Shown in pieces: positions 1 to 64,000 of a DNA stretch of 64,000 nt. Origin of the DNA: an uncultured Altererythrobacter sp. (GTDB taxonomy: Bacteria > Pseudomonadota > Alphaproteobacteria > Sphingomonadales > Sphingomonadaceae); the NCBI GenBank assembly GCA_913056125.1, contig CAJXNC010000010.1, forward strand, positions 1-64,000. Reading direction: 5' to 3'. A program made the position numbers and the translations under genes. The first letter of the stretch is position 1, and every line of letters starts with the position of its first letter. The notes below the pieces were generated by a model. The model saw only the letters and a list, made by a program, of their open reading frames with translations. It had not been told where the DNA came from and ran no database searches.

Positions 1-77
1 GGCGGAGTAGCTCAGGTGGTTAGAGCAGCGGAATCATAATCCGCGTGTCGGGGGTTCGAGTCCCTCCTCCGCTACCA
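1..77 (+). tRNA. tRNA-Met (anticodon CAT, elongator type)
   Basis: A full cloverleaf can be drawn. The 7-bp acceptor stem GGCGGAG/CTCCGCT closes with a G-T first pair, the anticodon stem is GCGGA/TCCGC at 28-32 and 40-44, the loop contains CAT at 35-37, the T-arm carries GGTTCGAGTCC, and CCA is encoded at 75-77. The anticodon stem lacks the three G-C pairs of initiator tRNA, so elongator Met is the best call. A tRNA-Ile whose C34 is modified to lysidine also has CAT, but the acceptor sequence resembles known alphaproteobacterial tRNA-Met. The gene starts at base 1, so its promoter lies outside the window. Confidence 0.93.
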
Positions 78-138
78 ATCCCAATGTGATCGTATGCCAA
101 TTGCCCAAACCGTGACTGCGTGATAGGCGATTGTTCCC

Positions 139-837
139 ATGAGCTATTGCGACACTTGTCTTGTCCGGAACCGGGCAATCTGTGCAGCCCTCGACAATAA
201 CGAGGTAGAGGCGCTGAATGGTATTGGCCGCCGCAAGCAGCTGGAGCCAGGTGATCCGCTGATCTGGGAAGGCGAGGATTCGCTGCTGGTCGCCAATGTC
301 ATCGACGGCATCCTCAAGCTCACCAATTGCACGGAAGACGGTCGCGAGCAGATCGTCGGCGTCGTCTATCCCTCCGATTTCATCGGTCGGCCCTTCGGCG
401 AGACAAGCGCCTATTCGGTGACCGCTTTGACGGAGGCCAAGGTATGCATTTTCTCGCGTTCAGATTTCGACCGTTTCGCGCAAGAGCATCCCGCACTGGA
501 GCACAAGCTGCTCAAGCGTACGCTGGAAGAGCTCGACCGTACGCGCAACTGGATGCTGCTGCTTGCGCGCAAGAGCGCCGAGGAAAAGGTGGCCACTTTC
601 CTGCTCGACATGTCGGCACGCCTTGTCGAACCCGGCTGCGAAGCTCCGCAGGATGGCGCGCTCGAGGAATTCGACCTGCCTTTCTCGCGCCAGCAGATCG
701 GCGATATCCTTGGCCTGACCATCGAAACGGTCAGCCGGCAGATGACTCGCTTGAAGCGCGACGGCATGATCGACCTGCCCACGAGACGCCGTGTGAAGAT
801 CATCGACCGTTTCGCGCTTGAGGACATGGCTGGCTAA
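139..837 (+). CDS. fnrL: Crp/Fnr-family oxygen-responsive regulator (FnrL-like)
   Basis: The 232-aa protein has the FNR layout: an N-terminal cysteine cluster (C4, C7, C15), a cyclic-nucleotide-binding-like fold in which C103 sits where E. coli FNR has its fourth cluster ligand, a dimerisation helix around 120-155, and a C-terminal helix-turn-helix at about 182-210. The recognition helix contains E196-T-V-S199-R200, the E..SR pattern that reads TTGAT half-sites. Family knowledge says such proteins hold an oxygen-labile 4Fe-4S cluster and switch genes for micro-oxic respiration and tetrapyrrole synthesis. A candidate target site lies upstream of hemA in this window. It follows tRNA-Met and precedes the trehalose operon, with no obvious functional link to either. 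FixK-like proteins usually lack this full cysteine set. Confidence 0.88.
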   Translation: MSYCDTCLVRNRAICAALDNNEVEALNGIGRRKQLEPGDPLIWEGEDSLLVANVIDGILKLTNCTEDGREQIVGVVYPSDFIGRPFGETSAYSVTALTEAKVCIFSRSDFDRFAQEHPALEHKLLKRTLEELDRTRNWMLLLARKSAEEKVATFLLDMSARLVEPGCEAPQDGALEEFDLPFSRQQIGDILGLTIETVSRQMTRLKRDGMIDLPTRRRVKIIDRFALEDMAG

Positions 838-851
838 TTCCGGCTGCATTT

Positions 852-867
852 CCGCCTTTTATGGCGG
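852..867 (+). terminator. Possible weak terminator hairpin after fnrL
   Basis: CCGCC and GGCGG flank a 6-nt T-rich loop 15 bp after the fnrL stop, and a TTTTT run follows at about 878. The stem is only 5 bp, so this is a weak call. Confidence 0.3.
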
Positions 868-930
868 TATTCCGAGCTTTTTGCCCCTGCTGCATTGACC
901 GGACGTCTGTGCCGTTTATTGCAGTGCATC

Positions 931-1674
931 ATGCAGGGAAAACTCCAGCTGCCAGCACCGCCGGACCTCGAGGCCCTGCAAGAGGCCGGGCCGCTCGCCC
1001 TGTTTCTCGATTTCGATGGTACGCTGGTAGAGATCGCCCCGACCCCCGAAGGTATTAGCGTGCCCGTGACTCTGGCCGACGGTCTACACCGTCTCTCGGA
1101 CAGGCTCGATGGCCGCGTTGCGCTCGTCAGTGGGAGGGCGATTGCCGATATAGAGGGTTTCCTCGGCTCTTTGCGGCTTCCGCGTGCCGGGTCGCACGGC
1201 ATAGACAGGCGGCTCGCAGATGGCAGCGCGCTTGGCGCTGCGCCGGACGATTTTCCCGCAATCGTGCGCGGCAAGCTTGACGCCTTCGTTAGCGACAGCG
1301 GCTTTGCGCTCGAGACCAAGCCGCATGGTTCCGCGCTGCATTTCCGTTCCGATCCCTCGCTGGAGGAAGAGGGGCTGGAATTTGCCTTGGGGCTGGCTGC
1401 GGAGCATGATCTTCAGGTCAAGCGCGGGAAATGCGTGATCGAACTGGTTCGCCCAGGGGCGGACAAGGGCGGGGCGGTGGATGCCTTCATGCAGCATGAA
1501 GGCTTTGCCGGTTCGCGGCCTTTCTTCATCGGCGACGACATCACCGACGAAGACGGATTTGCTGCTGTGCTCAAATATGGAGGAGCTGGAATATTGGTCG
1601 GAGATCGCGAGCCTAGCTTGGCCCAGTATCGCCTTTCGGGACCGTCCGCCTTGCACGATTGGCTCGGCCTGTGA
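931..1674 (+). CDS. otsB: Trehalose-6-phosphate phosphatase
   Basis: OtsB removes the phosphate from trehalose-6-phosphate, the last step of the OtsAB route. The 247-aa protein is a HAD-superfamily phosphatase. The catalytic motif LDFDGTL places D27 and D29 as nucleophile and acid/base, and the C-terminal GDDITDEDGF segment is the usual magnesium-binding motif of trehalose-phosphatases. I chose ATG 931 because the longer reading frame begins at a TTG (895) whose extra residues resemble nothing conserved. The stop overlaps the GTG start of the next gene (GTGA), which indicates translational coupling in an otsB-GH15-otsA operon. Confidence 0.93.
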   Translation: MQGKLQLPAPPDLEALQEAGPLALFLDFDGTLVEIAPTPEGISVPVTLADGLHRLSDRLDGRVALVSGRAIADIEGFLGSLRLPRAGSHGIDRRLADGSALGAAPDDFPAIVRGKLDAFVSDSGFALETKPHGSALHFRSDPSLEEEGLEFALGLAAEHDLQVKRGKCVIELVRPGADKGGAVDAFMQHEGFAGSRPFFIGDDITDEDGFAAVLKYGGAGILVGDREPSLAQYRLSGPSALHDWLGL

Positions 1675-3485
1675 GCGCGGTGAAGGCGCCCGAGGCGCAT
1701 CCCGATCTTGAATTGTGGCCGGTCGGCAATTGCCAGGTCTCCGCCTTGGTGGATACCAATGGTGCCTTTGTCTGGGGTTGTGTGCCCCGCGTAGACGGCG
1801 ATCCGGCTTTCTGTGCCCTCCTGAATGGCGCCTCGCAGGATGTCGGCGTCTGGCGTTTCGAGCTGGAAGGACAAACCAGCACCAGCCAGAGCTATATTCG
1901 CAATACGCCGATCCTCCTGACCAAGATCGAGGCGGAGGACGGCAGCGCTATCGAGGTGCTCGATTTCTGTCCGCGCTTCGAGCGATCGGGGCGCATGTAT
2001 CGCCCCGTAGCCTTTGCCCGGATCGTGCGCCCGGTGGCAGGCAATCCGCGCGTAAAGGTCGTGCTGAAGCCGATGAAGAATTACGGTGCCAGCCTGGCGG
2101 ACACGACAAACGGCACGAACCATATCCGCTACCTGACGACGGGGCAGGCGTTGCGCCTCTCCACCGATGCGCCGGTTGGATACATCCTCGAGGGGCGGAC
2201 CTTCCGCATCGAAGGGGACACGCATTTCTTCCTCGGGCCGGATGAGCCGTTCTACGGCAATTTGCGCGAAGAAGTACGCCGGATGGAGCAATCCACGCGC
2301 AAATACTGGCAACACTGGTCGCGCAGCCTGGCAACGCCGTTCGAATGGCAGGAAGCCGTCATCCGCTGCGCAATCACGCTCAAGCTGTGCCAGCATGAGG
2401 AAACCGGTGCGATCGTTGCGGCGCTGACAACCTCGATCCCCGAAGCTCCCAATTCGGAGCGTAACTGGGACTATCGCTACTGCTGGATCCGCGATTCCTA
2501 TTACACGGTGCAGGCGCTTAATCGGCTCGGCGCTCTCGACGTCCTGGAGAAGTATCTCGGCTACCTGCGCAATATCGTCGATGACGCCAAGGGCGGCCAG
2601 ATCCAGCCGCTTTATTCGGTGATGGGCGTTGCCGAACTTAACGAGACCACCGCCTCCTGGCTGGAAGGTTATCGCGGCATGGGACCGGTGCGCGTGGGCA
2701 ATGCCGCTTACAAGCAGGTGCAACACGATTGCTACGGTCAGATCGTCCTGCCGACGGTGCAGGGCTTCTTCGACCAGCGCCTGCTACGCATTCCCGACGA
2801 TCGCGATTTTGCAAGCCTTGAGCAGGTGGGCGAGATGGCGTGGAAGATGCACGACCAGCCCGATGCCGGCCTGTGGGAATTCCGGACGCGGCAGGAAGTG
2901 CATACTTATTCCGCGGTGATGAGCTGGGCGGCCTGCGACCGCTTGGCGAGGGCTGCCAGGCACCTATGCAAGGATGATCGTGCCGCTTTCTGGCGCAAGC
3001 GGGCCGACACGATCCGGGCGACAATCGAAGAGAAGGCGTGGAAGGGCAATGGGGAGGGCGGTCATTACGGCGCCAGCTTCGAAAGCGACTATCTCGATGC
3101 CAGTCTTCTGCAGCTCCTCGAACTGCGTTTCATCAGCCCGGAAGACGAGCGATTCAAATCAACCTTCGAAATGGTCGAGCGTGATCTCAGGCGCGGCGAA
3201 CACATGCTTCGTTATGCGGCGGAGGATGATTTCGGTGCGCCCGAGACGGCGTTCAATATCTGTACTTTCTGGCTGATCGAGGCGCTGGCGCTGATGGGCA
3301 GGGAAGAAGAGGCACGCCAACTGTTCTGCACCATGCTCGGCCACCGGACCGATTCCGGGCTGATTTCGGAGGATATGGACTTCGAAACGGGTGAATTGTG
3401 GGGGAACTTCCCCCAGACCTACTCGCTGGTAGGTGTGATCAATTGTGCGGGTTTGCTGTCCAGGAAATGGAACACCGTACGTTAG
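1671..3485 (+). CDS. Glycoside hydrolase family 15 protein (glucoamylase/trehalase-like)
   Basis: The 604-aa protein matches GH15: an N-terminal beta-sandwich of about 200 residues followed by an (alpha/alpha)6 barrel. Recognisable segments are NWDYRYCWIRDSYYTV, GLWEFRTRQEVHTYSAVMSW (which carries the general-acid Glu) and the C-terminal GNFPQTYSLVG block following an acidic stretch. GH15 enzymes of this subtype hydrolyse alpha-glucosidic bonds by inversion, and some actinobacterial members are trehalases. There is no signal peptide, so it acts in the cytoplasm. GTG 1671 overlaps the otsB stop by 4 bp and otsA starts 7 bp downstream. Encoded between the two trehalose-synthesis enzymes, it probably acts on trehalose or a related glucan, but the substrate is not shown by sequence. 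Confidence 0.85.
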   Translation: MSAVKAPEAHPDLELWPVGNCQVSALVDTNGAFVWGCVPRVDGDPAFCALLNGASQDVGVWRFELEGQTSTSQSYIRNTPILLTKIEAEDGSAIEVLDFCPRFERSGRMYRPVAFARIVRPVAGNPRVKVVLKPMKNYGASLADTTNGTNHIRYLTTGQALRLSTDAPVGYILEGRTFRIEGDTHFFLGPDEPFYGNLREEVRRMEQSTRKYWQHWSRSLATPFEWQEAVIRCAITLKLCQHEETGAIVAALTTSIPEAPNSERNWDYRYCWIRDSYYTVQALNRLGALDVLEKYLGYLRNIVDDAKGGQIQPLYSVMGVAELNETTASWLEGYRGMGPVRVGNAAYKQVQHDCYGQIVLPTVQGFFDQRLLRIPDDRDFASLEQVGEMAWKMHDQPDAGLWEFRTRQEVHTYSAVMSWAACDRLARAARHLCKDDRAAFWRKRADTIRATIEEKAWKGNGEGGHYGASFESDYLDASLLQLLELRFISPEDERFKSTFEMVERDLRRGEHMLRYAAEDDFGAPETAFNICTFWLIEALALMGREEEARQLFCTMLGHRTDSGLISEDMDFETGELWGNFPQTYSLVGVINCAGLLSRKWNTVR

Positions 3486-3492
3486 GGGAATC

Positions 3493-4881
3493 ATGAATCG
3501 TCTTGTTGTCATTTCGAACCGTGTGGCCGTGCCCAAGGCGCGAGGTGCCGCCGGGGCACAAGGCGGACTGGCCGGGGCTCTCAATTCCGCGCTCAAGGAG
3601 AACGGCGGCATCTGGTTCGGCTGGTCGGGCCAGGAATGCGAGGAATTCACCGGCAATCTCAATGTCCAGCGCAATGATGGCGTGACCACGGCGACGATCG
3701 ATCTCGAAAAGCAGGACGTCGATGAATATTACAACGGCTACGCCAACTCGACACTCTGGCCGCTTTTCCACTATCGCATCGACCTGACCGAATACGAACG
3801 CGAGTTCGGCAAGGGCTATGAGCGTGTCAATGAACGCTTCGCCGAAAGCGCATTACCGCTCATCGAGGAAGGCGACCTGGTCTGGGTGCACGATTACCAC
3901 CTGATGCCGCTGGGCGAGAATTTGCGCGCGCGTGGGCTGAAGAACAAGCTGGGCTTCTTCCTGCATATTCCCTGGCCGCCGGCGAACCTGTTCGTCTCCT
4001 TGCCCTATCACGAAAGGCTGGTGCGCAGCCTTCTGCATTACGACTTGATTGGCTTCCAGAACGACACGTGGCTGGAAAGCTTCCTGCATTATTGCCGCAA
4101 GGAACTGGGCGCTCGGGTGGATGATGCGAGCGGTGCCGTTACGCTCGATGGGCATACGACAATCGCCCGGGCCTATCCGATTGGCATCGATTACGACTTC
4201 TTCATGGGCAAGGGCGAGACGGAGCTGGCGAAATCTTCCGAGAAACGGCTGGCCGATTCCTTGCGCGGTCGGACCTGCATGATCGGCGTCGACCGGCTCG
4301 ATTATTCCAAGGGTATCCCCGAGCGGATCGACGGTATCGGGCGCTTCTTCGACGTGGATCCGGAGCGGGTGGAAGACCTCGTCTTCATCCAGATCGCGCC
4401 GCCCAGCCGCGAGGATATCGGTTCGTATCAGAATATTCGCGAGATCCTCGAGCAGAAGTGCGGGCAGATCAATGGTGCGCGCTCTGATGTCGATCTCGTG
4501 CCGATCCGCTACGTCAACAAGGGCTACAACCAGGAAGAGCTGTTCGGCTTTTACCGCGCGTCGAAGATCGGACTTGTCACGCCTCTGCGTGACGGGATGA
4601 ACCTTGTCGCCAAGGAATATGTCGCCGCGCAGGATCCCGAGGATCCGGGGGTTTTGATCCTGTCGCAATTTGCAGGGGCCGCGCAGCAGATGCAGGACGC
4701 ATTGCTGGTCAATCCGCACAGTCCGGATGACCTTGCCCATAATATCCGTATCGCACTCGACATGCCCCTGGCAGAGCGCAAGGAGCGCTACGAGAAGCTC
4801 ATTGTCACCGTGCGCGAGGAGAATGTGCTGCGCTGGACCGAGAACTTCATCTCCGACATGGAGCAGCTCGGCCAGGCCTGA
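3493..4881 (+). CDS. otsA: Trehalose-6-phosphate synthase (GT20)
   Basis: OtsA joins UDP-glucose and glucose-6-phosphate to give trehalose-6-phosphate. The 462-aa protein begins MNRLVVISNRVAVPK, has the N-terminal GGLAGAL glycine loop, the HDYHLMPLG motif, VDRLDYSKGIPERI and the C-terminal RDGMNLVAKEYVA block that binds the nucleotide sugar. All are diagnostic for GT20. ATG 3493 is preferred over an upstream in-frame start because it gives the family's conserved N-terminus. It closes the trehalose operon and runs convergently towards the MAPEG genes, 12 bp apart. Confidence 0.95.
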   Translation: MNRLVVISNRVAVPKARGAAGAQGGLAGALNSALKENGGIWFGWSGQECEEFTGNLNVQRNDGVTTATIDLEKQDVDEYYNGYANSTLWPLFHYRIDLTEYEREFGKGYERVNERFAESALPLIEEGDLVWVHDYHLMPLGENLRARGLKNKLGFFLHIPWPPANLFVSLPYHERLVRSLLHYDLIGFQNDTWLESFLHYCRKELGARVDDASGAVTLDGHTTIARAYPIGIDYDFFMGKGETELAKSSEKRLADSLRGRTCMIGVDRLDYSKGIPERIDGIGRFFDVDPERVEDLVFIQIAPPSREDIGSYQNIREILEQKCGQINGARSDVDLVPIRYVNKGYNQEELFGFYRASKIGLVTPLRDGMNLVAKEYVAAQDPEDPGVLILSQFAGAAQQMQDALLVNPHSPDDLAHNIRIALDMPLAERKERYEKLIVTVREENVLRWTENFISDMEQLGQA

Positions 4882-4893
4882 CCGGCAGGTCTC

Positions 4894-5328
4894 TCAGAAC
4901 AGTGCGATCGCCGCGTGCAGGATCAGCGCGATGAGCGTCAGTGAGGACAGCACGAAGATCGCGAAGCGCAGGACCACCTTGTTGATGGTCGCCTGTACCA
5001 GCGAATGGAGCACGCGCAGTCCCACATAGATCCATGCCAGCCAGTAGTTGACGCCGTCTCCATGGCCGATGATCGCCAATGTGATCGCAATCGCATAGAA
5101 CACCGTAGGTGCTTCATGCAGGTGGTTGTAATTCTGCGCTTTCCACTGGACGCCGGGCGGCAAGACGCGATCCAGTGTGACCTCTGGATCATTGGCCAAG
5201 CGGTCTGGATCGACCTGCGCTTTGCTCATGGCGGGAATTCGCGTCGCATACATCCATAGCCACATGACCATGGTCCATGCTGCCAGCGCGACGACCGGCT
5301 GGAGGATGGACATTCCGATAAGGGTCAT
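4894..5328 (-). CDS. MAPEG-family membrane protein (distal copy)
   Basis: The 144-aa protein has four predicted membrane helices and the MAPEG-type segment QWKAQNYNHLHEAPTVFYA followed by YVGLRVLHSLVQATINKV. MAPEG proteins include glutathione-dependent microsomal transferases; bacterial members of this type are mostly uncharacterised. It overlaps the upstream copy by 4 bp (ATGA read on the minus strand), so the two are co-translated. The in-frame extension upstream of ATG 5328 reads through the neighbouring gene and is not used. Function beyond family membership is unknown. Confidence 0.8.
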   Translation of the reverse strand: MTLIGMSILQPVVALAAWTMVMWLWMYATRIPAMSKAQVDPDRLANDPEVTLDRVLPPGVQWKAQNYNHLHEAPTVFYAIAITLAIIGHGDGVNYWLAWIYVGLRVLHSLVQATINKVVLRFAIFVLSSLTLIALILHAAIALF

Positions 5329-5750
5329 AGCGTTACCATCAGGGAACGAGCCGCAAGAACCAGCAGCACAATACTGGAGAGTGTGAAGAGGCTCAGCCGA
5401 ACAGGGATGGTGTTGACCGTCGCCTGCCAAATCGAGTGCACAACGCGCAAGACCACATAGGCCCATGCCAACCAGATATCGAGCTGCGCCGCGCCTGCCA
5501 GAGCCAGGATCACCACCAGCGCGTAGAATATGGTCGGCTGCTCCATCAGGTGATTGTAGTTGTGCGCCTTCCACTGGGTCTTTGCGGGAATGATCCCTTC
5601 AAGGTCGCTGCCGCGGCGGCCGGGCTCTGCATTGCGTGCATCGATACCGGCGCGCTTGAGCGCGGGCAGCCGTGTAAAACCCATCCAGAAGAGCATGACG
5701 ACCGTCCAGGCCACCAGCACGGCAGCCGGCGCGAGCATTTCATTTTGCAT
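5325..5750 (-). CDS. MAPEG-family membrane protein (proximal copy)
   Basis: This 141-aa paralogue of the neighbouring MAPEG gene shares its length, four-helix pattern and core motif (QWKAHNYNHLMEQPTIFYAL, YVVLRVVHSIWQATVNTI). The tandem arrangement with a 4-bp overlap suggests local duplication and possibly a hetero-oligomer, since MAPEG enzymes work as trimers. The PLP enzyme gene upstream on the same strand ends 67 bp away. Substrate is unknown. Confidence 0.8.
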   Translation of the reverse strand: MQNEMLAPAAVLVAWTVVMLFWMGFTRLPALKRAGIDARNAEPGRRGSDLEGIIPAKTQWKAHNYNHLMEQPTIFYALVVILALAGAAQLDIWLAWAYVVLRVVHSIWQATVNTIPVRLSLFTLSSIVLLVLAARSLMVTL

Positions 5751-5817
5751 GGGTAATCCTCCCCTCCATGTGAAAGGGAAGGTGCGCAGCTCAACTTAGA
5801 TTGTCAATTGAAACCTA

Positions 5818-6792
5818 TTATGCCTGCCCGACGAGCTCGGCAAACATGTGCGGATCGACATTGCCGCCGGTCACCATGATCACCGTTCCTTCATCGAGCG
5901 GAACCTTGCCTGCCAATGCCGCGGCGACACCCGCCGCCGCACCGGGCTCCACCACAAGGCGCGCATGGGTGAAGAGAAAGCGGACCGCTTCGCGAATCTC
6001 CGTATCGCTTACTGTCAGGCCAGGCGCGGCGCGATTTCTCAACACGTTGAGATTGATCGCCTGCGCTGCCGGGGCGAGCAGGCAATCGCAGATCGTCTTT
6101 GGCGCGTCCTTGTTGGCGGCGAGCAGTTCGCCGGTCGCCATGCTGCGCCCGATCGTGTCCCAGCCGACCGGTTCGACCGGGACAATCTCTGCTTCGGGGC
6201 AGGCGAGGGCGAGCCCGGCAGATAGTCCACCACCCCCGCAAGGTGCGATGAAACGGGTAGGGGCAGGCAGCCCGTGCTCAGCCAGTTGCGCCTCTGCCTC
6301 TATCGCTGCGCTTCCCTGGCCTTCGATCACCCACGGATCGGCAAAGGCATGGACAATCGTTGCGCCGCTCTTTTCCTGCAATTCGCGGGCAATGGCATCG
6401 CGGTCACCGACATTACGCTCATAGGTGACGATCTGCGCTCCCAAGGCGCGGACGTTGTCGAGCTTGATGCGCGGGGCATCGCTCGGCATCACGATGGTGG
6501 CCTGCATGCCCAGCCGCCGAGCCGCCCAGGCGACACCTTGCGCATGGTTGCCGCTCGATACGCCGATGACGCCGCGTGCGCGCTCCCCTTCGGGAATTGC
6601 GCTGATCCGATTCCATGCGCCGCGTATCTTGAACGCTCCAATGGGTTGCAGGCTCTCGGCTTTCACCCAGCAGGACACGCCTGCGATCTCGACCGGCAAG
6701 AGCGGCGTTGGTGGCAGGATTTCCGCCACTTTGTCCGCCGCGCGCAGTACGCCTTCGCGTTTGGGAATTCGCATTGTCGCGCTTTGAGTCAT
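5818..6792 (-). CDS. Threonine/serine dehydratase-like PLP enzyme
   Basis: The 324-aa fold-type II PLP enzyme has the Schiff-base lysine in GAFKIRG (K55), the SSGNHAQG substrate loop and the glycine-rich phosphate clamp PCGGGGLSAG. These match catabolic-type threonine dehydratase and serine racemase relatives: deamination of threonine to 2-oxobutyrate or of serine to pyruvate. There is no C-terminal ACT regulatory domain, so it is not the allosteric biosynthetic IlvA. ATG 6792 gives MTQSATMRIPKREG; an ATG 18 bp upstream and one 18 bp downstream are also possible. It is divergent from the deoxyhypusine synthase-like gene. Confidence 0.85.
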   Translation of the reverse strand: MTQSATMRIPKREGVLRAADKVAEILPPTPLLPVEIAGVSCWVKAESLQPIGAFKIRGAWNRISAIPEGERARGVIGVSSGNHAQGVAWAARRLGMQATIVMPSDAPRIKLDNVRALGAQIVTYERNVGDRDAIARELQEKSGATIVHAFADPWVIEGQGSAAIEAEAQLAEHGLPAPTRFIAPCGGGGLSAGLALACPEAEIVPVEPVGWDTIGRSMATGELLAANKDAPKTICDCLLAPAAQAINLNVLRNRAAPGLTVSDTEIREAVRFLFTHARLVVEPGAAAGVAAALAGKVPLDEGTVIMVTGGNVDPHMFAELVGQA

Positions 6793-6874
6793 ATGCCATG
6801 CGAAATACATGTTTACGTTCGGTACGCCAGCGACTATCGGGCGCGCCCTTCAATCCGGGAACCCGCATTGTTTT

Positions 6875-6901
6875 GGGTCCGTTGTCCCGGCAAATGGACC
6901 C
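6875..6901 (+). promoter_or_regulatory. Leader hairpin before the deoxyhypusine synthase-like gene
   Basis: GGGTCC at 6875-6880 and GGACCC at 6896-6901 can form a 6-bp stem that ends directly at the GGAG ribosome-binding site of the next gene (ATG 6913). Whether it controls translation is unknown. Confidence 0.3.
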
Positions 6902-6912
6902 GGAGTATTTCG

Positions 6913-7965
6913 ATGACTGATTCCAAGATCAACGACACGCGTAAGGCCGAACTGCTGAGCACTACGGTCGAGCATATCGACATCACCAGTTTCGACGCGC
7001 GCCCGATCATTGATTCGATGAAGAAGATGAGCTTCACCAGCCGTGATCTGGCGAACGCGACGGGCATCTACAACCAGATGCTGGCAGACAAGGACTGCAC
7101 CATCTTCCTCGTCATCGCCGGTTCGACCAGTGCTGGCGGGTGCATGGATCTCTATGCCGAGCTGATCCGTTCCAATATGGTCGATTGCGTGGTCGCCACC
7201 GGCGCAACCATTGTCGACATGGATTTCTTCGAAGGGCTTGGCCACAAGCACTACCAGGCGCTCGAAGTGCCTGACGATGACACGCTGCGCTCGCTCTATA
7301 TCGACCGTATCTACGATACCTATATCGATGAGGAGCAGCTGCAGGATTGCGACTTCACCATCAACAAGATCGCCAACGAGCTCCCCGCAAAGGCCTATTC
7401 GAGCCGCGCCTTCATTCGTGAGATGGGCCGCTACCTGTCCGAGCACGGCAAGAAGGAAAACAGCCTGGTCAAGCTCGCATACGAACACGATGTGCCGATC
7501 TTCTGTCCCGCTTTTGTCGATAGCTCGGCCGGTTTCGGCCTGGTCAAGCACCAGGTTGACCAAATGGCCAAGGGCGAGCCTTACCTGATGATCGATGCGG
7601 TGGCCGATTTCCGCGAGCTCACACAGATCAAGATGGAGGCCGGCGAATCGGGCCTTCTCATGGTCGGCGGCGGTGTGCCGAAGAACTTCATCCAGGATAC
7701 GGTCGTTTGCGCCGAAATCCTCGGTCACGAAGACGTGGCGGTGCACAAATATGCCGTGCAGATCACCGTGGCTGACGTGCGTGACGGTGCCTGTTCCTCC
7801 TCGACGCTTCAGGAAGCGGCAAGCTGGGGCAAGGTTTCGACCGCGATCGAGCAGATGGTCTTTGCCGAGGCCGGTTCGGTCATGCCGCTGCTGGCGTCGG
7901 ACGCTTATCACCGTGAACACTGGAAGACCCGCGACAAGCGCCGCTGGTCCAAGCTGTTCGACTAG
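6913..7965 (+). CDS. Deoxyhypusine synthase-like protein
   Basis: The 350-aa protein is homologous to deoxyhypusine synthase (DHS), which moves the aminobutyl group of spermidine to a lysine of eIF5A using NAD. Bacteria lack eIF5A, so a low-molecular-weight amine acceptor is more likely, as in plant homospermidine synthase, which evolved from DHS. The DHS-like core GGGVPKNF...DGACSSSTLQEAASWGKV is clear. K257 aligns with human K287 and K307 in SWGK aligns with catalytic K329, but the residue aligned with human H288 is N258. ATG 6913 follows a GGAG ribosome-binding site; the longer in-frame extension is antisense to the PLP enzyme and is rejected. An ornithine decarboxylase gene lies 1.8 kb downstream, supporting a polyamine role. 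Confidence 0.85.
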   Translation: MTDSKINDTRKAELLSTTVEHIDITSFDARPIIDSMKKMSFTSRDLANATGIYNQMLADKDCTIFLVIAGSTSAGGCMDLYAELIRSNMVDCVVATGATIVDMDFFEGLGHKHYQALEVPDDDTLRSLYIDRIYDTYIDEEQLQDCDFTINKIANELPAKAYSSRAFIREMGRYLSEHGKKENSLVKLAYEHDVPIFCPAFVDSSAGFGLVKHQVDQMAKGEPYLMIDAVADFRELTQIKMEAGESGLLMVGGGVPKNFIQDTVVCAEILGHEDVAVHKYAVQITVADVRDGACSSSTLQEAASWGKVSTAIEQMVFAEAGSVMPLLASDAYHREHWKTRDKRRWSKLFD

Positions 7966-7971
7966 GCTTCG

Positions 7972-8913
7972 TTACCTCGCCGGCTCGTTCAGCGCGTCGG
8001 CGAGGTCGACCATCGACATGAACTGCTTGATGCAGGTCTCGATCATCTCGCGGTCGCGGCCTGCATCCATGTTGCCGCTTTCGAACATGTTCTTGGTTTC
8101 CAGCACCACGGTCAGTTCCCCATCCATGAACAATGTGCGGACCTTCTTGCCGGCAAAGGCTTGCTCGAGCGCGATCAGCTTTTCGACATAGGTCGGGTGG
8201 ACGAGGTAGCGCGCTTCCACCTGGTCGGTCGAATAGATGGTGAACTCGTCCTCGAATTCGGGATGCACCATATCGACCTTTTGCAGGTTGAGATTACCGA
8301 TATCGAGGCTGTCTTTCTCTCCGAAGAACAGGAAGTTGCGGTGCTTGCCCGCACGCTCGACCAGTGTGGTGCCGTGGAACGTCCGGTCGAAACCAATGGT
8401 CATCACCGGCCCGCGGAAGACGGTGACGTAGCGCGTATTCTTGCCATTGCTGCGACGCTGTTTGAGATGCGCTTCGTGCAGGGAGAACGTACGACCGCCC
8501 AGTTCGCCCCTCCACAAATCCTCGAAATTGGACCGGTCGAAGCGCGGCACCATCTTGAAGCTCGATGCACGCATGAAGCCCATGCCGGGCTGGACATCGT
8601 GCTGGTATTCGAGGCCCAGCGCCTGGGCGAGAGCGGTGTTGATGCCGGTCTTGGTTTGCTTGATCGCTTTCGCCCGCGGTGCGTAGACCCACCATCCGGC
8701 ACCCATCAGCGCGCCGAACATCAGGAACATGGTGAATTCGCCGAGGCCGGGGCCGAAGAAAAGGAAGGCACCGAGCGGTAGGACAATGAAGGCTGCTATG
8801 ACGAGGCGCGAATTGCTCTTGGCACGCGCCGCATCGCGCACACGCGCCTGCTCGCCGAGCCACATGCCCAGTTCCCCGGCCATCAGGGCATCCACATCTG
8901 GCCGTTCGATCAC
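7972..8913 (-). CDS. DUF3137-family membrane protein
   Basis: This protein of about 313 aa has two adjacent hydrophobic helices (LVIAAFIVLPLGAFLFF and FTMFLMFGALMGAGWWVY, roughly residues 43-85) and a soluble C-terminal part with FEDEFTIYSTDQVEARYLV, typical of DUF3137. No biochemical function is established for the family. It is divergent from lemA, a recurrent pairing that suggests a joint envelope role. GTG 8913 is preferred because AAGGGG lies 8 bp upstream; the longer frame starts at TTG 8931, inside that ribosome-binding site. It ends 6 bp from the convergent deoxyhypusine synthase-like gene. Confidence 0.75.
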   Translation of the reverse strand: MIERPDVDALMAGELGMWLGEQARVRDAARAKSNSRLVIAAFIVLPLGAFLFFGPGLGEFTMFLMFGALMGAGWWVYAPRAKAIKQTKTGINTALAQALGLEYQHDVQPGMGFMRASSFKMVPRFDRSNFEDLWRGELGGRTFSLHEAHLKQRRSNGKNTRYVTVFRGPVMTIGFDRTFHGTTLVERAGKHRNFLFFGEKDSLDIGNLNLQKVDMVHPEFEDEFTIYSTDQVEARYLVHPTYVEKLIALEQAFAGKKVRTLFMDGELTVVLETKNMFESGNMDAGRDREMIETCIKQFMSMVDLADALNEPAR

Positions 8914-9001
8914 GCGATTGTCCCCTTTCAACTGCCCCCTTTATGCGCGGGCTGGTTGATGGCACACTAATGATTAACGGGGAAAGGGGTACTCACGGCT
9001 G

Positions 9002-9550
9002 ATGGAATGGATTCTTCTCGCGCTTGTCGTGCTGTTGGCTGTTGCCGTCATCAGCATCTACAACCGGCTTGTCGCTCTTCGGCAAAACGTCAATCAGGGC
9101 GTGGCCGATATCGATGCGCAGCTGCGCCAGCGTCACGACCTGATCCCCAACCTCGTCAACACCGTGAAAGGCTATGCCAGCCACGAGAAGGAAACGCTCG
9201 ATGCCGTGATTGCGGCGCGCAACAATGCCGCGCAGGGTTCACTTGCTTCGGGTGACGAGGCGCAATTGCGTGTCGCGCTCGATCGCCTGCTTGCACTTGG
9301 CGAGGCATATCCCGACCTGAAAGCATCGGCCAATTTTCAGGAATTGCAGCGTGAACTTGCAGATGTCGAAGACAAGCTGGCTGCTGCACGCCGTGCACTG
9401 AATGCTGCTGTTTCACGCTATAACACCGGGATCGAGAGCTTCCCGGCCGTGATCTTTGCCGGCATGCTGGGTTTCCGCCAGGCCGACTTCCACCGTCTGG
9501 ACGACAGCGAGAAGGGCACGGTGGACCAGGTTCCGGACGTCAGCTTCTGA
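9002..9550 (+). CDS. lemA: LemA family protein
   Basis: The 182-aa protein has an N-terminal membrane anchor (residues 2-20), the LemA hallmark LRQNVNQGVADIDAQLRQRHDLIPNLV, a long coiled-coil region and the closing ESFPAVIFAGMLGF segment. LemA proteins are anchored by the N-terminal helix with the helical domain on one membrane face; their role is unclear. It is divergent from the DUF3137 gene. ATG 9002 follows a purine-rich GGGGAAAGGGG tract. Confidence 0.9.
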   Translation: MEWILLALVVLLAVAVISIYNRLVALRQNVNQGVADIDAQLRQRHDLIPNLVNTVKGYASHEKETLDAVIAARNNAAQGSLASGDEAQLRVALDRLLALGEAYPDLKASANFQELQRELADVEDKLAAARRALNAAVSRYNTGIESFPAVIFAGMLGFRQADFHRLDDSEKGTVDQVPDVSF

Positions 9551-9599
9551 TTTCTCGGAACTTACTGTCGATCCACGCGTGTGATTTGCATGCGCTTTG

Positions 9600-9720
9600 T
9601 TATTGCAAGAATCACCAGTGCGCCTATATGCGCCCCTTCCGCTGCCCCAAGGGGACTTCCTAACCGCAAGGCAGCTTGTCGTTTCATGGTTTGAACGAAC
9701 CGTTTTGGGGGTCCCTTGAG
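9600..9720 (+). ncRNA. speF-type RNA leader upstream of ornithine decarboxylase
   Basis: The 170-bp non-coding stretch before the decarboxylase can form two exclusive structures. AAGGGG (9649-9654) can pair with CCCCTT (9632-9637), or AAGGGGAC (9649-9656) can pair with GTCCCTT (9711-9717), with one bulged G. Inside lie a CC-GCAA-GG tetraloop (9664-9671) and a GGTT/AACC hairpin around 9688-9701. The second pairing would occlude the G-run at 9706-9711 just before the TTG start. Position, gene context and layout fit the speF motif described upstream of alphaproteobacterial ornithine decarboxylases. I match it from memory, so the family assignment needs a covariance-model search. Confidence 0.7.
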
Positions 9721-10911
9721 TTGCACATCTACCCTGACGCCAAGGCTGTAATTTCCGCGCATTCGCCGGACGAAGCGGTGATTCTCAATCGTCCGCATGC
9801 GGCGGCGCGCGCAGCCCGTTTCTTCACCGAGAAGTTTCCCGGCACGGCCATGTATGCGGTGAAGGCCAATCCTTCGCCCGACCTGATTCGCATCCTGTGG
9901 AACGAAGGCGTGACGCATTATGACGTCGCTTCCATTGGCGAGGTGCGCATGGTGCGCGAAGTTCTCCCCGAGGCGACTTTGTGCTTCATGCATCCGGTCA
10001 AGACCAAGAGTGCGATCCGCGAGGCGTACTTCCAACATGGTGTGAAGACCTACAGCCTCGATACGCTGGAAGAGCTGGAGAAGATCGTCGAGGCGACCGA
10101 TGCGGCGCAGGATCTGCGGCTGCTGGTCCGCCTGCGCGTATCTTCCGAGCATTCCGAGCTTTCGCTGGCAGCCAAGTTCGGTATCGATCTTGCTGATGCC
10201 GCTCCACTGCTGCAGGCCACGCGTCAGCATTGCGATGCGCTGGGCATCTGTTTCCATGTCGGCAGCCAGGCGATGACGCCCTTTGCCTATGTACAGGCGC
10301 TGGAACGCGTTCGTGCTGCAATTGCCAATGCGGCGGTTACGGTCGACATCGTCGATGTCGGCGGTGGCTTCCCGAGCGTCTATCCCGATCTCGACCCGCC
10401 TGCGATGGAAGACTATTTCGCGCAGATTCACCGTCATTTCGAAGCCTTGCCGATTTCCTATTCGGCCGAGCTCTGGGCCGAGCCGGGCCGGGCTCTGTGC
10501 GCGGAGTATTCCTCGCTCATCGTCAAGGTCGAGAAGCGCCGCGGTTATGAGCTCTACATCAATGATGGCGCCTATGGCGCGTTGTTCGATGCTGCGCATG
10601 TCGGCTGGCGTTTTCCCGTGCGCGTGCTCGAGGAAGACCTGACACAGCCGTTTGCCGAGTTCTCCTTCTACGGCCCGACCTGCGATGATGCCGACTACAT
10701 GAAGGGCCCCTTCATGCTACCCGAAGACATCCAGGCGGGCGATTACATCGAGATCGGCATGCTGGGTGCCTACGGAGCGGCCATGCAGACGCGCTTTAAC
10801 GGTTTCGGAGCCGAATTGGGCTTTGTCGTCGAGGACGAACCGATGGCCAGCCTCTATCGCGGCGACCGGCCCGATCCGCGTGCCAGCGACAATGTGGTGA
10901 GCCTTCGCTAA
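9721..10911 (+). CDS. Ornithine decarboxylase, alanine-racemase-fold (group IV) type
   Basis: The 396-aa protein decarboxylates ornithine, possibly lysine too, to putrescine. The PLP lysine is K48 in MYAVKANPSPD. Further motifs are the HVGSQ loop, the glycine-rich DVGGGFPS phosphate site, EPGRA, and the catalytic cysteine in YGPTCDDAD. I place the start at TTG 9721 (LHIYPDAK), directly after a G-rich ribosome-binding site and giving the usual N-terminus; the longer frame from TTG 9676 would run through the structured leader. With the deoxyhypusine synthase-like enzyme it suggests a pathway from ornithine through putrescine to spermidine or homospermidine. The leader probably controls translation. 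Confidence 0.88.
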   Translation: MHIYPDAKAVISAHSPDEAVILNRPHAAARAARFFTEKFPGTAMYAVKANPSPDLIRILWNEGVTHYDVASIGEVRMVREVLPEATLCFMHPVKTKSAIREAYFQHGVKTYSLDTLEELEKIVEATDAAQDLRLLVRLRVSSEHSELSLAAKFGIDLADAAPLLQATRQHCDALGICFHVGSQAMTPFAYVQALERVRAAIANAAVTVDIVDVGGGFPSVYPDLDPPAMEDYFAQIHRHFEALPISYSAELWAEPGRALCAEYSSLIVKVEKRRGYELYINDGAYGALFDAAHVGWRFPVRVLEEDLTQPFAEFSFYGPTCDDADYMKGPFMLPEDIQAGDYIEIGMLGAYGAAMQTRFNGFGAELGFVVEDEPMASLYRGDRPDPRASDNVVSLR

Positions 10912-11017
10912 CAGCCTTCATGCGCCAGGTCTGCTTGGTGGACAGCCGGGAGCGGACTGGCTAACCGCAAGTCTGCGGGAAGGGGAGGCTCAGGCTTCTG
11001 TAGCTAAAGGGTTCACG

Positions 11018-11761
11018 ATGCCGATCTTCAAAGTGGGGCAAGACATGCATTACTTTGCGCATGTCCCCAAATGCGGCGGTTCTTCGGTCGAGCTCTACCT
11101 GCAGCAAAGATTTGGCAAGATGGCCTTTGTCGACCAGTCGCCGATGGACAGGGAAGCGAAACGGCGGCGCTGGACGCGCAGTTCCCCGCAGCACCTGCCT
11201 TGGCAGCAATTCGAGCGATTGATGCCGCCGGAATGGTTCAAGAGTGCCTTTGGCGTGGTGCGCCATCCCGAAGCACGGCTGATAAGTGTCTACCACCATT
11301 TCCATGATGGTCGCGCCGGTAGCGGCGATGTACCGACCATAGACGAGTGGTTTGCACGCTGGCTCGAACGCGACGATTTCTACCAGTTCGACAACCACCT
11401 GATGCCGCAAGCGCAAATCGTGCCCGACTGGGCAACTGTATTCCGGCTGGAAGAAGGGCTTGATGCCATCGTGCCGCACATCGATGGTCTGGCGGGCAAT
11501 GTGCAGGGGCCGCGGGAACTGCCCCGGGTCAACAAGCGCAAGGCCGATGGGCCTTCGCTCCCAAAAGCGGTTCTATCTGAAGAGACAAAAGCGAAAGTCG
11601 CTGAATTCTATGCCGAGGATTTCGCGCGCTTCGGATATCGTCCAGATGGTTCACTTGGGCCGATGAAAAGGGCTGCTGCCGTGCCCAAGGCCCGCAGGAA
11701 CAACCTGTTCTGGCGCGTGGCGCGCGCGGTTCGATACGAGATCAAAAGCCGGCGCAACTGA
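11018..11761 (+). CDS. Sulfotransferase family protein
   Basis: The 247-aa protein has the two PAPS-binding signatures: HVPKCGGSSVELYL near the N-terminus (5'-phosphosulfate loop) and FGVVRHPEARLISVYHHF around residues 77-94 (3'-phosphate site). This matches the bacterial sulfotransferase family 2 / carbohydrate sulfotransferase group. No signal peptide is visible, so it would act in the cytoplasm, possibly on a lipid or polysaccharide precursor. The basic C-terminus (RRNNLFWRVARAVRYEIKSRRN region) could touch membrane. ATG 11018 is used; ATG 11045 is an alternative. There are no biosynthetic partners nearby, so the acceptor cannot be inferred. Confidence 0.75.
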   Translation: MPIFKVGQDMHYFAHVPKCGGSSVELYLQQRFGKMAFVDQSPMDREAKRRRWTRSSPQHLPWQQFERLMPPEWFKSAFGVVRHPEARLISVYHHFHDGRAGSGDVPTIDEWFARWLERDDFYQFDNHLMPQAQIVPDWATVFRLEEGLDAIVPHIDGLAGNVQGPRELPRVNKRKADGPSLPKAVLSEETKAKVAEFYAEDFARFGYRPDGSLGPMKRAAAVPKARRNNLFWRVARAVRYEIKSRRN

Positions 11762-11809
11762 TCGACTTCCTTTACCGATCCTCCTAGCCTCCGGGCGAGG
11801 AGGATGGCG

Positions 11810-12349
11810 ATGAAGTGGAATAGCGCAATTGCGGCAATGCTTTGTCTGGGCCTGGCAGCATGTACACAGACGGAGGGAGACATAGCCGAGGAATTCGCGC
11901 TTTCACCAGATGCGCCGAATGTCGATCTCGAGAACCCGGCCGTTCAGGAAGTGCTTGCCATTCGTGACCGGGCGGCCACGGCATTGCAGCAGGGCGATGC
12001 CGAGACTTTCGCGGCAGGGATCGATGAAGGTTTCGTCGCCAGCAATCCGGCGGACCAACTCGCCCGCAAGGAGGCAATGGTGGCATTCGTCGCCAATGCG
12101 GAGTTACGCTATACCGGGATCGATACCGTGCTTGCCTTCGCGCAGCAGGTGGCGCCCGACATTGTGGTGCTGATGGGCAATGAGTTCACCACCCAGAGTT
12201 CGGTTCCCGACGATGCGACGAGCGGTCAATCCTTCGTGGATTCCCGGCTCAACCGCCGTTTTACCGACGTCTATCGCCGGGGCGAGGACGGTGTCTGGCG
12301 GCACCTGGCCAAGCAGTCGACGCTGGTCGGCTCTGAGCCGCTCGACTGA
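11810..12349 (+). CDS. Lipoprotein with NTF2/SnoaL-like (DUF4440-type) domain
   Basis: The 179-aa protein starts at ATG 11810, six bases after GAGGAGG; an ATG at 11804 sits too close to that ribosome-binding site. Residues 1-18 form a lipoprotein signal with lipobox LAAC. The rest (ALQQGDAETFAAGIDEGFVASNP to DVYRRGEDGVWRHLAKQSTLV) follows the short cone-shaped NTF2-like pattern common in proteins of unknown function. It probably sits in the periplasm or on the outer membrane. It is convergent with the haem lipoprotein gene. Function is unknown. Confidence 0.65.
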   Translation: MKWNSAIAAMLCLGLAACTQTEGDIAEEFALSPDAPNVDLENPAVQEVLAIRDRAATALQQGDAETFAAGIDEGFVASNPADQLARKEAMVAFVANAELRYTGIDTVLAFAQQVAPDIVVLMGNEFTTQSSVPDDATSGQSFVDSRLNRRFTDVYRRGEDGVWRHLAKQSTLVGSEPLD

Positions 12350-12352
12350 TTT

Positions 12353-12383
12353 GGCGGACCGGAAAGGTCATTCCCGGCCCGCC
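12353..12383. terminator. Putative bidirectional terminator hairpin
   Basis: GGCGGACCGG (12353-12362) and CCGGCCCGCC (12374-12383) form a 10-position stem with one mismatch and an 11-nt loop between two convergent genes. No T-tract is present, so the assignment is tentative. Confidence 0.4.
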
Positions 12384-12391
12384 AGTTCAGA

Positions 12392-12934
12392 CTAGTCGAA
12401 AATGCTCACGCCGAGCGATTCACGCTCGGTCGATTCATGCAGGATTCCCTGGCTCGGGACTTCCGGCTTGAACATGTCGTGGCACTGCAGGCAATTGTCG
12501 ACCAACTTGTCGCCAATGGCGCGCCATGCTTCGACATCTTCCGACTTGGCTTCGGCCAATGGCAGCGCTTCTTCGCCGATTTCGGTCAATTCGTGCGATA
12601 GGCGTTGCCAATCCGGATTGGCAACCCACTGTGCATCGTATTCGCCCGTGCCGACGATCTGGATCACTTGGCCGCCCAGGATCATGTCGTAAACGGCACC
12701 GCGCACGAGGTCCCAATCGTGGTCGTCGCGCGGCATGTCGCCATTGCCGACTGCCCAGATATAGTCGGCCGACTGATCGACAATACCAACCATGGCGGCG
12801 TTGATAGGTACGGGAAGGGCAAGTTCTGGTGCCGAACCTTCGGTGGCTTCTTCTGCCGGGGTTTCGGCCCGCTGGCAGGCAGCGAGCGCCAGTGCGCCGG
12901 CGCTTGCCAAGGCGATCTTGTAGCTAGTCCTCAT
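12392..12934 (-). CDS. Haem-binding lipoprotein (cytochrome c'-like)
   Basis: The 180-aa protein has a lipoprotein signal with lipobox LAAC (C20) and one covalent haem motif C148-L-Q-C151-H152 followed by DMFKP near the C-terminus. A single C-terminal CxxCHxxF(K/R) motif on a helical protein is the pattern of class II cytochromes c'. It would be a periplasmic, membrane-anchored c-type cytochrome, possibly binding NO or acting in electron transfer. No sixth-ligand Met is evident. The 265 bp between it and hemA on the same strand hold no gene. The fold assignment is an inference from motif placement. Confidence 0.65.
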   Translation of the reverse strand: MRTSYKIALASAGALALAACQRAETPAEEATEGSAPELALPVPINAAMVGIVDQSADYIWAVGNGDMPRDDHDWDLVRGAVYDMILGGQVIQIVGTGEYDAQWVANPDWQRLSHELTEIGEEALPLAEAKSEDVEAWRAIGDKLVDNCLQCHDMFKPEVPSQGILHESTERESLGVSIFD

Positions 12935-13199
12935 AAATGGCTCCTGTCCGGGTCTGCACGCCCGGAAGCCTGCTATCCCGCAAGGTTGTTGTTATTGGGG
13001 GGCGCAGCAAGGATTGGCCCGCGACGGCTACCTTCCGCTTGGTAGTGACCATTTACCGGAGCCTGCAATCAAGCCAGGCGCCGGGCACTCCTGCGACACA
13101 AGGCCAGCATGGGTGGAGTTGCATCCGGCACACGGCCCTGGAATTCTCGCGCGTCCCGCCGCGAGATCCCCTGGCCTTGCCGGGAGAAAGCGCCTGCGA
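12935..13199. other. Non-coding gap between the haem lipoprotein gene and hemA
   Basis: I find no credible gene here. Short inverted repeats occur (CTCGCG/CGCGAG at 13145-13164 and CCGGG/CCCGG around 12949-12965), which could be part of a hemA terminator and the lipoprotein leader, but nothing matches a riboswitch that I know. Confidence 0.5.
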
Positions 13200-14420
13200 T
13201 TAGGCCGCCTTCTTCAACTCCAGATCCATCCGGTCCCAAATCTCGACCAGCGCCTTGGTAACCTCGTCCATCATCTCTTCGGTATGGGCGGGGCCGGGGG
13301 TGAAGCGCAGGCGCTCCGTCCCGCGCGGCACGGTCGGGAAATTGATTGGCTGCACATAGACGCCGTATTCGGCGAGGAGTATGTCGCTGATTTTCTTGGC
13401 ACGCACCGGATCGCCCACCATCAGCGGAACGATATGGGTGGTGGAATCCATCACCGGCAGGCCGGCATCGCGGAATTTCTTCTTGAGCATGGCTGCAGCA
13501 GCCTGCTGACCGTCCCGCTCGACCGAGCTGCTCTTGAGGTGGCGCACGGCCGCCAGGACACCGGCGACCAGCACGGGGCTGAGCGAGGTGGTGAAGATGA
13601 AGCCCGGCGCATAGGAGCGGATGCAGTCGATGACCTTCTTGCTCGAAGCGACATAGCCGCCCATCACGCCGAAGGCCTTGCCGAGCGTGCCTTCGATCAA
13701 ATCGATCCGATGCGCTGCTTCGTCGCGTTCGGAAATGCCGCCACCGCGCGCGCCATACATGCCCACGGCATGCACTTCGTCGATATAGGTGAGGGCGTTG
13801 TACTTGTCCGCCAGGTCACAGATCGCGTGGATCGGGGCGACGTCGCCATCCATTGAATAGACGCTTTCGAAGGCGATCAGCTTGGGCGTATCGGGATCTT
13901 CGGCCGCGAGAAGTTCTTCAAGGTGTTCCACGTCATTGTGACGGAAAATGCGCTTTTCGCAGCCCGAATTGCGGATGCCGGCAATCATGCTGGCATGGTT
14001 CAGCTCATCCGAAAAGATGATGCAGCCGGGCAGCAGCTTGGCCAGCGTGGAAAGCGTCGCATCGTTGGACACATAGCCGCTGGTGAAGAGCAGCGCGGAT
14101 TCCTTGCCGTGCAAATCCGCCAGCTCGTTCTCGAGTTGGATGTGATAATGTGTGTTGCCGCCGATATTGCGCGTGCCGCCCGAACCGGCGCCGACATCGT
14201 GCAGCGCCTCTTCCATCGCCTCGAGCACCTTGGGGTGCTGGCCCATGGCGAGATAGTCGTTCGAACACCAGACGGTGATCGGCTTGGGACCGTTATGGCC
14301 GGCAAAGCAGCGCGCATTGGGGAAGGCGCCCTTGTTGCGCAGGATGTCGATGAAGACGCGGTAGCGCCCTTCGGAATGCAGGCGGTCGATCGCCTGGTCG
14401 AAGATCTGATCGTAATTCAA
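13200..14420 (-). CDS. hemA: 5-aminolevulinate synthase
   Basis: The enzyme condenses glycine with succinyl-CoA to 5-aminolevulinate, the first step of the C4 haem route typical of alphaproteobacteria. The 406-aa protein begins (M)[22 protein letters not shown] and has the alpha-oxoamine synthase motifs: [39 protein letters not shown], and the PLP lysine in [15 protein letters not shown] place the start at TTG 14420 because the family begins exactly there; the frame runs 177 bp further upstream but that stretch overlaps the 3' end of murI and is not conserved-looking. A FNR-type half-site lies about 100 bp upstream. Confidence 0.93.
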
Positions 14421-14516
14421 GCTACTCGTCCATCCAGCACCGCGAGCAGACTCGCGGCCAAGAGTTTCGTCGGACTTAGTCAATCGGCGCGCGTCTTTAA
14501 AGCACGGAGTTTGCGA

Positions 14517-14530
14517 GCGATTCGCATCAA
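14517..14530 (-). promoter_or_regulatory. Candidate FnrL binding site upstream of hemA
   Basis: Read on the minus strand the sequence is TTGATGCGAATCGC. It matches one half-site of TTGATnnnnATCAA perfectly and three of five bases of the other. It is centred about 103 bp before the hemA start codon and overlaps the last codons of murI. FnrL is encoded at 139-837, and hemA is an established FnrL target in Rhodobacter. Confidence 0.4.
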
Positions 14531-15324
14531 AGCCCGCGGATTTCTGCGATTCCGAAGGGTTGGAAGGCGCTGGCGTAAGTCGCAGGATCTTGTTCATGGC
14601 CGGTCACAATCGCGAAGTCTTGCCGGGCGCGGCGGAATGGCTGCCCTCGCGTGAGATAGGCGATGCGACGGGCAATACCTTGCGCTCCGTCAACGAATTG
14701 CACGCCGGGACCGAAGGCCTCCGCCAATTCCGTTTCGAGCAGCGGGAAATGGGTGCAGGCGAGCACGACGGTGTCGATGTCCGCGCCGCCGGGCTGGCCT
14801 CGTAGTCCCTCTACGGCATTGCGGATGAAGGCCGGGTCCACCATTCCACCACGCAGTTTCGCTTCAGCCGCCGCAACCAGTTCGGGGGCGGCATGGCGCA
14901 GTAGCGACTTTCCCTGCGCGAACTCAGCCTCGAGATTATCGACATAGGCCTGGCGGATCGTCGCCCTCGTACCGAGCAGGCCGATCACGCCGGTTTGTGT
15001 GATTTCCGATGCCGGCTTGATCGCAGGTACGGTGCCGACAACCGGGATTTCGAGCACGTCGCGCACCATGCCCAAAGCGATAGTGCTGGCAGTGTTGCAG
15101 GCGATGCATATCAGGCGCGGGTGGTATCGCTCCGCCATTCGCCCCAGCAATCCGCAGACGCGCGCGGCAATTTCCGCCTCGCTCTTGTCGCCATAGGGCA
15201 GGGCTGCCTCGTCCGCTAGGTAGATGACCGGCGCATCTGGCAGGAGCTCGCGCGTCTCGGCGAGGACGGACAGTCCGCCCACGCCGGAATCGAGAAACAG
15301 GATCGGGGCGTGGGGCTCGACCAT
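14527..15324 (-). CDS. murI: Glutamate racemase
   Basis: MurI converts L- to D-glutamate for peptidoglycan. The 265-aa protein has the two catalytic cysteines in ACNTAS and ACTHFP, the N-terminal [12 protein letters not shown] and the [11 protein letters not shown] loop. The start is ATG 15324 ([14 protein letters not shown]); an upstream TTG at 15360 would add twelve non-conserved residues. The gene is followed on the same strand by hemA 106 bp downstream and preceded by the LuxR/EF-hand genes. Confidence 0.92.
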
Positions 15325-15362
15325 CCGCGCCGAGATGGCCGAGCGCCGATAAGGCGTCAAGT

Positions 15363-16121
15363 TCAGCTATTGGGCGTCGGTTGCAGGTTTTCCTGCCACT
15401 CGCCAGGGATGCCGAAGCGTTCCAGCGGCACCCGTGCCCACTCATGGTACTCGGGATAGGAAACACGGCCGTCGCCATTGCTGTCTGCCTGTGCGTAGAA
15501 GCCCTCGGTAGCCTGTTTCGGCGTCATCGGACGGATTTCCTCGCCCTCACTGGCCTGCACCGGTTGTGGATTTGCGGGAGGACTCACCGGTGATTCCCGC
15601 CCTTCGAGAAAACCCGATTTGTCTTCGTCGAGATAGTCGAACGTTGCCTGAGTGATCACGGCGATCTCGGCTTCGGAAGGCCGGATCATGTCTTCCGGAC
15701 TAACTCCCCGATATCCTGTTTCCGGGCCAGCCCCCGAACCCGGCAAAGCCCCATAGGAGCCCTCGGCTCCGGATGCTTGCAGGGCAAAGGCAAGTGTGGC
15801 TGCGGCAAGAATACTCATAGTGACAACTCCATACGTCTTTGCGTGGGAGTGCCGTCCTTGCTTGGCGACGAGGTGGGAGGCGAGGTCCGGCGGACCGGAT
15901 ACGGCTTGGTCGTAACCCTCCGCCATGGCCAATATCCGCGCCGCTTCGCGTGATGTATGGACGCCCAGCTTGGTGCGCGCATGCTTGAGGCGTTTCTCTA
16001 CCGCATGGTGCGTAATGCCGAGATCGAGCGCCATTTCCTTGGCGGTTTGTTGCCGTGCAAACCGGCGAAGGCACTCTTTCTCGCCTTCACTGAGCCGTTG
16101 GATTTCGACACTTTCGTCCAT
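15363..16121 (-). CDS. Membrane-tethered LuxR-type regulator with EF-hands (short paralogue)
   Basis: The 252-aa protein combines three parts. Residues 11-70 form a LuxR/GerE-type helix-turn-helix (SEGEKECLRR, QTAKEMALDLGITHHAVEKRL). Residues about 98-117 form one membrane helix. The C-terminal part carries two canonical EF-hand loops, D165-E176 (DEDKSGFLEGRE) and D213-E224 (DSNGDGRVSYPE), joined by a Pro/Glu-rich linker. The expected topology is HTH in the cytoplasm and EF-hands in the periplasm, as in ToxR-like one-component regulators. ATG 16121 is used; the extra upstream residues look unrelated. A longer paralogue lies 77 bp upstream. Calcium sensing and target genes are inferred, not known. 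Confidence 0.75.
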   Translation of the reverse strand: MDESVEIQRLSEGEKECLRRFARQQTAKEMALDLGITHHAVEKRLKHARTKLGVHTSREAARILAMAEGYDQAVSGPPDLASHLVAKQGRHSHAKTYGVVTMSILAAATLAFALQASGAEGSYGALPGSGAGPETGYRGVSPEDMIRPSEAEIAVITQATFDYLDEDKSGFLEGRESPVSPPANPQPVQASEGEEIRPMTPKQATEGFYAQADSNGDGRVSYPEYHEWARVPLERFGIPGEWQENLQPTPNS

Positions 16122-16198
16122 GCCGGCATGGTAGGGCCAACTCATGCGGCGGGAAAGTCCGGTCGGACCGTAGCCCGACCAGAAACGCCCTTGAGCGA

Positions 16199-17326
16199 CT
16201 ACCCTTCGCGGTTGGCGCCTGGGCTCATTTGCGTCCAGTCGGCCGGGACCAGCGGGATGCCGTTTTCGACATAATGCGGGATAATCGGCGTGGAATATTC
16301 CTCGAAGCTTATCCGCCCGTCGCCGTCCCGGTCGGCATTCTCCATATATTGCGCCCGTGCATCATCGCCGGACAGCCGGTTCAGCGGATCGTTCCGGTCA
16401 TAGACCAAGGTTCCGTCTGCCCGCAGCGTGGCCTTGGGCGTGCCGAGCATCTCGGGAGCCTCCGCCAGTTCGACAAAGCCCGACCGGTCCCTGTCCGTGG
16501 CGTCGAACATGGTGCGGACATAGGCGCGTGCCCTTTCCTCCGTGGCCGGGGTGGTTTCGAAGTCCGTCGGAAGGAATTCCCGCTGCTCCCCATTACCCGG
16601 ATTGGCGGCGTAGGGGGGATTGCGCTCGCCGATCACGATCACGTCCGCGCGATTTACGGCAAAGCCGTTCTTCAACATGGCATCGTAGCGGACATTGCGG
16701 AATTCGGCATGGCTGATGCGGTTGTCGCCATCGTCCTCATTCTGATCGATGAAGAACTGCCACGCGGCCTGACCGGTCAGTTCATCGCGCGGAGCCATGT
16801 TGCAGCAGGCAGCACCGATGCTGCGCGGACCTTCCGACTCCTCGATGAAGCCGGACCCATCCGCGTCGAATTCGGCAAATTGCTCTGCGATGTGGTCCTC
16901 GATCTGCTCGGGCGTTGCCATCACCATGAGTATTTCGGGCACGTCGGAATTGTCGGTTGCGGTCGCCTCGACCGTGCTTGCTTGCGATAGGAGGAAGGCG
17001 GTTGCGGTCGCCAGAAGGATCATCGTCATTACTCCCAATGCCAGTGGTCTGGTGAACCACTTGTCGGGCGTGGGAGCCTCACTTTCGACCTCCGGCGAAT
17101 GGGCTACCGTCAGGCCGTACCCTTCCGCCTCGCCCAGCATGCGGGCCGCTTCGAGCGAGGATCCGGCATCGAGCTTGATACGCGCCATCTTCAGCCGCTT
17201 CTCGACCGCATGGTGCGAAATGCCGAGATCGAGCGCGATCTCCTTGGCGGTCTTGTGCTGCAGCCATAGCCGCAGGCACTCCTTCTCGCGCTCGGTCAGG
17301 CGGCTGAGGCCGTTCCTCTCTTCCAT
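16199..17326 (-). CDS. Membrane-tethered LuxR-type regulator with EF-hands (long paralogue)
   Basis: The 375-aa protein has the same architecture as its neighbour. Residues 11-70 are a LuxR-type HTH about two-thirds identical to the paralogue, residues 95-114 a membrane helix, and the C-terminal region has canonical EF-hand loops at D154-E165, D278-E289 and D332-E343. A degenerate acidic loop (DQNEDDGDNRISHAE, 194-208) may be a fourth. Adjacent cysteines at 174-175 are unusual. ATG 17326 (MEERNGLSRLTEREKECL) aligns with the start of the paralogue. The gene is divergent from plsY with a 150-bp gap. It probably reports periplasmic calcium or envelope state, but this is inference. Confidence 0.75.
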   Translation of the reverse strand: MEERNGLSRLTEREKECLRLWLQHKTAKEIALDLGISHHAVEKRLKMARIKLDAGSSLEAARMLGEAEGYGLTVAHSPEVESEAPTPDKWFTRPLALGVMTMILLATATAFLLSQASTVEATATDNSDVPEILMVMATPEQIEDHIAEQFAEFDADGSGFIEESEGPRSIGAACCNMAPRDELTGQAAWQFFIDQNEDDGDNRISHAEFRNVRYDAMLKNGFAVNRADVIVIGERNPPYAANPGNGEQREFLPTDFETTPATEERARAYVRTMFDATDRDRSGFVELAEAPEMLGTPKATLRADGTLVYDRNDPLNRLSGDDARAQYMENADRDGDGRISFEEYSTPIIPHYVENGIPLVPADWTQMSPGANREG

Positions 17327-17476
17327 GCACCACAGATAGGCGCTGGCGTCGCAATTCCAAAGTACGGTCTGCTGGTACCGCGCGGGCGGAAGCGCCTGAT
17401 TTTGCTGCACGCCGCAATCCGAAGCGGATCATTTTGTCCCTGCCATTCGCAGGGCAAACGGCTATGCATCGCGACC

Positions 17477-18076
17477 ATGAACCTGCTTTACGCGACTCTG
17501 CTCGGCTACGCGCTCGGCTCGATACCCTTCGGCCTGCTGCTGTCTCTTGCAGCCGGCAAGGGGGATATACGCCAGATTGGAAGCGGGAATATCGGAGCCA
17601 CCAATGTGCTCCGTACCGGCAGCAAATGGCTCGCGGCGGTTACCCTGTTGCTCGATCTGGGAAAGGGCTTCCTGCCGGTCTTCCTCGCCTGGCATCTCTT
17701 TGCGCATGATGGCAGCTGGCATTCGCCCATCGCCGGCGCGGCAATCGGCGCAGTGTTGGGGCACTGTTTTCCCGTCTGGCTCAAATTCAAGGGGGGCAAG
17801 GGCGTTGCCACCAATGCCGGGGTCAGTTTCGGCGTCGCCTGGCCGATCGGGCTTGCCTATGCGCTGGTCTGGATCGGCGTGCTGGCCGGTTTCCGTATCT
17901 CCTCGCTGGCGGGGATGAGCGCGGTTGTGGCTGCAGTTGCCGCCGCGGCGATGTTCGGCCCGGTCGAATTCGTACCCGTCATGGCGGTGATCGCCGTTCT
18001 GGTCCTGTGGCTGCACCGCGCCAATATCGCCCGGTTGCGCGAAGGGACCGAGCCCAAGGTCGGCAGCAAGAAGTGA
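17477..18076 (+). CDS. plsY: Glycerol-3-phosphate acyltransferase PlsY
   Basis: PlsY transfers the acyl group from acyl-phosphate to glycerol-3-phosphate, the first step of phospholipid synthesis. The 199-aa integral membrane protein has the three conserved cytoplasmic motifs: GSIPFG near the start with SGNIGATNVLRT, the GHCFPVWLKFKGGKG glycine-rich block, and the distal R/E motif region. ATG 17477 is chosen; the frame opens further upstream without homology. Its stop overlaps the GTG of dprA (GTGA), so the two are coupled. Confidence 0.93.
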   Translation: MNLLYATLLGYALGSIPFGLLLSLAAGKGDIRQIGSGNIGATNVLRTGSKWLAAVTLLLDLGKGFLPVFLAWHLFAHDGSWHSPIAGAAIGAVLGHCFPVWLKFKGGKGVATNAGVSFGVAWPIGLAYALVWIGVLAGFRISSLAGMSAVVAAVAAAAMFGPVEFVPVMAVIAVLVLWLHRANIARLREGTEPKVGSKK

Positions 18077-19170
18077 GTTCTGCGCCCGCCCTTGACCAGG
18101 ACGAGGCCTTCAACCGTATCCGCCTGCTGCGATCGCCCAATATCGGGCCGGTCAGCTATCACCAATTGCTGCGCCGTTTTGGCAATGCGCAGGCCGCGCT
18201 CGAGGCGCTGCCTGACCTCGCCGCGCGCGGTAAGCGCGACTATAGCGCTGCCTCGGTCGACAGGGTGGAGGAGGAAATTGCCGCTGTGCGCCGCGCCGGT
18301 GCGCGCTACCTGTTCCACGACATGGCGGCCTATCCCGCATTGCTCGGCCAGATGGAGGGCGCGCCGCCGATCCTCACCATGCGCGGCAATTTGGAGCTGG
18401 CGGCAAGGCCCTGCGTTGCCATGGTCGGCGCGCGCAATGCCTCGGCTGCGGCGCTCAAGCTGGCGCGGGAATTTGCATCGGCGCTGGTGGCGGAAGGCTT
18501 CACCGTGGTTTCGGGACTGGCTCGCGGGATCGATGGGGCTGCTCACCAGGGCTCCATGCCCTCGACCATCGGCGTCATCGCCAGCGGGATCGATATTGCC
18601 TACCCGCCGCAGCACGCCGAATTGCAGGAGCGATTGGCCAGCGAGGGCCTGCTGATCGCCGAGGAGGTTCCGGGCACCGAGCCGCGCGGAAACCTCTTTC
18701 CCAAGCGAAACCGCATCATCGCCGGACTGTCTGCCGGGACCCTGGTTGTCGAGGCCGCGCCCAAAAGCGGTTCGCTCATTACTGCAAGGCTGGCGGGAGA
18801 GGCAGGACGCGAAGTCATGGCGATCCCCGGCTCGCCACTGGAGCCACGTAGCGCTGGCTGCAACCAGCTGATCCGCGAAGGAGCCGTGCTGGTGCAGGAG
18901 CCGGCCGATGTGATCGAGTTGCTGTCAGGCTTTGATGGCAATCCGCGATCCAGCTTTCGCGAGGCAGTGCCCGCATTCGATTATGAAATCGAGCCAGCGG
19001 ATAGTGCGACGGATGTCAGCGATCTGCTTACACAGGCGCCCGTGGCGGTTGATGAACTGGTTCGCCAGAGCGGCGAAAGCGCAGGCGTGGTGCAGATGGC
19101 ATTGCTCGAACTCGAGATCGCCGGCCGGCTTCAGCGCCATGCCGGGGGGAGGGTTTCGCTGACTTCTTGA
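18073..19170 (+). CDS. dprA: DNA-processing protein DprA
   Basis: DprA loads RecA on incoming single-stranded DNA during transformation. The 365-aa protein has an N-terminal helical region (NIGPVSYHQLLRRFG), the Rossmann-like core with MVGARNAS, VSGLARGIDGAAHQ, FPKRNRIIAGLSAGTLVVEA and PGSPLEPRSAGCNQLIREGA, and a C-terminal winged-helix domain (PVAVDELVRQSGE...LLELEIAGRL). The start GTG 18073 overlaps the plsY stop. The order plsY-dprA-topA is common in alphaproteobacteria, here interrupted by two membrane-protein genes. Confidence 0.93.
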   Translation: MSSAPALDQDEAFNRIRLLRSPNIGPVSYHQLLRRFGNAQAALEALPDLAARGKRDYSAASVDRVEEEIAAVRRAGARYLFHDMAAYPALLGQMEGAPPILTMRGNLELAARPCVAMVGARNASAAALKLAREFASALVAEGFTVVSGLARGIDGAAHQGSMPSTIGVIASGIDIAYPPQHAELQERLASEGLLIAEEVPGTEPRGNLFPKRNRIIAGLSAGTLVVEAAPKSGSLITARLAGEAGREVMAIPGSPLEPRSAGCNQLIREGAVLVQEPADVIELLSGFDGNPRSSFREAVPAFDYEIEPADSATDVSDLLTQAPVAVDELVRQSGESAGVVQMALLELEIAGRLQRHAGGRVSLTS

Positions 19171-19223
19171 CTCTCCATCCACATTGCACAGGATGGTAGC
19201 GGGACGTTGGGGAAGGAAATGAA

Positions 19224-19892
19224 ATGGCTATTGCCGCTGCACGCGAACTAAAAGTCGGCCGCTTGATCAACAAGACACTCGATGTCCTGGAAAAGAACTG
19301 GGTTGTTGCCCTGATCTTTATTGTCGGGATTGCGGCCATCAATGCCGGCATGGCTTATGTGGGCCTTACCAGGACGGCGATCTTGCAGCAATTGGGCCTG
19401 ACTGCGGCAAGCATCGTGATCGGAGTATTCGTGAATTTCTTCCTGATCACTACCTTGCTCAAGCGAACGGGCCTGATGGCAGAAGGGGAAGGCGGGCATC
19501 TAATACCGTTTCTTGGCCTGTCGGTGCTTCATTCCTTGGGCGTGGGCCTAGGCTTCGTCTTGCTGATCATCCCGGGCCTGTTCGTCATGGCGCGTTGGAG
19601 CGTGGCTCAGCCCATTTTCCTCAGTCGTGGCGGCGGCGTGATGAACGCACTGAAGCAGAGCTGGGAGCAGACACGCGGGAACGAGTTCCCGATCATCGTG
19701 GCGGGGCTGGCGCTTGCGATCATCTTCATCGCTATTTCGATCGGAGCGCCATTCTTGGTCGGTGCGGAATCGATTCTCGGCCTGATCGTGGCACAAGGCG
19801 CGGGCGCCGTGATGACGGTGATCTTCGCCAGCTTCGGTGTCGTGCTTTACGGCCTCCTGATAGTGGCGCGGGAAGCTTCCACTTTCGAATAG
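19224..19892 (+). CDS. Polytopic membrane protein of unknown function (first of pair)
   Basis: The 222-aa protein has an N-terminal amphipathic stretch (VGRLINKTLDVLEKNW) and about five hydrophobic helices, with the pattern LGVGLGFVLLIIPGLFVMARWSVAQPIFL followed by ALKQSWEQTRGN. This matches the membrane domain seen in glycerophosphodiester phosphodiesterase-associated and YciC-like proteins, whose role is unclear. The next gene encodes a related protein with the same central signature. ATG 19224 follows GGAAGGAAAT. Confidence 0.6.
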   Translation: MAIAAARELKVGRLINKTLDVLEKNWVVALIFIVGIAAINAGMAYVGLTRTAILQQLGLTAASIVIGVFVNFFLITTLLKRTGLMAEGEGGHLIPFLGLSVLHSLGVGLGFVLLIIPGLFVMARWSVAQPIFLSRGGGVMNALKQSWEQTRGNEFPIIVAGLALAIIFIAISIGAPFLVGAESILGLIVAQGAGAVMTVIFASFGVVLYGLLIVAREASTFE

Positions 19893-19953
19893 GAAGATGC
19901 AGCGACACTTGGCGGCAACCGCCAAAGGGATTTGGACGAGATGAGGAGAATGG

Positions 19954-20664
19954 ATGATGGCGAATGAAGTAAGCGTAGGGACGATCTTCAACGGCATGTC
20001 CAACCTCGTTTCGACCAATTCTCGCGAGGCGGGGATCTATGTGCTTGTCGTGGGCGGCTTGGCCGCGCTCGGCTATGCGGCCGGCTTCTCGCAAGTCACC
20101 ACCCAGGTCGGCATCAATTATGGCTTCCTGATCGACCAGAATGACACATTGGGCAGTGGCCTGTTCGAGCTGTTCTCGGCCCTTGTCGGGATTATCGCGG
20201 CATACATGCTCACCAGGCAATACATCGCCTCTCGCCACCGCCTGGCGAGCGAGGGCAATCGCTTCTGGCAATTCCTCGGCCTGTCGATCCTTGCCGTGAT
20301 CGGTCTCGTGATCGGCTTCCTGTTTCTGATCGTGCCAGGTATTATCCTGCTGGTTCGTTGGAGCGCTTCCACGGGCTATGTGATCGGGACCGAGCAAGGG
20401 ATTACCGAATCGCTTTCGTCCAGCTGGGAAGCGACCAAGGGTCATGGCTGGCAGATCTTCTTTGCCGGGCTCATCTTCCTGATCGGGTCGATGATATTCG
20501 CCGGGATCGTGGCTGCAGTGTTCTCGCTTGCCGGCCTGACCGTGGCGGCGATGATTTCCGGCTTTGTCGAAGCGGCCATCGGGGCACTGTCATATGCCTT
20601 TGCCGTGTCGGTCTACCTGCTGGTCAGCGAAGGCAGTGAAGAGCTTGGGGACGTGTTTGCTTGA
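19954..20664 (+). CDS. Polytopic membrane protein of unknown function (second of pair)
   Basis: The 236-aa protein is a divergent relative of the previous gene product: it keeps the central signature (LVIGFLFLIVPGIILLVRWSASTGYVIGTEQG, then SLSSSWEATKGHGW) and a similar helix pattern. ATG 19954 and ATG 19957 are both possible after AGGAGA. The tandem pair separates dprA from topA. A conserved I-P-G-[IL] plus a downstream SWE.T(K/R) motif in both suggests a shared functional core, but no activity is known. Confidence 0.6.
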   Translation: MMANEVSVGTIFNGMSNLVSTNSREAGIYVLVVGGLAALGYAAGFSQVTTQVGINYGFLIDQNDTLGSGLFELFSALVGIIAAYMLTRQYIASRHRLASEGNRFWQFLGLSILAVIGLVIGFLFLIVPGIILLVRWSASTGYVIGTEQGITESLSSSWEATKGHGWQIFFAGLIFLIGSMIFAGIVAAVFSLAGLTVAAMISGFVEAAIGALSYAFAVSVYLLVSEGSEELGDVFA

Positions 20665-20755
20665 GCGGTCGAATGCAAATGCCTGCTTGACGAATCTGCC
20701 GAGGTCGATTCACCCTCGCGCGTACGTACACGCGTAGGGATTGCCTTTTCAGAAC

Positions 20756-23317
20756 ATGCAACTTGTCATCGTTGAGTCGCCGGCCAAGGCGAAAACCATC
20801 GAGAAATATCTCGGCAAGGACTTCAAGGTCCTTGCCTCATACGGCCATGTCCGCGACCTGCCGCCCAAGGATGGCAGCGTGCGACCGGACGATGAATTCG
20901 CGATGGATTGGGAGGTCTATGCGGACAAGCGCAATCGCGACCAAGTCAAGGCGATAGCAGATGCTGCCAAGAAGGCCGATCGCCTGATCCTCGCCACCGA
21001 CCCCGATCGCGAGGGGGAGGCGATCAGCTGGCACGTCCTCGAACTGCTGAAGAAGCGCAAGGCTCTGCCCGATGACGTCGAGCGGGTGACCTTCAATGCG
21101 ATTACCAAGCAGGCCGTGACCGATGCGATGAAAGCACCGCGGGAGCTCGACCAGGATCTGATCGATGCCTATCTCGCTCGCCGCGCGCTCGATTACCTTT
21201 TCGGCTTCACGCTCTCGCCCGTGCTTTGGCGCAAGCTGCCCGGGGCCAAGAGTGCCGGACGCGTGCAATCCGTGGCGCTACGCCTGATCTGCGAGCGCGA
21301 GCACGAGATCGAGATTTTCAAGCCTGAAGAGTACTGGTCTGTTACTGCCAAGATGGAACAGGGCGGGACCGCATTCGATGCGCGCCTGGTCAAGTTCGAC
21401 GGCAAGAAGCTCGACAAGATGAGTCTTGGGAACAAGGGCTCTGCCGACGCGGCCAAGAAGGCAGTCGAAGATGGCCGCTTCACAGTCGAAGAAGTCGAAA
21501 CCAAGCCGCTCAAGCGTAATCCTTCACCGCCATTCACCACTTCGACCTTGCAGCAGGAGGCGGCGCGCAAGCTCGGCTTCTCCGCCAGCCATACGATGCG
21601 CTGTGCCCAATCGCTCTACGAGGCGGGCGCGATCACCTATATGCGTACCGATGGCGTGCAGATGGATGGCAGCGCAATAAGTGCTGCCCGCAAGGCCATC
21701 GCGGAGCGTTTCGACGGGCATTACCTTCCCGAAAAGCCGCGCCACTATGCCACCAAGGCCAAGAATGCGCAGGAAGCCCATGAGGCGATCCGACCGACCG
21801 ATTTCAGCCGCGACCGCGCCGGATCGGGCGACGAGGCCAAGCTCTACGATTTGATCTTCAAGCGCGCCATGGCCAGCCAGATGGCCGCTGCGCAGCTCGA
21901 GCGTACCACTGTCACCTTGCGCGACGGGACCGGCAAGAATGAACTGCGCGCCACCGGCCAAGTGGTCAAGTTTCCCGGCTTCATCGCGGTCTATACTGAA
22001 GGGCTGGACGAGAAGTCCGACGATGATGACGACGGCCTGCTGCCTGCCATGCGCGAAGGCGATGCGCCGGCGAAAAAGGGCGTCGAGGCGCTGCAACATT
22101 TCACCCAGCCACCGCCGCGCTTTTCCGAAGCCTCGCTGGTCAAGCGGCTCGAGGAACTCGGCATCGGCCGCCCCTCGACCTATGCCTCGACCATCCAGAC
22201 CCTGCGCGATCGCGACTATGTCCGGATGGAGAAAAATCGTTTTTTTGCAGAGGATTCGGGCCGACTCCTGACGGCATTCCTCGAACGTTTCTTCCCCCGC
22301 TATGTCGCCTACGACTTCACGGCGGGCATGGAAGATGAACTCGACGAGGTGTCCGGCGGCCGTGAGGAGTGGAAAGCGCTGCTCGCGCAGTTCTGGCAGG
22401 ATTTCAAACCCAAGGCCGACGAGGTGATGGACCGCCTGCCGTCCGAAGTGACCGAAGTGCTCGACGAATATCTCGATGACTACCTGTTTCCGAAAACGGA
22501 GGATGGCGTCGATCCGCGGGTATGCCAGAAATGCCTGGCGGAGGGCCGCGAGGGCGGTCGCCTCGCGCTGCGCGGTGGGCGTTATGGCGCCTTTATCGGC
22601 TGCTCGAACTACCCTGAGTGCACCTTCCGCCGGAAGTTCGGCCAGCCTGGCGAAGGCGATGGCTCGGACGATGCGGTGATGGGCGTCGATCCTGAAACCG
22701 GCCTCAATGTCGAGCGCAAGACAGGCCGCTTCGGGCCCTATATCCAGCTGGGCGAGGGCAAGGATGCCAAGCGCGCTTCCATCCCCAAGGACCTCGACGA
22801 TTTCGACCTCGAATGGGCGCTCAAGCTGCTGGCCCTGCCGCGCATCATTGGCGACCACCCGGAAACGGGCCTGCCGATCGAGGCGGCCATCGGGCGCTAT
22901 GGCCCCTATCTTCGCCATGACGGTAAATATGCCAAGCTTACCTCGACTCGTGACGTGTTCGAAACGGGCATGAACGCGGCTGTGACGCTGCTGGCCGAGG
23001 CGGCCAATCGCAAGGGCGGGGGCGGCCGCGCCAAGGCCGAACCGATCAAGACCTTCGGCAAGCATCCCGATACAGGCGAAGAGATGAAGGTCCTGCCCGG
23101 CCGCTACGGTCCTTATGTCACCGATGGCAAGAACCATGCCACCGTGCCCAAGGACACCAAGCCTGAGGACGTGACCGAGGAGCAGGCGATCGAGCTGATC
23201 AATGCCCGCATCGCCAAGGGCCCGGCGAAAAAGAAGCGCAAGGCCCCGGCCAAGAAGAAGGCCCCGGCCAAGAAGAAGGCGCCTGCCAAGAAGAAGGCGG
23301 CGGCGAAGGAAGCCTAG
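20756..23317 (+). CDS. topA: DNA topoisomerase I
   Basis: TopA relaxes negative supercoils. The 853-aa protein has the N-terminal TOPRIM domain (VESPAKAKTIEKYLG, ATDPDREGEAISWH), the catalytic tyrosine Y295 in ITYMRTDG, one C-terminal four-cysteine zinc-ribbon (CQKC...CSNYPEC), several topoisomerase C-terminal repeats (KTGRFGPYIQLGEG, AIGRYGPYLRHDG, LPGRYGPYVTDG) and a lysine-rich tail built from APAKKK repeats. ATG 20756 gives MQLVIVESPAKAK, the family start. It lies downstream of dprA as in many relatives. Confidence 0.96.
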   Translation: MQLVIVESPAKAKTIEKYLGKDFKVLASYGHVRDLPPKDGSVRPDDEFAMDWEVYADKRNRDQVKAIADAAKKADRLILATDPDREGEAISWHVLELLKKRKALPDDVERVTFNAITKQAVTDAMKAPRELDQDLIDAYLARRALDYLFGFTLSPVLWRKLPGAKSAGRVQSVALRLICEREHEIEIFKPEEYWSVTAKMEQGGTAFDARLVKFDGKKLDKMSLGNKGSADAAKKAVEDGRFTVEEVETKPLKRNPSPPFTTSTLQQEAARKLGFSASHTMRCAQSLYEAGAITYMRTDGVQMDGSAISAARKAIAERFDGHYLPEKPRHYATKAKNAQEAHEAIRPTDFSRDRAGSGDEAKLYDLIFKRAMASQMAAAQLERTTVTLRDGTGKNELRATGQVVKFPGFIAVYTEGLDEKSDDDDDGLLPAMREGDAPAKKGVEALQHFTQPPPRFSEASLVKRLEELGIGRPSTYASTIQTLRDRDYVRMEKNRFFAEDSGRLLTAFLERFFPRYVAYDFTAGMEDELDEVSGGREEWKALLAQFWQDFKPKADEVMDRLPSEVTEVLDEYLDDYLFPKTEDGVDPRVCQKCLAEGREGGRLALRGGRYGAFIGCSNYPECTFRRKFGQPGEGDGSDDAVMGVDPETGLNVERKTGRFGPYIQLGEGKDAKRASIPKDLDDFDLEWALKLLALPRIIGDHPETGLPIEAAIGRYGPYLRHDGKYAKLTSTRDVFETGMNAAVTLLAEAANRKGGGGRAKAEPIKTFGKHPDTGEEMKVLPGRYGPYVTDGKNHATVPKDTKPEDVTEEQAIELINARIAKGPAKKKRKAPAKKKAPAKKKAPAKKKAAAKEA
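23243..23296 (+). repeat. Three 18-bp tandem units encoding APAKKK at the TopA C-terminus
   Basis: Units GCCCCGGCCAAGAAGAAG at 23243-23260 and 23261-23278 are identical and a third at 23279-23296 differs at two positions. They encode a basic tail likely to aid non-specific DNA binding and may vary in copy number between strains. Confidence 0.85.
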
Positions 23318-23324
23318 GTCCGCC

Positions 23325-23921
23325 GTGTCCCTGATAGCGTCTTCCCTGCTGGTCGTGGCCAACATGGCCATGCCATCTCCGGAAATGCCCTTTTTCCGCG
23401 ATACGCTCTCCATCGGGAACTTGCCGATGATTTATGTCGAGGTGTTCGTCGATCCCGATGGCGTGGTGCTGGAATGCGATGTGCTGGAGTACGAGGGCAG
23501 CCGCAGGATCAGCCGGCAGATTTGCCGGCAGGCGGTGGGCAAGGACATTGGCGAGGGCGCGCGCAATGATGCGGGGCAACCGGCCCATGCGGTGATGATG
23601 CTCTCGCGCGTGCAGGGGCAGAATCCTGATGAGAATCTTGGTGCGGCGCCTCCTGCTGCTCTGGTCCGCGCTGCGCAGCTGCAGGTCATGGTTGCGCAAT
23701 TGCCGGGTGACGGGCGCAATCGCCGGGTGGACGTGTTGACCGAAATTGCAGCTGATGGCTCGGTCGCTGCCTGCGCGCCGGTGCTGGGCGATGCGGATGC
23801 ATTCACGCGCATTGCCTGCGATCAGGCCACCACGCATCGCTTTGACAGCAGGGACGGCGGTGATGGTCGCCCGGTGAGCTATGTCATCACCCTGTCGGTC
23901 GATTTCGTACTGGATGACTAG
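23325..23921 (+). CDS. Secreted or membrane-anchored protein of unknown function
   Basis: This 198-aa protein starts at GTG 23325, 8 bp after topA. The open frame reaches further upstream into an Arg-rich stretch that is only the shifted reading of the TopA lysine tail, so I reject that extension. The N-terminus (MSLIASSLLVVANMAM) can act as a signal or anchor. The body (VEVFVDPDGVVLECDVLEYEG...ICRQAVGKDIG, and a second similar half ending SYVITLSVDF) weakly recalls TonB C-terminal-like domains, with two cysteine-containing repeats. I do not recognise a characterised family. Confidence 0.55.
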   Translation: MSLIASSLLVVANMAMPSPEMPFFRDTLSIGNLPMIYVEVFVDPDGVVLECDVLEYEGSRRISRQICRQAVGKDIGEGARNDAGQPAHAVMMLSRVQGQNPDENLGAAPPAALVRAAQLQVMVAQLPGDGRNRRVDVLTEIAADGSVAACAPVLGDADAFTRIACDQATTHRFDSRDGGDGRPVSYVITLSVDFVLDD

Positions 23922-23950
23922 GGCTTGCAGTAACTCCCTAACAGGCCCAG

Positions 23951-25372
23951 ATGGCGCGCATGAATGACGCGGCACCGATAGGCAATAATACAGCGAAGCC
24001 AGCCGCATCACCCCAGCAAGACGAACATCCCGGCCTGCCTACTCCGCGGCGTTGGTGGGCCATTGCCGCAATCAGCTTCGGCACCTCCTTGTTGGTGTTG
24101 GACGGGGCGATTGCCAATGTCGCCCTGCCGACCATTGCCCGTGACCTGGGCGTGTCCAATGCCGCGGTCACCAATGTTGTCACCGTCTACCAACTGGTGC
24201 TGGTGATGATGTTGCTGCCTTTCGCCTCGCTGGGCGACAAGCTGGGCCACCGCAATCTCTATCAGGCGGGGCAAGGCGTGTTCATGGTTGCATCCGCCCT
24301 GTGTCTGCTGGCCGATCATTTCGCCGTCCTGCTGGTCCTGCGGACCTTCCAGGCGCTGGGCGCGGCAATGGCGCTGAGCGTCTCTGCCGCCATGCTGCGG
24401 CAGATCTATCCGGCCAAAAGGCTCGGCACGGGGCTTGGCGTCAACAGCGTGATCGTCGCCTCGTCATCCGCCATGGCGCCGACCCTGGGCGGCTATATCG
24501 TCGGCAATGCCCATTGGCAGCTGGTATTCGTGGTGGCCGCACCGTTGGCAATCGTCTCGCTGCTGTTGGGCAGGGCGCTGCCTGACCCGGAACCGCGCAA
24601 GGAGCGCCTGCAATGGATTAGCGCGAGCTGGAGCGCTCTCACCATGCTGCTGCTCGTTGGCGGCGTACAGGTGGGTACGCATGGCCAGCCCTTGCTTGGT
24701 ATGCTGATCGTTGCGCTCGGCATCGTGTCGACTTTCTACCTCGTCCGGCGGGAGAAGCGGCGGCCCGCGCCGGTCCTGCCGGTCGACCTGTTGTCGCGGC
24801 CCGTCCTCGGTCTGTCCGCACTGGCTGCAATGGCGAGCTTCGTCGCCGCCAGCGCGCTGATGCTGTCGCTGCCCTTCCGGCTGGAAGAGGGCTATGGCTT
24901 CGATCCGCAGACCGTTGGCCTGCTCCTGCTGCCATTCCCGTTGACCATGCTGGTGATCTCCCCATTGGCGGGCTGGATGAGCGACCGCATTGCCGCGACC
25001 AAGCTGGGCGTGACGGGCATGAGCATCGTCACGATCGGCATGCTGCTGATTGCCTTCATGCCCGAGGATGTGAGCAAGGAGGGGATCGGTGCGCGTCTCG
25101 CCTTTACAGCTCTCGGTTTCGGCCTGTTCTTCAGTCCGAACACGCGGCTTCTCATCAGTCGTGCACCGCGAGAAAGGGCAGCGGCGGCGGGCGGCGTTCA
25201 ATCGACCGCAAGGCTTTTCGGCCAGACGCTAGGTGCAGTACTGGTCGGTGTCTTGCTGGCCGGGGGCTGGGGGATGGGACCGGCGCCCATGCTGTTCGCC
25301 TGCGCGCTCGCTTTCGTGGCCGCGGCTTGCAGCGTGACGCGGTACAAATTCAGGGATGCGAAGGCGGGTTAA
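23951..25372 (+). CDS. MFS transporter, DHA2 (14-helix drug:H+ antiporter) type
   Basis: The 473-aa protein has the DHA2 marker LDGAIANVALPTIARDLGVSNAAVTNVVTVYQLV in helix 1, the loop 2-3 motif GDKLGHRNLYQ, and about fourteen hydrophobic helices. QacA/EmrB relatives export hydrophobic or cationic drugs, or in some cases metabolites. No EmrA-like adaptor gene is adjacent. The C-terminal codons overlap the convergent era gene by 4 bp. Substrate cannot be told from sequence. Confidence 0.88.
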   Translation: MARMNDAAPIGNNTAKPAASPQQDEHPGLPTPRRWWAIAAISFGTSLLVLDGAIANVALPTIARDLGVSNAAVTNVVTVYQLVLVMMLLPFASLGDKLGHRNLYQAGQGVFMVASALCLLADHFAVLLVLRTFQALGAAMALSVSAAMLRQIYPAKRLGTGLGVNSVIVASSSAMAPTLGGYIVGNAHWQLVFVVAAPLAIVSLLLGRALPDPEPRKERLQWISASWSALTMLLLVGGVQVGTHGQPLLGMLIVALGIVSTFYLVRREKRRPAPVLPVDLLSRPVLGLSALAAMASFVAASALMLSLPFRLEEGYGFDPQTVGLLLLPFPLTMLVISPLAGWMSDRIAATKLGVTGMSIVTIGMLLIAFMPEDVSKEGIGARLAFTALGFGLFFSPNTRLLISRAPRERAAAAGGVQSTARLFGQTLGAVLVGVLLAGGWGMGPAPMLFACALAFVAAACSVTRYKFRDAKAG

Positions 25373-26271
25373 CGCACCCAGTCGAGGCCCATTTCCTCGT
25401 AGATTTCGCGATTGTCGGCCCAGTTCTCCTCGACCTTCACATGCAGGAAGAGGTGGACCTTCACGCCGAGGATCTCACTGAGTTCCTTGCGCGCGGCCTC
25501 GCCGATCGCCTTGATCTTGCTGCCATGCTTGCCGAGCACGATGCTTTTCTGGCTGTCGCGGGCGATGACGATCTGCTGGCGCACCTCGACACTGCCATCC
25601 TTGCGCTGCGTATAGGCCTCGTGCCGCACGGCGGCGTCGTAGGGCAGTTCGTCATGCAATTGCTTGTACAGCTGCTCGCGCGTGACCTCGGCGGCGAGCA
25701 GGCGCTCGCTGGCATCGGAAACCTGTTCTTCGGGGTAATGCCAGGGTCCTTCCGGCATCAGCTCGGACAGGCGCTCCTTGAGTTCGGGCACGCCGTCCCC
25801 GGTGAGGGCGGAAACGAAGAACACCTCGGCAAAGTCGGCCAATCCGGCCAGTTCCTGCGCCAGCGCCAGCAACGGCTCCTTGGCGCTGGCATCGACCTTG
25901 TTGAGCACCAGGACCTTGCGCTCGGGGCGGCTCTTCAGCGCCTCGATCAACGGCATCAGCTCATGTCGGCGTTGCTTGATGGGATCAACTACCAGCAGCA
26001 CCGCATCGGCCTCCTGCGCGCCTTCCCAGGCGGCAGAGACCATGGCGCGGTCGAGCCGGCGCCTGGGTTCGAAAATACCCGGCGTATCGACCAGGATGAT
26101 TTGCGTCGGGCCGTTGAGCGCAATGCCCATCAGCCGTGCGCGGGTGGTCTGCGCCTTCGCACTGGTGATGGCGACCTTCTGCCCCACGAGCTGGTTTACC
26201 AGCGTCGACTTGCCGGCATTCGGCGCGCCGATCACGGCCACGACGCCACATTTGGTATTCTCGTCGCTCAA
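25369..26271 (-). CDS. era: GTPase Era
   Basis: Era is an essential GTPase that binds the 3' end of 16S rRNA during 30S maturation. The 300-aa protein has G1 GAPNAGKST, G2 around TTRARLMG, G3 DTPGIF, G4 NKVD and G5 SAL, followed by a KH domain (VLGKHGSKIKAIGEAARKEL). The start is TTG 26271, whose TTGA overlaps the rnc stop; the frame extends further but only as a shadow of rnc. Third gene of the lepB-rnc-era operon. Confidence 0.95.
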   Translation of the reverse strand: MSDENTKCGVVAVIGAPNAGKSTLVNQLVGQKVAITSAKAQTTRARLMGIALNGPTQIILVDTPGIFEPRRRLDRAMVSAAWEGAQEADAVLLVVDPIKQRRHELMPLIEALKSRPERKVLVLNKVDASAKEPLLALAQELAGLADFAEVFFVSALTGDGVPELKERLSELMPEGPWHYPEEQVSDASERLLAAEVTREQLYKQLHDELPYDAAVRHEAYTQRKDGSVEVRQQIVIARDSQKSIVLGKHGSKIKAIGEAARKELSEILGVKVHLFLHVKVEENWADNREIYEEMGLDWVR

Positions 26272-26939
26272 GCGAATTTCTCCATGAAGGCACGCGCGGC
26301 CTTGGTCTCGGCATCCTGCTTGCCGCCTGCGGTCGCCTCGACTTCGCCGACATTCTTGACCGAGACGCGCACGGTGAACTTGCGCGCATGGTCGGGCCCG
26401 GTGGTTGCGACGACTTGGTATTCGGGCGGCTTGCGGCGATTGCCCGCAGCCCATTCCTGCAGGGCGCTCTTGGGATGCTTGGAGCGCCCGGCCTTGCCCT
26501 CGATCATGTCGGCCCAGAGCGTGCGCACGATGTCGCGCGTCGCCTCGAAGCCGTTTTCGACGAAGCTTGCGCCGAGCAGCGCTTCCATGATGTCGCCCAG
26601 CACGTTGTCGCTGTCATGCGCGCCGTCATCGCGTGCCTGGCGACCGAGGCGCACATGCTCCGGAGCGCCGGTGCGGCGGGCAACCTCGGCACAGCTTTGG
26701 CGGCTTACCAGAGCGTTCAGCCTTTGCGCGAGTTCACCTTCGGACCCGCCATTGCGGGTAAACAGCCAGTCGGCAATGGTCAGGCCGAGAACGCGGTCGC
26801 CAAGGAATTCGAGCCGCTCATAATTCCGCGCATCGCCTGTGCTGCCATGTGTCAGCGCTTCCAGCCAGACATCGTCCTGCCGGACGGTGAAGCCGAGCGC
26901 TTCGAGCCACTCCCTGGTTGCAGGTTCGAGTTCAGCCAT
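26268..26939 (-). CDS. rnc: Ribonuclease III
   Basis: RNase III cleaves double-stranded RNA in rRNA processing and antisense regulation. The 223-aa protein contains the signature NYERLEFLGDRVLGL, the second acidic motif DIMEALLGASF and a C-terminal dsRNA-binding domain (PKSALQEWAAGNRRKPPEYQV to AETKAARAFMEKF). ATG 26939 lies 5 bp after the lepB stop. The overlap with era indicates translational coupling. Confidence 0.96.
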   Translation of the reverse strand: MAELEPATREWLEALGFTVRQDDVWLEALTHGSTGDARNYERLEFLGDRVLGLTIADWLFTRNGGSEGELAQRLNALVSRQSCAEVARRTGAPEHVRLGRQARDDGAHDSDNVLGDIMEALLGASFVENGFEATRDIVRTLWADMIEGKAGRSKHPKSALQEWAAGNRRKPPEYQVVATTGPDHARKFTVRVSVKNVGEVEATAGGKQDAETKAARAFMEKFA

Positions 26940-26944
26940 CTTCG

Positions 26945-27775
26945 CTATTCGATGCCTCGACCGATGCGGCTCCAGCGAACACCGTCGCCCCAGGACCAGT
27001 ACATGAAGGTCGCCTGTGCCACGAGGTTGTCCTGCGGGACGAAACCGACGCCTGCGCCGGCAGCGGCGGGGAAACGGCTGTCGAGGGAATTGTCGCGGTT
27101 GTCGCCCATGGCAAAGAAGGTGCCTTCGGGCACGATGTAGGGCGCGGTATTGTCGGCATCGACATTCCAGCGGCTGTTGAAGCCTGACGGCCCGAAGTCG
27201 AGGATATTGTAGGACACACCACTGGGAAGCGTTTCGCGGAATTGCGGGAAACGGCATTCGAAGCCCTCGTCAGTCCGAACGGTGAAATCCGAACGTCCAG
27301 AGCCGCAACCGCGCTCAACCGTCGTGGGTAGGACGAAATCCTCAATCCGCTCATGGCCGACCGGCTGGCGGTTGATGTGCAGCACGCCGTCGATCACCTG
27401 GATTTCATCTCCGGGCAGGCCGATCACGCGTTTGATGTAATCGGTACCGTCCACCGGATGTTCGAAGATCACGATATCGCCCGGCTCCGGCGAGCTGGCG
27501 AGCAACCGGCTTTCCGGCAAGAGAGGCAGGTTGAAGGGCAGTGAGCGGTTCGAATAACCATAGGACCATTTCTGTGCGAACAGGTAATCGCCCACCAGCA
27601 GGCGTGGCATCATGCTCTCGCTGGGGATGTTGAAACTGGTGAATATGAAGCTGCGGAAGATCGCCACGATCAGCGCCAGCTTGACGCAGAACCAAAGGAA
27701 GCTTTTCCAGTCTTCCTTCTTTTCCGGTTTTTTGGCCGCCGGTTCGACGATTTCGCGATGTGTGGTCTCGGTCAT
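26945..27775 (-). CDS. lepB: Signal peptidase I
   Basis: LepB removes signal peptides from secreted proteins on the periplasmic face of the inner membrane. The 276-aa protein has one N-terminal membrane helix (about 26-46), the catalytic serine S54 in IPSESMMP, the catalytic lysine K115 in TDYIKRVIGLPGD, and the C-terminal MGDNRDNSLDSR box. Start ATG 27775. It opens the lepB-rnc-era operon and is divergent from pgi. Confidence 0.96.
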   Translation of the reverse strand: MTETTHREIVEPAAKKPEKKEDWKSFLWFCVKLALIVAIFRSFIFTSFNIPSESMMPRLLVGDYLFAQKWSYGYSNRSLPFNLPLLPESRLLASSPEPGDIVIFEHPVDGTDYIKRVIGLPGDEIQVIDGVLHINRQPVGHERIEDFVLPTTVERGCGSGRSDFTVRTDEGFECRFPQFRETLPSGVSYNILDFGPSGFNSRWNVDADNTAPYIVPEGTFFAMGDNRDNSLDSRFPAAAGAGVGFVPQDNLVAQATFMYWSWGDGVRWSRIGRGIE

Positions 27776-27896
27776 GGGCGCAAGCTCATGTTGTCAGGGA
27801 ACGGGCGCGTCAAGAAAAATGCCCATTGCGGGCTTGCATTGATCGACGAAGACCGTAGCCAGACAGCCGTACTGCATGTGCGAAGGAACATTCCCA

Positions 27897-29426
27897 GTGA
27901 CCGAAGCCCGAGACGAAGCCTGGAGAGCACTGACCCTCCATCCCGATCCGACGCTGGAAGAGCTTTTCGCGGCGGATGCGGAGCGGGTGGACAAGCTCTC
28001 CTCGCGGCTCGAGCTGGGCGAAAGCGGGATCCTGTTCGACTGGTCGAAGACGCATCTGACCGCTGAATTGCTCGGAGAATTCGAAAGTTTTGCAGAGGCT
28101 TGCGACTTTCCGGAAATGCGCCGCAAGCTGTTCGCCGGCGAAGTGGTCAACCCTACGGAAGGGCGCGCTGCGGAGCATTCCGCGCTGCGCGGCGTGGGTA
28201 AGGAAAGCTCGGTCGAGGAAGCCGCGGCGCTGCTCGAACGGATGAAGCTGCTGGTGGAGGCGATCCACGAGGGCGCGCTGGGCGAGGTGAAGCACCTGAT
28301 CCATGTCGGTATCGGCGGATCGGCACTCGGCCCGGCGCTGGCGGTCGATGCGCTCAGCCGCGACCTCAGCCTGGTCGATGTCCATGTCGTCTCCAATATC
28401 GACGGTGTCGCGCTGGAGGCTGCCTTTGCCGCCTGCGATCCGGCGACCACCTGGATCGCTGTCGCCTCCAAGACCTTCACCACCATCGAGACCATGACCA
28501 ATGCGCAGAGCGTGCTCACATGGCTGGATCAGAACGGCGTTGCCGATCCTTCGGGCCGCGTCATTGCGCTGACCGCCGATCCCGAGAAGGCGGTCGAATG
28601 GGGCGTGGACGAAACGCGCATCCTGCCTTTCGCCGAAAGCGTGGGCGGGCGCTATTCGTTGTGGTCAAGCATCGGCTTTCCCATCGCGCTGGCGATCGGC
28701 TGGGAGGATTTCCAGGCTCTGCTCGATGGCGCGGCGGCGATGGACGTGCATTTCCGCGATACCGATGGGCGCGACAATGTCGCCCTGCGTGCCGCCTTTG
28801 CCGACCAGTATTACACCCGCATCCGCGGCTGCCAGACGCGCGCGGTATTCTGTTACGATGAACGTCTCGGCCTGCTGCCCGATTACCTGCAGCAACTGGA
28901 AATGGAATCGAACGGCAAGAGCGTGCATGTCGACGGAACGCCGGTCGAAGGCACCACGGCACCGATCACCTGGGGCGGGGTGGGCACCGATGCGCAGCAT
29001 GCCGTGTTCCAGCTGCTCCACCAGGGGACCAACCTTGTGCCGGTGGACTTCATCGCCAGCATTGCGCCGGGCGACGTGCTTGACCCTGCGCATCACCGCA
29101 TTTTGCTGACCAATTGCTTTGCCCAAGGCGCCGCACTGATGGCGGGCGGCAATATGAGCGCGGATGGCAAGGACCCGGCGCGCGCCTTCCCTGGCGACCG
29201 TCCTTCGGCGACGATCCTTTGCGACGATCTCGACGCGGCGACGCTCGGCGCGCTGATCGCCTTTCACGAGCATCGCACCTTCGCCAATGCGGTAATGATG
29301 GACATCAATCCCTTCGACCAATTCGGCGTCGAGCTGGGCAAGAAGATGGCCAAGGATATCGAGGGCGGCGAGGCCGATTTCGACGCCAGTACCGAGGCGC
29401 TGCTGAAGGCTGCTGGTTTGGCTTAG
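27897..29426 (+). CDS. pgi: Glucose-6-phosphate isomerase
   Basis: Pgi interconverts glucose-6-phosphate and fructose-6-phosphate. The protein of about 509 aa shows the sugar-phosphate loop HVGIGGSALGP, SKTFTTIETMTNAQ, GGRYSLWSSIGF, the QLEMESNGKSV signature with the catalytic Glu, and HQGTNLVPVDFIA. GTG 27897 is preferred, with AAGGA 9 bp upstream; ATG 27876 in frame would add seven residues. Its last 4 bp overlap the convergent methyltransferase gene. Confidence 0.95.
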   Translation: MTEARDEAWRALTLHPDPTLEELFAADAERVDKLSSRLELGESGILFDWSKTHLTAELLGEFESFAEACDFPEMRRKLFAGEVVNPTEGRAAEHSALRGVGKESSVEEAAALLERMKLLVEAIHEGALGEVKHLIHVGIGGSALGPALAVDALSRDLSLVDVHVVSNIDGVALEAAFAACDPATTWIAVASKTFTTIETMTNAQSVLTWLDQNGVADPSGRVIALTADPEKAVEWGVDETRILPFAESVGGRYSLWSSIGFPIALAIGWEDFQALLDGAAAMDVHFRDTDGRDNVALRAAFADQYYTRIRGCQTRAVFCYDERLGLLPDYLQQLEMESNGKSVHVDGTPVEGTTAPITWGGVGTDAQHAVFQLLHQGTNLVPVDFIASIAPGDVLDPAHHRILLTNCFAQGAALMAGGNMSADGKDPARAFPGDRPSATILCDDLDAATLGALIAFHEHRTFANAVMMDINPFDQFGVELGKKMAKDIEGGEADFDASTEALLKAAGLA

Positions 29427-30007
29427 CTCCGCCGGCTGAAGAACCTCGGTTGCAGCCCCGGCACAAGCATGGGCACGCGCTTGCGGTATTCGGCATAACC
29501 GCCGAGCTCCTGCTCGAGGAAGCGTTCCTCCACCTTGGCCTTGAAGGCAAAGCCGCCGGTGAACAGTGCAGCGCCGAGCAGCGCGGTGGGCAGGGCGCTC
29601 GTCAGGCCGACGCCGATCGCGGTCATGGCAAGCCCGGTATAGATCGGGTGGCGGACAATGGCGAAAGGCCCGGTCTGGATGACGCGGTGATCTTCCATTC
29701 TTTCCACGCCACCCGACCATAGCTTGCCCATTTCGATGCGTGCCCACCAGGCCAAGAGGATGCCTGCCGCGACCAGCGCCACCATGGTCCAGCCGAGGGG
29801 AGGCCCGACGCTCCAGAGTGGACCAAGGAACGGGATTGGAAGGACCATCAGGTAGAAGCCAATGACGATGACCAGGAAGTGCGGGCGGAATTGCCTACGC
29901 TCCAATCGCGAGCTCGATTTTCCCTTCCAAACGAGCGCGGCGGCAAACCAGCTGATTACCCATGCGACCCACAGGATGAGTTCGATACGGACGAAATAGA
30001 GGTTCAC
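29423..30007 (-). CDS. Isoprenylcysteine carboxyl methyltransferase-like membrane protein
   Basis: The 194-aa protein has about five membrane helices and the ICMT/PEMT C-terminal signature: TGPFAIVRHPIYTGLAMTAIG followed by EERFLEQELGGYAEYRKRVP. Members are SAM-dependent methyltransferases acting on prenylated cysteines, phospholipids or other membrane substrates; bacterial ones are mostly unassigned. GTG 30007 is used as the start. It is downstream of the NRAMP-like gene on the same strand, 15 bp away, so it may share its transcript. Confidence 0.75.
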   Translation of the reverse strand: MNLYFVRIELILWVAWVISWFAAALVWKGKSSSRLERRQFRPHFLVIVIGFYLMVLPIPFLGPLWSVGPPLGWTMVALVAAGILLAWWARIEMGKLWSGGVERMEDHRVIQTGPFAIVRHPIYTGLAMTAIGVGLTSALPTALLGAALFTGGFAFKAKVEERFLEQELGGYAEYRKRVPMLVPGLQPRFFSRRS

Positions 30008-30022
30008 CGCAGTTTCATTGGG

Positions 30023-31243
30023 TCAGAAACTAAGCACGAAATACATCACGGCGAGTCCGCTCATGACCAAGATCGCGGCGAGGTTGATGCCTTTGGCGAC
30101 AGGTCCGGGCCTCGCTTCGTCGGGCAAGTCGCAGCGGGTCACCACAAGGTGGTTTAGTAGGGCCACAACGGGTGCGATCACGAAGGCAGCGGAGGTGGTG
30201 AAATCCAGGAAGGTGGCGAAATCGCTCATCACCGTGAACAGGACCATAAGTCCCATCGCCATGAACAACAGCGCGAAGCCGATATAGTCCTGACGCTGGC
30301 CGCAATCGTCTTCGCGCCCGGCAAAGACCGACATGGCCGAGGAGTAGATGCGCGCATAGGCGTCGATCGCGGCAATTACCGTGGTCGCCATGACGGAGAG
30401 TGCAGCGATTGCCGCGAGAATGGCGGCACCGGGCCCCAATGCCTGCCGATAGAGATCGACGATCTGACCGGCGAAGCCTGGCGCATCGGTCAGCGGCGTG
30501 ATCTGCTGCGCGTGCATCACTCCGGCTCCCATGATGCAGAAGCACACCGCCATGATGGCGGAGAGCGCGTAGGGTCCGGCGAAGCTGGAGCGCGCCTGCG
30601 ACAATGTGGGCCGTTTTTCCGGTGGCAGGCTGCGGCTCGCCTCCACCTCCCACAGCGATACAGGCACCGATACGTCGAGCGGATTGGGCATGAATCCTGC
30701 CAGTGCAACGATGAAGAGCAAGGCGCTTGCTTCACGCGTCCAGCTGACATCGACGAAACTCATCCATTGCACCTCGGGCAGGACCATGGACGTTGTTGCC
30801 AGGGTAGAGGCGACGAGGAAGGCCATCAGCACCGAATTGACCCGGTCGAGCCAGCGATAGCCGCCTATTACCAGCATGGCGGTGGCTGCCATCAGCACCA
30901 GGGCGGCGAGGGCGGGGACGGGCATGACAGGACCGATAATTGCGCTGATAATGCCTGCCGTTGCTGCTCCCAATGCGGCAAAGGTGATCGGCACGACGGG
31001 CGCCACTGCAACAAGGAAAAGGATCGGAGCCCACAATCCAAGCTCGCGATAGCCGGTCAGAAGCGAGCGACCGCGTGCATTGGCGAAATCCACGCCAAAT
31101 CGATAGGCAGGATATTTCAGCACGTTTATCAGCAGGATAACGGTGATCAGTGCGGCGCCGAAAATGGCCCCGGCGCGGGTCGACTGGACCAGATGCGATG
31201 TGCCGATGGCTGCGCCCGAGAAGATCAGGCCGGGCCCCCACAT
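30023..31243 (-). CDS. NRAMP-like membrane transporter with altered metal-site motifs
   Basis: The 406-aa protein has about eleven hydrophobic helices and the NRAMP (SLC11) layout. The helix-1 metal motif DPGN of canonical members is replaced by IGTS (GAAIGTSHLVQSTRAGA), and helix 6 carries MPNP where canonical MPH is expected (GFMPNPLDVS). Family knowledge says D and N of helix 1 and M of helix 6 coordinate Mn/Fe; only the Met is kept here. Substrate may therefore be a different cation, as for magnesium-type NRAMP-related transporters, or not a metal. ATG 31243 is the first start in frame. It is divergent from the SIR2-like gene. Confidence 0.75.
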   Translation of the reverse strand: MWGPGLIFSGAAIGTSHLVQSTRAGAIFGAALITVILLINVLKYPAYRFGVDFANARGRSLLTGYRELGLWAPILFLVAVAPVVPITFAALGAATAGIISAIIGPVMPVPALAALVLMAATAMLVIGGYRWLDRVNSVLMAFLVASTLATTSMVLPEVQWMSFVDVSWTREASALLFIVALAGFMPNPLDVSVPVSLWEVEASRSLPPEKRPTLSQARSSFAGPYALSAIMAVCFCIMGAGVMHAQQITPLTDAPGFAGQIVDLYRQALGPGAAILAAIAALSVMATTVIAAIDAYARIYSSAMSVFAGREDDCGQRQDYIGFALLFMAMGLMVLFTVMSDFATFLDFTTSAAFVIAPVVALLNHLVVTRCDLPDEARPGPVAKGINLAAILVMSGLAVMYFVLSF

Positions 31244-31292
31244 GTGTCGCAGGCTGCGAATTCCAGTGATCTGCTTTCCCCCTCTTGCTCCC

Positions 31293-31310
31293 CAAGGCTT
31301 CGAAGCCTTG
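31293..31310. promoter_or_regulatory. 18-bp perfect palindrome in a divergent intergenic region
   Basis: CAAGGCTTCGAAGCCTTG reads identically on both strands and lies 50 bp upstream of the NRAMP-like gene and 114 bp upstream of the SIR2-like gene. With no loop it is better explained as a binding site for a dimeric regulator than as an RNA hairpin. Confidence 0.4.
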
Positions 31311-31423
31311 CGAAAACAGCGTCATCCTGTGCGAATTCCATGTTTCGCGCTAGTCCTTTCTTAACCATGCGCGCCTAGTGATTTCCGACAATTTGCAGCA
31401 CTTGGCAGGGGGATAATTCGGGC

Positions 31424-32452
31424 ATGATCAGGACCAAAACCACTTTGGTCGTGGGCTCCGGCGCGAGCGCTGAAATCGAGATTCCCGAAAGCCGAGAATT
31501 GCTCAACAAGATTGCGCAGGGCTTCGATTTTGCTCGCCTAGGCAGCGAATTGCAGACGCGCGACATGCAGATGCTTGCCAAGCATTTCGACAAGTTTGCC
31601 CGCCGCGTGGGAGCAACGCCGGAAAAGCTCATGGAGGCAGGGGGCACCATTCGGGCTTCCGCGCGCGTCGGTAACTCGATCGACAGCATCCTCGAACAGC
31701 ACAATAGCGATCCGCTGGTCATGGCCGCAGGGAAGCTGGCGATCATCTTCTACACACTCCAGGCCGAAGCGCGCTCACCCCTTCTGCTCGAGCCGCGCGT
31801 AGCGGGCGACCTTCCGATGCGCGGAACCGAGAACTGGCTGTTCCAGTTGGGACGCCTGATTACCTCGGGCGTACCGCGCAACAAGGTGGAAAAGTGTTTC
31901 GACAATCTCGCCATCATCAATTTCAATTATGATCGCTCGATCCAGCACTACCTGCCTTTCGTTGTGGCGATGGCTTTCGGCATGACGCTCAACGAGGCGC
32001 GCGAACTGGTCGGTGCCAAACTCAACATCGTTCATCCTTATGGCAATGCCGGCAGGCTTCCTTGGGAACCGGGAGAAGCGCCCGATGTCGATTGGGGAAA
32101 TGAGGAACCGTGGAACCTGCAGAACCTCGTCAAGGAGGTGAAAACCGCCTCCGAGGCCTTGCGCAACCGGCAATGGGTGACGGGCCTGCATGGCGCGCTG
32201 GCGGGATCGAAGAAGATCGTGTTTCTCGGCTACGATTTCGATCCGCAGACCATCGATTTCCTGTTCGATTACTCGCTTAGCCACGATCCTGACGTGATCG
32301 CCGCGGTGCAGGGAATGAACAATCCGACCCAGACCGCCGCTTTCCGCATGCTCAAGCGGCGCACGGGCATCGAGGACGATACGCTGATCTCGATCCTTGA
32401 TACCCGTTGCTTCCAGTTCATGCGCGACTACGCGCTCTTCCTGGAAAGCTGA
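31424..32452 (+). CDS. SIR2-like domain protein, stand-alone
   Basis: The 342-aa protein has features of the SIR2-like/STALD group: N-terminal nucleotide loop TLVVGSGASAEIEIP (7-21), INFNYDRSIQHYL (165-177) in the position of the usual TNYD motif, HPYG (204-207) like the catalytic HxHG loop, and IVFLGYDFDPQTIDFLF (265-281). Proteins of this group include NAD-consuming effectors of bacterial antiphage systems, but others are not defence related. No partner gene (TIR, Argonaute, helicase) is adjacent. The setting is housekeeping and base composition looks native. The assignment rests on motif pattern only. Confidence 0.55.
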   Translation: MIRTKTTLVVGSGASAEIEIPESRELLNKIAQGFDFARLGSELQTRDMQMLAKHFDKFARRVGATPEKLMEAGGTIRASARVGNSIDSILEQHNSDPLVMAAGKLAIIFYTLQAEARSPLLLEPRVAGDLPMRGTENWLFQLGRLITSGVPRNKVEKCFDNLAIINFNYDRSIQHYLPFVVAMAFGMTLNEARELVGAKLNIVHPYGNAGRLPWEPGEAPDVDWGNEEPWNLQNLVKEVKTASEALRNRQWVTGLHGALAGSKKIVFLGYDFDPQTIDFLFDYSLSHDPDVIAAVQGMNNPTQTAAFRMLKRRTGIEDDTLISILDTRCFQFMRDYALFLES

Positions 32453-32549
32453 CCCGCTCCTGAAAAGGAGCAAGTAACCCGCAGCGGTTGGCAAGCGTAT
32501 GGCAAGCAGTCATATGGCCGACCAACCACAAGCGGAGTCCGTGATCAGC

Positions 32550-33896
32550 ATGTCCGAATTCGAATATGACCTCTTCACCATCGGTGCAGGATCGGGTGGG
32601 GTACGCGCATCGCGCATTGCCGCCAGCCATGGCGCGAAAGTCGCCATCGCGGAAGAACACCGTGTGGGCGGGACCTGCGTAATTCGCGGATGCGTGCCCA
32701 AGAAGATGCTCGTCTACGGCTCCATGTTCGCAGAGGAGCTCTCCCATGCGGAGAATTATGGCTGGAGCGTGGGCGAAAAGAGCTTCGACTGGCCGAGTTT
32801 GCGCGATTTCGTGAACTCCGATGTCGACCGGCTCGAAGGGCTTTACGGCAAGACGCTGGAAAGCCACGAGGTCGACCTGTTCGAGGAGCGGGCGACAATC
32901 ACCGGGCCGCACACGGTCAAGTTGGCCAGCGGTCGCGAGATTACCGCGAAGCACATCCTGGTCGCCGTTGGCAGCTGGCCGGCTATGCCCGATTTCCCGG
33001 GCGTCGAGCACTGCATATCCTCCAATGAGGTGTTTCATCTCGAAGAACAGCCGAAATGCCTGATGGTCGCCGGTGGTGGCTATATCGCGATGGAATTCGC
33101 GGCGATCTTCAACGCGCTGGGTAGCGAGGTAACGGTGGTCAACCGTTCCGGCCGTATCCTGCGCAGCTATGACGAGCAGATCGTCGAGCGCATGCTGCAT
33201 ATTGCCATGGGCCGCGGGATCGATTTCAAGATGCACAGCCTGATCCAGAAGGTCGAGAAGCAGGAGGAAGGCTGCCTGCTGGTCGATCTGGGTGACAGCA
33301 ATCCGGTGCAGGTGGACCAGGTCCTGATTGCCACCGGGCGCAGCCCAAAGACGACGGGGCTCGGTTGCGAGAATGCCGGCGTTGAGCTGGACGAGAAGGG
33401 CGCGATCAAGGTCGACGAATACAACAAGACCAGCTGTGACAGCATCTATGCCGTCGGCGATGTGACCAATCGCGTGCAGCTTACGCCCGTAGCGATCCGT
33501 GAAGGGCATGCCTTTGCCGATACGGTGTTCGGCGGCAATCCGCGCACGATCAATTACGATCACATTCCCAGCGCCGTCTTCAGCCAGCCGCCGCTTGCCG
33601 GCGTCGGCCTGACCGAGCGGGAGGCGCGTAACACCTATGGCAATGTGAAGGTCTATTCTTCCGACTTCCGGCCAATGAAGAACATCTTCTCGCCCCATGC
33701 GGAGCGCGGGCTCTACAAGATGATCGTGGACGAGGCTTCGGAGAAGATTCTCGGCATCCATATGATCGGGCCGGAATCACCCGAGATCATGCAGGTTGCG
33801 GCCGTGGCGGTGAAGGCGGGGCTGACCAAGCAGGCCTTTGACGACACTGTGGCGCTGCATCCTTCGATGGCGGAGGAGCTGGTGCTGCTGAAGTAG
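32550..33896 (+). CDS. gor: Glutathione-disulfide reductase
   Basis: Gor reduces oxidised glutathione with NADPH. The 448-aa flavoprotein has the FAD-binding GAGSGGVRASRIAA, the redox-active disulfide GGTCVIRGCVPKK, the NADPH Rossmann motif GGGYIAMEFAAIF followed by VNRSGRILRSYD (Arg residues that favour NADPH), YAVGDVTNRVQLTPVA for FAD, and the C-terminal ALHPSMAEE with the catalytic His. ATG 32550 (MSEFEYDLFTIG) is preferred; in-frame starts lie at 32499, 32514 and GTG 32541. It runs in the same direction as the SIR2-like gene 97 bp upstream. Confidence 0.92.
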   Translation: MSEFEYDLFTIGAGSGGVRASRIAASHGAKVAIAEEHRVGGTCVIRGCVPKKMLVYGSMFAEELSHAENYGWSVGEKSFDWPSLRDFVNSDVDRLEGLYGKTLESHEVDLFEERATITGPHTVKLASGREITAKHILVAVGSWPAMPDFPGVEHCISSNEVFHLEEQPKCLMVAGGGYIAMEFAAIFNALGSEVTVVNRSGRILRSYDEQIVERMLHIAMGRGIDFKMHSLIQKVEKQEEGCLLVDLGDSNPVQVDQVLIATGRSPKTTGLGCENAGVELDEKGAIKVDEYNKTSCDSIYAVGDVTNRVQLTPVAIREGHAFADTVFGGNPRTINYDHIPSAVFSQPPLAGVGLTEREARNTYGNVKVYSSDFRPMKNIFSPHAERGLYKMIVDEASEKILGIHMIGPESPEIMQVAAVAVKAGLTKQAFDDTVALHPSMAEELVLLK

Positions 33897-33905
33897 GCCG
33901 CGGCG

Positions 33906-34352
33906 ATGGCGCAGCGCCTGTTCACGATCGGCTACCAGCAGGCGACGCAGCTTGGCCTGATTGCCTTGCTGCAGCTCCATGGGGTGCAAATGCTGGTCGA
34001 TGTCCGGGCCCGCGCGCAATCGCGCAAGCCAGGCTTTTCCAAGTCCAACCTCGCCGCTTCGCTGGCGGAGGTCGGAATCGCCTACTGCCATCTGCGCGAT
34101 CTCGGTACGCCGCCCGAGGGCAGGGCAGCGGCCCGGCGTGGCGACCGCGTGACCCTGGCGCGCGTCTATGCCGGACAACTCGAACTGCCCGAGGCGATGG
34201 TAGCTCTGGCCGAATTGCGCGAGATTGCCCTTGCCCGGCCAACCTGCCTGATGTGTTATTGCCGCGATGCCGACAAGTGCCATCGCCACCTGTTGATCGA
34301 GGCGGGCTTCGGCCATTTCGACGTGGTCGATCTGAAGCCGGTATTGGCCTGA
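33906..34352 (+). CDS. DUF488 family protein
   Basis: The 148-aa protein starts LFTIGYQQATQLGLIALLQLHGVQMLVDVRARAQSRKPGFSK, the DUF488 hallmark, and ends with the cysteine-rich CLMCYCRDADKCHRHLL motif. DUF488 proteins are small, conserved and of unknown function; the Cys/His motif may bind metal or act in redox chemistry. It lies 9 bp after gor in the same direction, suggesting co-transcription. Confidence 0.85.
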   Translation: MAQRLFTIGYQQATQLGLIALLQLHGVQMLVDVRARAQSRKPGFSKSNLAASLAEVGIAYCHLRDLGTPPEGRAAARRGDRVTLARVYAGQLELPEAMVALAELREIALARPTCLMCYCRDADKCHRHLLIEAGFGHFDVVDLKPVLA

Positions 34353-34434
34353 CCTGCGGAGTCATTGTTGGGGCGTGACAAGCGCCTGCTTGTGGCTCAT
34401 CCTTCCCTTGTTCACTTGGGGAGGACTTTAGGGG

Positions 34435-35094
34435 ATGAGCCAGCTTTACAATGACAGCCACCGCGCGTTGCAGGATGAATTTGGCACGCGCAAACTCGCC
34501 GATCGGGCGGAAGAAGCGATCTATTCCGAAGTGATGGATGAGCGCGCGCAGGGCTATATCGGCTCACGCGATTACTTCTTCCTCGCCACTACGGATCCGG
34601 ATGGACAGCCATCGGTATCCTACAAGGGCGGCTTTCCCGGCTTCATATCCATCGTCGACGAGCGCACGCTGGTCTTCCCCAATTACGATGGCAACGGGAT
34701 GTTCCTCTCGCTTGGCAATATCGAGCGGACCGCCAAGGTCGGTATGCTGTTCATGGATTTTGAGAAACCTTCGCGCATGCGGGTGAGGGGCGAGGCAAGC
34801 CTGCTTCGCGATGGGCCGCTGGTCGCGCAATATGAAGGGGCGACGGCAGCCATTCGCGTGGAGGTCACGGGCGTGTGGCTCAATTGCCCGCGTTATGTGC
34901 ACAAGCATCATAGGGTGAGCACATCGCGCTACGTCCCCGAAGCGGGCAAGGAAGCGCCTCTGGCCGGATGGAAGCGGATCGCTTCCAACCAGGATGCGAT
35001 AACTCCCGAAGACGCGGAAAAGGCCCGCAAGGAGGGGCTGATCAGCGAGGAGCAATGGGGGGCCATGGTGGCCGAGGGCCACCCCGAGGCCTGA
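34435..35094 (+). CDS. Pyridoxamine 5'-phosphate oxidase-family FMN-binding protein
   Basis: The 219-aa protein has the split-barrel flavin domain: RDYFFLATTDPDGQPSVSYKGGFPGFISIVDERTLVFPNYDGNGMF, LGNIERTAKVGMLFMDF and the closing WLNCPRYVHKH. This subgroup resembles PPOX-type flavin/deazaflavin-dependent oxidoreductases of unknown substrate rather than PdxH. ATG 34435 follows GGGGAGGACTTTAGGGG. It is convergent with aroB, 6 bp apart. Confidence 0.8.
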   Translation: MSQLYNDSHRALQDEFGTRKLADRAEEAIYSEVMDERAQGYIGSRDYFFLATTDPDGQPSVSYKGGFPGFISIVDERTLVFPNYDGNGMFLSLGNIERTAKVGMLFMDFEKPSRMRVRGEASLLRDGPLVAQYEGATAAIRVEVTGVWLNCPRYVHKHHRVSTSRYVPEAGKEAPLAGWKRIASNQDAITPEDAEKARKEGLISEEQWGAMVAEGHPEA

Positions 35095-35100
35095 TGGCGG

Positions 35101-36201
35101 TTAGAGCTGTTCGGCTAGGAACTCGGCCACGTCGTTTAGCTCCACCTGCTTGTCGAGGAAGGCATCGCCCACCGCGTGAAGCAGGACGAAGGGCAGGGTG
35201 CCCGCATCCATTTTCTTGTCGTGCAGCATGTGCGCGGCCAATTCCTTGCCCGAACATTCGAGCCCGAGCGCGGAAATCTCGCTCGGCAATCCGGCACCGG
35301 CGATAGCGGCGGCCACGCGCGCAGCATCCTCTTCCGAGATGTATCCCTTTCGGGCCGAGTATCGCGCTGCCAGCACCATGCCGAGCGCCACCGCCTCTCC
35401 ATGCAGCAGCTTGGGCGAAAAGCCCGTCTCTGCCTCGAGCGCGTGCCCGAAAGTGTGGCCAAGGTTGAGCAGAGCGCGTTTGCCGGTGGTCTCGCGCTCG
35501 TCTTCGGCGACGATGCGCGCCTTGGCCTTGACGCTTTCGGTCACCGCATATTCAAGCGCCGCCTTGTCGCCGGCCATGACCTTGGCGCCGTTTGCCTCGC
35601 ACCAGGCGAAGAAATCCGCATCACCGAGAATGCCGTATTTGATCACCTCGGCATAGCCGGCACCCATTTCGCGCGGGGGCAGCGTGGCCAGGCTGTCGAG
35701 ATCGGCCAGCACCAGGCTTGGCTGGTGGAAGGAGCCGATGAGGTTCTTGCCTGCCCTTGTGTTGATCGCGGTCTTACCGCCGACCGAGCTATCCACCTGC
35801 GCCAGCAGCGTGGTGGGCAATTGGACAAAGCCGCAGCCGCGCTTGAGGATCGCTGCGGCAAAGCCGGTCAAATCCCCGATTACGCCGCCGCCCAGTGCAA
35901 GGATATGATCGCCGCGCTCGACTTCCTCGGCGAGCAGCCAGTTGCAGACCTTTTCAAGCACCGTCCAGCTCTTGGCCGCTTCGCCGGGATCTAGAACGAG
36001 GAAATGCGCCTCGTGTCCTGCTGCCCCAAGCGAGGAGGCCACCTCCTGGCGCCAGTGCTCGGCGACATTGCTGTCGGTGATAATCGGAACGGCCTTCTTG
36101 CGCAGCAGCGGGCCGCATTGTGTGGCGACGTCGGCAAGCAGGCCGCTATCGACGCGGACTTCGTAGCTCCGGCCAGCCAGTTCCACGCGCGTTACAGACA
36201 T
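35101..36201 (-). CDS. aroB: 3-dehydroquinate synthase
   Basis: AroB closes 3-deoxy-arabino-heptulosonate-7-phosphate to 3-dehydroquinate, second step of the shikimate pathway. The 366-aa protein shows the NAD-binding ALGGGVIGDLTGFAAAILKRG, TTLLAQVDSSVGGKTAIN, GEIIKYG-like YAEVIKYG, and the zinc-ligand histidines in LNLGHTFGHALE and LLHGEAVALGM. Its ATG 36201 overlaps the end of aroK by 10 bp, the usual aroK-aroB pair. Confidence 0.96.
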   Translation of the reverse strand: MSVTRVELAGRSYEVRVDSGLLADVATQCGPLLRKKAVPIITDSNVAEHWRQEVASSLGAAGHEAHFLVLDPGEAAKSWTVLEKVCNWLLAEEVERGDHILALGGGVIGDLTGFAAAILKRGCGFVQLPTTLLAQVDSSVGGKTAINTRAGKNLIGSFHQPSLVLADLDSLATLPPREMGAGYAEVIKYGILGDADFFAWCEANGAKVMAGDKAALEYAVTESVKAKARIVAEDERETTGKRALLNLGHTFGHALEAETGFSPKLLHGEAVALGMVLAARYSARKGYISEEDAARVAAAIAGAGLPSEISALGLECSGKELAAHMLHDKKMDAGTLPFVLLHAVGDAFLDKQVELNDVAEFLAEQL

Positions 36202-36785
36202 TTCTCGAGTGCCTCCAGGATACGGTCGACCGCTTCTGCATGCGGTCCGGTGTCGCTCATGACGTGGATCGGGGCCTGCGCATAGGCCGGTTCGCGTTCC
36301 GCCTTCATCCGTGTGACGATTTCGTGGACATCGCCGCCGCGCAGCAACGGGCGTTTGTCATTGCGGCTGACCCGTTCGACCAGCGTTTCCACATCGCTGT
36401 CGAGCCAGATGGCAATACCTTTGTCGAGGATCATCTCGCGGGTCGGCTCCTGCACGAAGGCGCCGCCGCCCGTGGCGATCACGCATTTCCCGTCTTCCAG
36501 CAGGCGGGCGATCACGCGCCGCTCGCCATCGCGGAAATAGTCTTCGCCGAACTGGTCGAAAATGTCCGAGATCGGCATCTGCGCGGCTTCGACGATCTCG
36601 TCATCGGCATCGGCGAAGTGCAGGCCGAGCAATTGTGCCAGCTTGCGCCCGATGGTCGACTTGCCGACCCCCATCATGCCAACCAGCACCAGCGGACGGG
36701 TGATACGCGCGGCCAGCGCCTTCACTTCCTCGTCGCTCAAATTGCGTCCATTTGCGGACTCATTGCCTGGTTGTGCGATGTTCAT
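36192..36785 (-). CDS. aroK: Shikimate kinase
   Basis: AroK phosphorylates shikimate with ATP. The 197-aa protein has Walker A GMMGVGKSTIG, the shikimate-binding DADDEIVE and FRDGERRVIARLL, the GGGAFVQEPTREMI loop, and the lid region NDKRPLLRGGD. About 30 residues precede the kinase core, longer than in E. coli. ATG 36785 (MNIAQPGNE) is chosen; the frame extends upstream without homology. It overlaps aroB and is divergent from the small membrane-protein gene. Confidence 0.94.
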   Translation of the reverse strand: MNIAQPGNESANGRNLSDEEVKALAARITRPLVLVGMMGVGKSTIGRKLAQLLGLHFADADDEIVEAAQMPISDIFDQFGEDYFRDGERRVIARLLEDGKCVIATGGGAFVQEPTREMILDKGIAIWLDSDVETLVERVSRNDKRPLLRGGDVHEIVTRMKAEREPAYAQAPIHVMSDTGPHAEAVDRILEALEKCL

Positions 36786-36862
36786 TGCCGTTGGGCCTAT
36801 AATTGCGCTAACCGCCCATGCAAGTTTGCTGAGCCCGGGGAACGGGCCCGATCGAGGGATAT

Positions 36863-37003
36863 GTGGCGAAACGCCTGATGAGTTTGGTGCTGATATTGCT
36901 TCTGTTCGCAGCGCTTGCCATTGGCCTCGCATGGTATGATGGCGGGCGCGAAGAGCAGCGCCTGATCGTCGAGCCAATCGAATTGCCGGAGCAGGGCGCA
37001 TGA
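36863..37003 (+). CDS. Small single-pass membrane protein (46 aa)
   Basis: GTG 36863 opens a 46-codon frame, too short for common gene callers: a basic start (MAKRLMS), one hydrophobic helix (about 7-24, LVLILLLFAALAIGLAWY) and an acidic tail ending ELPEQGA. GAGGG lies 4 bp upstream. Its stop overlaps the ATG of the next gene (ATGA at 37000-37003), strong evidence that it is translated and coupled. ATG 36878 is an alternative start. Function unknown; probably an inner-membrane partner of the secreted protein encoded next. Confidence 0.65.
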   Translation: MAKRLMSLVLILLLFAALAIGLAWYDGGREEQRLIVEPIELPEQGA

Positions 37004-38853
37004 AGCATTACTGGCTTGCAGGATCCGCCTTGCTGCTGTTCGGCTCCGGCCTTGCGCTGGCTCAGCCCGAGAGCCTGCTACCCGATATTTTCGACAATCC
37101 TCCGCCTGAAGAGCCGACGCCCGCTCCTGCGCCTTCTTCTTCGGCGGCCCCGGTCGTGCGTCCTACGCAGCCTGTCGCCCCGCAGCCGGGTGAGGACTTG
37201 TTGCCACCATCGGTGACCTCCGACCCGGTGATCCAGCAAATACCCGGCGCTCCGGTTCAGGTCGTCCTGCCAGAGGATTTCCCCACGCTCGAAGAGCTGG
37301 AGGAAATGGAAGACTACGAGATCAACGAACTGTTCGGCCTGCGTCCCAAATTCGACGTGCCGCCGGGTGCAAGAAGGGCGTTGGCGCGGATCGGCGTGAT
37401 TGCGCGCGACGAAGGCGGCTTCCCCTCGCAATCGCTGGCCGGGCAACCTGCCGCCCTAGTGCGCGCCGCGCTGGAAAAGAATCGCGGGCCGATGGTTTCG
37501 CGCTGGGGACATATCTTGCTGCGCCGTGTCCTGGCGAGCCGGATGGATGCGCCCGATGGCATGGATGCGGTCGAGTTTGCCGCCTTGCGTGCCAGTTTGC
37601 TCGATCACATGGGCGAGTTCCATGTCGCGCGCATGCTCGTGCAGGATGTGGATTCGGGCAATTACTCGCCCCATCTCGTTGCCGCGGCCTTCGACTCTTA
37701 TCTTGGCAGCGGTGACTTGCTGGGCATTTGTCCCGTCGCCCGCTCGCAGCCGACTGCGCTCGAAGGCGCTGAGTGGATCATGACGCAGGCGATCTGCGAC
37801 GCCTATCTCGGCGAAACACGCGGGTCCGAAAGGCGCCTCGACCGTGCGCTCGGCACTGGCGAAGCGCCCGAGATTGATGTTCGCCTGGCGCAAAGATATG
37901 CGGGGGCCGCCGGAATCGGGGCAACGGGCGTGACGATCGAATGGGACGGCGTGGACGAGCTCACGCCATGGCGCTTTTCCCTGGCGCGGATGCTGGGCGA
38001 ACCCTTGCCCGAGGCGCTGCGCAGCGGCGCGGTGCGCCAGTTCGATCTGGCAGACGCATTGATACCAGCTGTTTCACTGCCCGAGCGCGTTGCCGCAGCG
38101 GATTATGCAGCCCAGCGCGGCGTCATGTCCTCTTCGGCCATGGTCGATCTCTATTCGCAATTATATGCCAGCGAAGTCGTCGCAGCGGGGGACCGAGTAC
38201 CCGGGCAGATCCTGCGTGAGGCTTATGTCGCAGAAAATCCAGCAGCTCGGCTTGCAGCCATGCGCCAGCTTTGGGGTACGGAGGGCGGCTACGGCCCGCG
38301 CGTCCTGACTGCCTATGCTGCGGCTCGTATGCCGGTATCCGAAGCGTTCCTGGACGATGCCGCCGACCTGATCGGTTCGATGCTGGCAGCCGGCCTCGAT
38401 CGCAATGCGCGGCAATGGGGAACGCTGGTTCCCGAAGGCAGCGAGGCTTGGGGCCTGCTCGTGCTCGCGCAGGAGCAGCGCAATGGTAGTGTTTCGTCCG
38501 GCGCGCTCGACACGTTCGTGGATGACGATGAGAGCGCGGATAGCCGCAAGTCGAAATTCCTGCTTGCCGGACTTGCCGGGCTCGGTCGCGTCGATAGCGG
38601 CACGATTGCCGATTTCTCGAACCGACTGGAAGTCAATCTTACGCGCGAAAGCGTCTGGAGCCAGCGGATCAGCCAGGCTGCAGAGTATCGCAATGCCGCG
38701 CTGGTCGCCTTGTTGGCAGGGGTCGGCATGCAAGGCGATAGCTGGAGCCAGATGACCGCGCGCCAGCTCTATTTCATCGTCCGGTCGCTCGATCAGGCGG
38801 GACTCAATGCCGAAGCACGGATGATCGCGGCGGAGGCCGTGGCCCGGGCTTGA
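37000..38853 (+). CDS. Secreted alpha-helical protein of unknown function
   Basis: The 617-aa protein has a signal peptide (residues 1-21, cleavage after ALA), a Pro-rich linker at about 34-70, and then a long helical region rich in Ala/Leu with repeated short helices resembling TPR/solenoid packing (for example LAQRYAGAAGIGATG, AAMRQLWGTEGGYGPRVLTAYAAAR). I do not recognise a named family. It is coupled to the small membrane protein upstream, and xerD begins about 30-60 bp downstream, so the three form a likely transcription unit. Confidence 0.65.
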   Translation: MKHYWLAGSALLLFGSGLALAQPESLLPDIFDNPPPEEPTPAPAPSSSAAPVVRPTQPVAPQPGEDLLPPSVTSDPVIQQIPGAPVQVVLPEDFPTLEELEEMEDYEINELFGLRPKFDVPPGARRALARIGVIARDEGGFPSQSLAGQPAALVRAALEKNRGPMVSRWGHILLRRVLASRMDAPDGMDAVEFAALRASLLDHMGEFHVARMLVQDVDSGNYSPHLVAAAFDSYLGSGDLLGICPVARSQPTALEGAEWIMTQAICDAYLGETRGSERRLDRALGTGEAPEIDVRLAQRYAGAAGIGATGVTIEWDGVDELTPWRFSLARMLGEPLPEALRSGAVRQFDLADALIPAVSLPERVAAADYAAQRGVMSSSAMVDLYSQLYASEVVAAGDRVPGQILREAYVAENPAARLAAMRQLWGTEGGYGPRVLTAYAAARMPVSEAFLDDAADLIGSMLAAGLDRNARQWGTLVPEGSEAWGLLVLAQEQRNGSVSSGALDTFVDDDESADSRKSKFLLAGLAGLGRVDSGTIADFSNRLEVNLTRESVWSQRISQAAEYRNAALVALLAGVGMQGDSWSQMTARQLYFIVRSLDQAGLNAEARMIAAEAVARA

Positions 38854-38869
38854 TCTGGCATAGTACCGA

Positions 38870-38877
38870 GGGGAGGG
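38870..38877 (+). promoter_or_regulatory. Strong ribosome-binding site without a standard start codon (xerD)
   Basis: GGGGAGGG is followed six bases later by ATC 38884 in the xerD frame. The upstream residues (ISAEIDLFLAMLAAERG) match the expected XerD N-terminus, so this site probably drives xerD from a non-ATG codon. Confidence 0.5.
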
Positions 38878-38913
38878 CGCATCATCAGCGCTGAGATCGA
38901 TCTCTTCCTTGCC

Positions 38914-39762
38914 ATGCTTGCGGCAGAACGCGGCGCAGCGCGCAATACGCTTGCTGCCTATCGCCGCGATCTCGAAGGCGCTGAGGAATTGCTCGGCGAC
39001 CTTGCGGGAGCGGACCGGGACCGACTCGGCACGCTCGCGGGCAAGTGGGCGGAACTGGCGCCAAGCTCGGTCGCCCGCAAGAGCTCGGCCCTACGCCAAT
39101 TCTTCGGCTTTCTGGTCGATGAAGGGCTGCGCAAGGACGATCCTTCGGCCGCGCTACCGCGTCCGGCGGCGAGGCGTCCACTGCCCAAGATCCTTACCCA
39201 TGCCGAGGTCGAGGCGCTGTTTGCGCGCGCCGAGCTCGAGGCCGATAGCGACAGGCCGCCAGGCTTGCGCATGCTGGCGCTGCTCGAACTGCTTTACGGA
39301 TCAGGGCTGCGGGCGAGCGAGCTGGTCGGGCTCCCCGTGGCGGCAGTGCCGCGCGATGCGCCTTTCCTGACGGTCACCGGCAAGGGCTCGCAGCAACGCA
39401 TGGTGCCCGTCTCGCGCCGGGCGCAGCAGGCCCTGGCGCGCTGGATGGCCGTTCGTGGCAGCGACTCTGCGTTCATTTTTCCGTCGCGAAACAAGCATTT
39501 GACGCGTATTCGCCTGTACCAGCTGGTCAAGGAACTGGCCGTGCGCGCCGGCCTTGATCCGGCCAAGGTCAGCCCGCACGTCCTGCGCCATGCCTTTGCT
39601 ACCCATTTGCTGGAGGGCGGGGCGGATTTGCGTGTGCTGCAGACCCTGCTCGGTCATGCCGATATCGCCACGACGCAGATCTATACCCATGTCGATTCCG
39701 CGCGATTGGTCGCGCTTGTAAATGAACGACATCCCCTTGCGGGCAAGCCCCGCTCCGTTTAG
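38914..39762 (+). CDS. xerD: Tyrosine recombinase XerD
   Basis: XerC/D recombinases resolve chromosome dimers at dif with FtsK. From ATG 38914 the protein is 282 aa. It has an N-terminal SAM-like core-binding domain (ERGAARNTLAAYRRDL) and the catalytic set: R in GSGLRASEL, K in GKGSQQRMVPV, HVLRHAFATHLLEGGADL (H-x-x-R), GHADIATTQIYTH (H) and the nucleophile Y in IYTHVD. ATG 38914 cuts into the first helix and has no ribosome-binding site. GGGGAGGG at 38870-38877 followed by ATC 38884 suggests the true start is 30 bp upstream at a rare codon; between the previous stop and ATG 38914 there is no ATG, GTG or TTG in frame. Confidence 0.9.
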   Translation: MLAAERGAARNTLAAYRRDLEGAEELLGDLAGADRDRLGTLAGKWAELAPSSVARKSSALRQFFGFLVDEGLRKDDPSAALPRPAARRPLPKILTHAEVEALFARAELEADSDRPPGLRMLALLELLYGSGLRASELVGLPVAAVPRDAPFLTVTGKGSQQRMVPVSRRAQQALARWMAVRGSDSAFIFPSRNKHLTRIRLYQLVKELAVRAGLDPAKVSPHVLRHAFATHLLEGGADLRVLQTLLGHADIATTQIYTHVDSARLVALVNERHPLAGKPRSV

Positions 39763-39771
39763 CGCGTAGGC

Positions 39772-40731
39772 ATGATTTCCTATCTCGAATTCGAAAAGCC
39801 GGTTGCGGCTATCGAGGCCAAGATCGCCGAATTGCGCGCTGCTGCGGGCGAAGATGGCGAGGTCGATATCTCCAAGGAGCTGGAGAAGCTCGAAGCCAAG
39901 AGCGCGAGCCTGCTCGAAAGCACCTATGCCTCGCTCACGCCGTGGCAGAAGACGCAGGTCGCGCGCCATCCTTCGCGCCCGCATTTCGGCGACTATGTGC
40001 GCAACGCCTTTACCGATTTCATGCCGCTGGGCGGGGACCGCCTTTATGGCGATGACGAGGCGATCATGGGCGGGCTTGCCACGCTCGATGGCCGCAAGGT
40101 CATGCTGATCGGACATGAAAAGGGCCGCGATACCGAAAGCCGCATCCGTCACAATTTCGGCATGGGCAAGCCGGAAGGCTATCGCAAGGCGATCCGCCTG
40201 ATGGAAATGGCCGACAAGTTCGGACTGCCCGTGGTCACGCTGGTCGATACGTCGGGCGCATTCCCGGGCATCGAGGCCGAGGAACGCGGTCAGGCCGAAG
40301 CCATTGCCCGCTCGACCGAAGCCTGCCTGGCGCTGGGCGTGCCCATGGTCGCAGCCATTGTGGGCGAGGGCGGTTCCGGCGGCGCGGTGGCGCTGGCCAG
40401 TGCAGAACGCGTGCTGATGTTCGAACATGCGGTCTATTCGGTGATCTCTCCCGAAGGTTGCGCCTCGATCCTGTGGCGCACCGGCGAGAAGGCCCCGCAG
40501 GCTGCGGAAGCCATGAAGATGACCGCGCAAGACTTGCTCGGCCTTGGCGTGATCGACCGTATCGTGCCCGAACCGATGGGCGGCGCGCAGCGCGATCCGG
40601 AAGCTGCTTCTGCTTCGTTGGCAGCTGCTATCGGCGAAGAGCTCGATGCGCTCGCTGGTTTGGACAGCGACAGCCTTCGGCGCCAGCGCGAAGAGCGTTT
40701 CCTTGCCATTGGCGAAGGGCTAGCCCGCTAG
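39772..40731 (+). CDS. accA: Acetyl-CoA carboxylase carboxyltransferase subunit alpha
   Basis: AccA pairs with AccD to transfer carboxyl from biotin to acetyl-CoA, committing carbon to fatty acids. The 319-aa protein begins [18 protein letters not shown] and has the crotonase-fold core with [59 protein letters not shown] and [14 protein letters not shown] 39772 lies 9 bp after xerD, suggesting co-transcription. Confidence 0.96.
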
Positions 40732-40826
40732 CATTTCGGGAACGCCTCTCTCCCCGGCAGGTTGGAATTGACATGAGAGCGGGCCATGATGGCCGCCGAC
40801 CAGCAATTGGTGGAGAGCAAGTGCCA

Positions 40827-42311
40827 ATGTCCGAATTGTCTGCAAGTCGCGTGAAGAACCTGGCGTTGACCGGTGTGGTTTCGCTCGCGCTGTCAGCCTG
40901 TGCGACCATTCCCGGCGCGAATGTGGCGCCCGGTTCGCCCATTACTGCGGCCGAAGCGCAGCAAGGTGCGCAATATCACCCTCAATTCATTGCCGAATTC
41001 GGCGGCGAGATGAGCGGCCCGCAGGCCAGCTATGTCGAGGATATCGGGCAGGGCATTGCGGTGCAGTCGGGTCTGGCAAATTCTCCGACAGCTTTTGATG
41101 TCACGCTGCTCAATTCTTCGGTCAACAATGCCTTCGCCGTGCCCGGCGGATATGTCTACGTCACCCGCCAGCTGGTGACGCTGATGAACAACGAGGCGGA
41201 ATTGGCAGGCGTACTCGGGCACGAAGTTGGCCATGTGGCAGCGCGCCATTCCGCGCGCAGGCAAGCCACGGCACAGCGCAACCAGCTCGGAGGTCTTGGA
41301 GTTGCCATCCTTTCGAGCGTGCTGCTGGGCGACAACCCTCTGGCGGGCCAGATCGGTCAGGCGGCGATGCAGGGCTCGCAATTACTGACCCTGTCCTATT
41401 CGCGCAGCCAGGAGATCGAGGCAGACAATCTCGGTGTATCTTACCTGCAGCGCGCGGGTTACGATCCGCGTGCAATGGCGTCACTGCTGCAGAGCCTTGC
41501 TGCGCAGAATTCGCTAGATGCCCAGCTGCAGGGGCGCGACAACGCCACCATTCCCGCGTGGGCATCGACCCATCCGGACCCGGCCAGCCGGGTGCAGAAT
41601 GCGCTGGCACAAGCCGGGGCGGGCACCGGCATTACCAATCGAGAGACCTTCCTCCGCCGGATCGACGGACTGATCTACGGCGACGATCCCGAGCAAGGCA
41701 TGATCGAGGGAAGGGATTTCATCCATCCCGAACTGCGTCTGCGCTTCACCGCGCCGCAGGGCTTCTACATGGTGAACGGCACGCAGGCCGTGTCGATCAA
41801 TGGCGATGCCGGACGTGCACAGCTTACGACCGGGCCGTACAACAACAATCTCGATGCCTATATCCGTTCGGTCTTCCAGGCGATCGGCGGAGACCAGCAG
41901 CAGCTTGCCCCATCATCGATCCAACGTACCACGGTGAACGGGATTCCGGCTGCCTATGGCACGGCGCGGGTCAATAACGGGCAGCAGCAGGTCGATGTGA
42001 CCGTGTTCGCTTATGAGTTTTCGAACAACCAGGCTTTCCATTTCCAGGCGATTACGCCTGCCGGCCAGGCGGGAACCTTCAATTCGATGTACAGCTCGAT
42101 GCGCCGGATCTCGACGGCAGAGGCGGCGCAGGTGGTGCCGCGTCGCATCGACATCATCACCGCAGCGCGCAGCGATACCGTGCAGACCTTGGCCCGGCGC
42201 ATGGCCTATAGCGATGCGCAGGAAGCCCGCTTCCGGGTTCTCAACGGATTGTTCGGGGATGCGCAGGTGGTACCGGGCCGTCAGTACAAGCTCGTGGTTC
42301 GCGCCAACTGA
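40827..42311 (+). CDS. M48-family metalloprotease lipoprotein
   Basis: The 494-aa protein has a lipoprotein signal ending in lipobox LSAC (residues 22-25), the M48 zinc motif HEVGH (within GVLGHEVGHVAARHS), a downstream EIEADNLGVSYL with the third ligand, and HPDPASRVQ. The C-terminal half (MIEGRDFIHPELRLRFTAPQGF...VVPRRIDIITAARSDTVQTLARRM) is a substrate or LysM-like extension. It resembles BepA/LoiP-type periplasmic proteases in outer-membrane quality control. ATG 40827 is chosen because it gives a compact lipoprotein signal; ATG 40773 and others upstream are in frame. Confidence 0.88.
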   Translation: MSELSASRVKNLALTGVVSLALSACATIPGANVAPGSPITAAEAQQGAQYHPQFIAEFGGEMSGPQASYVEDIGQGIAVQSGLANSPTAFDVTLLNSSVNNAFAVPGGYVYVTRQLVTLMNNEAELAGVLGHEVGHVAARHSARRQATAQRNQLGGLGVAILSSVLLGDNPLAGQIGQAAMQGSQLLTLSYSRSQEIEADNLGVSYLQRAGYDPRAMASLLQSLAAQNSLDAQLQGRDNATIPAWASTHPDPASRVQNALAQAGAGTGITNRETFLRRIDGLIYGDDPEQGMIEGRDFIHPELRLRFTAPQGFYMVNGTQAVSINGDAGRAQLTTGPYNNNLDAYIRSVFQAIGGDQQQLAPSSIQRTTVNGIPAAYGTARVNNGQQQVDVTVFAYEFSNNQAFHFQAITPAGQAGTFNSMYSSMRRISTAEAAQVVPRRIDIITAARSDTVQTLARRMAYSDAQEARFRVLNGLFGDAQVVPGRQYKLVVRAN

Positions 42312-42381
42312 TCTGGTCTGGCCGCGACATCCGTCAGGGCCTTGGAGCTTGTACCGAACATCAGCACAGCACAAAAAGAAA

Positions 42382-42405
42382 GGGCGGCAGGTTTCCCTGC
42401 CGCCC
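42382..42405. terminator. Bidirectional intrinsic terminator
   Basis: A 10-bp perfect stem GGGCGGCAGG/CCTGCCGCCC with a TTTC loop has TCTTT on the plus side and TTTCTTTTTG when read on the minus strand. It can end both the M48 gene and the convergent Flp pilin gene. Confidence 0.85.
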
Positions 42406-42431
42406 TCTTTCAGGCTCGAAAGCCTTAGCTA

Positions 42432-42605
42432 TTACGTGTTGGCCGACTCGAGTTCGTCCGAAACAGTGTTGAACGTCGTGGTCAGCTCGTTACCAACGCT
42501 CTGGAGAGCGGTGATGGCAGCAACGGCGATCAGAGCAGCGATCAGGCCATATTCGATGGCGGTGGCGCCAGCTTCGTCGCGCAGCATGTTCTTGAAGAAG
42601 GTCAT
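42432..42605 (-). CDS. Flp/Fap-type type IVb pilin
   Basis: The 57-aa prepilin has a short basic leader ending in G13, then ATAIEYGLIAALIAVAAITALQ, the Flp signature with Glu at +5 and Tyr at +6, and a small C-terminal tail. Such pilins are cleaved by a TadV-type prepilin peptidase and polymerised by the tad machinery, which is not in this window. ATG 42605 follows GGAGACT on the minus strand. Confidence 0.9.
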   Translation of the reverse strand: MTFFKNMLRDEAGATAIEYGLIAALIAVAAITALQSVGNELTTTFNTVSDELESANT

Positions 42606-42697
42606 TTCAGTCTCCTGGTTTTCAGTCTTCGGTACCCGATCCGGTTGGCTTCCCTTCCGGACGATTTGGGGTCTAGGTTGGAATAGTTGATAAACCC

Positions 42698-42883
42698 CTA
42701 AGCGGTGGTTGCGTTCTCGACACTCGTTTCGACGTATCCCCACATCGCGATTGTCTCGTTAGCGAACCCCTGCAATGCCGCGATCATGGCGATCACGATC
42801 ATGGCAATGATCAGGCCATACTCGACAGCAGTGGCAGCACGCTCGTCGCGCAGAACGGCAAGACAGTGTTGGTAAGCTGACAC
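42698..42883 (-). CDS. Flp-type pilin-like protein, atypical cleavage site
   Basis: The 61-aa protein, from GTG 42883, resembles the neighbouring pilin: leader MSAYQHCLAVLRDERA, then ATAVEYGLIIAMIVIAMIAALQGFANE with Glu +5 and Tyr +6. The residue before the expected cleavage is Ala16 rather than Gly, so processing may be slower or absent. A minor pilin is plausible. It lies 92 bp upstream of the main pilin on the same strand. Confidence 0.8.
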   Translation of the reverse strand: MSAYQHCLAVLRDERAATAVEYGLIIAMIVIAMIAALQGFANETIAMWGYVETSVENATTA

Positions 42884-42965
42884 TAGAGGTTTCCCCCAAT
42901 TGATGATCTGATGCCTGAAAACTTCGCATGAGATTGCTAATGAAAGGTTGAGACGAAACCTTACC

Positions 42966-43367
42966 GTGACAGAGATTCCGACATGGATAGCCGTTGTGGC
43001 CCTTGCGCTTCGTGACGAAGGCGGGCGGCTGCTTCTGCAAAAGCGGCCCGATCACAAGCATCATGGAGGCTTGTGGGAGTTCCCCGGTGGGAAGGTGGAA
43101 ACCGAGGAATCCCCTAGGGATGCGCTCTGCCGGGAGATTGGCGAGGAGCTGGGAATCGTGGTTGCACCGGGCGATCTCGAGCCTGCTTTCTTGGCCGATG
43201 AGGGTAGCGATCCGGCAATTGTCCTGTTTCTTTACAACTGCGGGCGCTGGCAGGGCGAGGTGGTCGCCCTGGAACAGCAGGATTGGGGCTGGTTTTCCGT
43301 TGCAGAGGCACATTCACTGCCCATGCCGCCCATGGATCGCGACTTGTTGCACAGGATTGCCAACTAG
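42966..43367 (+). CDS. mutT: 8-oxo-dGTP diphosphatase (MutT/Nudix)
   Basis: The 133-aa Nudix hydrolase has a complete Nudix box (GGKVETEESPRDALCREIGEELGI) preceded by LLQKRPDHKHHGGLWEFP, typical of MutT, which removes oxidised dGTP. GTG 42966 gives MTEIPTWIAVVALAL; the frame also opens at TTG 42948, just after GAAAGG, so the start is uncertain by six residues. It is divergent from the Flp genes and followed by tRNA-Arg. Confidence 0.87.
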   Translation: MTEIPTWIAVVALALRDEGGRLLLQKRPDHKHHGGLWEFPGGKVETEESPRDALCREIGEELGIVVAPGDLEPAFLADEGSDPAIVLFLYNCGRWQGEVVALEQQDWGWFSVAEAHSLPMPPMDRDLLHRIAN

Positions 43368-43412
43368 CTATTGCCAAGCTTGGAAGGCACCCCTATGTGG
43401 CGCCCTCCAAGC

Positions 43413-43489
43413 GCGCCCGTAGCTCAGCTGGATAGAGTACCTGACTACGAATCAGGTGGTCGGAGGTTCGAATCCTTCCGGGCGCGCCA
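43413..43489 (+). tRNA. tRNA-Arg (anticodon ACG)
   Basis: Acceptor stem GCGCCCG/CGGGCGC (43413-43419, 43479-43485), D-arm GCTC...GAGT, anticodon stem CCTGA/TCAGG with ACG at 43447-43449, T-arm GGTTCGAATCC and encoded CCA. A34 is expected to be converted to inosine to read CGN codons. Confidence 0.95.
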
Positions 43490-43492
43490 ATA

Positions 43493-43526
43493 GAGGCGGT
43501 CTTGCGAAAGCAGGGCCGCCTCTTTT
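43493..43526 (+). terminator. Intrinsic terminator after tRNA-Arg
   Basis: GAGGCGG and CCGCCTC form the stem base around a GCGAAAGC apical hairpin, followed directly by TTTT. It sits 4 bp after the tRNA end. Confidence 0.8.
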
Positions 43527-43670
43527 GGTTTCCGGCTGCAATTTCTCTCTTCCAGACGCCGCACGAGTCCGGTGTTTCCCCTGACCCCGGACCAAAAGCG
43601 GTACCCCCCATTCGGAACATTTCCCTTGCCCTATGGATTGGGTGGGAAACGCAATTGAATGGAGAATGAC

Positions 43671-44159
43671 ATGTCCGACACGGAGATTTTCGATCGCCTG
43701 AAGCAGGATCATGACCTTCACCGGGAGCTGATCGCACGGATCGGTGAGACGCATGGCGAAAGTGACGAGCGCAAGGAACTGTTCGAAAAGCTGACGCTGG
43801 AACTGAAGGCGCATGCCTCTGCAGAAGAGCAGGCGCTCTATTCCACCATGATGCGCAAACCCAGGACTACCGACGAGACCCGCCACTCGGTCGCCGAACA
43901 TCACGAGATCGAAGAATTGCTCAACGATCTTGCGGCCACCGATATGTCGTCGGGCGCTTGGCTGACCAAATTCCGGACGCTGGAGCACGATTACCTCCAT
44001 CATATCGATGAAGAGGAAAACGATCACTTCCCCGACTTCGCAAAGCACCTTACGCGCGATGACGAAACGCATATGCGTGCCGTCTTCGATCGCCGGAAGC
44101 GGGCCGAAAAGGCTGACGCCAAGGTAACCCCGGTCGAGATGGAGGACGCGAAGGAATAA
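43671..44159 (+). CDS. Hemerythrin domain protein
   Basis: The 162-aa helical protein has the hemerythrin HHE pattern: QDHDLHRELIARI, ELKAHASAEEQALYSTMM, VAEHHEIEELLNDL and LEHDYLHHIDEEENDHFPDF, giving the His/Glu di-iron ligands in four helices. Bacterial members bind oxygen or respond to redox and metal stress. ATG 43671 has GGAGA five bases upstream; ATG 43659 in frame overlaps that site. A phospholipase D gene follows 21 bp later. Confidence 0.88.
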   Translation: MSDTEIFDRLKQDHDLHRELIARIGETHGESDERKELFEKLTLELKAHASAEEQALYSTMMRKPRTTDETRHSVAEHHEIEELLNDLAATDMSSGAWLTKFRTLEHDYLHHIDEEENDHFPDFAKHLTRDDETHMRAVFDRRKRAEKADAKVTPVEMEDAKE

Positions 44160-44180
44160 TCTTTCCCGCCGGAGGGGTGC

Positions 44181-45728
44181 TTGAACACAGACAAGTCCCG
44201 AGAAGTTGCCGATGCCGGGCTCGATGCGAATTCCGTCGAGCCCGGCGTCTGGCGTTATGTCCATGCAAGGCGTGCCAGCCTCGTCGTGGACGGGGAGGAT
44301 TACTTCGACCTGATGCGGCAGGCCATGCTCAAGGCGCAGGACCGCATCATGCTCATTGGCTGGGATTTCGACACGCGCATCCATCTGCGCAAGGGACGGC
44401 GTTGGTGGGAGAAGGGTTGGCGCAAGCGCTATCCACGCAGATTGGGAAGTTTCATCCTGTGGCTGGCGCGGCATCGCGAGCATCTCGACATCAGGATCCT
44501 CAAGTGGAACCTCGGCACGATCAAGTTTCTTGTCCGCGGCACCATGATACTCGACTTGCTGCGATGGTGGCTCAATCGCAAGATTGATTTCAAGTTCGAC
44601 TCCGCACACCCGCTGGGGTGCAGTCATCACCAGAAGCTTGTCATCATCGACGACAGTTTCGCCGTTTGCGGCGGTATCGACATGGCGGCGCGGCGCTGGG
44701 ACACACGCGACCACCTCGAACATGACGAACGCCGGGTGCAGCCCAATGGCAGCCATTATGAACCATGGCACGACATGGCGATGCTGATGGAAGGCGATAT
44801 CGCACAGGCGCTGGGTGAACTTGGACGGTCTCGTTGGCGCGAGGCAGGCGGCAAACCGCTTATGCCCTGCAAGCCGCACGCGGAGACAGCCTGGCCGGAC
44901 GAACTTTCCACCCAGTTCGAGGATGTGGAGATCGGCATTGCCCGGTCACTGGCTGCCTATAACGGACGGCCGAAGGTGGATGAGGTAGAGGAGCTGTTCC
45001 TGCGGCAGATCGCCTCGGCCAAGCGCTTCCTGTATATCGAGAACCAGTATTTTTCTTCACGCTCGATCGCCGAGGCCATGGCCCAGCGTCTCAGGGAAGA
45101 CGATCCGCCAGAGATCGTGGTGGTTCATCCTGTCACTGCAGATGGTTGGATCGAGAGCAAGGCGATGGATCCGGCGCGCACCAGGCTCGTCCAGGCCCTG
45201 CGCGAATGCGATCACAAGGCCCGGTTCCATATCTACGCACCCTATACGGGCGATACGTCCATCTATGTCCATGCCAAGCTCATGATCGTCGATGATTGCC
45301 TGATCCGTGTTGGCTCGACCAATTTCAACAACCGTTCTTTCGGCCTCGACAGCGAATGCGACGTGTTCATTGATTGTAGCCGGCCTGGGAACAGCCATGC
45401 GAGGGATGTCATCCGGTCGCTGCGTCATTCGCTGCTGGCAGAGCATTGCGGGATCACGCCCGAGGAGGTTGCCCGCCTGCTCGACCAAGCAGGTTCGATG
45501 GCGGCGATGATTGCCGCGCTTGGGGACCGGAATCGCCGCCGCCTCGTGCCGTTCCAGCCGGCGGAACCGGGTGAATGGGAAGTGGCACTGGCCGAGCGAC
45601 AGATGTTCGATCCGGAGGAACCCGCGGAGCTTTTCCAGATTCTCCCTCCGAACCGTGGCCTTTTCCGCCCGGGCAGCCTATTGGCGAAAGCCATGCGTAA
45701 AGTAAGAAGGAAAGCGCACAAAAAATGA
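44181..45728 (+). CDS. Phospholipase D-family protein
   Basis: The 515-aa protein has two HKD motifs: HHQKLVIIDDSFAVCGGIDM in the middle and HAKLMIVDDCLIRVGSTNFNNRS near residue 360, each with the downstream Gly-Ser/Asn pattern. This pairing defines PLD superfamily members that cleave or transfer phosphatidyl groups; cardiolipin synthases share the layout, but the N-terminus lacks their two membrane helices, so a phospholipase D is favoured. TTG 44181 follows GGAGGGG. The stop overlaps the ATG of folE (ATGA). Confidence 0.87.
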   Translation: MNTDKSREVADAGLDANSVEPGVWRYVHARRASLVVDGEDYFDLMRQAMLKAQDRIMLIGWDFDTRIHLRKGRRWWEKGWRKRYPRRLGSFILWLARHREHLDIRILKWNLGTIKFLVRGTMILDLLRWWLNRKIDFKFDSAHPLGCSHHQKLVIIDDSFAVCGGIDMAARRWDTRDHLEHDERRVQPNGSHYEPWHDMAMLMEGDIAQALGELGRSRWREAGGKPLMPCKPHAETAWPDELSTQFEDVEIGIARSLAAYNGRPKVDEVEELFLRQIASAKRFLYIENQYFSSRSIAEAMAQRLREDDPPEIVVVHPVTADGWIESKAMDPARTRLVQALRECDHKARFHIYAPYTGDTSIYVHAKLMIVDDCLIRVGSTNFNNRSFGLDSECDVFIDCSRPGNSHARDVIRSLRHSLLAEHCGITPEEVARLLDQAGSMAAMIAALGDRNRRRLVPFQPAEPGEWEVALAERQMFDPEEPAELFQILPPNRGLFRPGSLLAKAMRKVRRKAHKK

Positions 45729-46333
45729 GCAGTCTGGTTGGTCCCGATGAGGACGATCCACGCGGCAAGCCCCCCGTTCCCGAGGATGTACAGGAAGCTA
45801 TCCGCACACTGATCCGCTGGGCCGGAGACGACCCCACGCGCGAGGGCCTGCTCGACACGCCGGCGCGCGTTGCGCGTGCATGGAAAGAGTATTGCCAAGG
45901 CTATGGCGAGGACCCTGCGCTCCATCTATCCCGCGTTTTCGAGGAGGTGGGCGGCTATGACGAGATCGTGCTGCTCAAGGACATTCCCTTCCAGAGCCAT
46001 TGCGAACATCACATGGCACCGATCATCGGCAAGGCGGCAATCGCCTACCTGCCGACCAATCGCGTTGTCGGCATCTCCAAGCTCGCCCGTGTGCTGCATG
46101 GTTTTGCCAGGCGCCTGCAAATCCAGGAACGGCTGACCGCCGAAGTGGCGCAGTGCATCTGGGAAAACCTGGAGCCCAAGGGAGTAGCCGTGGTGATCGA
46201 GGCCAGCCATGCCTGCATGACCGCGCGCGGCGTTCGCACGCCCGGCGTCAACATGGTCACCTCGCGCGTTATGGGCCTGTTCAGGAGCGATCCCAAAAGC
46301 CGCGAGGAAGTTCTCAAGCTGATGGGCTATTGA
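45725..46333 (+). CDS. folE: GTP cyclohydrolase I
   Basis: FolE converts GTP to dihydroneopterin triphosphate, the first step of folate synthesis. The 202-aa protein has the zinc-ligand CEHHMAPIIGKAAIAYLP, VVGISKLARVLHGFARRLQIQERLT, GVAVVIEASHACMTARGV (third ligand Cys) and the C-terminal TSRVMGLFRSD. It overlaps the phospholipase D gene by 4 bp, a translational link without clear metabolic logic. Confidence 0.96.
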   Translation: MSSLVGPDEDDPRGKPPVPEDVQEAIRTLIRWAGDDPTREGLLDTPARVARAWKEYCQGYGEDPALHLSRVFEEVGGYDEIVLLKDIPFQSHCEHHMAPIIGKAAIAYLPTNRVVGISKLARVLHGFARRLQIQERLTAEVAQCIWENLEPKGVAVVIEASHACMTARGVRTPGVNMVTSRVMGLFRSDPKSREEVLKLMGY

Positions 46334-46370
46334 TGCCTGACGGCCGGGCGACAGGATTGGAAGGAATAGA

Positions 46371-47663
46371 ATGACGGCGCTTTACGTGCGTGGCGGTACG
46401 CCGCTGAAGGGCAAGATCGATCCTTCGGCGAACAAGAACGCCGTTTTGCCCGTGCTGTGCGCGACCTTGCTCAGCGATGCGCCGATCACTTTGCGCAACG
46501 TGCCCGAAATTACCGATGTCCTGCGCATCCACGACTTCTTCACCCAGCTGGGCAGCACGGTGAATTGGGACAAGGCAAACAAGGTGCTGGAGATCGACCA
46601 CTCCACCATCGCTTCGAATGCCCGTGCCACCTTGCCGCAGGCCATGCGTGCCTCGATCATGATGATCCCCGGCCTGCTTGCCCGCTTGGGCGAGGCGCGG
46701 CTGGAGAACGAGGTCAAAGGCTGCACCCTGGGCGCTCGCGAAATCGATCCGCATGTTGCCGTGTTCAAGGCTTTCGGGGCCGAGGTCTCCTACGAAGGTA
46801 AGAACATCGTCTTTCGCAAGAAGGGGAAGGGCGAGGGAACGCGCATGTGGCTCGAATATGCGTCTGTCACCACGACCGAGAACTTCATAATCAGCGCCCT
46901 GACTGCATCTGGCACGAGCCAGATCGTCAATGCCGCCTGCGAGCCCCACGTACAGGAAATGTGCGCCTTTCTCGAACTGATGGGCGCAGGCATCAAAGGC
47001 AAGGGTACCTCGATGGTTTCGGTCGAAGGTGGAGCCGAGCTTGGCGGTGCCGACTACACCTTTGTCGAGGATTTCCACGAAGTCGCGACCTTCCTTGCGC
47101 TCGCGGCGGTGACCGGTGGAGACATCTCCATCCGCAATTCGCAGCCCGAGAATTTCATGCTGATCGACCGGACATTCGAGAAGTTCGGGGCGCATGTCGA
47201 ACACGGCGATGGCTGGTCGCGTCTCAACGCGCCCGAAGAATTGGTGGTGCAGCAGAACTTCACCAGCCATATCACCACCAAGGTCGAAGCTGCGCCCTGG
47301 CCCTATATCCCGGCCGATTTGCTGCCGATCTTCATCGCACTGGGCGTCAAGGCCAAAGGCCAGACCATGTTCTGGAACAAGGTCTATGAGGGCGGGCTGA
47401 CCTGGCACACCGAGCTTTCGCTGTTCGGTGCGCACACGCTGCTATGCGACCCGCATCGCCTGATCACCTTCGGCGGATCGAAGCTGGTCCCTGCCACGGT
47501 CACCAGCCCCTACATCATCCGTGTGGCGATTGCATTGCTCATGGTCGCGGCCAGTATCGAGGGCGAAAGCAAGATCCTCGATGCTGACCCTATCAAGCGC
47601 GCGCACCCGAACTTCGTGCCCAATATCGACAGTCTCGGCGTCAATGTGGAGTGGGCGGAGTAG
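46371..47663 (+). CDS. murA: UDP-N-acetylglucosamine 1-carboxyvinyltransferase
   Basis: MurA transfers enolpyruvate from PEP to UDP-GlcNAc, the first committed step of peptidoglycan synthesis and the fosfomycin target. The 430-aa protein has the twin inside-out barrel pattern with PSANKNAVLPVL at the start, MRASIMMIPGLLARLG, the loop cysteine in VKGCTLGAREIDPH, and AAPWPYIPADLLPIFIAL near the C-terminus. The Cys predicts fosfomycin susceptibility. ATG 46371 follows GGAAGGAAT. Confidence 0.96.
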   Translation: MTALYVRGGTPLKGKIDPSANKNAVLPVLCATLLSDAPITLRNVPEITDVLRIHDFFTQLGSTVNWDKANKVLEIDHSTIASNARATLPQAMRASIMMIPGLLARLGEARLENEVKGCTLGAREIDPHVAVFKAFGAEVSYEGKNIVFRKKGKGEGTRMWLEYASVTTTENFIISALTASGTSQIVNAACEPHVQEMCAFLELMGAGIKGKGTSMVSVEGGAELGGADYTFVEDFHEVATFLALAAVTGGDISIRNSQPENFMLIDRTFEKFGAHVEHGDGWSRLNAPEELVVQQNFTSHITTKVEAAPWPYIPADLLPIFIALGVKAKGQTMFWNKVYEGGLTWHTELSLFGAHTLLCDPHRLITFGGSKLVPATVTSPYIIRVAIALLMVAASIEGESKILDADPIKRAHPNFVPNIDSLGVNVEWAE

Positions 47664-47675
47664 GGCTCCCGCGCC

Positions 47676-48512
47676 TTACTCCCCGCCGCTCTCGATCTCC
47701 GGGAAAACCTCCGCAATATCGCCCTCGAGCGCGCGGCCATAGGCGGTGTTTGGGAGCAGGTACCAGCCATTACCCCAATTACCGGAAATCGGTTCGGAAA
47801 GCGCGGCCTGCCGCCGGGCCGATACGGGTTCGACTTCGCTCAGCTGCTCGGAGAAATCGCCAAGCTGGTCCCCGGCCATCGCGACCACGCACCAGCTTTC
47901 GGCGATGGTCCAGCGGCGACCGTCCTTGTTACCGCCCATATCGTCCATGCCGTTGAGGAACAGGGTCTCGCCCTGGACAGGCCGATCGAGGCCGAAGGAC
48001 ACAAGGTAGTCCGCAATCAGATCACCCATATCGACCGTGCGATTGGTGTTGTAGACTGGCGTTATTCCTGCCTGCTGGAGCGTCCTGATCGTCTCCACCA
48101 CGCCGGGCACCGGCCGGACGGCAAGTTGTGATCCGGGCCCACCCATCGCGCCGGTCGCGCGGCCATGCATGAGCCCGGTATTGAGCGAGACGGTCTCATC
48201 AACGTCCAGCACGATTGCCAGCGGCTTGTCTTCACAGGGCACGTAGGATGGCGCTTCGACCCGCGCGCCTTCCGTCAGGATGACGCTGTATTCCGGCCGG
48301 TCAGCAGCCCTGGCCAGTGCATGCAGTTCGAGTGCGCGATAGGTCTGTCTGCTGATCCCGGCAGCTTCGGCCGAGCCGTAGAGGAACTGCAAGCCGCCCA
48401 TTTCCGGTGGCGGCGGGCCTTGCGGCGAAGTGGGCGCGACATTGGTTTCATTGATCGAGACGCAGCCTGCGAGCAGGATGCTGGCGGCTGTTGCGATGGC
48501 GGCGTTCTTCAA
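47676..48512 (-). CDS. HAD-type acid phosphatase lipoprotein (class C / e(P4)-like)
   Basis: The protein of about 278 aa has a lipoprotein signal (MKNAAIATAASILLAGC), the HAD nucleophile motif LAIVLDVDETVSLN, TPVYNTNRTVDMGD (motif II), and KDGRRWTIAE with MAGDQLGDFS (motifs III-IV). These match class C acid phosphatases such as H. influenzae e(P4), periplasmic enzymes that dephosphorylate nucleotides for salvage. TTG 48512 with GGGAG upstream gives the most typical signal; ATG 48536 in frame would add eight residues. It runs convergently with murA. Confidence 0.82.
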   Translation of the reverse strand: MKNAAIATAASILLAGCVSINETNVAPTSPQGPPPPEMGGLQFLYGSAEAAGISRQTYRALELHALARAADRPEYSVILTEGARVEAPSYVPCEDKPLAIVLDVDETVSLNTGLMHGRATGAMGGPGSQLAVRPVPGVVETIRTLQQAGITPVYNTNRTVDMGDLIADYLVSFGLDRPVQGETLFLNGMDDMGGNKDGRRWTIAESWCVVAMAGDQLGDFSEQLSEVEPVSARRQAALSEPISGNWGNGWYLLPNTAYGRALEGDIAEVFPEIESGGE

Positions 48513-48685
48513 TCTCACTCTCCCAAGGTATGACATTCTGCCTGCGCGCACTCTCGTGGTGGGATGCAGGGCGATGTCGAATCTGAAGGGCAGGGTTTGG
48601 CCAGTCCGGGGCAAAAAGCCCAGCCTTTTGTGCCCGATATGTGACCTTGGGTAAGGCATTCGGTGGAGTTGTTGGTTCTACGAAA

Positions 48686-48709
48686 AAGGGCGCCGCAATG
48701 GGCGCCCTT
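48686..48709 (-). terminator. Intrinsic terminator of the peroxiredoxin gene
   Basis: AAGGGCGCC and GGCGCCCTT form a 9-bp perfect stem; on the minus strand it is followed by TTT (TTTTT overall), 24 bp after the peroxiredoxin stop. Confidence 0.8.
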
Positions 48710-48732
48710 CCATCTTTCCGTAGGTCGGAAGT

Positions 48733-49212
48733 TCAAAGCTGGCCGAGCATGTGCTCCGCGCTGGAGACCTTGAACTCGCCCGGTCCTTCGACGTTGAGCT
48801 CGGTCACCACGCCATCATCGACCACCATCGAATAGCGAGCCGAGCGTGTGCCCATGCCATAGGCGGAGAAATCCGCATCGAGGCCGATTGCCTTGGCGAA
48901 GTCTGCACTGCCATCGGCCAGCATGGTCACATCGTCGCTGCCTGCGGCCTGCTTCCAAGCTCCCATCACGAAAGCGTCGTTGACGGCGACGCAGGCAATC
49001 TCGTCCACACCCTTGGCCTTCAGCTCGGCAGCCTTTTCGACATAGCCGGGCAGGTGCTTGGCCGAGCAGGTCGGGGTGAAGGCTCCGGGAACCGCGAAAA
49101 GCGCCACCTTCTTGCCCGCGAAAAAATCGGCGCTCTGCACCTTGTCCGGTCCTTCCGCTGTGGCTTTCACGAGTGCCACGTCCGGAAGCTTGTCACCTAC
49201 TGAAATCGTCAT
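48733..49212 (-). CDS. Peroxiredoxin, Prx5 (thiol/glutaredoxin-dependent) type
   Basis: The 159-aa protein has the Prx5 motif PGAFTPTCSAKHLPGY with peroxidatic C49, the conserved Arg in MGTRSARYSMVVDDG, and the DAFVMGAWKQ segment. Prx5 enzymes reduce hydrogen peroxide and organic hydroperoxides using thioredoxin or glutathione/glutaredoxin. A second cysteine (C74 in IACVAVND) may be the resolving one. ATG 49212. It is divergent from ahcY, sharing a 171-bp intergenic region that holds an inverted repeat. Confidence 0.9.
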   Translation of the reverse strand: MTISVGDKLPDVALVKATAEGPDKVQSADFFAGKKVALFAVPGAFTPTCSAKHLPGYVEKAAELKAKGVDEIACVAVNDAFVMGAWKQAAGSDDVTMLADGSADFAKAIGLDADFSAYGMGTRSARYSMVVDDGVVTELNVEGPGEFKVSSAEHMLGQL

Positions 49213-49253
49213 GTCTGAATCCTCCTGATCCCTTCTTCACCAGAGATAGGACT

Positions 49254-49270
49254 TTGCACTGACAGTGCAA
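49254..49270. promoter_or_regulatory. 17-bp inverted repeat, candidate operator between prx and ahcY
   Basis: TTGCACTG-A-CAGTGCAA is a perfect 8+1+8 inverted repeat, 42 bp upstream of the peroxiredoxin start and 114 bp upstream of ahcY. It has the size of a dimeric regulator site and could serve either gene. Confidence 0.4.
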
Positions 49271-49277
49271 CAGAAAG

Positions 49278-49355
49278 GCCGGGGTTGAAGCGTCCACGCA
49301 GGCGCTTTATGTGCACTCGCCAATAACGCGTTGCATGGAGCCCCGGCGACGCTTC
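49278..49355 (+). promoter_or_regulatory. Structured leader upstream of ahcY with crossing stems
   Basis: Strand A GCCGGGGTT (49278-49286) pairs with AGCCCCGGC (49339-49347, one G-T). Strand B GAAGCGTC (49287-49294) pairs perfectly with GACGCTTC (49348-49355). The order A-B-A'-B' would make a pseudoknot, or two alternative folds. B can also form a local hairpin (AAGCG/CGCTT at 49288-49307). The ahcY ribosome-binding site AGGAGA is at 49371-49376. SAH riboswitches before ahcY share this topology, but I do not recognise their consensus bases here. Confidence 0.45.
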
Positions 49356-49383
49356 ACCCCGCCATCTGACAGGAGAAGTGTAC

Positions 49384-50790
49384 GTGGCAACAGCTGCTGC
49401 CGAAAAGGATTATATCGTCAAGGACATCTCGCTCGCCGATTACGGCCGGACCGAGATTGCCATCGCAGAAACCGAAATGCCGGGCCTGATGGCCACGCGC
49501 GAGGAATATGGTGCGTCGAAGCCGCTCAAAGGCGCGAAGATCACCGGCTCGCTGCACATGACCATCCAGACCGCCGTGCTGATGGAAACGCTTGTTGCCC
49601 TGGGCGCGGAACTGCGCTGGGCTACCTGCAACATCTTCTCGACGCAGGACCACGCCGCCGCAGCCATGGCTGATGCCGGTATCCCGACCTTTGCGGTGAA
49701 GGGCGAAAGCCTGGCCGAATATTGGGACTATGTGGGCAAGATCTTCGACTGGGGCGAGGACGAGACCTGCAACATGATCCTCGACGATGGCGGCGATGCC
49801 ACCATGTTCGCCCTGTGGGGTGCGCGCGTCGAAGCAGGCGAGGAGCTGTTCGAGCCGTCCAATGCGGAAGAGATCGAGTTCGTTCGCGCGCTCAAGGACT
49901 TCCTCAAGCGCAAGCCCGGCTACCTCACCAAGACCGTGCAGACGATCAAGGGCGTGTCCGAAGAGACCACGACCGGCGTCCACCGCCTCTACAGCCTGGC
50001 CAAGCAGGGCAAGCTGCCGTTCCCGGCGATCAATGTGAACGACTCGGTCACCAAGTCGAAGTTCGACAACCTCTATGGCTGCAAGGAATCGCTGGTCGAC
50101 GCGATCCGCCGCGCCACCGACGTGATGCTGGCCGGCAAGGTCGCCTGCGTCGCCGGCTTCGGCGATGTCGGCAAGGGTTCGGCGGACTCGCTGCGCAATG
50201 GCGGCGCTCGCGTCATGGTCACCGAAATCGATCCGATCTGCGCCCTGCAGGCAGCGATGGAAGGCTATGAAGTCGTGACGATGGAAGAAGCGACCAAGCG
50301 TTGCGACATCTTCGTCACCACCACCGGTAACGAGGACGTGATCACCGCTGAGCATATGAAGGCGATGAAGCCGATGAGCATCGTCTGCAATATCGGCCAC
50401 TTCGATAGCGAGATCCAGATCGGCGCGCTCGACAATTACGAGTGGCAGGAAGTGAAGCCGGGTACCGACCTGGTAACCTTCCCCGATGGCAAGCAGATCA
50501 TCGTCCTGGCCAAGGGCCGCCTGGTGAACCTCGGCTGCGCCACCGGCCACCCGAGCTTCGTGATGAGCTGCTCCTTCACCAACCAGGTGCTGGCGCAGAT
50601 CGAGCTGTTCACCAAGAGCGAGCAGTATGAGAACGACGTCTACGTCCTGCCCAAGCATCTCGACGAGAAGGTTGCTGCCCTGCACCTCGAGAAGCTGGGC
50701 GTTTCGCTGACCAAGCTGACGCAGAAGCAGGCCGACTATATCGGCGTGCCGGTAGAAGGCCCGTTCAAGCCGGAACACTACCGCTACTAG
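49384..50790 (+). CDS. ahcY: S-adenosylhomocysteine hydrolase
   Basis: AhcY splits S-adenosylhomocysteine into adenosine and homocysteine, clearing the product inhibitor of methyltransferases. The 468-aa NAD enzyme shows [54 protein letters not shown], the NAD-binding [13 protein letters not shown], and the C-terminal KPEHYRY. GTG 49384 has AGGAGA seven bases upstream; an in-frame GTG at 49378 is too close to it. It is preceded by a structured leader and followed by a cluster of hairpins. Confidence 0.96.
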
Positions 50791-50812
50791 AATCTGATCC
50801 ACCTACGTGGAA

Positions 50813-50895
50813 GCGGCACCAGCCCGCACCCCCACCCGGCCACCCAATCAGGATAATGTCTTGGGAGGCCGGGTGGGGGCGTGGGCCGGAGCCGC
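50813..50895. repeat. Large imperfect inverted repeat after ahcY (terminator or REP-like)
   Basis: GCCCGCACCCCCACCCGGCC (50822-50841) pairs with GGCCGGGTGGGGGCGTGGGC (50867-50886) with two mismatches; an inner CCCAA/TTGGG and an outer GCGGC/GCCGC extend it. No T-run follows, so it may be an interspersed repeat rather than a simple terminator. Confidence 0.65.
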
Positions 50896-50899
50896 AATC

Positions 50900-50918
50900 G
50901 ATTCAGCGGAGCTGAATC
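50900..50918. repeat. Perfect 8-bp inverted repeat
   Basis: GATTCAGC-GGA-GCTGAATC forms an 8-bp stem with a 3-nt loop, 5 bp after the larger inverted repeat. Role unknown. Confidence 0.5.
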
Positions 50919-50950
50919 AGAATCCAAGTATCAAACGAACGAAAAACGCG

Positions 50951-50986
50951 GCGGGCGGGGGTTCACAATGGTGAGTTCCCGCCCGC
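50951..50986. terminator. GC-rich hairpin before divL, possible minus-strand terminator
   Basis: GCGGGCGGG (50951-50959) and CCCGCCCGC (50978-50986) form a 9-bp perfect stem continued by G-T and TTCAC/GTGAG pairs around an AATG loop. Read on the minus strand it is followed within a few bases by TTTTT. Confidence 0.55.
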
Positions 50987-51028
50987 ATCGTATTGCAACG
51001 CCTCCCTTGCGCGCATAGCTCCTAACTC

Positions 51029-53371
51029 ATGGAACTTACGCCGTCCGCGCTTGCGCTGCTCGGCCTGCTTCTGGCGGGCTGGACCTTCGGTGCCGTGTGG
51101 CTGGTGCTTGCTGCCCAGCGCAGGGCGCGGCAGGCCCGTTCGGCCAAGTCGGCGGCGCGAAGACTGTCGCGCATGATCGACGATTCCCCTTCCATACCAC
51201 TGCTGGTCAGGGCCGATGGCAAGATCGAGGGGCCGGACAGGCTGGCCGCATGGCTCGGCCTCAAGCGTCTGCCGGGTTTCATCAGCGAGCTTGGCTCGGA
51301 CAAGGATGGCCTTTCTCCGGCCGACCTGGAAGAATTGCGCGAATCCGTCCGCCGCACCCAGAAGACGGCGGCTCCGTTCCGCATGGTCGTCACGCCGCAA
51401 GGCTCCGAACGCAGCCTCGCCCTGCGCGGCCAACAGGCCGATCCGCAAGTCGCCCCGATGGGCTCTGCGTTAATCTGGTGGTTCGACTTCTCCGAAAGCC
51501 AGGGCGAGCTCTCCCGGTTGCGGACCGAGACAGCACGGGCGCGCAATGATTTCGCCGCGCTGGTTGGCCTGATCGAAGCAGCTCCCATGCCGATGTGGTT
51601 TCGCGGGCCTGAGATGGACCTGCGCCTCGTCAATTCGGCCTATGTCGATGCGGTCGAGGCAGAAGATGCCGACCAGGTCGTGCAGGAACAGATCGAGCTG
51701 ATCGAAACGGTCGAAGGGGCCAGCGCAGCCGATATCGCCCGCCGTTCTCGCGAAAACGACACCCCGATGGAGCGTATCGTGCAGGCCACGATCGGCAACC
51801 AGCGCCGTACCTTGCGGGTCAGCGACCTGCCCTTGGGCGACGAGGGTGTGGCCGGCTATGCGATCGATATCGAGGAGATGGAGGAGCAGGGCCGCGCCTT
51901 CCGTGCATTCCGGGAGGCGCAGCGTAGCATGCTCGACCAGCTTTCGGTCGGCGTGGCGCAGTTCGATCCGGAGAGGCGTCTTGCCTTTGCCAACCAGCCA
52001 TTCTTGCGCATCTTCTCCTTGCCGGGCTCGGTGCAGAGCGATCCGCCGCATTTCGATCGCTTCCTGGACATGGCGCGCGACAAGGGGCGCCTGCCCGAAG
52101 TGCGTGACTTCCCCGAATGGCGCGCCGAGCTGGCGGGGTGGTTCCTGCGTGACAATCCTGTGGAGGATGCCTGGACGCTGTCGGACAACACGCATCTGCG
52201 CATCGTCGCACAGCCCATGCCGGATGGCGGGCTGGTCCTGGTGGCGGAGGATCGTTCGGAACAGCTGGCGCTGTCTGCCACGCGTGACACGCTGCTGCGC
52301 ACGCGCACCGCGACGTTCGATTCGCTTTTCGAATCGCTCGCCGTCTTCGCGCCCGATGGCCGGGTCCAATTGTGGAACCGCAGCTTCCCCGCGATCTGGA
52401 ATATCGAAGAGGAATTCTTTGCGTCTCACCCGCATGTCGACGCTTTGCTCGACCGGATGACGCAAAGCCTGGCTCGGCCGGGGCAGCGCAAGGCAATTGG
52501 CGAGATTGTCCGTGCGGCGACCCTCGACCGGGTGGAGCGCGGCGGGCGCGTTATGCTCTCCGACGGACGGACGCTTGAATTTGCCGGGGTTCCGCTGCCC
52601 GATGGCAACGGTTTGCTGACGGTGATTGATGTCACCGATTCAACCAAGGCGGAAGAAGCCTTGCGCCAGCGCGCCGAGGCGCTGGAAGAGGCGGATGCGG
52701 TCAAGACGCGTTTCCTCGCCAACATGTCCTACGAATTCCGCACGCCGCTTACCTCGATCGGCGGATTTGCCGAATTGCTGCAATCGGGCGTGGCGGGCGA
52801 ACTCAGTGATCAGGGCAAGGACTATGTCGCGGCGATCATCGCCTCGGTCGAGAGGCTCTCCCAGCAGATCGAGAGTGTCCTTGACCTGACCCAGAGCGAG
52901 GCCGGGCTGCTGCCCATCGCGACCGAGGAAGTGGATGTCCTTGGCTTCGTCACCAACACGGTGCGCGAGCGTGAAGATGCAATCGAACAGAAGAACATTG
53001 CGGTCGACCTGCGCGGCGACAAAGGCGCGGGCACAGTGATGGCGGACAAACGTCAGCTCGGTCGGGCTCTCGGAAATCTGCTCGACAATGCCATTGCAGC
53101 GGTGGAACGGGACAAAGGGCGCATCCTTGTAGACCTGTCGCGCCGAAAGCAGGGCGTTCGCATCGTAATTTCGGACAATGGCCCGGGCATGAAGCCGAGC
53201 GAACTGGCGCGGGCGCTGGACGGTTACAGGATGGTCGAGGATGGCAGCGAGCGCGAGAAGCGCGGCCTCGGCCTGCCGCTGGCGAGACAGCTGATCGAGG
53301 CGCATGGCGGGCGACTGGATATCCAGTCCGAAGTGGGCACGGGTACCAGCGCGATCGTCGTCTTGCCGTGA
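51029..53371 (+). CDS. divL: DivL-type tyrosine pseudokinase (HisKA with Tyr at the phospho-acceptor position)
   Basis: The 780-aa protein has an N-terminal membrane helix (8-28), three or more PAS-like regions (about 50-150, 180-285, 300-410 and 430-535), then a HisKA domain and HATPase. The H-box reads FLANMSYEFRTPLTSIGG: the phospho-accepting His is Tyr, at Y568 (codon 52730-52732). That substitution, the size (Caulobacter DivL is 769 aa) and the tsaE neighbour identify DivL, which tunes the CckA-CtrA cell-cycle pathway rather than acting as an ordinary kinase. The ATPase N, G1 and G2 boxes are intact (LDNAIAAVERDKG, DNGPGM, GLGLPLA). The GTG of tsaE overlaps its stop. Confidence 0.88.
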   Translation: MELTPSALALLGLLLAGWTFGAVWLVLAAQRRARQARSAKSAARRLSRMIDDSPSIPLLVRADGKIEGPDRLAAWLGLKRLPGFISELGSDKDGLSPADLEELRESVRRTQKTAAPFRMVVTPQGSERSLALRGQQADPQVAPMGSALIWWFDFSESQGELSRLRTETARARNDFAALVGLIEAAPMPMWFRGPEMDLRLVNSAYVDAVEAEDADQVVQEQIELIETVEGASAADIARRSRENDTPMERIVQATIGNQRRTLRVSDLPLGDEGVAGYAIDIEEMEEQGRAFRAFREAQRSMLDQLSVGVAQFDPERRLAFANQPFLRIFSLPGSVQSDPPHFDRFLDMARDKGRLPEVRDFPEWRAELAGWFLRDNPVEDAWTLSDNTHLRIVAQPMPDGGLVLVAEDRSEQLALSATRDTLLRTRTATFDSLFESLAVFAPDGRVQLWNRSFPAIWNIEEEFFASHPHVDALLDRMTQSLARPGQRKAIGEIVRAATLDRVERGGRVMLSDGRTLEFAGVPLPDGNGLLTVIDVTDSTKAEEALRQRAEALEEADAVKTRFLANMSYEFRTPLTSIGGFAELLQSGVAGELSDQGKDYVAAIIASVERLSQQIESVLDLTQSEAGLLPIATEEVDVLGFVTNTVREREDAIEQKNIAVDLRGDKGAGTVMADKRQLGRALGNLLDNAIAAVERDKGRILVDLSRRKQGVRIVISDNGPGMKPSELARALDGYRMVEDGSEREKRGLGLPLARQLIEAHGGRLDIQSEVGTGTSAIVVLP

Positions 53372-53805
53372 TCGTCGATTTGCCGGACCTTGCCGCCATG
53401 GAGGCCTATGGCGCGCGCATCGCAAGCCGATTGCGGCCCGGCGACGTCCTTGCGCTGTCGGGCGGGCTGGGAACGGGTAAGACCACGCTTTCGCGCGCCG
53501 TGCTTGCCGCGCTTGGCCATGAGGGAGAGGTTCCCTCTCCTACCTTCACCATTATCGAAACCTACGACCAGCTCTCTCCGCCGGTGGTCCATGCCGATTT
53601 CTATCGGCTCGACACGCCCGCCGAGGTCGAAGAACTGGGACTCGACGATTACCGCGAGGGCGCGGTGCTGCTGGCCGAATGGCCCGAGAATGCCGGCGGT
53701 TTCGCACATGAGCCGGGCTGCCTCGCAATCAGGCTGGAAAGCTCGGGCAATGGTCGCAAGGCGATTGTCGAGCCGGGTCAGGATTGGCTAGGGCGGGAAC
53801 CATGA
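53368..53805 (+). CDS. tsaE: tRNA threonylcarbamoyladenosine biosynthesis ATPase TsaE
   Basis: TsaE is the ATPase of the complex that makes t6A37 on ANN-decoding tRNAs. The 145-aa protein has Walker A GGLGTGKTTLSRAVL, SPTFTIIETYD, VVHADFYRLDTPAEVEELGLDDY and LLAEWPENA. GTG 53368 overlaps the divL stop (GTGA) and the stop overlaps the next ATG (ATGA), so this is one coupled chain. Confidence 0.94.
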   Translation: MIVDLPDLAAMEAYGARIASRLRPGDVLALSGGLGTGKTTLSRAVLAALGHEGEVPSPTFTIIETYDQLSPPVVHADFYRLDTPAEVEELGLDDYREGAVLLAEWPENAGGFAHEPGCLAIRLESSGNGRKAIVEPGQDWLGREP

Positions 53806-54779
53806 ATTCGCAACTTCCCGAGGGCGTGGAATCATTTCTGGCCGATGCAGGCTGGGCTGGGGCCGAGGTCGAGGCACTGCCCGGCGATGCCAGCTTCCGC
53901 CGCTATTTCCGGATCCGGCAGGGGGAGGGCAGTGCCTTGCTGATGGACGCCCCGCCACCGCACGAAGACCCGGCACCTTTCCTCCATGTCGGCAAGTGGC
54001 TGGCCGAGCACGGCATGCGTGCACCGCAAATCTATGCCGAAGCGCCTGCGCGCGGCCTCGTCCTGCTTGAGGATTTCGGCTTCGACCGGATGCGCGACTG
54101 GCTCGATCTCCATGCAGACGCGGAAACGGAGACCTATCGCAAGGCAGTGGATGCGCTGGTTGAATTGCATGACCGCCCTCCCGGACCCTTCCTGCCCTAT
54201 GACATGCCGACCTATCTGCGCGAGGCGCGCCTGCTGACCGAGTGGTTCTGCCCGGCGGCGGGCATCGAGGTGGATGCGGAGGCGCATGATGCGGCATGGA
54301 TCGAGGCGCTGACGCCGCTGCTGGAACGCCAGGATCCTGGCGTTACCGTGCTGCGCGATTATCATGCGGAAAACATCATGCTGTTGCCTGATGGCGGGCA
54401 GGGACTGATCGATTTCCAGGACGCGCTGGTCGGCCACGCGGCGTACGACCTCGTATCGCTGCTGCAGGATGCGAGGCGCGATGTCTCGACCGATCTCGAA
54501 GCGGAGATGTTCGGGCATTACTGCAAGGCGATTGGCGCGGATGAGCGCTTCGCCGCCGATTATGCACTGCTCGGTGCGCAGCGGAACGCCAAGATCGTCG
54601 GCATCTTCACTCGGTTATGGAAGCGCGACGGGAAGCCACGCTATCTGGCTATGATCCCGCGCGTATGGGAAGCGATGGAACGCGATCTGAAACATCCCGC
54701 GCTTGCCCCGGTAGCGTCATGGTTCGATGCCAATATTCCTGATCTGGTTCGCGAGAATCGTGGAGGAGGATTGGGATGA
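53802..54779 (+). CDS. amgK: Anomeric MurNAc/GlcNAc kinase, AmgK-like phosphotransferase
   Basis: The 325-aa protein has the aminoglycoside-phosphotransferase fold: GDASFRRYFRI glycine loop, VLRDYHAENIML catalytic loop (D and N) and LIDFQDALVGHAAYDLVSLLQDARRD. Alone this would be called a generic phosphotransferase, but the next gene encodes a MurU-like nucleotidyltransferase. The pair matches the AmgK-MurU recycling route, in which AmgK phosphorylates MurNAc at C1 and bypasses de novo MurA. ATG 53802 overlaps tsaE by 4 bp. Confidence 0.82.
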   Translation: MNSQLPEGVESFLADAGWAGAEVEALPGDASFRRYFRIRQGEGSALLMDAPPPHEDPAPFLHVGKWLAEHGMRAPQIYAEAPARGLVLLEDFGFDRMRDWLDLHADAETETYRKAVDALVELHDRPPGPFLPYDMPTYLREARLLTEWFCPAAGIEVDAEAHDAAWIEALTPLLERQDPGVTVLRDYHAENIMLLPDGGQGLIDFQDALVGHAAYDLVSLLQDARRDVSTDLEAEMFGHYCKAIGADERFAADYALLGAQRNAKIVGIFTRLWKRDGKPRYLAMIPRVWEAMERDLKHPALAPVASWFDANIPDLVRENRGGGLG

Positions 54780-55495
54780 CGGCGCTGGCTTCCGATACCG
54801 CGATGGTTCTTGCCGCCGGTCTCGGCAAGCGCATGCGACCGCTCACTGCCTCGCAACCCAAGCCGCTGGTGCGCGTGGCGGGCAAGGCGTTGGTCGATCA
54901 TGTGCTCGACAGGCTGGCCGAATCCGGGATCGAGACGGCGGTGGTCAATGTTCACTACCTGGCCGATGCTCTCGAAGCACATGTGCTCGAGCGAAAGAGC
55001 CCGAAAATCCTTATTTCGGACGAACGCGAAATGTTGATGGAAACAGGTGGCGGCATGGTCAAGGCGCAGGATTTGCTGCCCGATCCCTTTTTCAGCGTGA
55101 ACAGCGACAATCTGTGGCTCGATGGGCCGAAGGACGCCTTTGCCGATCTCTCGGCGCTGTGGGACGCGGAGCAAATGGACGCGCTGCTCCTGCTTGTGCC
55201 GCACAAGGGTGCCTCCAATTTCAGCGGCAAGGGCGATTTCCACATGGACGCCCATGGCAAGGTGCGCCGCCGCCGCTCGGGCCGGATTGCGCCCTATATC
55301 TTCACTGGCATCCAGCTCGTCTCCAAGAGGCTGTTGCGCGATGCGCCCGAGGGGCCATTCTCGATCAATCTGCTGTGGGACCGCGCAATCGAGGAAGAGC
55401 GGCTGTTCGGCCTCGCTTTTACCGGTCGCTGGTTCGAAGTCGGCACGCCGCAAGCGATCCATCCGACCGAGCTTGCCCTCGTCGACGGCTGTTAG
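54776..55495 (+). CDS. murU: MurNAc-1-phosphate uridylyltransferase, MurU-like
   Basis: The 239-aa protein is a nucleotidyltransferase of the RmlA/GlmU type: AMVLAAGLGKRMRPLTASQPKPLV (signature GxGxRMRPLT...KP), VNVHYLADALEAHV, ISDEREMLMETGGGMVKA and NSDNLWLDGPKDAF, the last with the metal-binding Asp. Paired with AmgK it would make UDP-MurNAc from recycled MurNAc-1-P. ATG 54776 overlaps the amgK stop. Confidence 0.82.
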   Translation: MTALASDTAMVLAAGLGKRMRPLTASQPKPLVRVAGKALVDHVLDRLAESGIETAVVNVHYLADALEAHVLERKSPKILISDEREMLMETGGGMVKAQDLLPDPFFSVNSDNLWLDGPKDAFADLSALWDAEQMDALLLLVPHKGASNFSGKGDFHMDAHGKVRRRRSGRIAPYIFTGIQLVSKRLLRDAPEGPFSINLLWDRAIEEERLFGLAFTGRWFEVGTPQAIHPTELALVDGC

Positions 55496-55501
55496 GCGGC
55501 G

Positions 55502-58465
55502 ATGGGGGAGGGAAAGCCGGAAATATACTCCATCGCCGCGCATCGCGGCTTTGCCGATGCGCTGGTGGCTGGGCTGGTCCCCCGATATTCGGAAGAGGGC
55601 TTCGGTCTTGCCCGCCTGACCTTGCTCCTGCCCAGCAGCCGGACGGCGCGCACCCTTTCGGAGGCCTTTATCCGCCATTTTGGCGAGCAGGGCCTGAGCG
55701 GGCTGCTGATACCGCGCATGGCTGTAATCGGCGATCTCGAGCTGAATGAGAGCCTGGGGCCGTTGTTCGACGACATGGCGTTGGGCAGCGATATTCCTCG
55801 CGCCGCCGATCCCACATTTCGATGGCTTCGTATCGCCGAATTGATCCGGGAGGTCCGCGGGGATGAGGCGCATAGGGGCAGCGCCCTGCTGCGCGAGGCT
55901 TACGAGCTTGGCCGGGTGATGGATCGGCTGCTGGTCGAGGAAATCGCGCCCGATGACCTGGTGGGTGAGCGGGTGAAGGGCCTTGTCGGCGACCTGGCAG
56001 GGCATTGGGTCGAGAGCCTGACGCTGTTCGCCAAGGTGCACCAAATGTGGTTGTTCGAATTGCAGGAGCGCGGCGAAATCGATGCAGCCACGCGCCGAAA
56101 CCTGCTGTTCCGCGAGATGGCTGCCCGTCTGCGTGACGATCCCCCGCAGTTTCCGGTCGTTGCGGCAGGTGTCACCAGTGCGGCTCCGGCGGTGGCGGAC
56201 TTGCTGCGTGCAATTTCCGAATTGCCCAATGGCGCGGTGGTCCTGCCCGATCTCGACCTGTCGATGGATCGCGCGGTGTGGGAGGAGCTCGGCAGCGCAG
56301 GCGCTCCGGGCGAGGAGACGCCTTTTATGCGCGGCGACGCGGTGACCCATCCGCAATACCATCTGAAGCTGCTGCTCAATCGCATGGGCATTGCCCGCGA
56401 TGAGGTCGATCACTGGCACCGGGCCGGGCTGGGCAAGGGGCCACCTGCGCGCAGCCATGCCATTTCCAGCCTGTTCCTGCCGCCCGAGGCCAGTAAGGCT
56501 TGGGCGGGGCTCGAGCTCGACAAGCGTCGCCTCGCCGGTGTGCGCATGGTCGAATGTGCCAATCCCGAGGAGGAGGCGCAGGCCATCGCCCTGCTCATGC
56601 GGCAGGCGATTGCCGAACCCGAGAAGCGCGTTTCGCTGATCACGCCCGATCGCGGGCTGGCGAGCCGGGTGGTGCAGCATTTGCGCCGCTGGAATATCGT
56701 CGCGGACGATACGGCGGGCAGGCCGCTGGCGCAGACGCCGGCAGGCCGCGTGCTGTTGCTGCTGGCCGAAGTCGCGGCGAAGCAGGCAGCCCCGGTTCCG
56801 CTGCTCGCTCTGTTGCAGCATCCGCTGGTGAAACGCGAGGACGGACGCGAGGCCTGGCTCGATGCAGCCCGCAAGCTTGAGCTTAAGCTGCGCGGCCCGC
56901 GTCCCGCTGCCGGGCTTGTCGCCATGCGCGATATTGCCGTGAGGGTGAAGCTTGGACTTTGGTGGGACGAAGTCGAGAGCATCCTTGCCCCGCTCTGCGA
57001 TGCTGGAGACGAAATCTCGCTGGCAGAACTATTCGATTTGCTGGCGCAGGCGGGCGAGCAACTATGCGGCAGGGGCCTGTGGGCGCAGGAAGACGGGCGC
57101 AGCCTGTCGCGCCTGGTCGAGGAATTGCGCTTGCAGGCGCGCGCTGTCGGAACGCGCATTGCGCTCGAGGATGCGCCCGCAGCGCTGCGCGATGCGATGG
57201 ACCGGTTGGCGGTGCGTCCGCCCTATGGCGGTCACCCGCGCATTGCCATTTACGGCCTTCTCGAAGGGCGCATGACCCGCGCCGACCTTGTCATCTGTGC
57301 CGGGCTCAATGAGGGGACATGGCCGGGCGGCTCTTCCTCCGATCCGGTGCTTGCGCCGGCCGTCTTGCGTGCACTCGGCGTTCCGGGCCCCGAATTCAGC
57401 ATCGGCCTGTCCGCGCATGACCTTGCCGGGGCCATGGGCGCGCCCGAAGTGGTGCTTAGCCGCGCACGGCGTGATGCGGGCGGTCCGGTGATCGCCTCGC
57501 GCTTCTGGCTGCGGGTGCAGGCGTTGCTGGGTGAGGATTTGCTCGAGCGGTACATGGATGAGCAGCCGGTTCTTTGGGCCGAGTTCATCGACGCGCAGGA
57601 GGAGCTTCCTCCCCATCCGCGCCCGCAGCCCAAGCCCAGCTCCGAACAGCGGCGCGCTCGGATCAGCGTCACCGCGCTCGATAGGCTGCGAAGCGATCCC
57701 TACCAGTTCTACGCCTCCAACATCCTCAGCCTCGAGGAATTGCGCCTGGTCGAGGCCGAACCCGATGCCGCCTGGCAGGGCACGCTGGCGCACAAGATCT
57801 TGCAGGACTGGCACGACAAAAAGGGCACGCTGGAGGAGTTGGCGGACCAGCATCTCGGCGCAATGCATGCACACCCGCTGATGCGCGCTTTGTGGCGGCC
57901 GCGGCTGATGAAGGCGCTCGAATGGGTGCAGAGCGAGGTCGAAAGCGATCCCTCGCGCATTCCCACGGTGATCGAGAAGAAGCGCGAAGCCACTTTCAAG
58001 GGCGTCACGGTTTCGGGCAAGCCCGACCGGATCGACCGGCTGGGCGACGGCACGCTTGCGGTGGTCGATTACAAGACCGGTTCACCGCCTTCGGGCAAGG
58101 AGGTGGAGGCGGGCTATGCGCTCCAGCTCGGCACGCTTGGCTTGATGGTGCAGGCAGGCGCCTTCGAAACACTGCAGGGTACGCCTAGCGTGTTTGAATA
58201 CTGGTCGCTCGGCAAGAGCGAGAAGAGCGAGACCGGCTTCGGCTATGTCACCACGCCGCTCAAGGTCGGGGCCAAGCGCAGCGGTATCGCGCCCGAGGAA
58301 TTCCTGCCGCAGACCGAGGCATTCCTTTTCGATGCGCTCGACAGGTGGATCCTGGGCGAGGAGCCTTTCACCGCGCGGCTCAATCCCGATGCCAAGGTTT
58401 ACAATGCCTATGACCAGCTCATGCGGCTCGATGAATGGCTGGGGCGCGAGGACGGCAAGTCATGA
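55502..58465 (+). CDS. addB: AddAB nuclease subunit AddB (alphaproteobacterial type)
   Basis: AddB partners AddA in processing double-strand breaks for RecA. The 987-aa protein has an inactive helicase-like N-terminal region (LPSSRTARTLSEAFIRHFG) and a C-terminal PD-(D/E)XK nuclease domain with VSGKPDRIDRLGDGTLAVVDYKTGSPPSGKEVEAGYALQLG. Its stop overlaps the ATG of addA (ATGA), typical for this pair. It starts 6 bp after murU. Confidence 0.93.
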   Translation: MGEGKPEIYSIAAHRGFADALVAGLVPRYSEEGFGLARLTLLLPSSRTARTLSEAFIRHFGEQGLSGLLIPRMAVIGDLELNESLGPLFDDMALGSDIPRAADPTFRWLRIAELIREVRGDEAHRGSALLREAYELGRVMDRLLVEEIAPDDLVGERVKGLVGDLAGHWVESLTLFAKVHQMWLFELQERGEIDAATRRNLLFREMAARLRDDPPQFPVVAAGVTSAAPAVADLLRAISELPNGAVVLPDLDLSMDRAVWEELGSAGAPGEETPFMRGDAVTHPQYHLKLLLNRMGIARDEVDHWHRAGLGKGPPARSHAISSLFLPPEASKAWAGLELDKRRLAGVRMVECANPEEEAQAIALLMRQAIAEPEKRVSLITPDRGLASRVVQHLRRWNIVADDTAGRPLAQTPAGRVLLLLAEVAAKQAAPVPLLALLQHPLVKREDGREAWLDAARKLELKLRGPRPAAGLVAMRDIAVRVKLGLWWDEVESILAPLCDAGDEISLAELFDLLAQAGEQLCGRGLWAQEDGRSLSRLVEELRLQARAVGTRIALEDAPAALRDAMDRLAVRPPYGGHPRIAIYGLLEGRMTRADLVICAGLNEGTWPGGSSSDPVLAPAVLRALGVPGPEFSIGLSAHDLAGAMGAPEVVLSRARRDAGGPVIASRFWLRVQALLGEDLLERYMDEQPVLWAEFIDAQEELPPHPRPQPKPSSEQRRARISVTALDRLRSDPYQFYASNILSLEELRLVEAEPDAAWQGTLAHKILQDWHDKKGTLEELADQHLGAMHAHPLMRALWRPRLMKALEWVQSEVESDPSRIPTVIEKKREATFKGVTVSGKPDRIDRLGDGTLAVVDYKTGSPPSGKEVEAGYALQLGTLGLMVQAGAFETLQGTPSVFEYWSLGKSEKSETGFGYVTTPLKVGAKRSGIAPEEFLPQTEAFLFDALDRWILGEEPFTARLNPDAKVYNAYDQLMRLDEWLGREDGKS

Positions 58466-61400
58466 GCGGCGCGGGCAAGGTCTTTCCGCTGCAGGGCAAC
58501 CAGAAGCAGGCGGTCGACCCGCGCGATTCTGTGTGGCTGTCCGCATCTGCGGGTACGGGCAAGACGCAGGTCCTCTCGGCACGCGTGCTGCGCCTGTTGC
58601 TGCGCAAAGACGTTCGGCCAGAACAGCTCCTGTGCCTGACTTTCACCAAGGCGGGCGCGACGGAAATGGCCACGCGCGTCAATGCCGTGCTGGCGCGCTG
58701 GGTACGCATGAAGGATGAGGCGCTGGGCGCCGACCTGCTTGCCATTGGAGCGAAGAATACGCCCGAAACCCGAGAGCGTGCGCGAACTCTGTTCGCCAGC
58801 GTGCTCGATTGTCCCGGCGGAGGATTGAGGATCGATACGATCCACGCCTTCGCGCAATATCTGCTCTCCGCCTTCCCGATCGAGGCGAATATCGCCCCCG
58901 GCACGCGCCCGATGGAGGATCGCGACCGCGAATTGCTCGCCCACCGCGTGCTGGAGGATTTGGTGGGCAGATGGGAGAAGCAGGGCGACAAGGCTTCAAT
59001 TTCCGCGCTCGAAGACTTGTCGATCCGCATGGGTGCCGATGGCGCACGCAGCTGGATGATGCGCTGTGCGCAGACCCGCGCGGCCTTTTTCGGGCCCGGC
59101 GCGCTGCAACCGCCCATGCGGCCTCGCATCAATGCACTGCTAGGGATTGGCGAGGACGAAACGCGCGAACAGCTGGCCGAGTGGTGTAGTGATGAAGAGT
59201 TCGATGTCGCTGCGCTTCGCCGGGTGGGTGATGCGTATGCCGCATGGGGAACCAAGTCGGCGCTGTCCTATCTGGCACCGATCGAGGCCTGGCTTGCGGC
59301 AAGTTCCGTGCAGCGGTTCGAGGATTGCCTTGCGCTCAAGCAGGCGCTGTTCAACGACAAGGGCGAGCTCAAATACCAGAATTCTATCCTCAAGCAGGAT
59401 CCCGGTGTGGACGGGGCAGGGGCAGACCTGCTGCAGGCGCTCGACACAGTGCTGGCGCGCAAGGCGCTGTTCGATGTGGCCGATTTCATTACCCCCGCAC
59501 TCGCTATCGGGCGGCAGTTCGCGCTCGACTGGGATGAGGCAAAGCAGCGCGAAGGGCTTGTCGATTTCGACGATTTGATCCGGCAGGCGGCGGAACTGCT
59601 CGGCACGGCAGGGCTGGGCGAGTGGATCCGCTACAAGCTTGACCGGCAGTTCGACCATATCTTGATCGACGAAGCGCAGGATACGAATGAGGCGCAATGG
59701 TCCATCGTCGATGCGCTGACGGGCGACTTCTTCACCGGGCTCGGCCAGCGCGACGGAAAACTGCGCACGATCTTCGTGGTGGGCGATTACAAGCAGGCGA
59801 TCTTCCGCTTCCAGGGGACCAGCCCGGAAAATTTCGCCAGCGCGCGCGAACGCTATCGCAAGCAGATGGCGGAATGGGCGGACAATGCTGCGGAATTGCA
59901 GCTGAATTTCGAGGCGCGCGAATTGGTCGAGCTTGGGCTGGGCCGCTCCTACCGCACCGCGCAGGATGTGCTCACATTCGTGGACCGCGCCATCGAGACC
60001 ATCGGCCCCGAGCGCTTCGGCCGCATCGATCATGAGGACCATGTCGGTGATGCCGAACGGCCCGGCCTCGTGACCTTATGGCAGCCGGTTCCCGCCATTC
60101 CCGATGACGAAGACGAGGATGGCGCGGCAGACGGCTGGATCTCTGCGCCCGAGCGGCGCATGGCGGATCGTATTGCCGCGCAGGTGAAGCAGTGGATGCG
60201 CGAGGGCTTCCCGCTGGTGAAAGGCGGTAAGCGCAATGCCACGCCGGGCGATGTCATGGTGCTGGTCAGGAAACGCCGTGAGCTTGCCGGGCTGGTGGTC
60301 GCCCGCCTTCATGCTGCTCGCGTTCCCGTTGCCGGTGTCGACCGCCTTCGGCTGGGCGCGCCTTTGGCGGTCAAGGACTTGATTGCTGCATTGCGCTTTG
60401 CCGCACAACCGGCTGACAGCCTGAGCCTTGCCAGCCTGCTTGTCTCGCCGATCTTCGGCTGGAGCCAGGAGGATTTGCTGCAGCATGGCTATCACGAAGA
60501 ACGCGTTCCTTTGTGGGATCATTTGCGCGATTGTGCAGATTCCAAGGTGCAGCAAAGCATTGAATCTCTGAGAGACCTGCTGCGCATTGCCGACTTCGAA
60601 CCACCCCAGGCCATGCTGCACTGGATGCTCGTCGGGCCGTGGCGCGCGCGCAGCAAACTGATCGCAAGGCTGGGGAGCGAGGCCGCCGATCCGATCGACG
60701 AATTGCTCAATGCCGCACTGGCCTATTCCGCTTCGCATACGCCCAGCCTGCAGGGATTCCTGCAATGGTTTGCCGCGAACGATGAAGAGTTGAAACGCGA
60801 TGCCGAAGGGGCAAGCGGGCAGGTGCGGGTCATGACCGTGCATGGCTCCAAGGGGTTGCAGGCACCCATCGTCATCCTGGCCGATGCCTGCGGAAATCCC
60901 GACACTTCGCGCATGCGCGGGCTCGAACTGGAGGAGAAGCTGCCGGGCGGGGAAGGCCGCAAAGTGCCGCTGCCAGATCTGCGCAAGGAAGAGAAAGTCG
61001 GCCCGATCTTGGAAGTCGAGGAGGCGGAGAAGGCGGCCGAGCGCGAAGAACATTGGCGGCTGCTCTATGTCGCCATGACTCGCGCGGAAGAGGCGCTGTT
61101 TATCGGCGGCGCGCTGGGCAAGCGTGAGAAGGCGCCGGCGGAAGATAGCTGGTACGCGCAGCTCGCTCCGCTGTTCGAGGGCGAGGAGCTGGCAGACCCG
61201 ATCTGGGGCATGCGCAAGGAGATTGGCGGCAGCCCCGATCCTGTTGCGAAACGCGATGGCGCGGCTGCGGCAGGGACCATTGCGCTTCCCGATTGGGCGC
61301 TGCATCCCATCGGTCCCGAACCGCGTCCACCGCGCCCGCTCGCCCCGTCATCCGCAGGCGAGGACCATGGTTCCGACCCGCCTTTGCCGCCCGAGATTGC

Positions 61401-61917
61401 CGAGACCGCGGCAAGGCGCGGGGTGCTGATGCACAGCCTGCTCGAGCGCCTGCCGGGCGTGCCAGTAGCCGAACGCGAGGCGCAGGGCCGTCATTGGCTC
61501 AGGCGGCAGGCCGGTGACCTTCCCGACCCCGATCGAGAGGACATGTTGGCGCGCGCGCTGACCGTGATTTCCGAACCGGGCTGGGCGGACTTGTTCGGAC
61601 CCGACGCGCTGGCAGAGGTGCCGCTTGCCGCCACGGTGGAGGGACAGGTCATTGCCGGCACGGCGGACCGCCTGCTGGTGACGGCCGAGAAGGTGCGCGT
61701 AGTCGATTTCAAGACCGCGCGCCGCCCGCCGGGTTCGCTCGAAGAAATCCCCGACGGGATCGTCAAGCAGATGGGCGCCTATGCTGCCGCTCTGGCCGCG
61801 ATCTTCCCCGACAAGTCGGTGGAAGCGGCAGTGCTTTATACGCAGACGCCGCTATTGATTGAGATTCCGGGGGATATCCTTGCTGCCAACAAACCCCGCT
61901 TGGCCCCGATTGAGTAA
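58462..61917 (+). CDS. addA: AddAB helicase-nuclease subunit AddA
   Basis: The 1151-aa UvrD/Rep-family helicase has Walker A LSASAGTGKTQVLSARVL, LTFTKAGATEMATRV, IDTIHAFAQ, ILIDEAQDTNEAQW, VVGDYKQAIFRFQG, VMTVHGSKGLQAPIVILAD and LYVAMTRAEEALFI, with a RecB-like nuclease at the C-terminus (ITGTADRLL-like VIAGTADRLLV...VVDFKTARRPP). ATG 58462 overlaps the addB stop by 4 bp; the frame extension upstream lies inside addB. Confidence 0.95.
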   Translation: MSGAGKVFPLQGNQKQAVDPRDSVWLSASAGTGKTQVLSARVLRLLLRKDVRPEQLLCLTFTKAGATEMATRVNAVLARWVRMKDEALGADLLAIGAKNTPETRERARTLFASVLDCPGGGLRIDTIHAFAQYLLSAFPIEANIAPGTRPMEDRDRELLAHRVLEDLVGRWEKQGDKASISALEDLSIRMGADGARSWMMRCAQTRAAFFGPGALQPPMRPRINALLGIGEDETREQLAEWCSDEEFDVAALRRVGDAYAAWGTKSALSYLAPIEAWLAASSVQRFEDCLALKQALFNDKGELKYQNSILKQDPGVDGAGADLLQALDTVLARKALFDVADFITPALAIGRQFALDWDEAKQREGLVDFDDLIRQAAELLGTAGLGEWIRYKLDRQFDHILIDEAQDTNEAQWSIVDALTGDFFTGLGQRDGKLRTIFVVGDYKQAIFRFQGTSPENFASARERYRKQMAEWADNAAELQLNFEARELVELGLGRSYRTAQDVLTFVDRAIETIGPERFGRIDHEDHVGDAERPGLVTLWQPVPAIPDDEDEDGAADGWISAPERRMADRIAAQVKQWMREGFPLVKGGKRNATPGDVMVLVRKRRELAGLVVARLHAARVPVAGVDRLRLGAPLAVKDLIAALRFAAQPADSLSLASLLVSPIFGWSQEDLLQHGYHEERVPLWDHLRDCADSKVQQSIESLRDLLRIADFEPPQAMLHWMLVGPWRARSKLIARLGSEAADPIDELLNAALAYSASHTPSLQGFLQWFAANDEELKRDAEGASGQVRVMTVHGSKGLQAPIVILADACGNPDTSRMRGLELEEKLPGGEGRKVPLPDLRKEEKVGPILEVEEAEKAAEREEHWRLLYVAMTRAEEALFIGGALGKREKAPAEDSWYAQLAPLFEGEELADPIWGMRKEIGGSPDPVAKRDGAAAAGTIALPDWALHPIGPEPRPPRPLAPSSAGEDHGSDPPLPPEIAETAARRGVLMHSLLERLPGVPVAEREAQGRHWLRRQAGDLPDPDREDMLARALTVISEPGWADLFGPDALAEVPLAATVEGQVIAGTADRLLVTAEKVRVVDFKTARRPPGSLEEIPDGIVKQMGAYAAALAAIFPDKSVEAAVLYTQTPLLIEIPGDILAANKPRLAPIE

Positions 61918-61987
61918 TGCTTTGCGCCTGTGCCATTGCCTGCGCCGAAAGCGCGCCTAGATATGGGCCAATAACAGGAGATATTCC

Positions 61988-62308
61988 ATGGCCACGAAGA
62001 CCATCACCGATGCCAGTTTCCAGGAAGATGTGATCGATTCGGACAAGCCCGTCCTCGTCGATTTCTGGGCCGACTGGTGCGGCCCCTGCAAGATGATTGC
62101 ACCCGCGCTGGAAGAGATCAGCGACGAGCTGGAGGGCCAGGTGACTATCGCCAAGATGGACATCATGGAAAATCCCGATGTTCCCGGCGCAATGGGGGTG
62201 CAGTCGATCCCCTTCCTCGTCCTGTTCAAGGACGGCAAGCCGGTAGCGCACAAGATGGGTGCTGCACCCAAGAGCCAGCTCAAGGGCTGGATCGAAAGCG
62301 TTATCTAG
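61988..62308 (+). CDS. trxA: Thioredoxin
   Basis: The 106-aa protein has the WCGPCK active site (C31, C34), the cis-Pro in VQSIPFLVLFKDG and the usual thioredoxin length. It reduces protein disulfides in the cytoplasm, and could serve the peroxiredoxin encoded upstream. It lies 70 bp after addA in the same direction, possibly with its own promoter, and converges with the next gene. Confidence 0.96.
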   Translation: MATKTITDASFQEDVIDSDKPVLVDFWADWCGPCKMIAPALEEISDELEGQVTIAKMDIMENPDVPGAMGVQSIPFLVLFKDGKPVAHKMGAAPKSQLKGWIESVI

Positions 62309-62322
62309 GCTGGCGGGACGGA

Positions 62323-63120
62323 TCAGGGCAGGGCGTCGAGCCGCCCGGCCAATTCGTCCCACAATTGAGGGCTGGCCGCCCCGATCAGCCCTTTGCGGGC
62401 CCATTCATCGACGCGGTAGGGTGAGCCGTCATAGCGCGCGGCTTTCCCGCCAGCTTCGTTGAGCCAGAGGCATCCGGCGGCATGGTCCCATGCTAGCGTG
62501 CGCTCGAACACCGATACATCGTTCACTCCCAGGCCGAGCCGCGGATATTGCTCCGCCGCGCAATAGGGGATGTCGGTCAGCCGGTAATGCGGGGCGATCT
62601 CTTCCATCATCGCCACGCGCTGGCCCTGGTCCATGAAGATCATCGAAATGGCCGCCACAGGTACGGATTGGCCCGTGCCTCGTGCGTTCACCTTCTCGCC
62701 ATCGATAAAGGCGCCCTGGCCCCTATGCGCGGCGCAGAAGCGTTCGGTCAGGCAATCGTAGATCCAGCCCGATTGCGCTTCGCCGCCATCGGCGCGGGCG
62801 ATCAAGATGCCGAATGGCGGTTGCCCGCTGGCAAAATTGCGGGTGCCGTCCACCGGATCGACTATCCAGCAAGCCTCGTCGAGCGCGCGTAGCACGGTGG
62901 CATCGGCATGGGCGCTTTCCTCTCCGACGACCGGGAGGTCGGCCAGCTTGGTCAGGCTTTCGGTCAGCAGAGCTTCGGCCTCGCGGTCGGCAATGGTGAC
63001 GGGGTCATTGCCACCCTTGTCCTGCACTTCGCCGGCCTTGAGGTTGCGGTAACGCGGGAGGATCGCCTTTGCGCTCACCTCGCGCATCAGCGCCAGGATC
63101 TCGCGATCGAGAATGCTCAT
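62323..63120 (-). CDS. Inositol monophosphatase-family protein
   Basis: The 265-aa protein has the metal-dependent IMPase motifs: GEESAHAD, WIVDPVDGTRNFASGQPPFGI and WDHAAGCLWLNEAGGKAARYDG. The family covers inositol-1-phosphatase, histidinol phosphatase (HisN) and CysQ-like enzymes. The neighbouring argJ hints at amino-acid metabolism but does not decide. ATG 63120; the frame extends upstream through argJ as a shadow. Confidence 0.85.
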   Translation of the reverse strand: MSILDREILALMREVSAKAILPRYRNLKAGEVQDKGGNDPVTIADREAEALLTESLTKLADLPVVGEESAHADATVLRALDEACWIVDPVDGTRNFASGQPPFGILIARADGGEAQSGWIYDCLTERFCAAHRGQGAFIDGEKVNARGTGQSVPVAAISMIFMDQGQRVAMMEEIAPHYRLTDIPYCAAEQYPRLGLGVNDVSVFERTLAWDHAAGCLWLNEAGGKAARYDGSPYRVDEWARKGLIGAASPQLWDELAGRLDALP

Positions 63121-63130
63121 GAGCGCCCCC

Positions 63131-64000
63131 TCACGATCGATAATCGGCGTTGATCGAAATGTATCCGTGGGTGAGGTCGCAGGTCCAAACGGTAGCATGG
63201 CCAGCGCCGAGGCCGATATCGACCGCGATGTCGATCTCCTGCCCGGCAAGGTGCTTGGCGACCGGAGCTTCGTCATAGTCGGGCAGGGGCAGGCCGTCTT
63301 TCGCGGCCCAGATGCCGCCGAAGCCGATGGAGAGCTTGTCCCGGTCTGCTGGCTCACCCGCCTTGCCGACAGCCATGACCACGCGGCCCCAATTGGCGTC
63401 TTCCCCGGCAATGGCGGTCTTCACCAGAGGGGAGTTGGCGATGGCGAGACCGATACGGCGCGCGCTTTCGTCCGAAACCGCACCGCTCACATCGATGGAG
63501 ATGAATTTCTGCGCGCCTTCGCCGTCGCGTACCACGAGATGGGCGAGCTGGCGGCACAGATCCTCCAGCGCGGCCATGAAGGCATCGGCGCCGGGGCTGT
63601 CGAAACTCGATAGCGGGGCATTGCCGGCCTTGCCGGTGGCGAAGGCGAGTACGGTGTCGCTGGTCGAAGTGTCGCTATCGACCGTGATGCAAGAATAGCT
63701 CTTCTCGTTCGCGGCGGAGAGGCATTGCTGCAGGAAAGCGGGCGTCACGGCGGCATCGGTGAAGATGTAACCGAGCATGGTCGCCATGTCGGGCGCGATC
63801 ATGCCGCTGCCCTTGATGAAGCCGTTCAGCGTCACGCGCGTATCGCCGAGCATGGCCGAGGTCGTCGCGCCCTTGGCGAAAGTGTCGGTCGTGCCGATCG
63901 TGTTGGCCGCATCTTCCCATGAACAGGGCTCTGCGGTCAGCGCGGCCGCCACGCCTGCCTCGGCCTTGTCCTTGGGCAAGGGAACACCGATCACGCCGGT
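63131..64000 (-). CDS. argJ: Glutamate N-acetyltransferase / ornithine acetyltransferase, 3' part
   Basis: ArgJ transfers acetyl from N-acetylornithine to glutamate in the cyclic arginine pathway. The window holds about the last 289 residues and the N-terminal part lies past base 64000. The self-cleavage and nucleophile region reads GSGMIAPDMATMLGYIFTDA with the catalytic Thr in MATML. Other matches are CITVDSDTSTSDTV, GEDANWGRVVMAVGKAGEPAD and the C-terminal DLTHGYISINADYRS. It is followed 10 bp later on the same strand by the inositol monophosphatase-family gene. Confidence 0.95.
   Translation of the reverse strand, partial: TGVIGVPLPKDKAEAGVAAALTAEPCSWEDAANTIGTTDTFAKGATTSAMLGDTRVTLNGFIKGSGMIAPDMATMLGYIFTDAAVTPAFLQQCLSAANEKSYSCITVDSDTSTSDTVLAFATGKAGNAPLSSFDSPGADAFMAALEDLCRQLAHLVVRDGEGAQKFISIDVSGAVSDESARRIGLAIANSPLVKTAIAGEDANWGRVVMAVGKAGEPADRDKLSIGFGGIWAAKDGLPLPDYDEAPVAKHLAGQEIDIAVDIGLGAGHATVWTCDLTHGYISINADYRS

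Follow-up and report, generated by a model that had tools for sequence, protein, structure and literature searches.

Tethered LuxR-type regulators with EF-hand tails carry a conserved and probable internal translation start

Membrane-tethered one-component regulators are usually viewed as single proteins, which signal either unaided or together with the product of a second gene. The DNA-binding domain of ToxR and CadC is a winged helix (Trans_reg_C). Two adjacent genes, P0001 and P0002, in a 64,000 nt stretch of an uncultured Altererythrobacter sp. genome (contig CAJXNC010000010.1; the window) resemble ToxR, TcpP and CadC, as these are described in sections of a census (PMC10269533), in having a DNA-binding domain, a single transmembrane (TM) helix and, by prediction, an extracytoplasmic domain, and with a DNA-binding domain and a TM segment in one chain they are transmembrane transcription regulators by definition. 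They differ from ToxR and CadC in their GerE-type helix-turn-helix (HTH), their EF-hand tail and a conserved internal start, and with GerE and no Trans_reg_C in a Pfam scan they lie outside the ToxR/CadC family proper. In the census main text, LuxR, EF-hand, calcium and isoform are all without a hit. The 12-TM LuxR-type regulators DadR and CadR of Eggerthella lenta, from what is described in excerpts of PMC9734109, are likewise membrane-spanning and locus-encoded with possible autoregulation, but their HTH is C-terminal behind 10–12 TM helices, whereas here the HTH comes first and is followed by one TM helix and a probably extracytoplasmic tail. In VtrA/VtrC and ToxR/ToxS (PMC9214523, in part) a tethered regulator has a periplasmic part that works with an HTH-less second protein, but that partner has another fold and is encoded by a separate overlapping gene, whereas the partner proposed here would have the same domain in the same frame. 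There is no overlapping separate partner gene downstream of the pair, the next open reading frame after P0001 being murI, and this is not a co-component system of the VtrA/VtrC type. The Caulobacter in-frame internal starts (sections of PMC4117421) share with the arrangement predicted here two in-frame products from one mRNA; 75 alternative internal starts were found in that alphaproteobacterium, in which most first starts are without Shine-Dalgarno (SD) sites, but they were identified gene by gene through proteomics, whereas the signal described here is comparative and concerns one regulator family. EfhP of Pseudomonas aeruginosa is a bacterial EF-hand calcium sensor linked to calcium-dependent transcription; unlike P0001 and P0002, no DNA-binding domain is described for it in the accessible portion of PMC11559002 and its effect is tied to other regulators. 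The 12-TM LuxR regulators and EfhP are the nearest systems among the literature matches listed, and these open-access matches include no LuxR-EF-hand regulators, no DUF4019 regulators and no internal start in tethered regulators, in keeping with a first-pass annotation of the window, by which no characterised regulator of this build is known.

The long form of P0002 (375 aa; 16199..17326, minus strand, as are all features below) has a LuxR-type HTH, a TM helix and two EF-hand pairs, and that of P0001 (252 aa; 15363..16121) has a LuxR-type HTH, a TM helix and one EF-hand pair, an arrangement proposed in the first-pass annotation with which both Pfam and hydrophobicity agree. The GerE matches are at residues 9–63 in each (17138..17302 in P0002 and 15933..16097 in P0001) and score 26.4 and 36.5 bits respectively; both are over the curated Pfam cut-off of 23.5, and the proteins qualify as LuxR/GerE regulators. 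The two HTHs had been described as about two-thirds identical, and we find 61% identity across 74 matched residues. There is one hydrophobic stretch per protein, with the best 19-residue windows beginning at residue 98 (P0002) and 95 (P0001), and an AlphaFold2 model together with hydrophobicity places the P0002 TM helix at residues 93–115 (16982..17050). P0002 has three canonical 12-residue EF loops (DADGSGFIEESE, residues 154–165, 16832..16867; DRDRSGFVELAE, residues 278–289, 16460..16495; DRDGDGRISFEE, residues 332–343, 16298..16333) and a degenerate second loop region seen by eye (residues ~196–208, 16703..16741), and P0001 has two canonical loops (DEDKSGFLEGRE, residues 165–176, 15594..15629; DSNGDGRVSYPE, residues 213–224, 15450..15485), the same loops that had been counted before. 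EF-hand_1 scores 52 bits in P0002 (cut-off 25.4), and EF-hand_7 in P0001 is barely over its cut-off (30.1 bits vs 30). The NCBIfam lanmodulin model gives P0002 14.3 bits, far under its cut-off of 135, and a lanthanide reading was dropped on this account. The AlphaFold2 model of P0002, computed from a 24-row alignment of the window proteins and relatives, is confident in the HTH (pLDDT mostly 91–98) and mostly so in the first EF pair (139–220), is less certain in the second EF pair, and has a low whole-chain pTM (0.43); its top PDB match by Foldseek is calmodulin (E 1.4e-5), with low TM-scores of 0.17 and 0.39. A ToxR-like topology, as claimed in the first-pass annotation, fits the charge bias around the helix, with K/R averaging 2.9 before it and 1.7 after it in 71 members, D/E averaging 1.7 before and 3.8 after, and more K/R before than after in 50 of the 71. 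This bias, and the finding that relatives have other domains in place of this tail, support a cytoplasmic HTH and an extracytoplasmic EF-hand part.

By sequence comparison P0001 and P0002 are assigned to a large, mainly Sphingomonadaceae, HTH-TM family with exchangeable C-terminal domains. The architecture seen earlier in the pair stands; that its HTH-TM module is shared by a large family with swappable tails was missed in the first-pass annotation, as was the conserved internal start. The genome containing the window (3.0 Mb in 19 contigs) has three HTH relatives at E ≤ 1e-3 including the pair itself, the third having a DUF4019 tail (74.6 bits; cut-off 26.5), and P0002 has matches at E ≤ 1e-3 in 275 of 397 genomes of the same family, most listed places being matched in the HTH only. 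We enlarged the sample by 80 stretches and sorted all HTH-bearing open reading frames into 159 with a TM segment that is followed by 60 or more residues and 19 whose TM segment is near the C-terminus. The tails of the 159 are EF-hands (61), DUF4019 (58), a ~90-aa repeat (26) and others (14); of two 'other' proteins scanned, one weakly resembles the kinase sensor domain 2CSK_N, its score of 17.4 bits being below the cut-off of 23.2. The ~90-aa domain (GTEAALRSLVAGLASG...) is present singly or doubled as the tail of many Sphingomonas members (e.g. L010, L011, L012, L029, L032, L033) and a Pfam scan of one such member gave no match to it. In the tail-anchored relatives (e.g. L106, L112, L116, L121, L123) the same HTH type is followed by a TM segment at the extreme C-terminus, with no outside domain and no internal start, and L035 is a second HTH-TM gene in tandem with an EF member, whose charged, repetitive tail is without EF loops. 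An EF alignment search of 196 genomes drawn from the order matched 92 at 1e-10, of which the five outside the family have matches that begin at model position 86 or later and are thus without the HTH. A search with the DUF4019 paralogue of 385 genomes drawn from the class matched six at 1e-8, four of them in the same family; the two matches from elsewhere in the class, in other families, are to DUF4019 proteins that stand alone and have signal-like N-termini (L183, 138 aa, and L184, 143 aa), and these are a possible source of the DUF4019 tail.

A tree of 52 HTH-TM rows splits EF/repeat rows from DUF4019-type rows with full support, the DUF4019 side of this split being three rows only, one of which is an EF-labelled long branch. 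P0002 is nearest to an EF member from a genome of the same genus, and P0001 is a long branch of unsure placement. The pair had been interpreted as a duplication followed by sensor divergence, but in the tree the two are not sisters, and we have dropped a recent local duplication; many forks are weak, 18 of 49 inner ones being below 80% support.

Across the relatives a G-x-x-x-M pattern is near constant at the start of the TM helix, and the remainder of the helix is variable. Of 62 members showing the pattern, 61 have GGA as the Gly codon, although among other Gly codons in the 76 tested genes GGA accounts for only 193 of 1532 and GGC for 826, and the GGA codon places a GGAG mostly 8 nt ahead of the ATG. 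In P0002 this family-conserved SD core (17032..17035) is 8 nt before an internal ATG (Met102; 17021..17023), and in P0001 the core at 15827..15830 is likewise 8 nt before the ATG of Met102 (15816..15818). Fourteen of the 76 are outside the pattern and most retain the translation signal by other means. There are instances where Val at the Met place is encoded by GTG (L014 and L025) or Leu by TTG (L023), eight G-x-x-M members have AAAGGA, AAGGGA, CAAGGA or AGAGGA ahead of the ATG, and L031 has AGGAG at the site; inspection of these 14 found no internal start codon in L044 and none convincing in L017. In the enlarged sample a site was counted when an ATG, GTG or TTG in frame lay no more than 10 codons from the TM start and was preceded, at 5–10 nt, by GGAG, AGGA or GAGG; as a control, synonymous codons were shuffled within each gene 200 times with the protein kept. 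Such a site is present in 151 of the 159 members, in 126 of 134 at 90% clustering and in 71 of 78 at 60%, where the shuffles give 14.5 (maximum 23 in 200). It is common to all tail types (EF 58/61, DUF4019 57/58, repeat 26/26, other 10/14; by cluster 25/27, 37/38, 2/2 and 7/11 respectively), and is found in only one of the 19 tail-anchored relatives and in none of their 13 clusters (shuffles 1.1 and 0.6). FtsQ (0/30) and RodZ (1/29), which are unrelated N-in signal anchors, are similar to their shuffles (1.6 and 0.9). Among the eight of 134 members that have no such site, five have a weaker or off-spaced purine run by eye, L044 and L054 have no purine run, and L126 is of another build. The three plasmid-borne DUF4019 members that were read, one from Acetobacter in another order, all have the internal start, and the two tail-anchored plasmid relatives read do not; each of three plasmid relatives examined with annotation is recorded as one CDS. 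An in-frame start codon with an SD sequence at initiation spacing is conserved in this family beyond chance.

We consider it likely, judging from these signals, that the internal start is used. The main rival to internal initiation is pausing, in which the gene would encode a single-product tethered regulator, the SD-like site serving to halt elongation in a programmed way, in aid of membrane targeting or folding, with no short protein made. Pauses of this kind have been proposed to help membrane protein targeting in E. coli (PMC4359368), and an association between pausing and internal SD sites is reported for Caulobacter (PMC4117421). A pause would be quite improbable here, in that conservation extends to a start codon spaced as for initiation, GTG and TTG serving as stand-ins (67 ATG, 3 GTG and 1 TTG at 71 sites, the spacing being 8–10 at 67 of them), Met is rare elsewhere in the TM region (34 of 1278 residues; 2.7%), the mRNA is open downstream of the site, and FtsQ and RodZ from the same bacterial family have no excess of internal SD and start. 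Pairing with the anti-SD is strongest for the 8-mer beginning at -15, and at 61 of 70 internal sites it exceeds that of any candidate first start. Third-position GC over -8..+6 is 0.57 compared to 0.76 in shuffles, and predicted mRNA folding over -33..+15 is weaker than in shuffles (z 13.1; flanking windows 0.9 and 2.2) and is still reduced with the SD and start codons fixed (z 5.5 for -33..+15 and 9.0 for -18..+30). The stretch -48..0 is more folded than in shuffles (z -3.5 for 71 aligned sites, SD and start codons fixed) and is possibly a control hairpin. A conserved Gly as a TM packing motif was rejected as the main cause, the codon being specifically GGA; the residue after the GGA-G Gly is Gly, Val or Ala at all 71 sites, as GNN in a TM segment allows. 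An excess of A at +4 (39 of 71 sites vs 28% elsewhere in the TM region) was set aside as start evidence in that Ser codons there are not shifted to AGC.

The predicted short forms, without the HTH, are 274 aa in P0002 (16199..17023) and 151 aa in P0001 (15363..15818). At the 71 sites the median number of apolar residues is 8 before the internal start and 12 after it (quartiles 12–14), and thus the long form would have a full-length TM helix and the short form a stretch of signal-peptide length. K or R is absent from the first six residues of the short form in all 71, and a standard Sec signal peptide was dropped for this reason; there is a K or R within 20 residues upstream of the internal start in 70 of 71, in a part that is retained by the long form alone. 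Beyond the internal start, 67 of 71 have a loose signal-peptidase site and 39 a strict one. Export of the short form is possible, and it may instead stay inside or at the membrane; without a K/R-containing N-region it may miss the periplasm, which would spoil a partner role. For the short form we favour, at somewhat less than even odds, a built-in partner or competitor that tunes the regulator. A different explanation is that the internal start is used but is a relic of the fusion of an HTH to a gene for a secreted protein, the short product being an ordinary periplasmic protein with no signalling role. Standalone secreted DUF4019 proteins do exist (L183 and L184, above), and in other families of the order only matches to the TM/EF part were seen. 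Nonetheless, the same signal is found beside unrelated tails and across two deeply split HTH types, a distribution that would call for numerous fusions in parallel or else for selection acting on the module, and the short form is without a normal signal-peptide N-region; a relic seems improbable. A further question is what the EF-hands do in the tethered regulator, and calcium is in our estimation a reasonably likely ligand. It is rather unlikely that the EF-hands serve structure or another metal, the long form being a tethered regulator that does not sense calcium. That P0001 passes the EF-hand cut-off only just is in accord with such a role, as is the exchange of the EF tail for other domains in relatives, such that a shared logic need not involve calcium. 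On the other side, calcium loops require the conserved first-loop positions, and D154, S158, G159 and E165 of the first loop are invariant in the 24 aligned EF members. Calcium sensing by the EF-hand tails is plausible, and DNA binding could be coupled to extracytoplasmic calcium, as the first-pass annotation suggested.

Both plsY and murI are matched at 29 of 37 named EF-type loci and at none of 19 repeat-type loci. The gene order in the matches is plsY, regulator(s), murI and hemA (5-aminolevulinate synthase), corresponding to 13200–18076 in the window. P0001 ends ~40 nt ahead of an ATG that is probably the murI start (the open reading frame listing opens murI at an upstream TTG), and with such a short gap co-transcription of P0001 and murI is likely. 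Upstream of P0002 is a candidate operator, GTACCAGCAGACCGTAC (17362..17378), of the form GTACCA-N5-CCGTAC, which is the sole exact match in the genome. Thirteen of 49 EF members have a close form ~50–106 nt ahead of the HTH start, as do L047, L026, L028 and L011, whose tails are of other types. An exact dyad search upstream gave at most three shared copies against a shuffle maximum of two; the looser element was picked by eye after that search, and the counts that follow are from the same data that suggested it. Within 200 nt upstream, counted by cluster, the GTACCA core is found in 18 of 27 EF clusters (shuffles 1.1), 1 of 2 repeat and 2 of 11 other, and among the types serving as controls in 3 of 38 DUF4019 clusters (shuffles 1.4) and none of 13 tail-anchored clusters; at 90% clustering 18 of 20 of the repeat type have it. 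The DUF4019 members differ in what we take to be the recognition helix of the HTH (e.g. SVHTVNERLR vs SHHAVEKRLK). An element at EF and repeat types, together with a distinct DUF4019 recognition helix, fits a site read by the EF/repeat-type HTH, and the element is a candidate autoregulatory operator; another explanation is that it is a shared promoter element. A wider regulon was dropped, as there are four genome matches with up to one mismatch compared to 21 for the reversed pattern, and no excess beyond the single exact site.

What is read from the sequence is the architecture, the family, the conserved internal start, the weak mRNA folding around it and an upstream element that recurs. Genes of the P0001/P0002 type probably give rise to both a tethered regulator and a short form without the HTH, and there is a reasonable case that each gene encodes a dual-product, membrane-tethered one-component regulator with a probably Ca2+-binding EF domain and a short partner form. 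The side of the membrane, the binding of calcium, autoregulation, use of the internal start and what the short form does are all inferred, and a simple scheme would be as follows. Translation from the first start would give the long protein, made up of a LuxR-type HTH in the cytoplasm, a TM anchor and, outside the cytoplasm, an EF-hand domain for which Ca2+ is the probable ligand. From the same mRNA, the internal SD and the start codon where the TM segment begins would give a short protein that has this EF-hand domain too but no HTH, and that keeps just ~13 residues of the hydrophobic part. GTACCA-N5-CCGTAC is probably the site by which the long form controls its own promoter, where metal on the EF-hand part would alter the pairing of tethered regulators and hence DNA binding; they perhaps also act at murI-hemA. 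With its shared sensor domain the short form could be a pairing partner, a competitor or a buffer for the long form, and the two initiation rates would then set the threshold or response of the tethered regulator. More broadly, and tentatively, the family may carry its own partner within the gene, an HTH-less sensor copy mixing with the tethered form and the initiation ratio setting sensitivity, with the EF branch as an autoregulated calcium switch beside murI. The codon evidence suggests that the whole family is built for two products from one frame. If so, this would be a testable answer to how tethered regulators set their gain, and the EF-hand branch would be a minimal bacterial calcium-to-transcription system; the same codon test is applicable to other regulator families.

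Reading frames are broken in the HTH, linker or tail in L054, L073, L076, L095 and L098, several of which are metagenome bins, and sequence error is possible; these were considered as natural split genes and rejected, having no clean independent short open reading frame. Plasmid records add Acetobacter and Komagataeibacter members, from another order, and a Tn3 transposase and a recombinase adjoin the gene in Acetobacter and Sphingopyxis plasmid records. In L218 (Acetobacter ascendens plasmid) and L219 (Sphingopyxis granuli plasmid) the start of the DUF4019-type gene overlaps the recombinase stop beside the Tn3 transposase, and by this arrangement these relatives appear to be a mobile version of the regulator.
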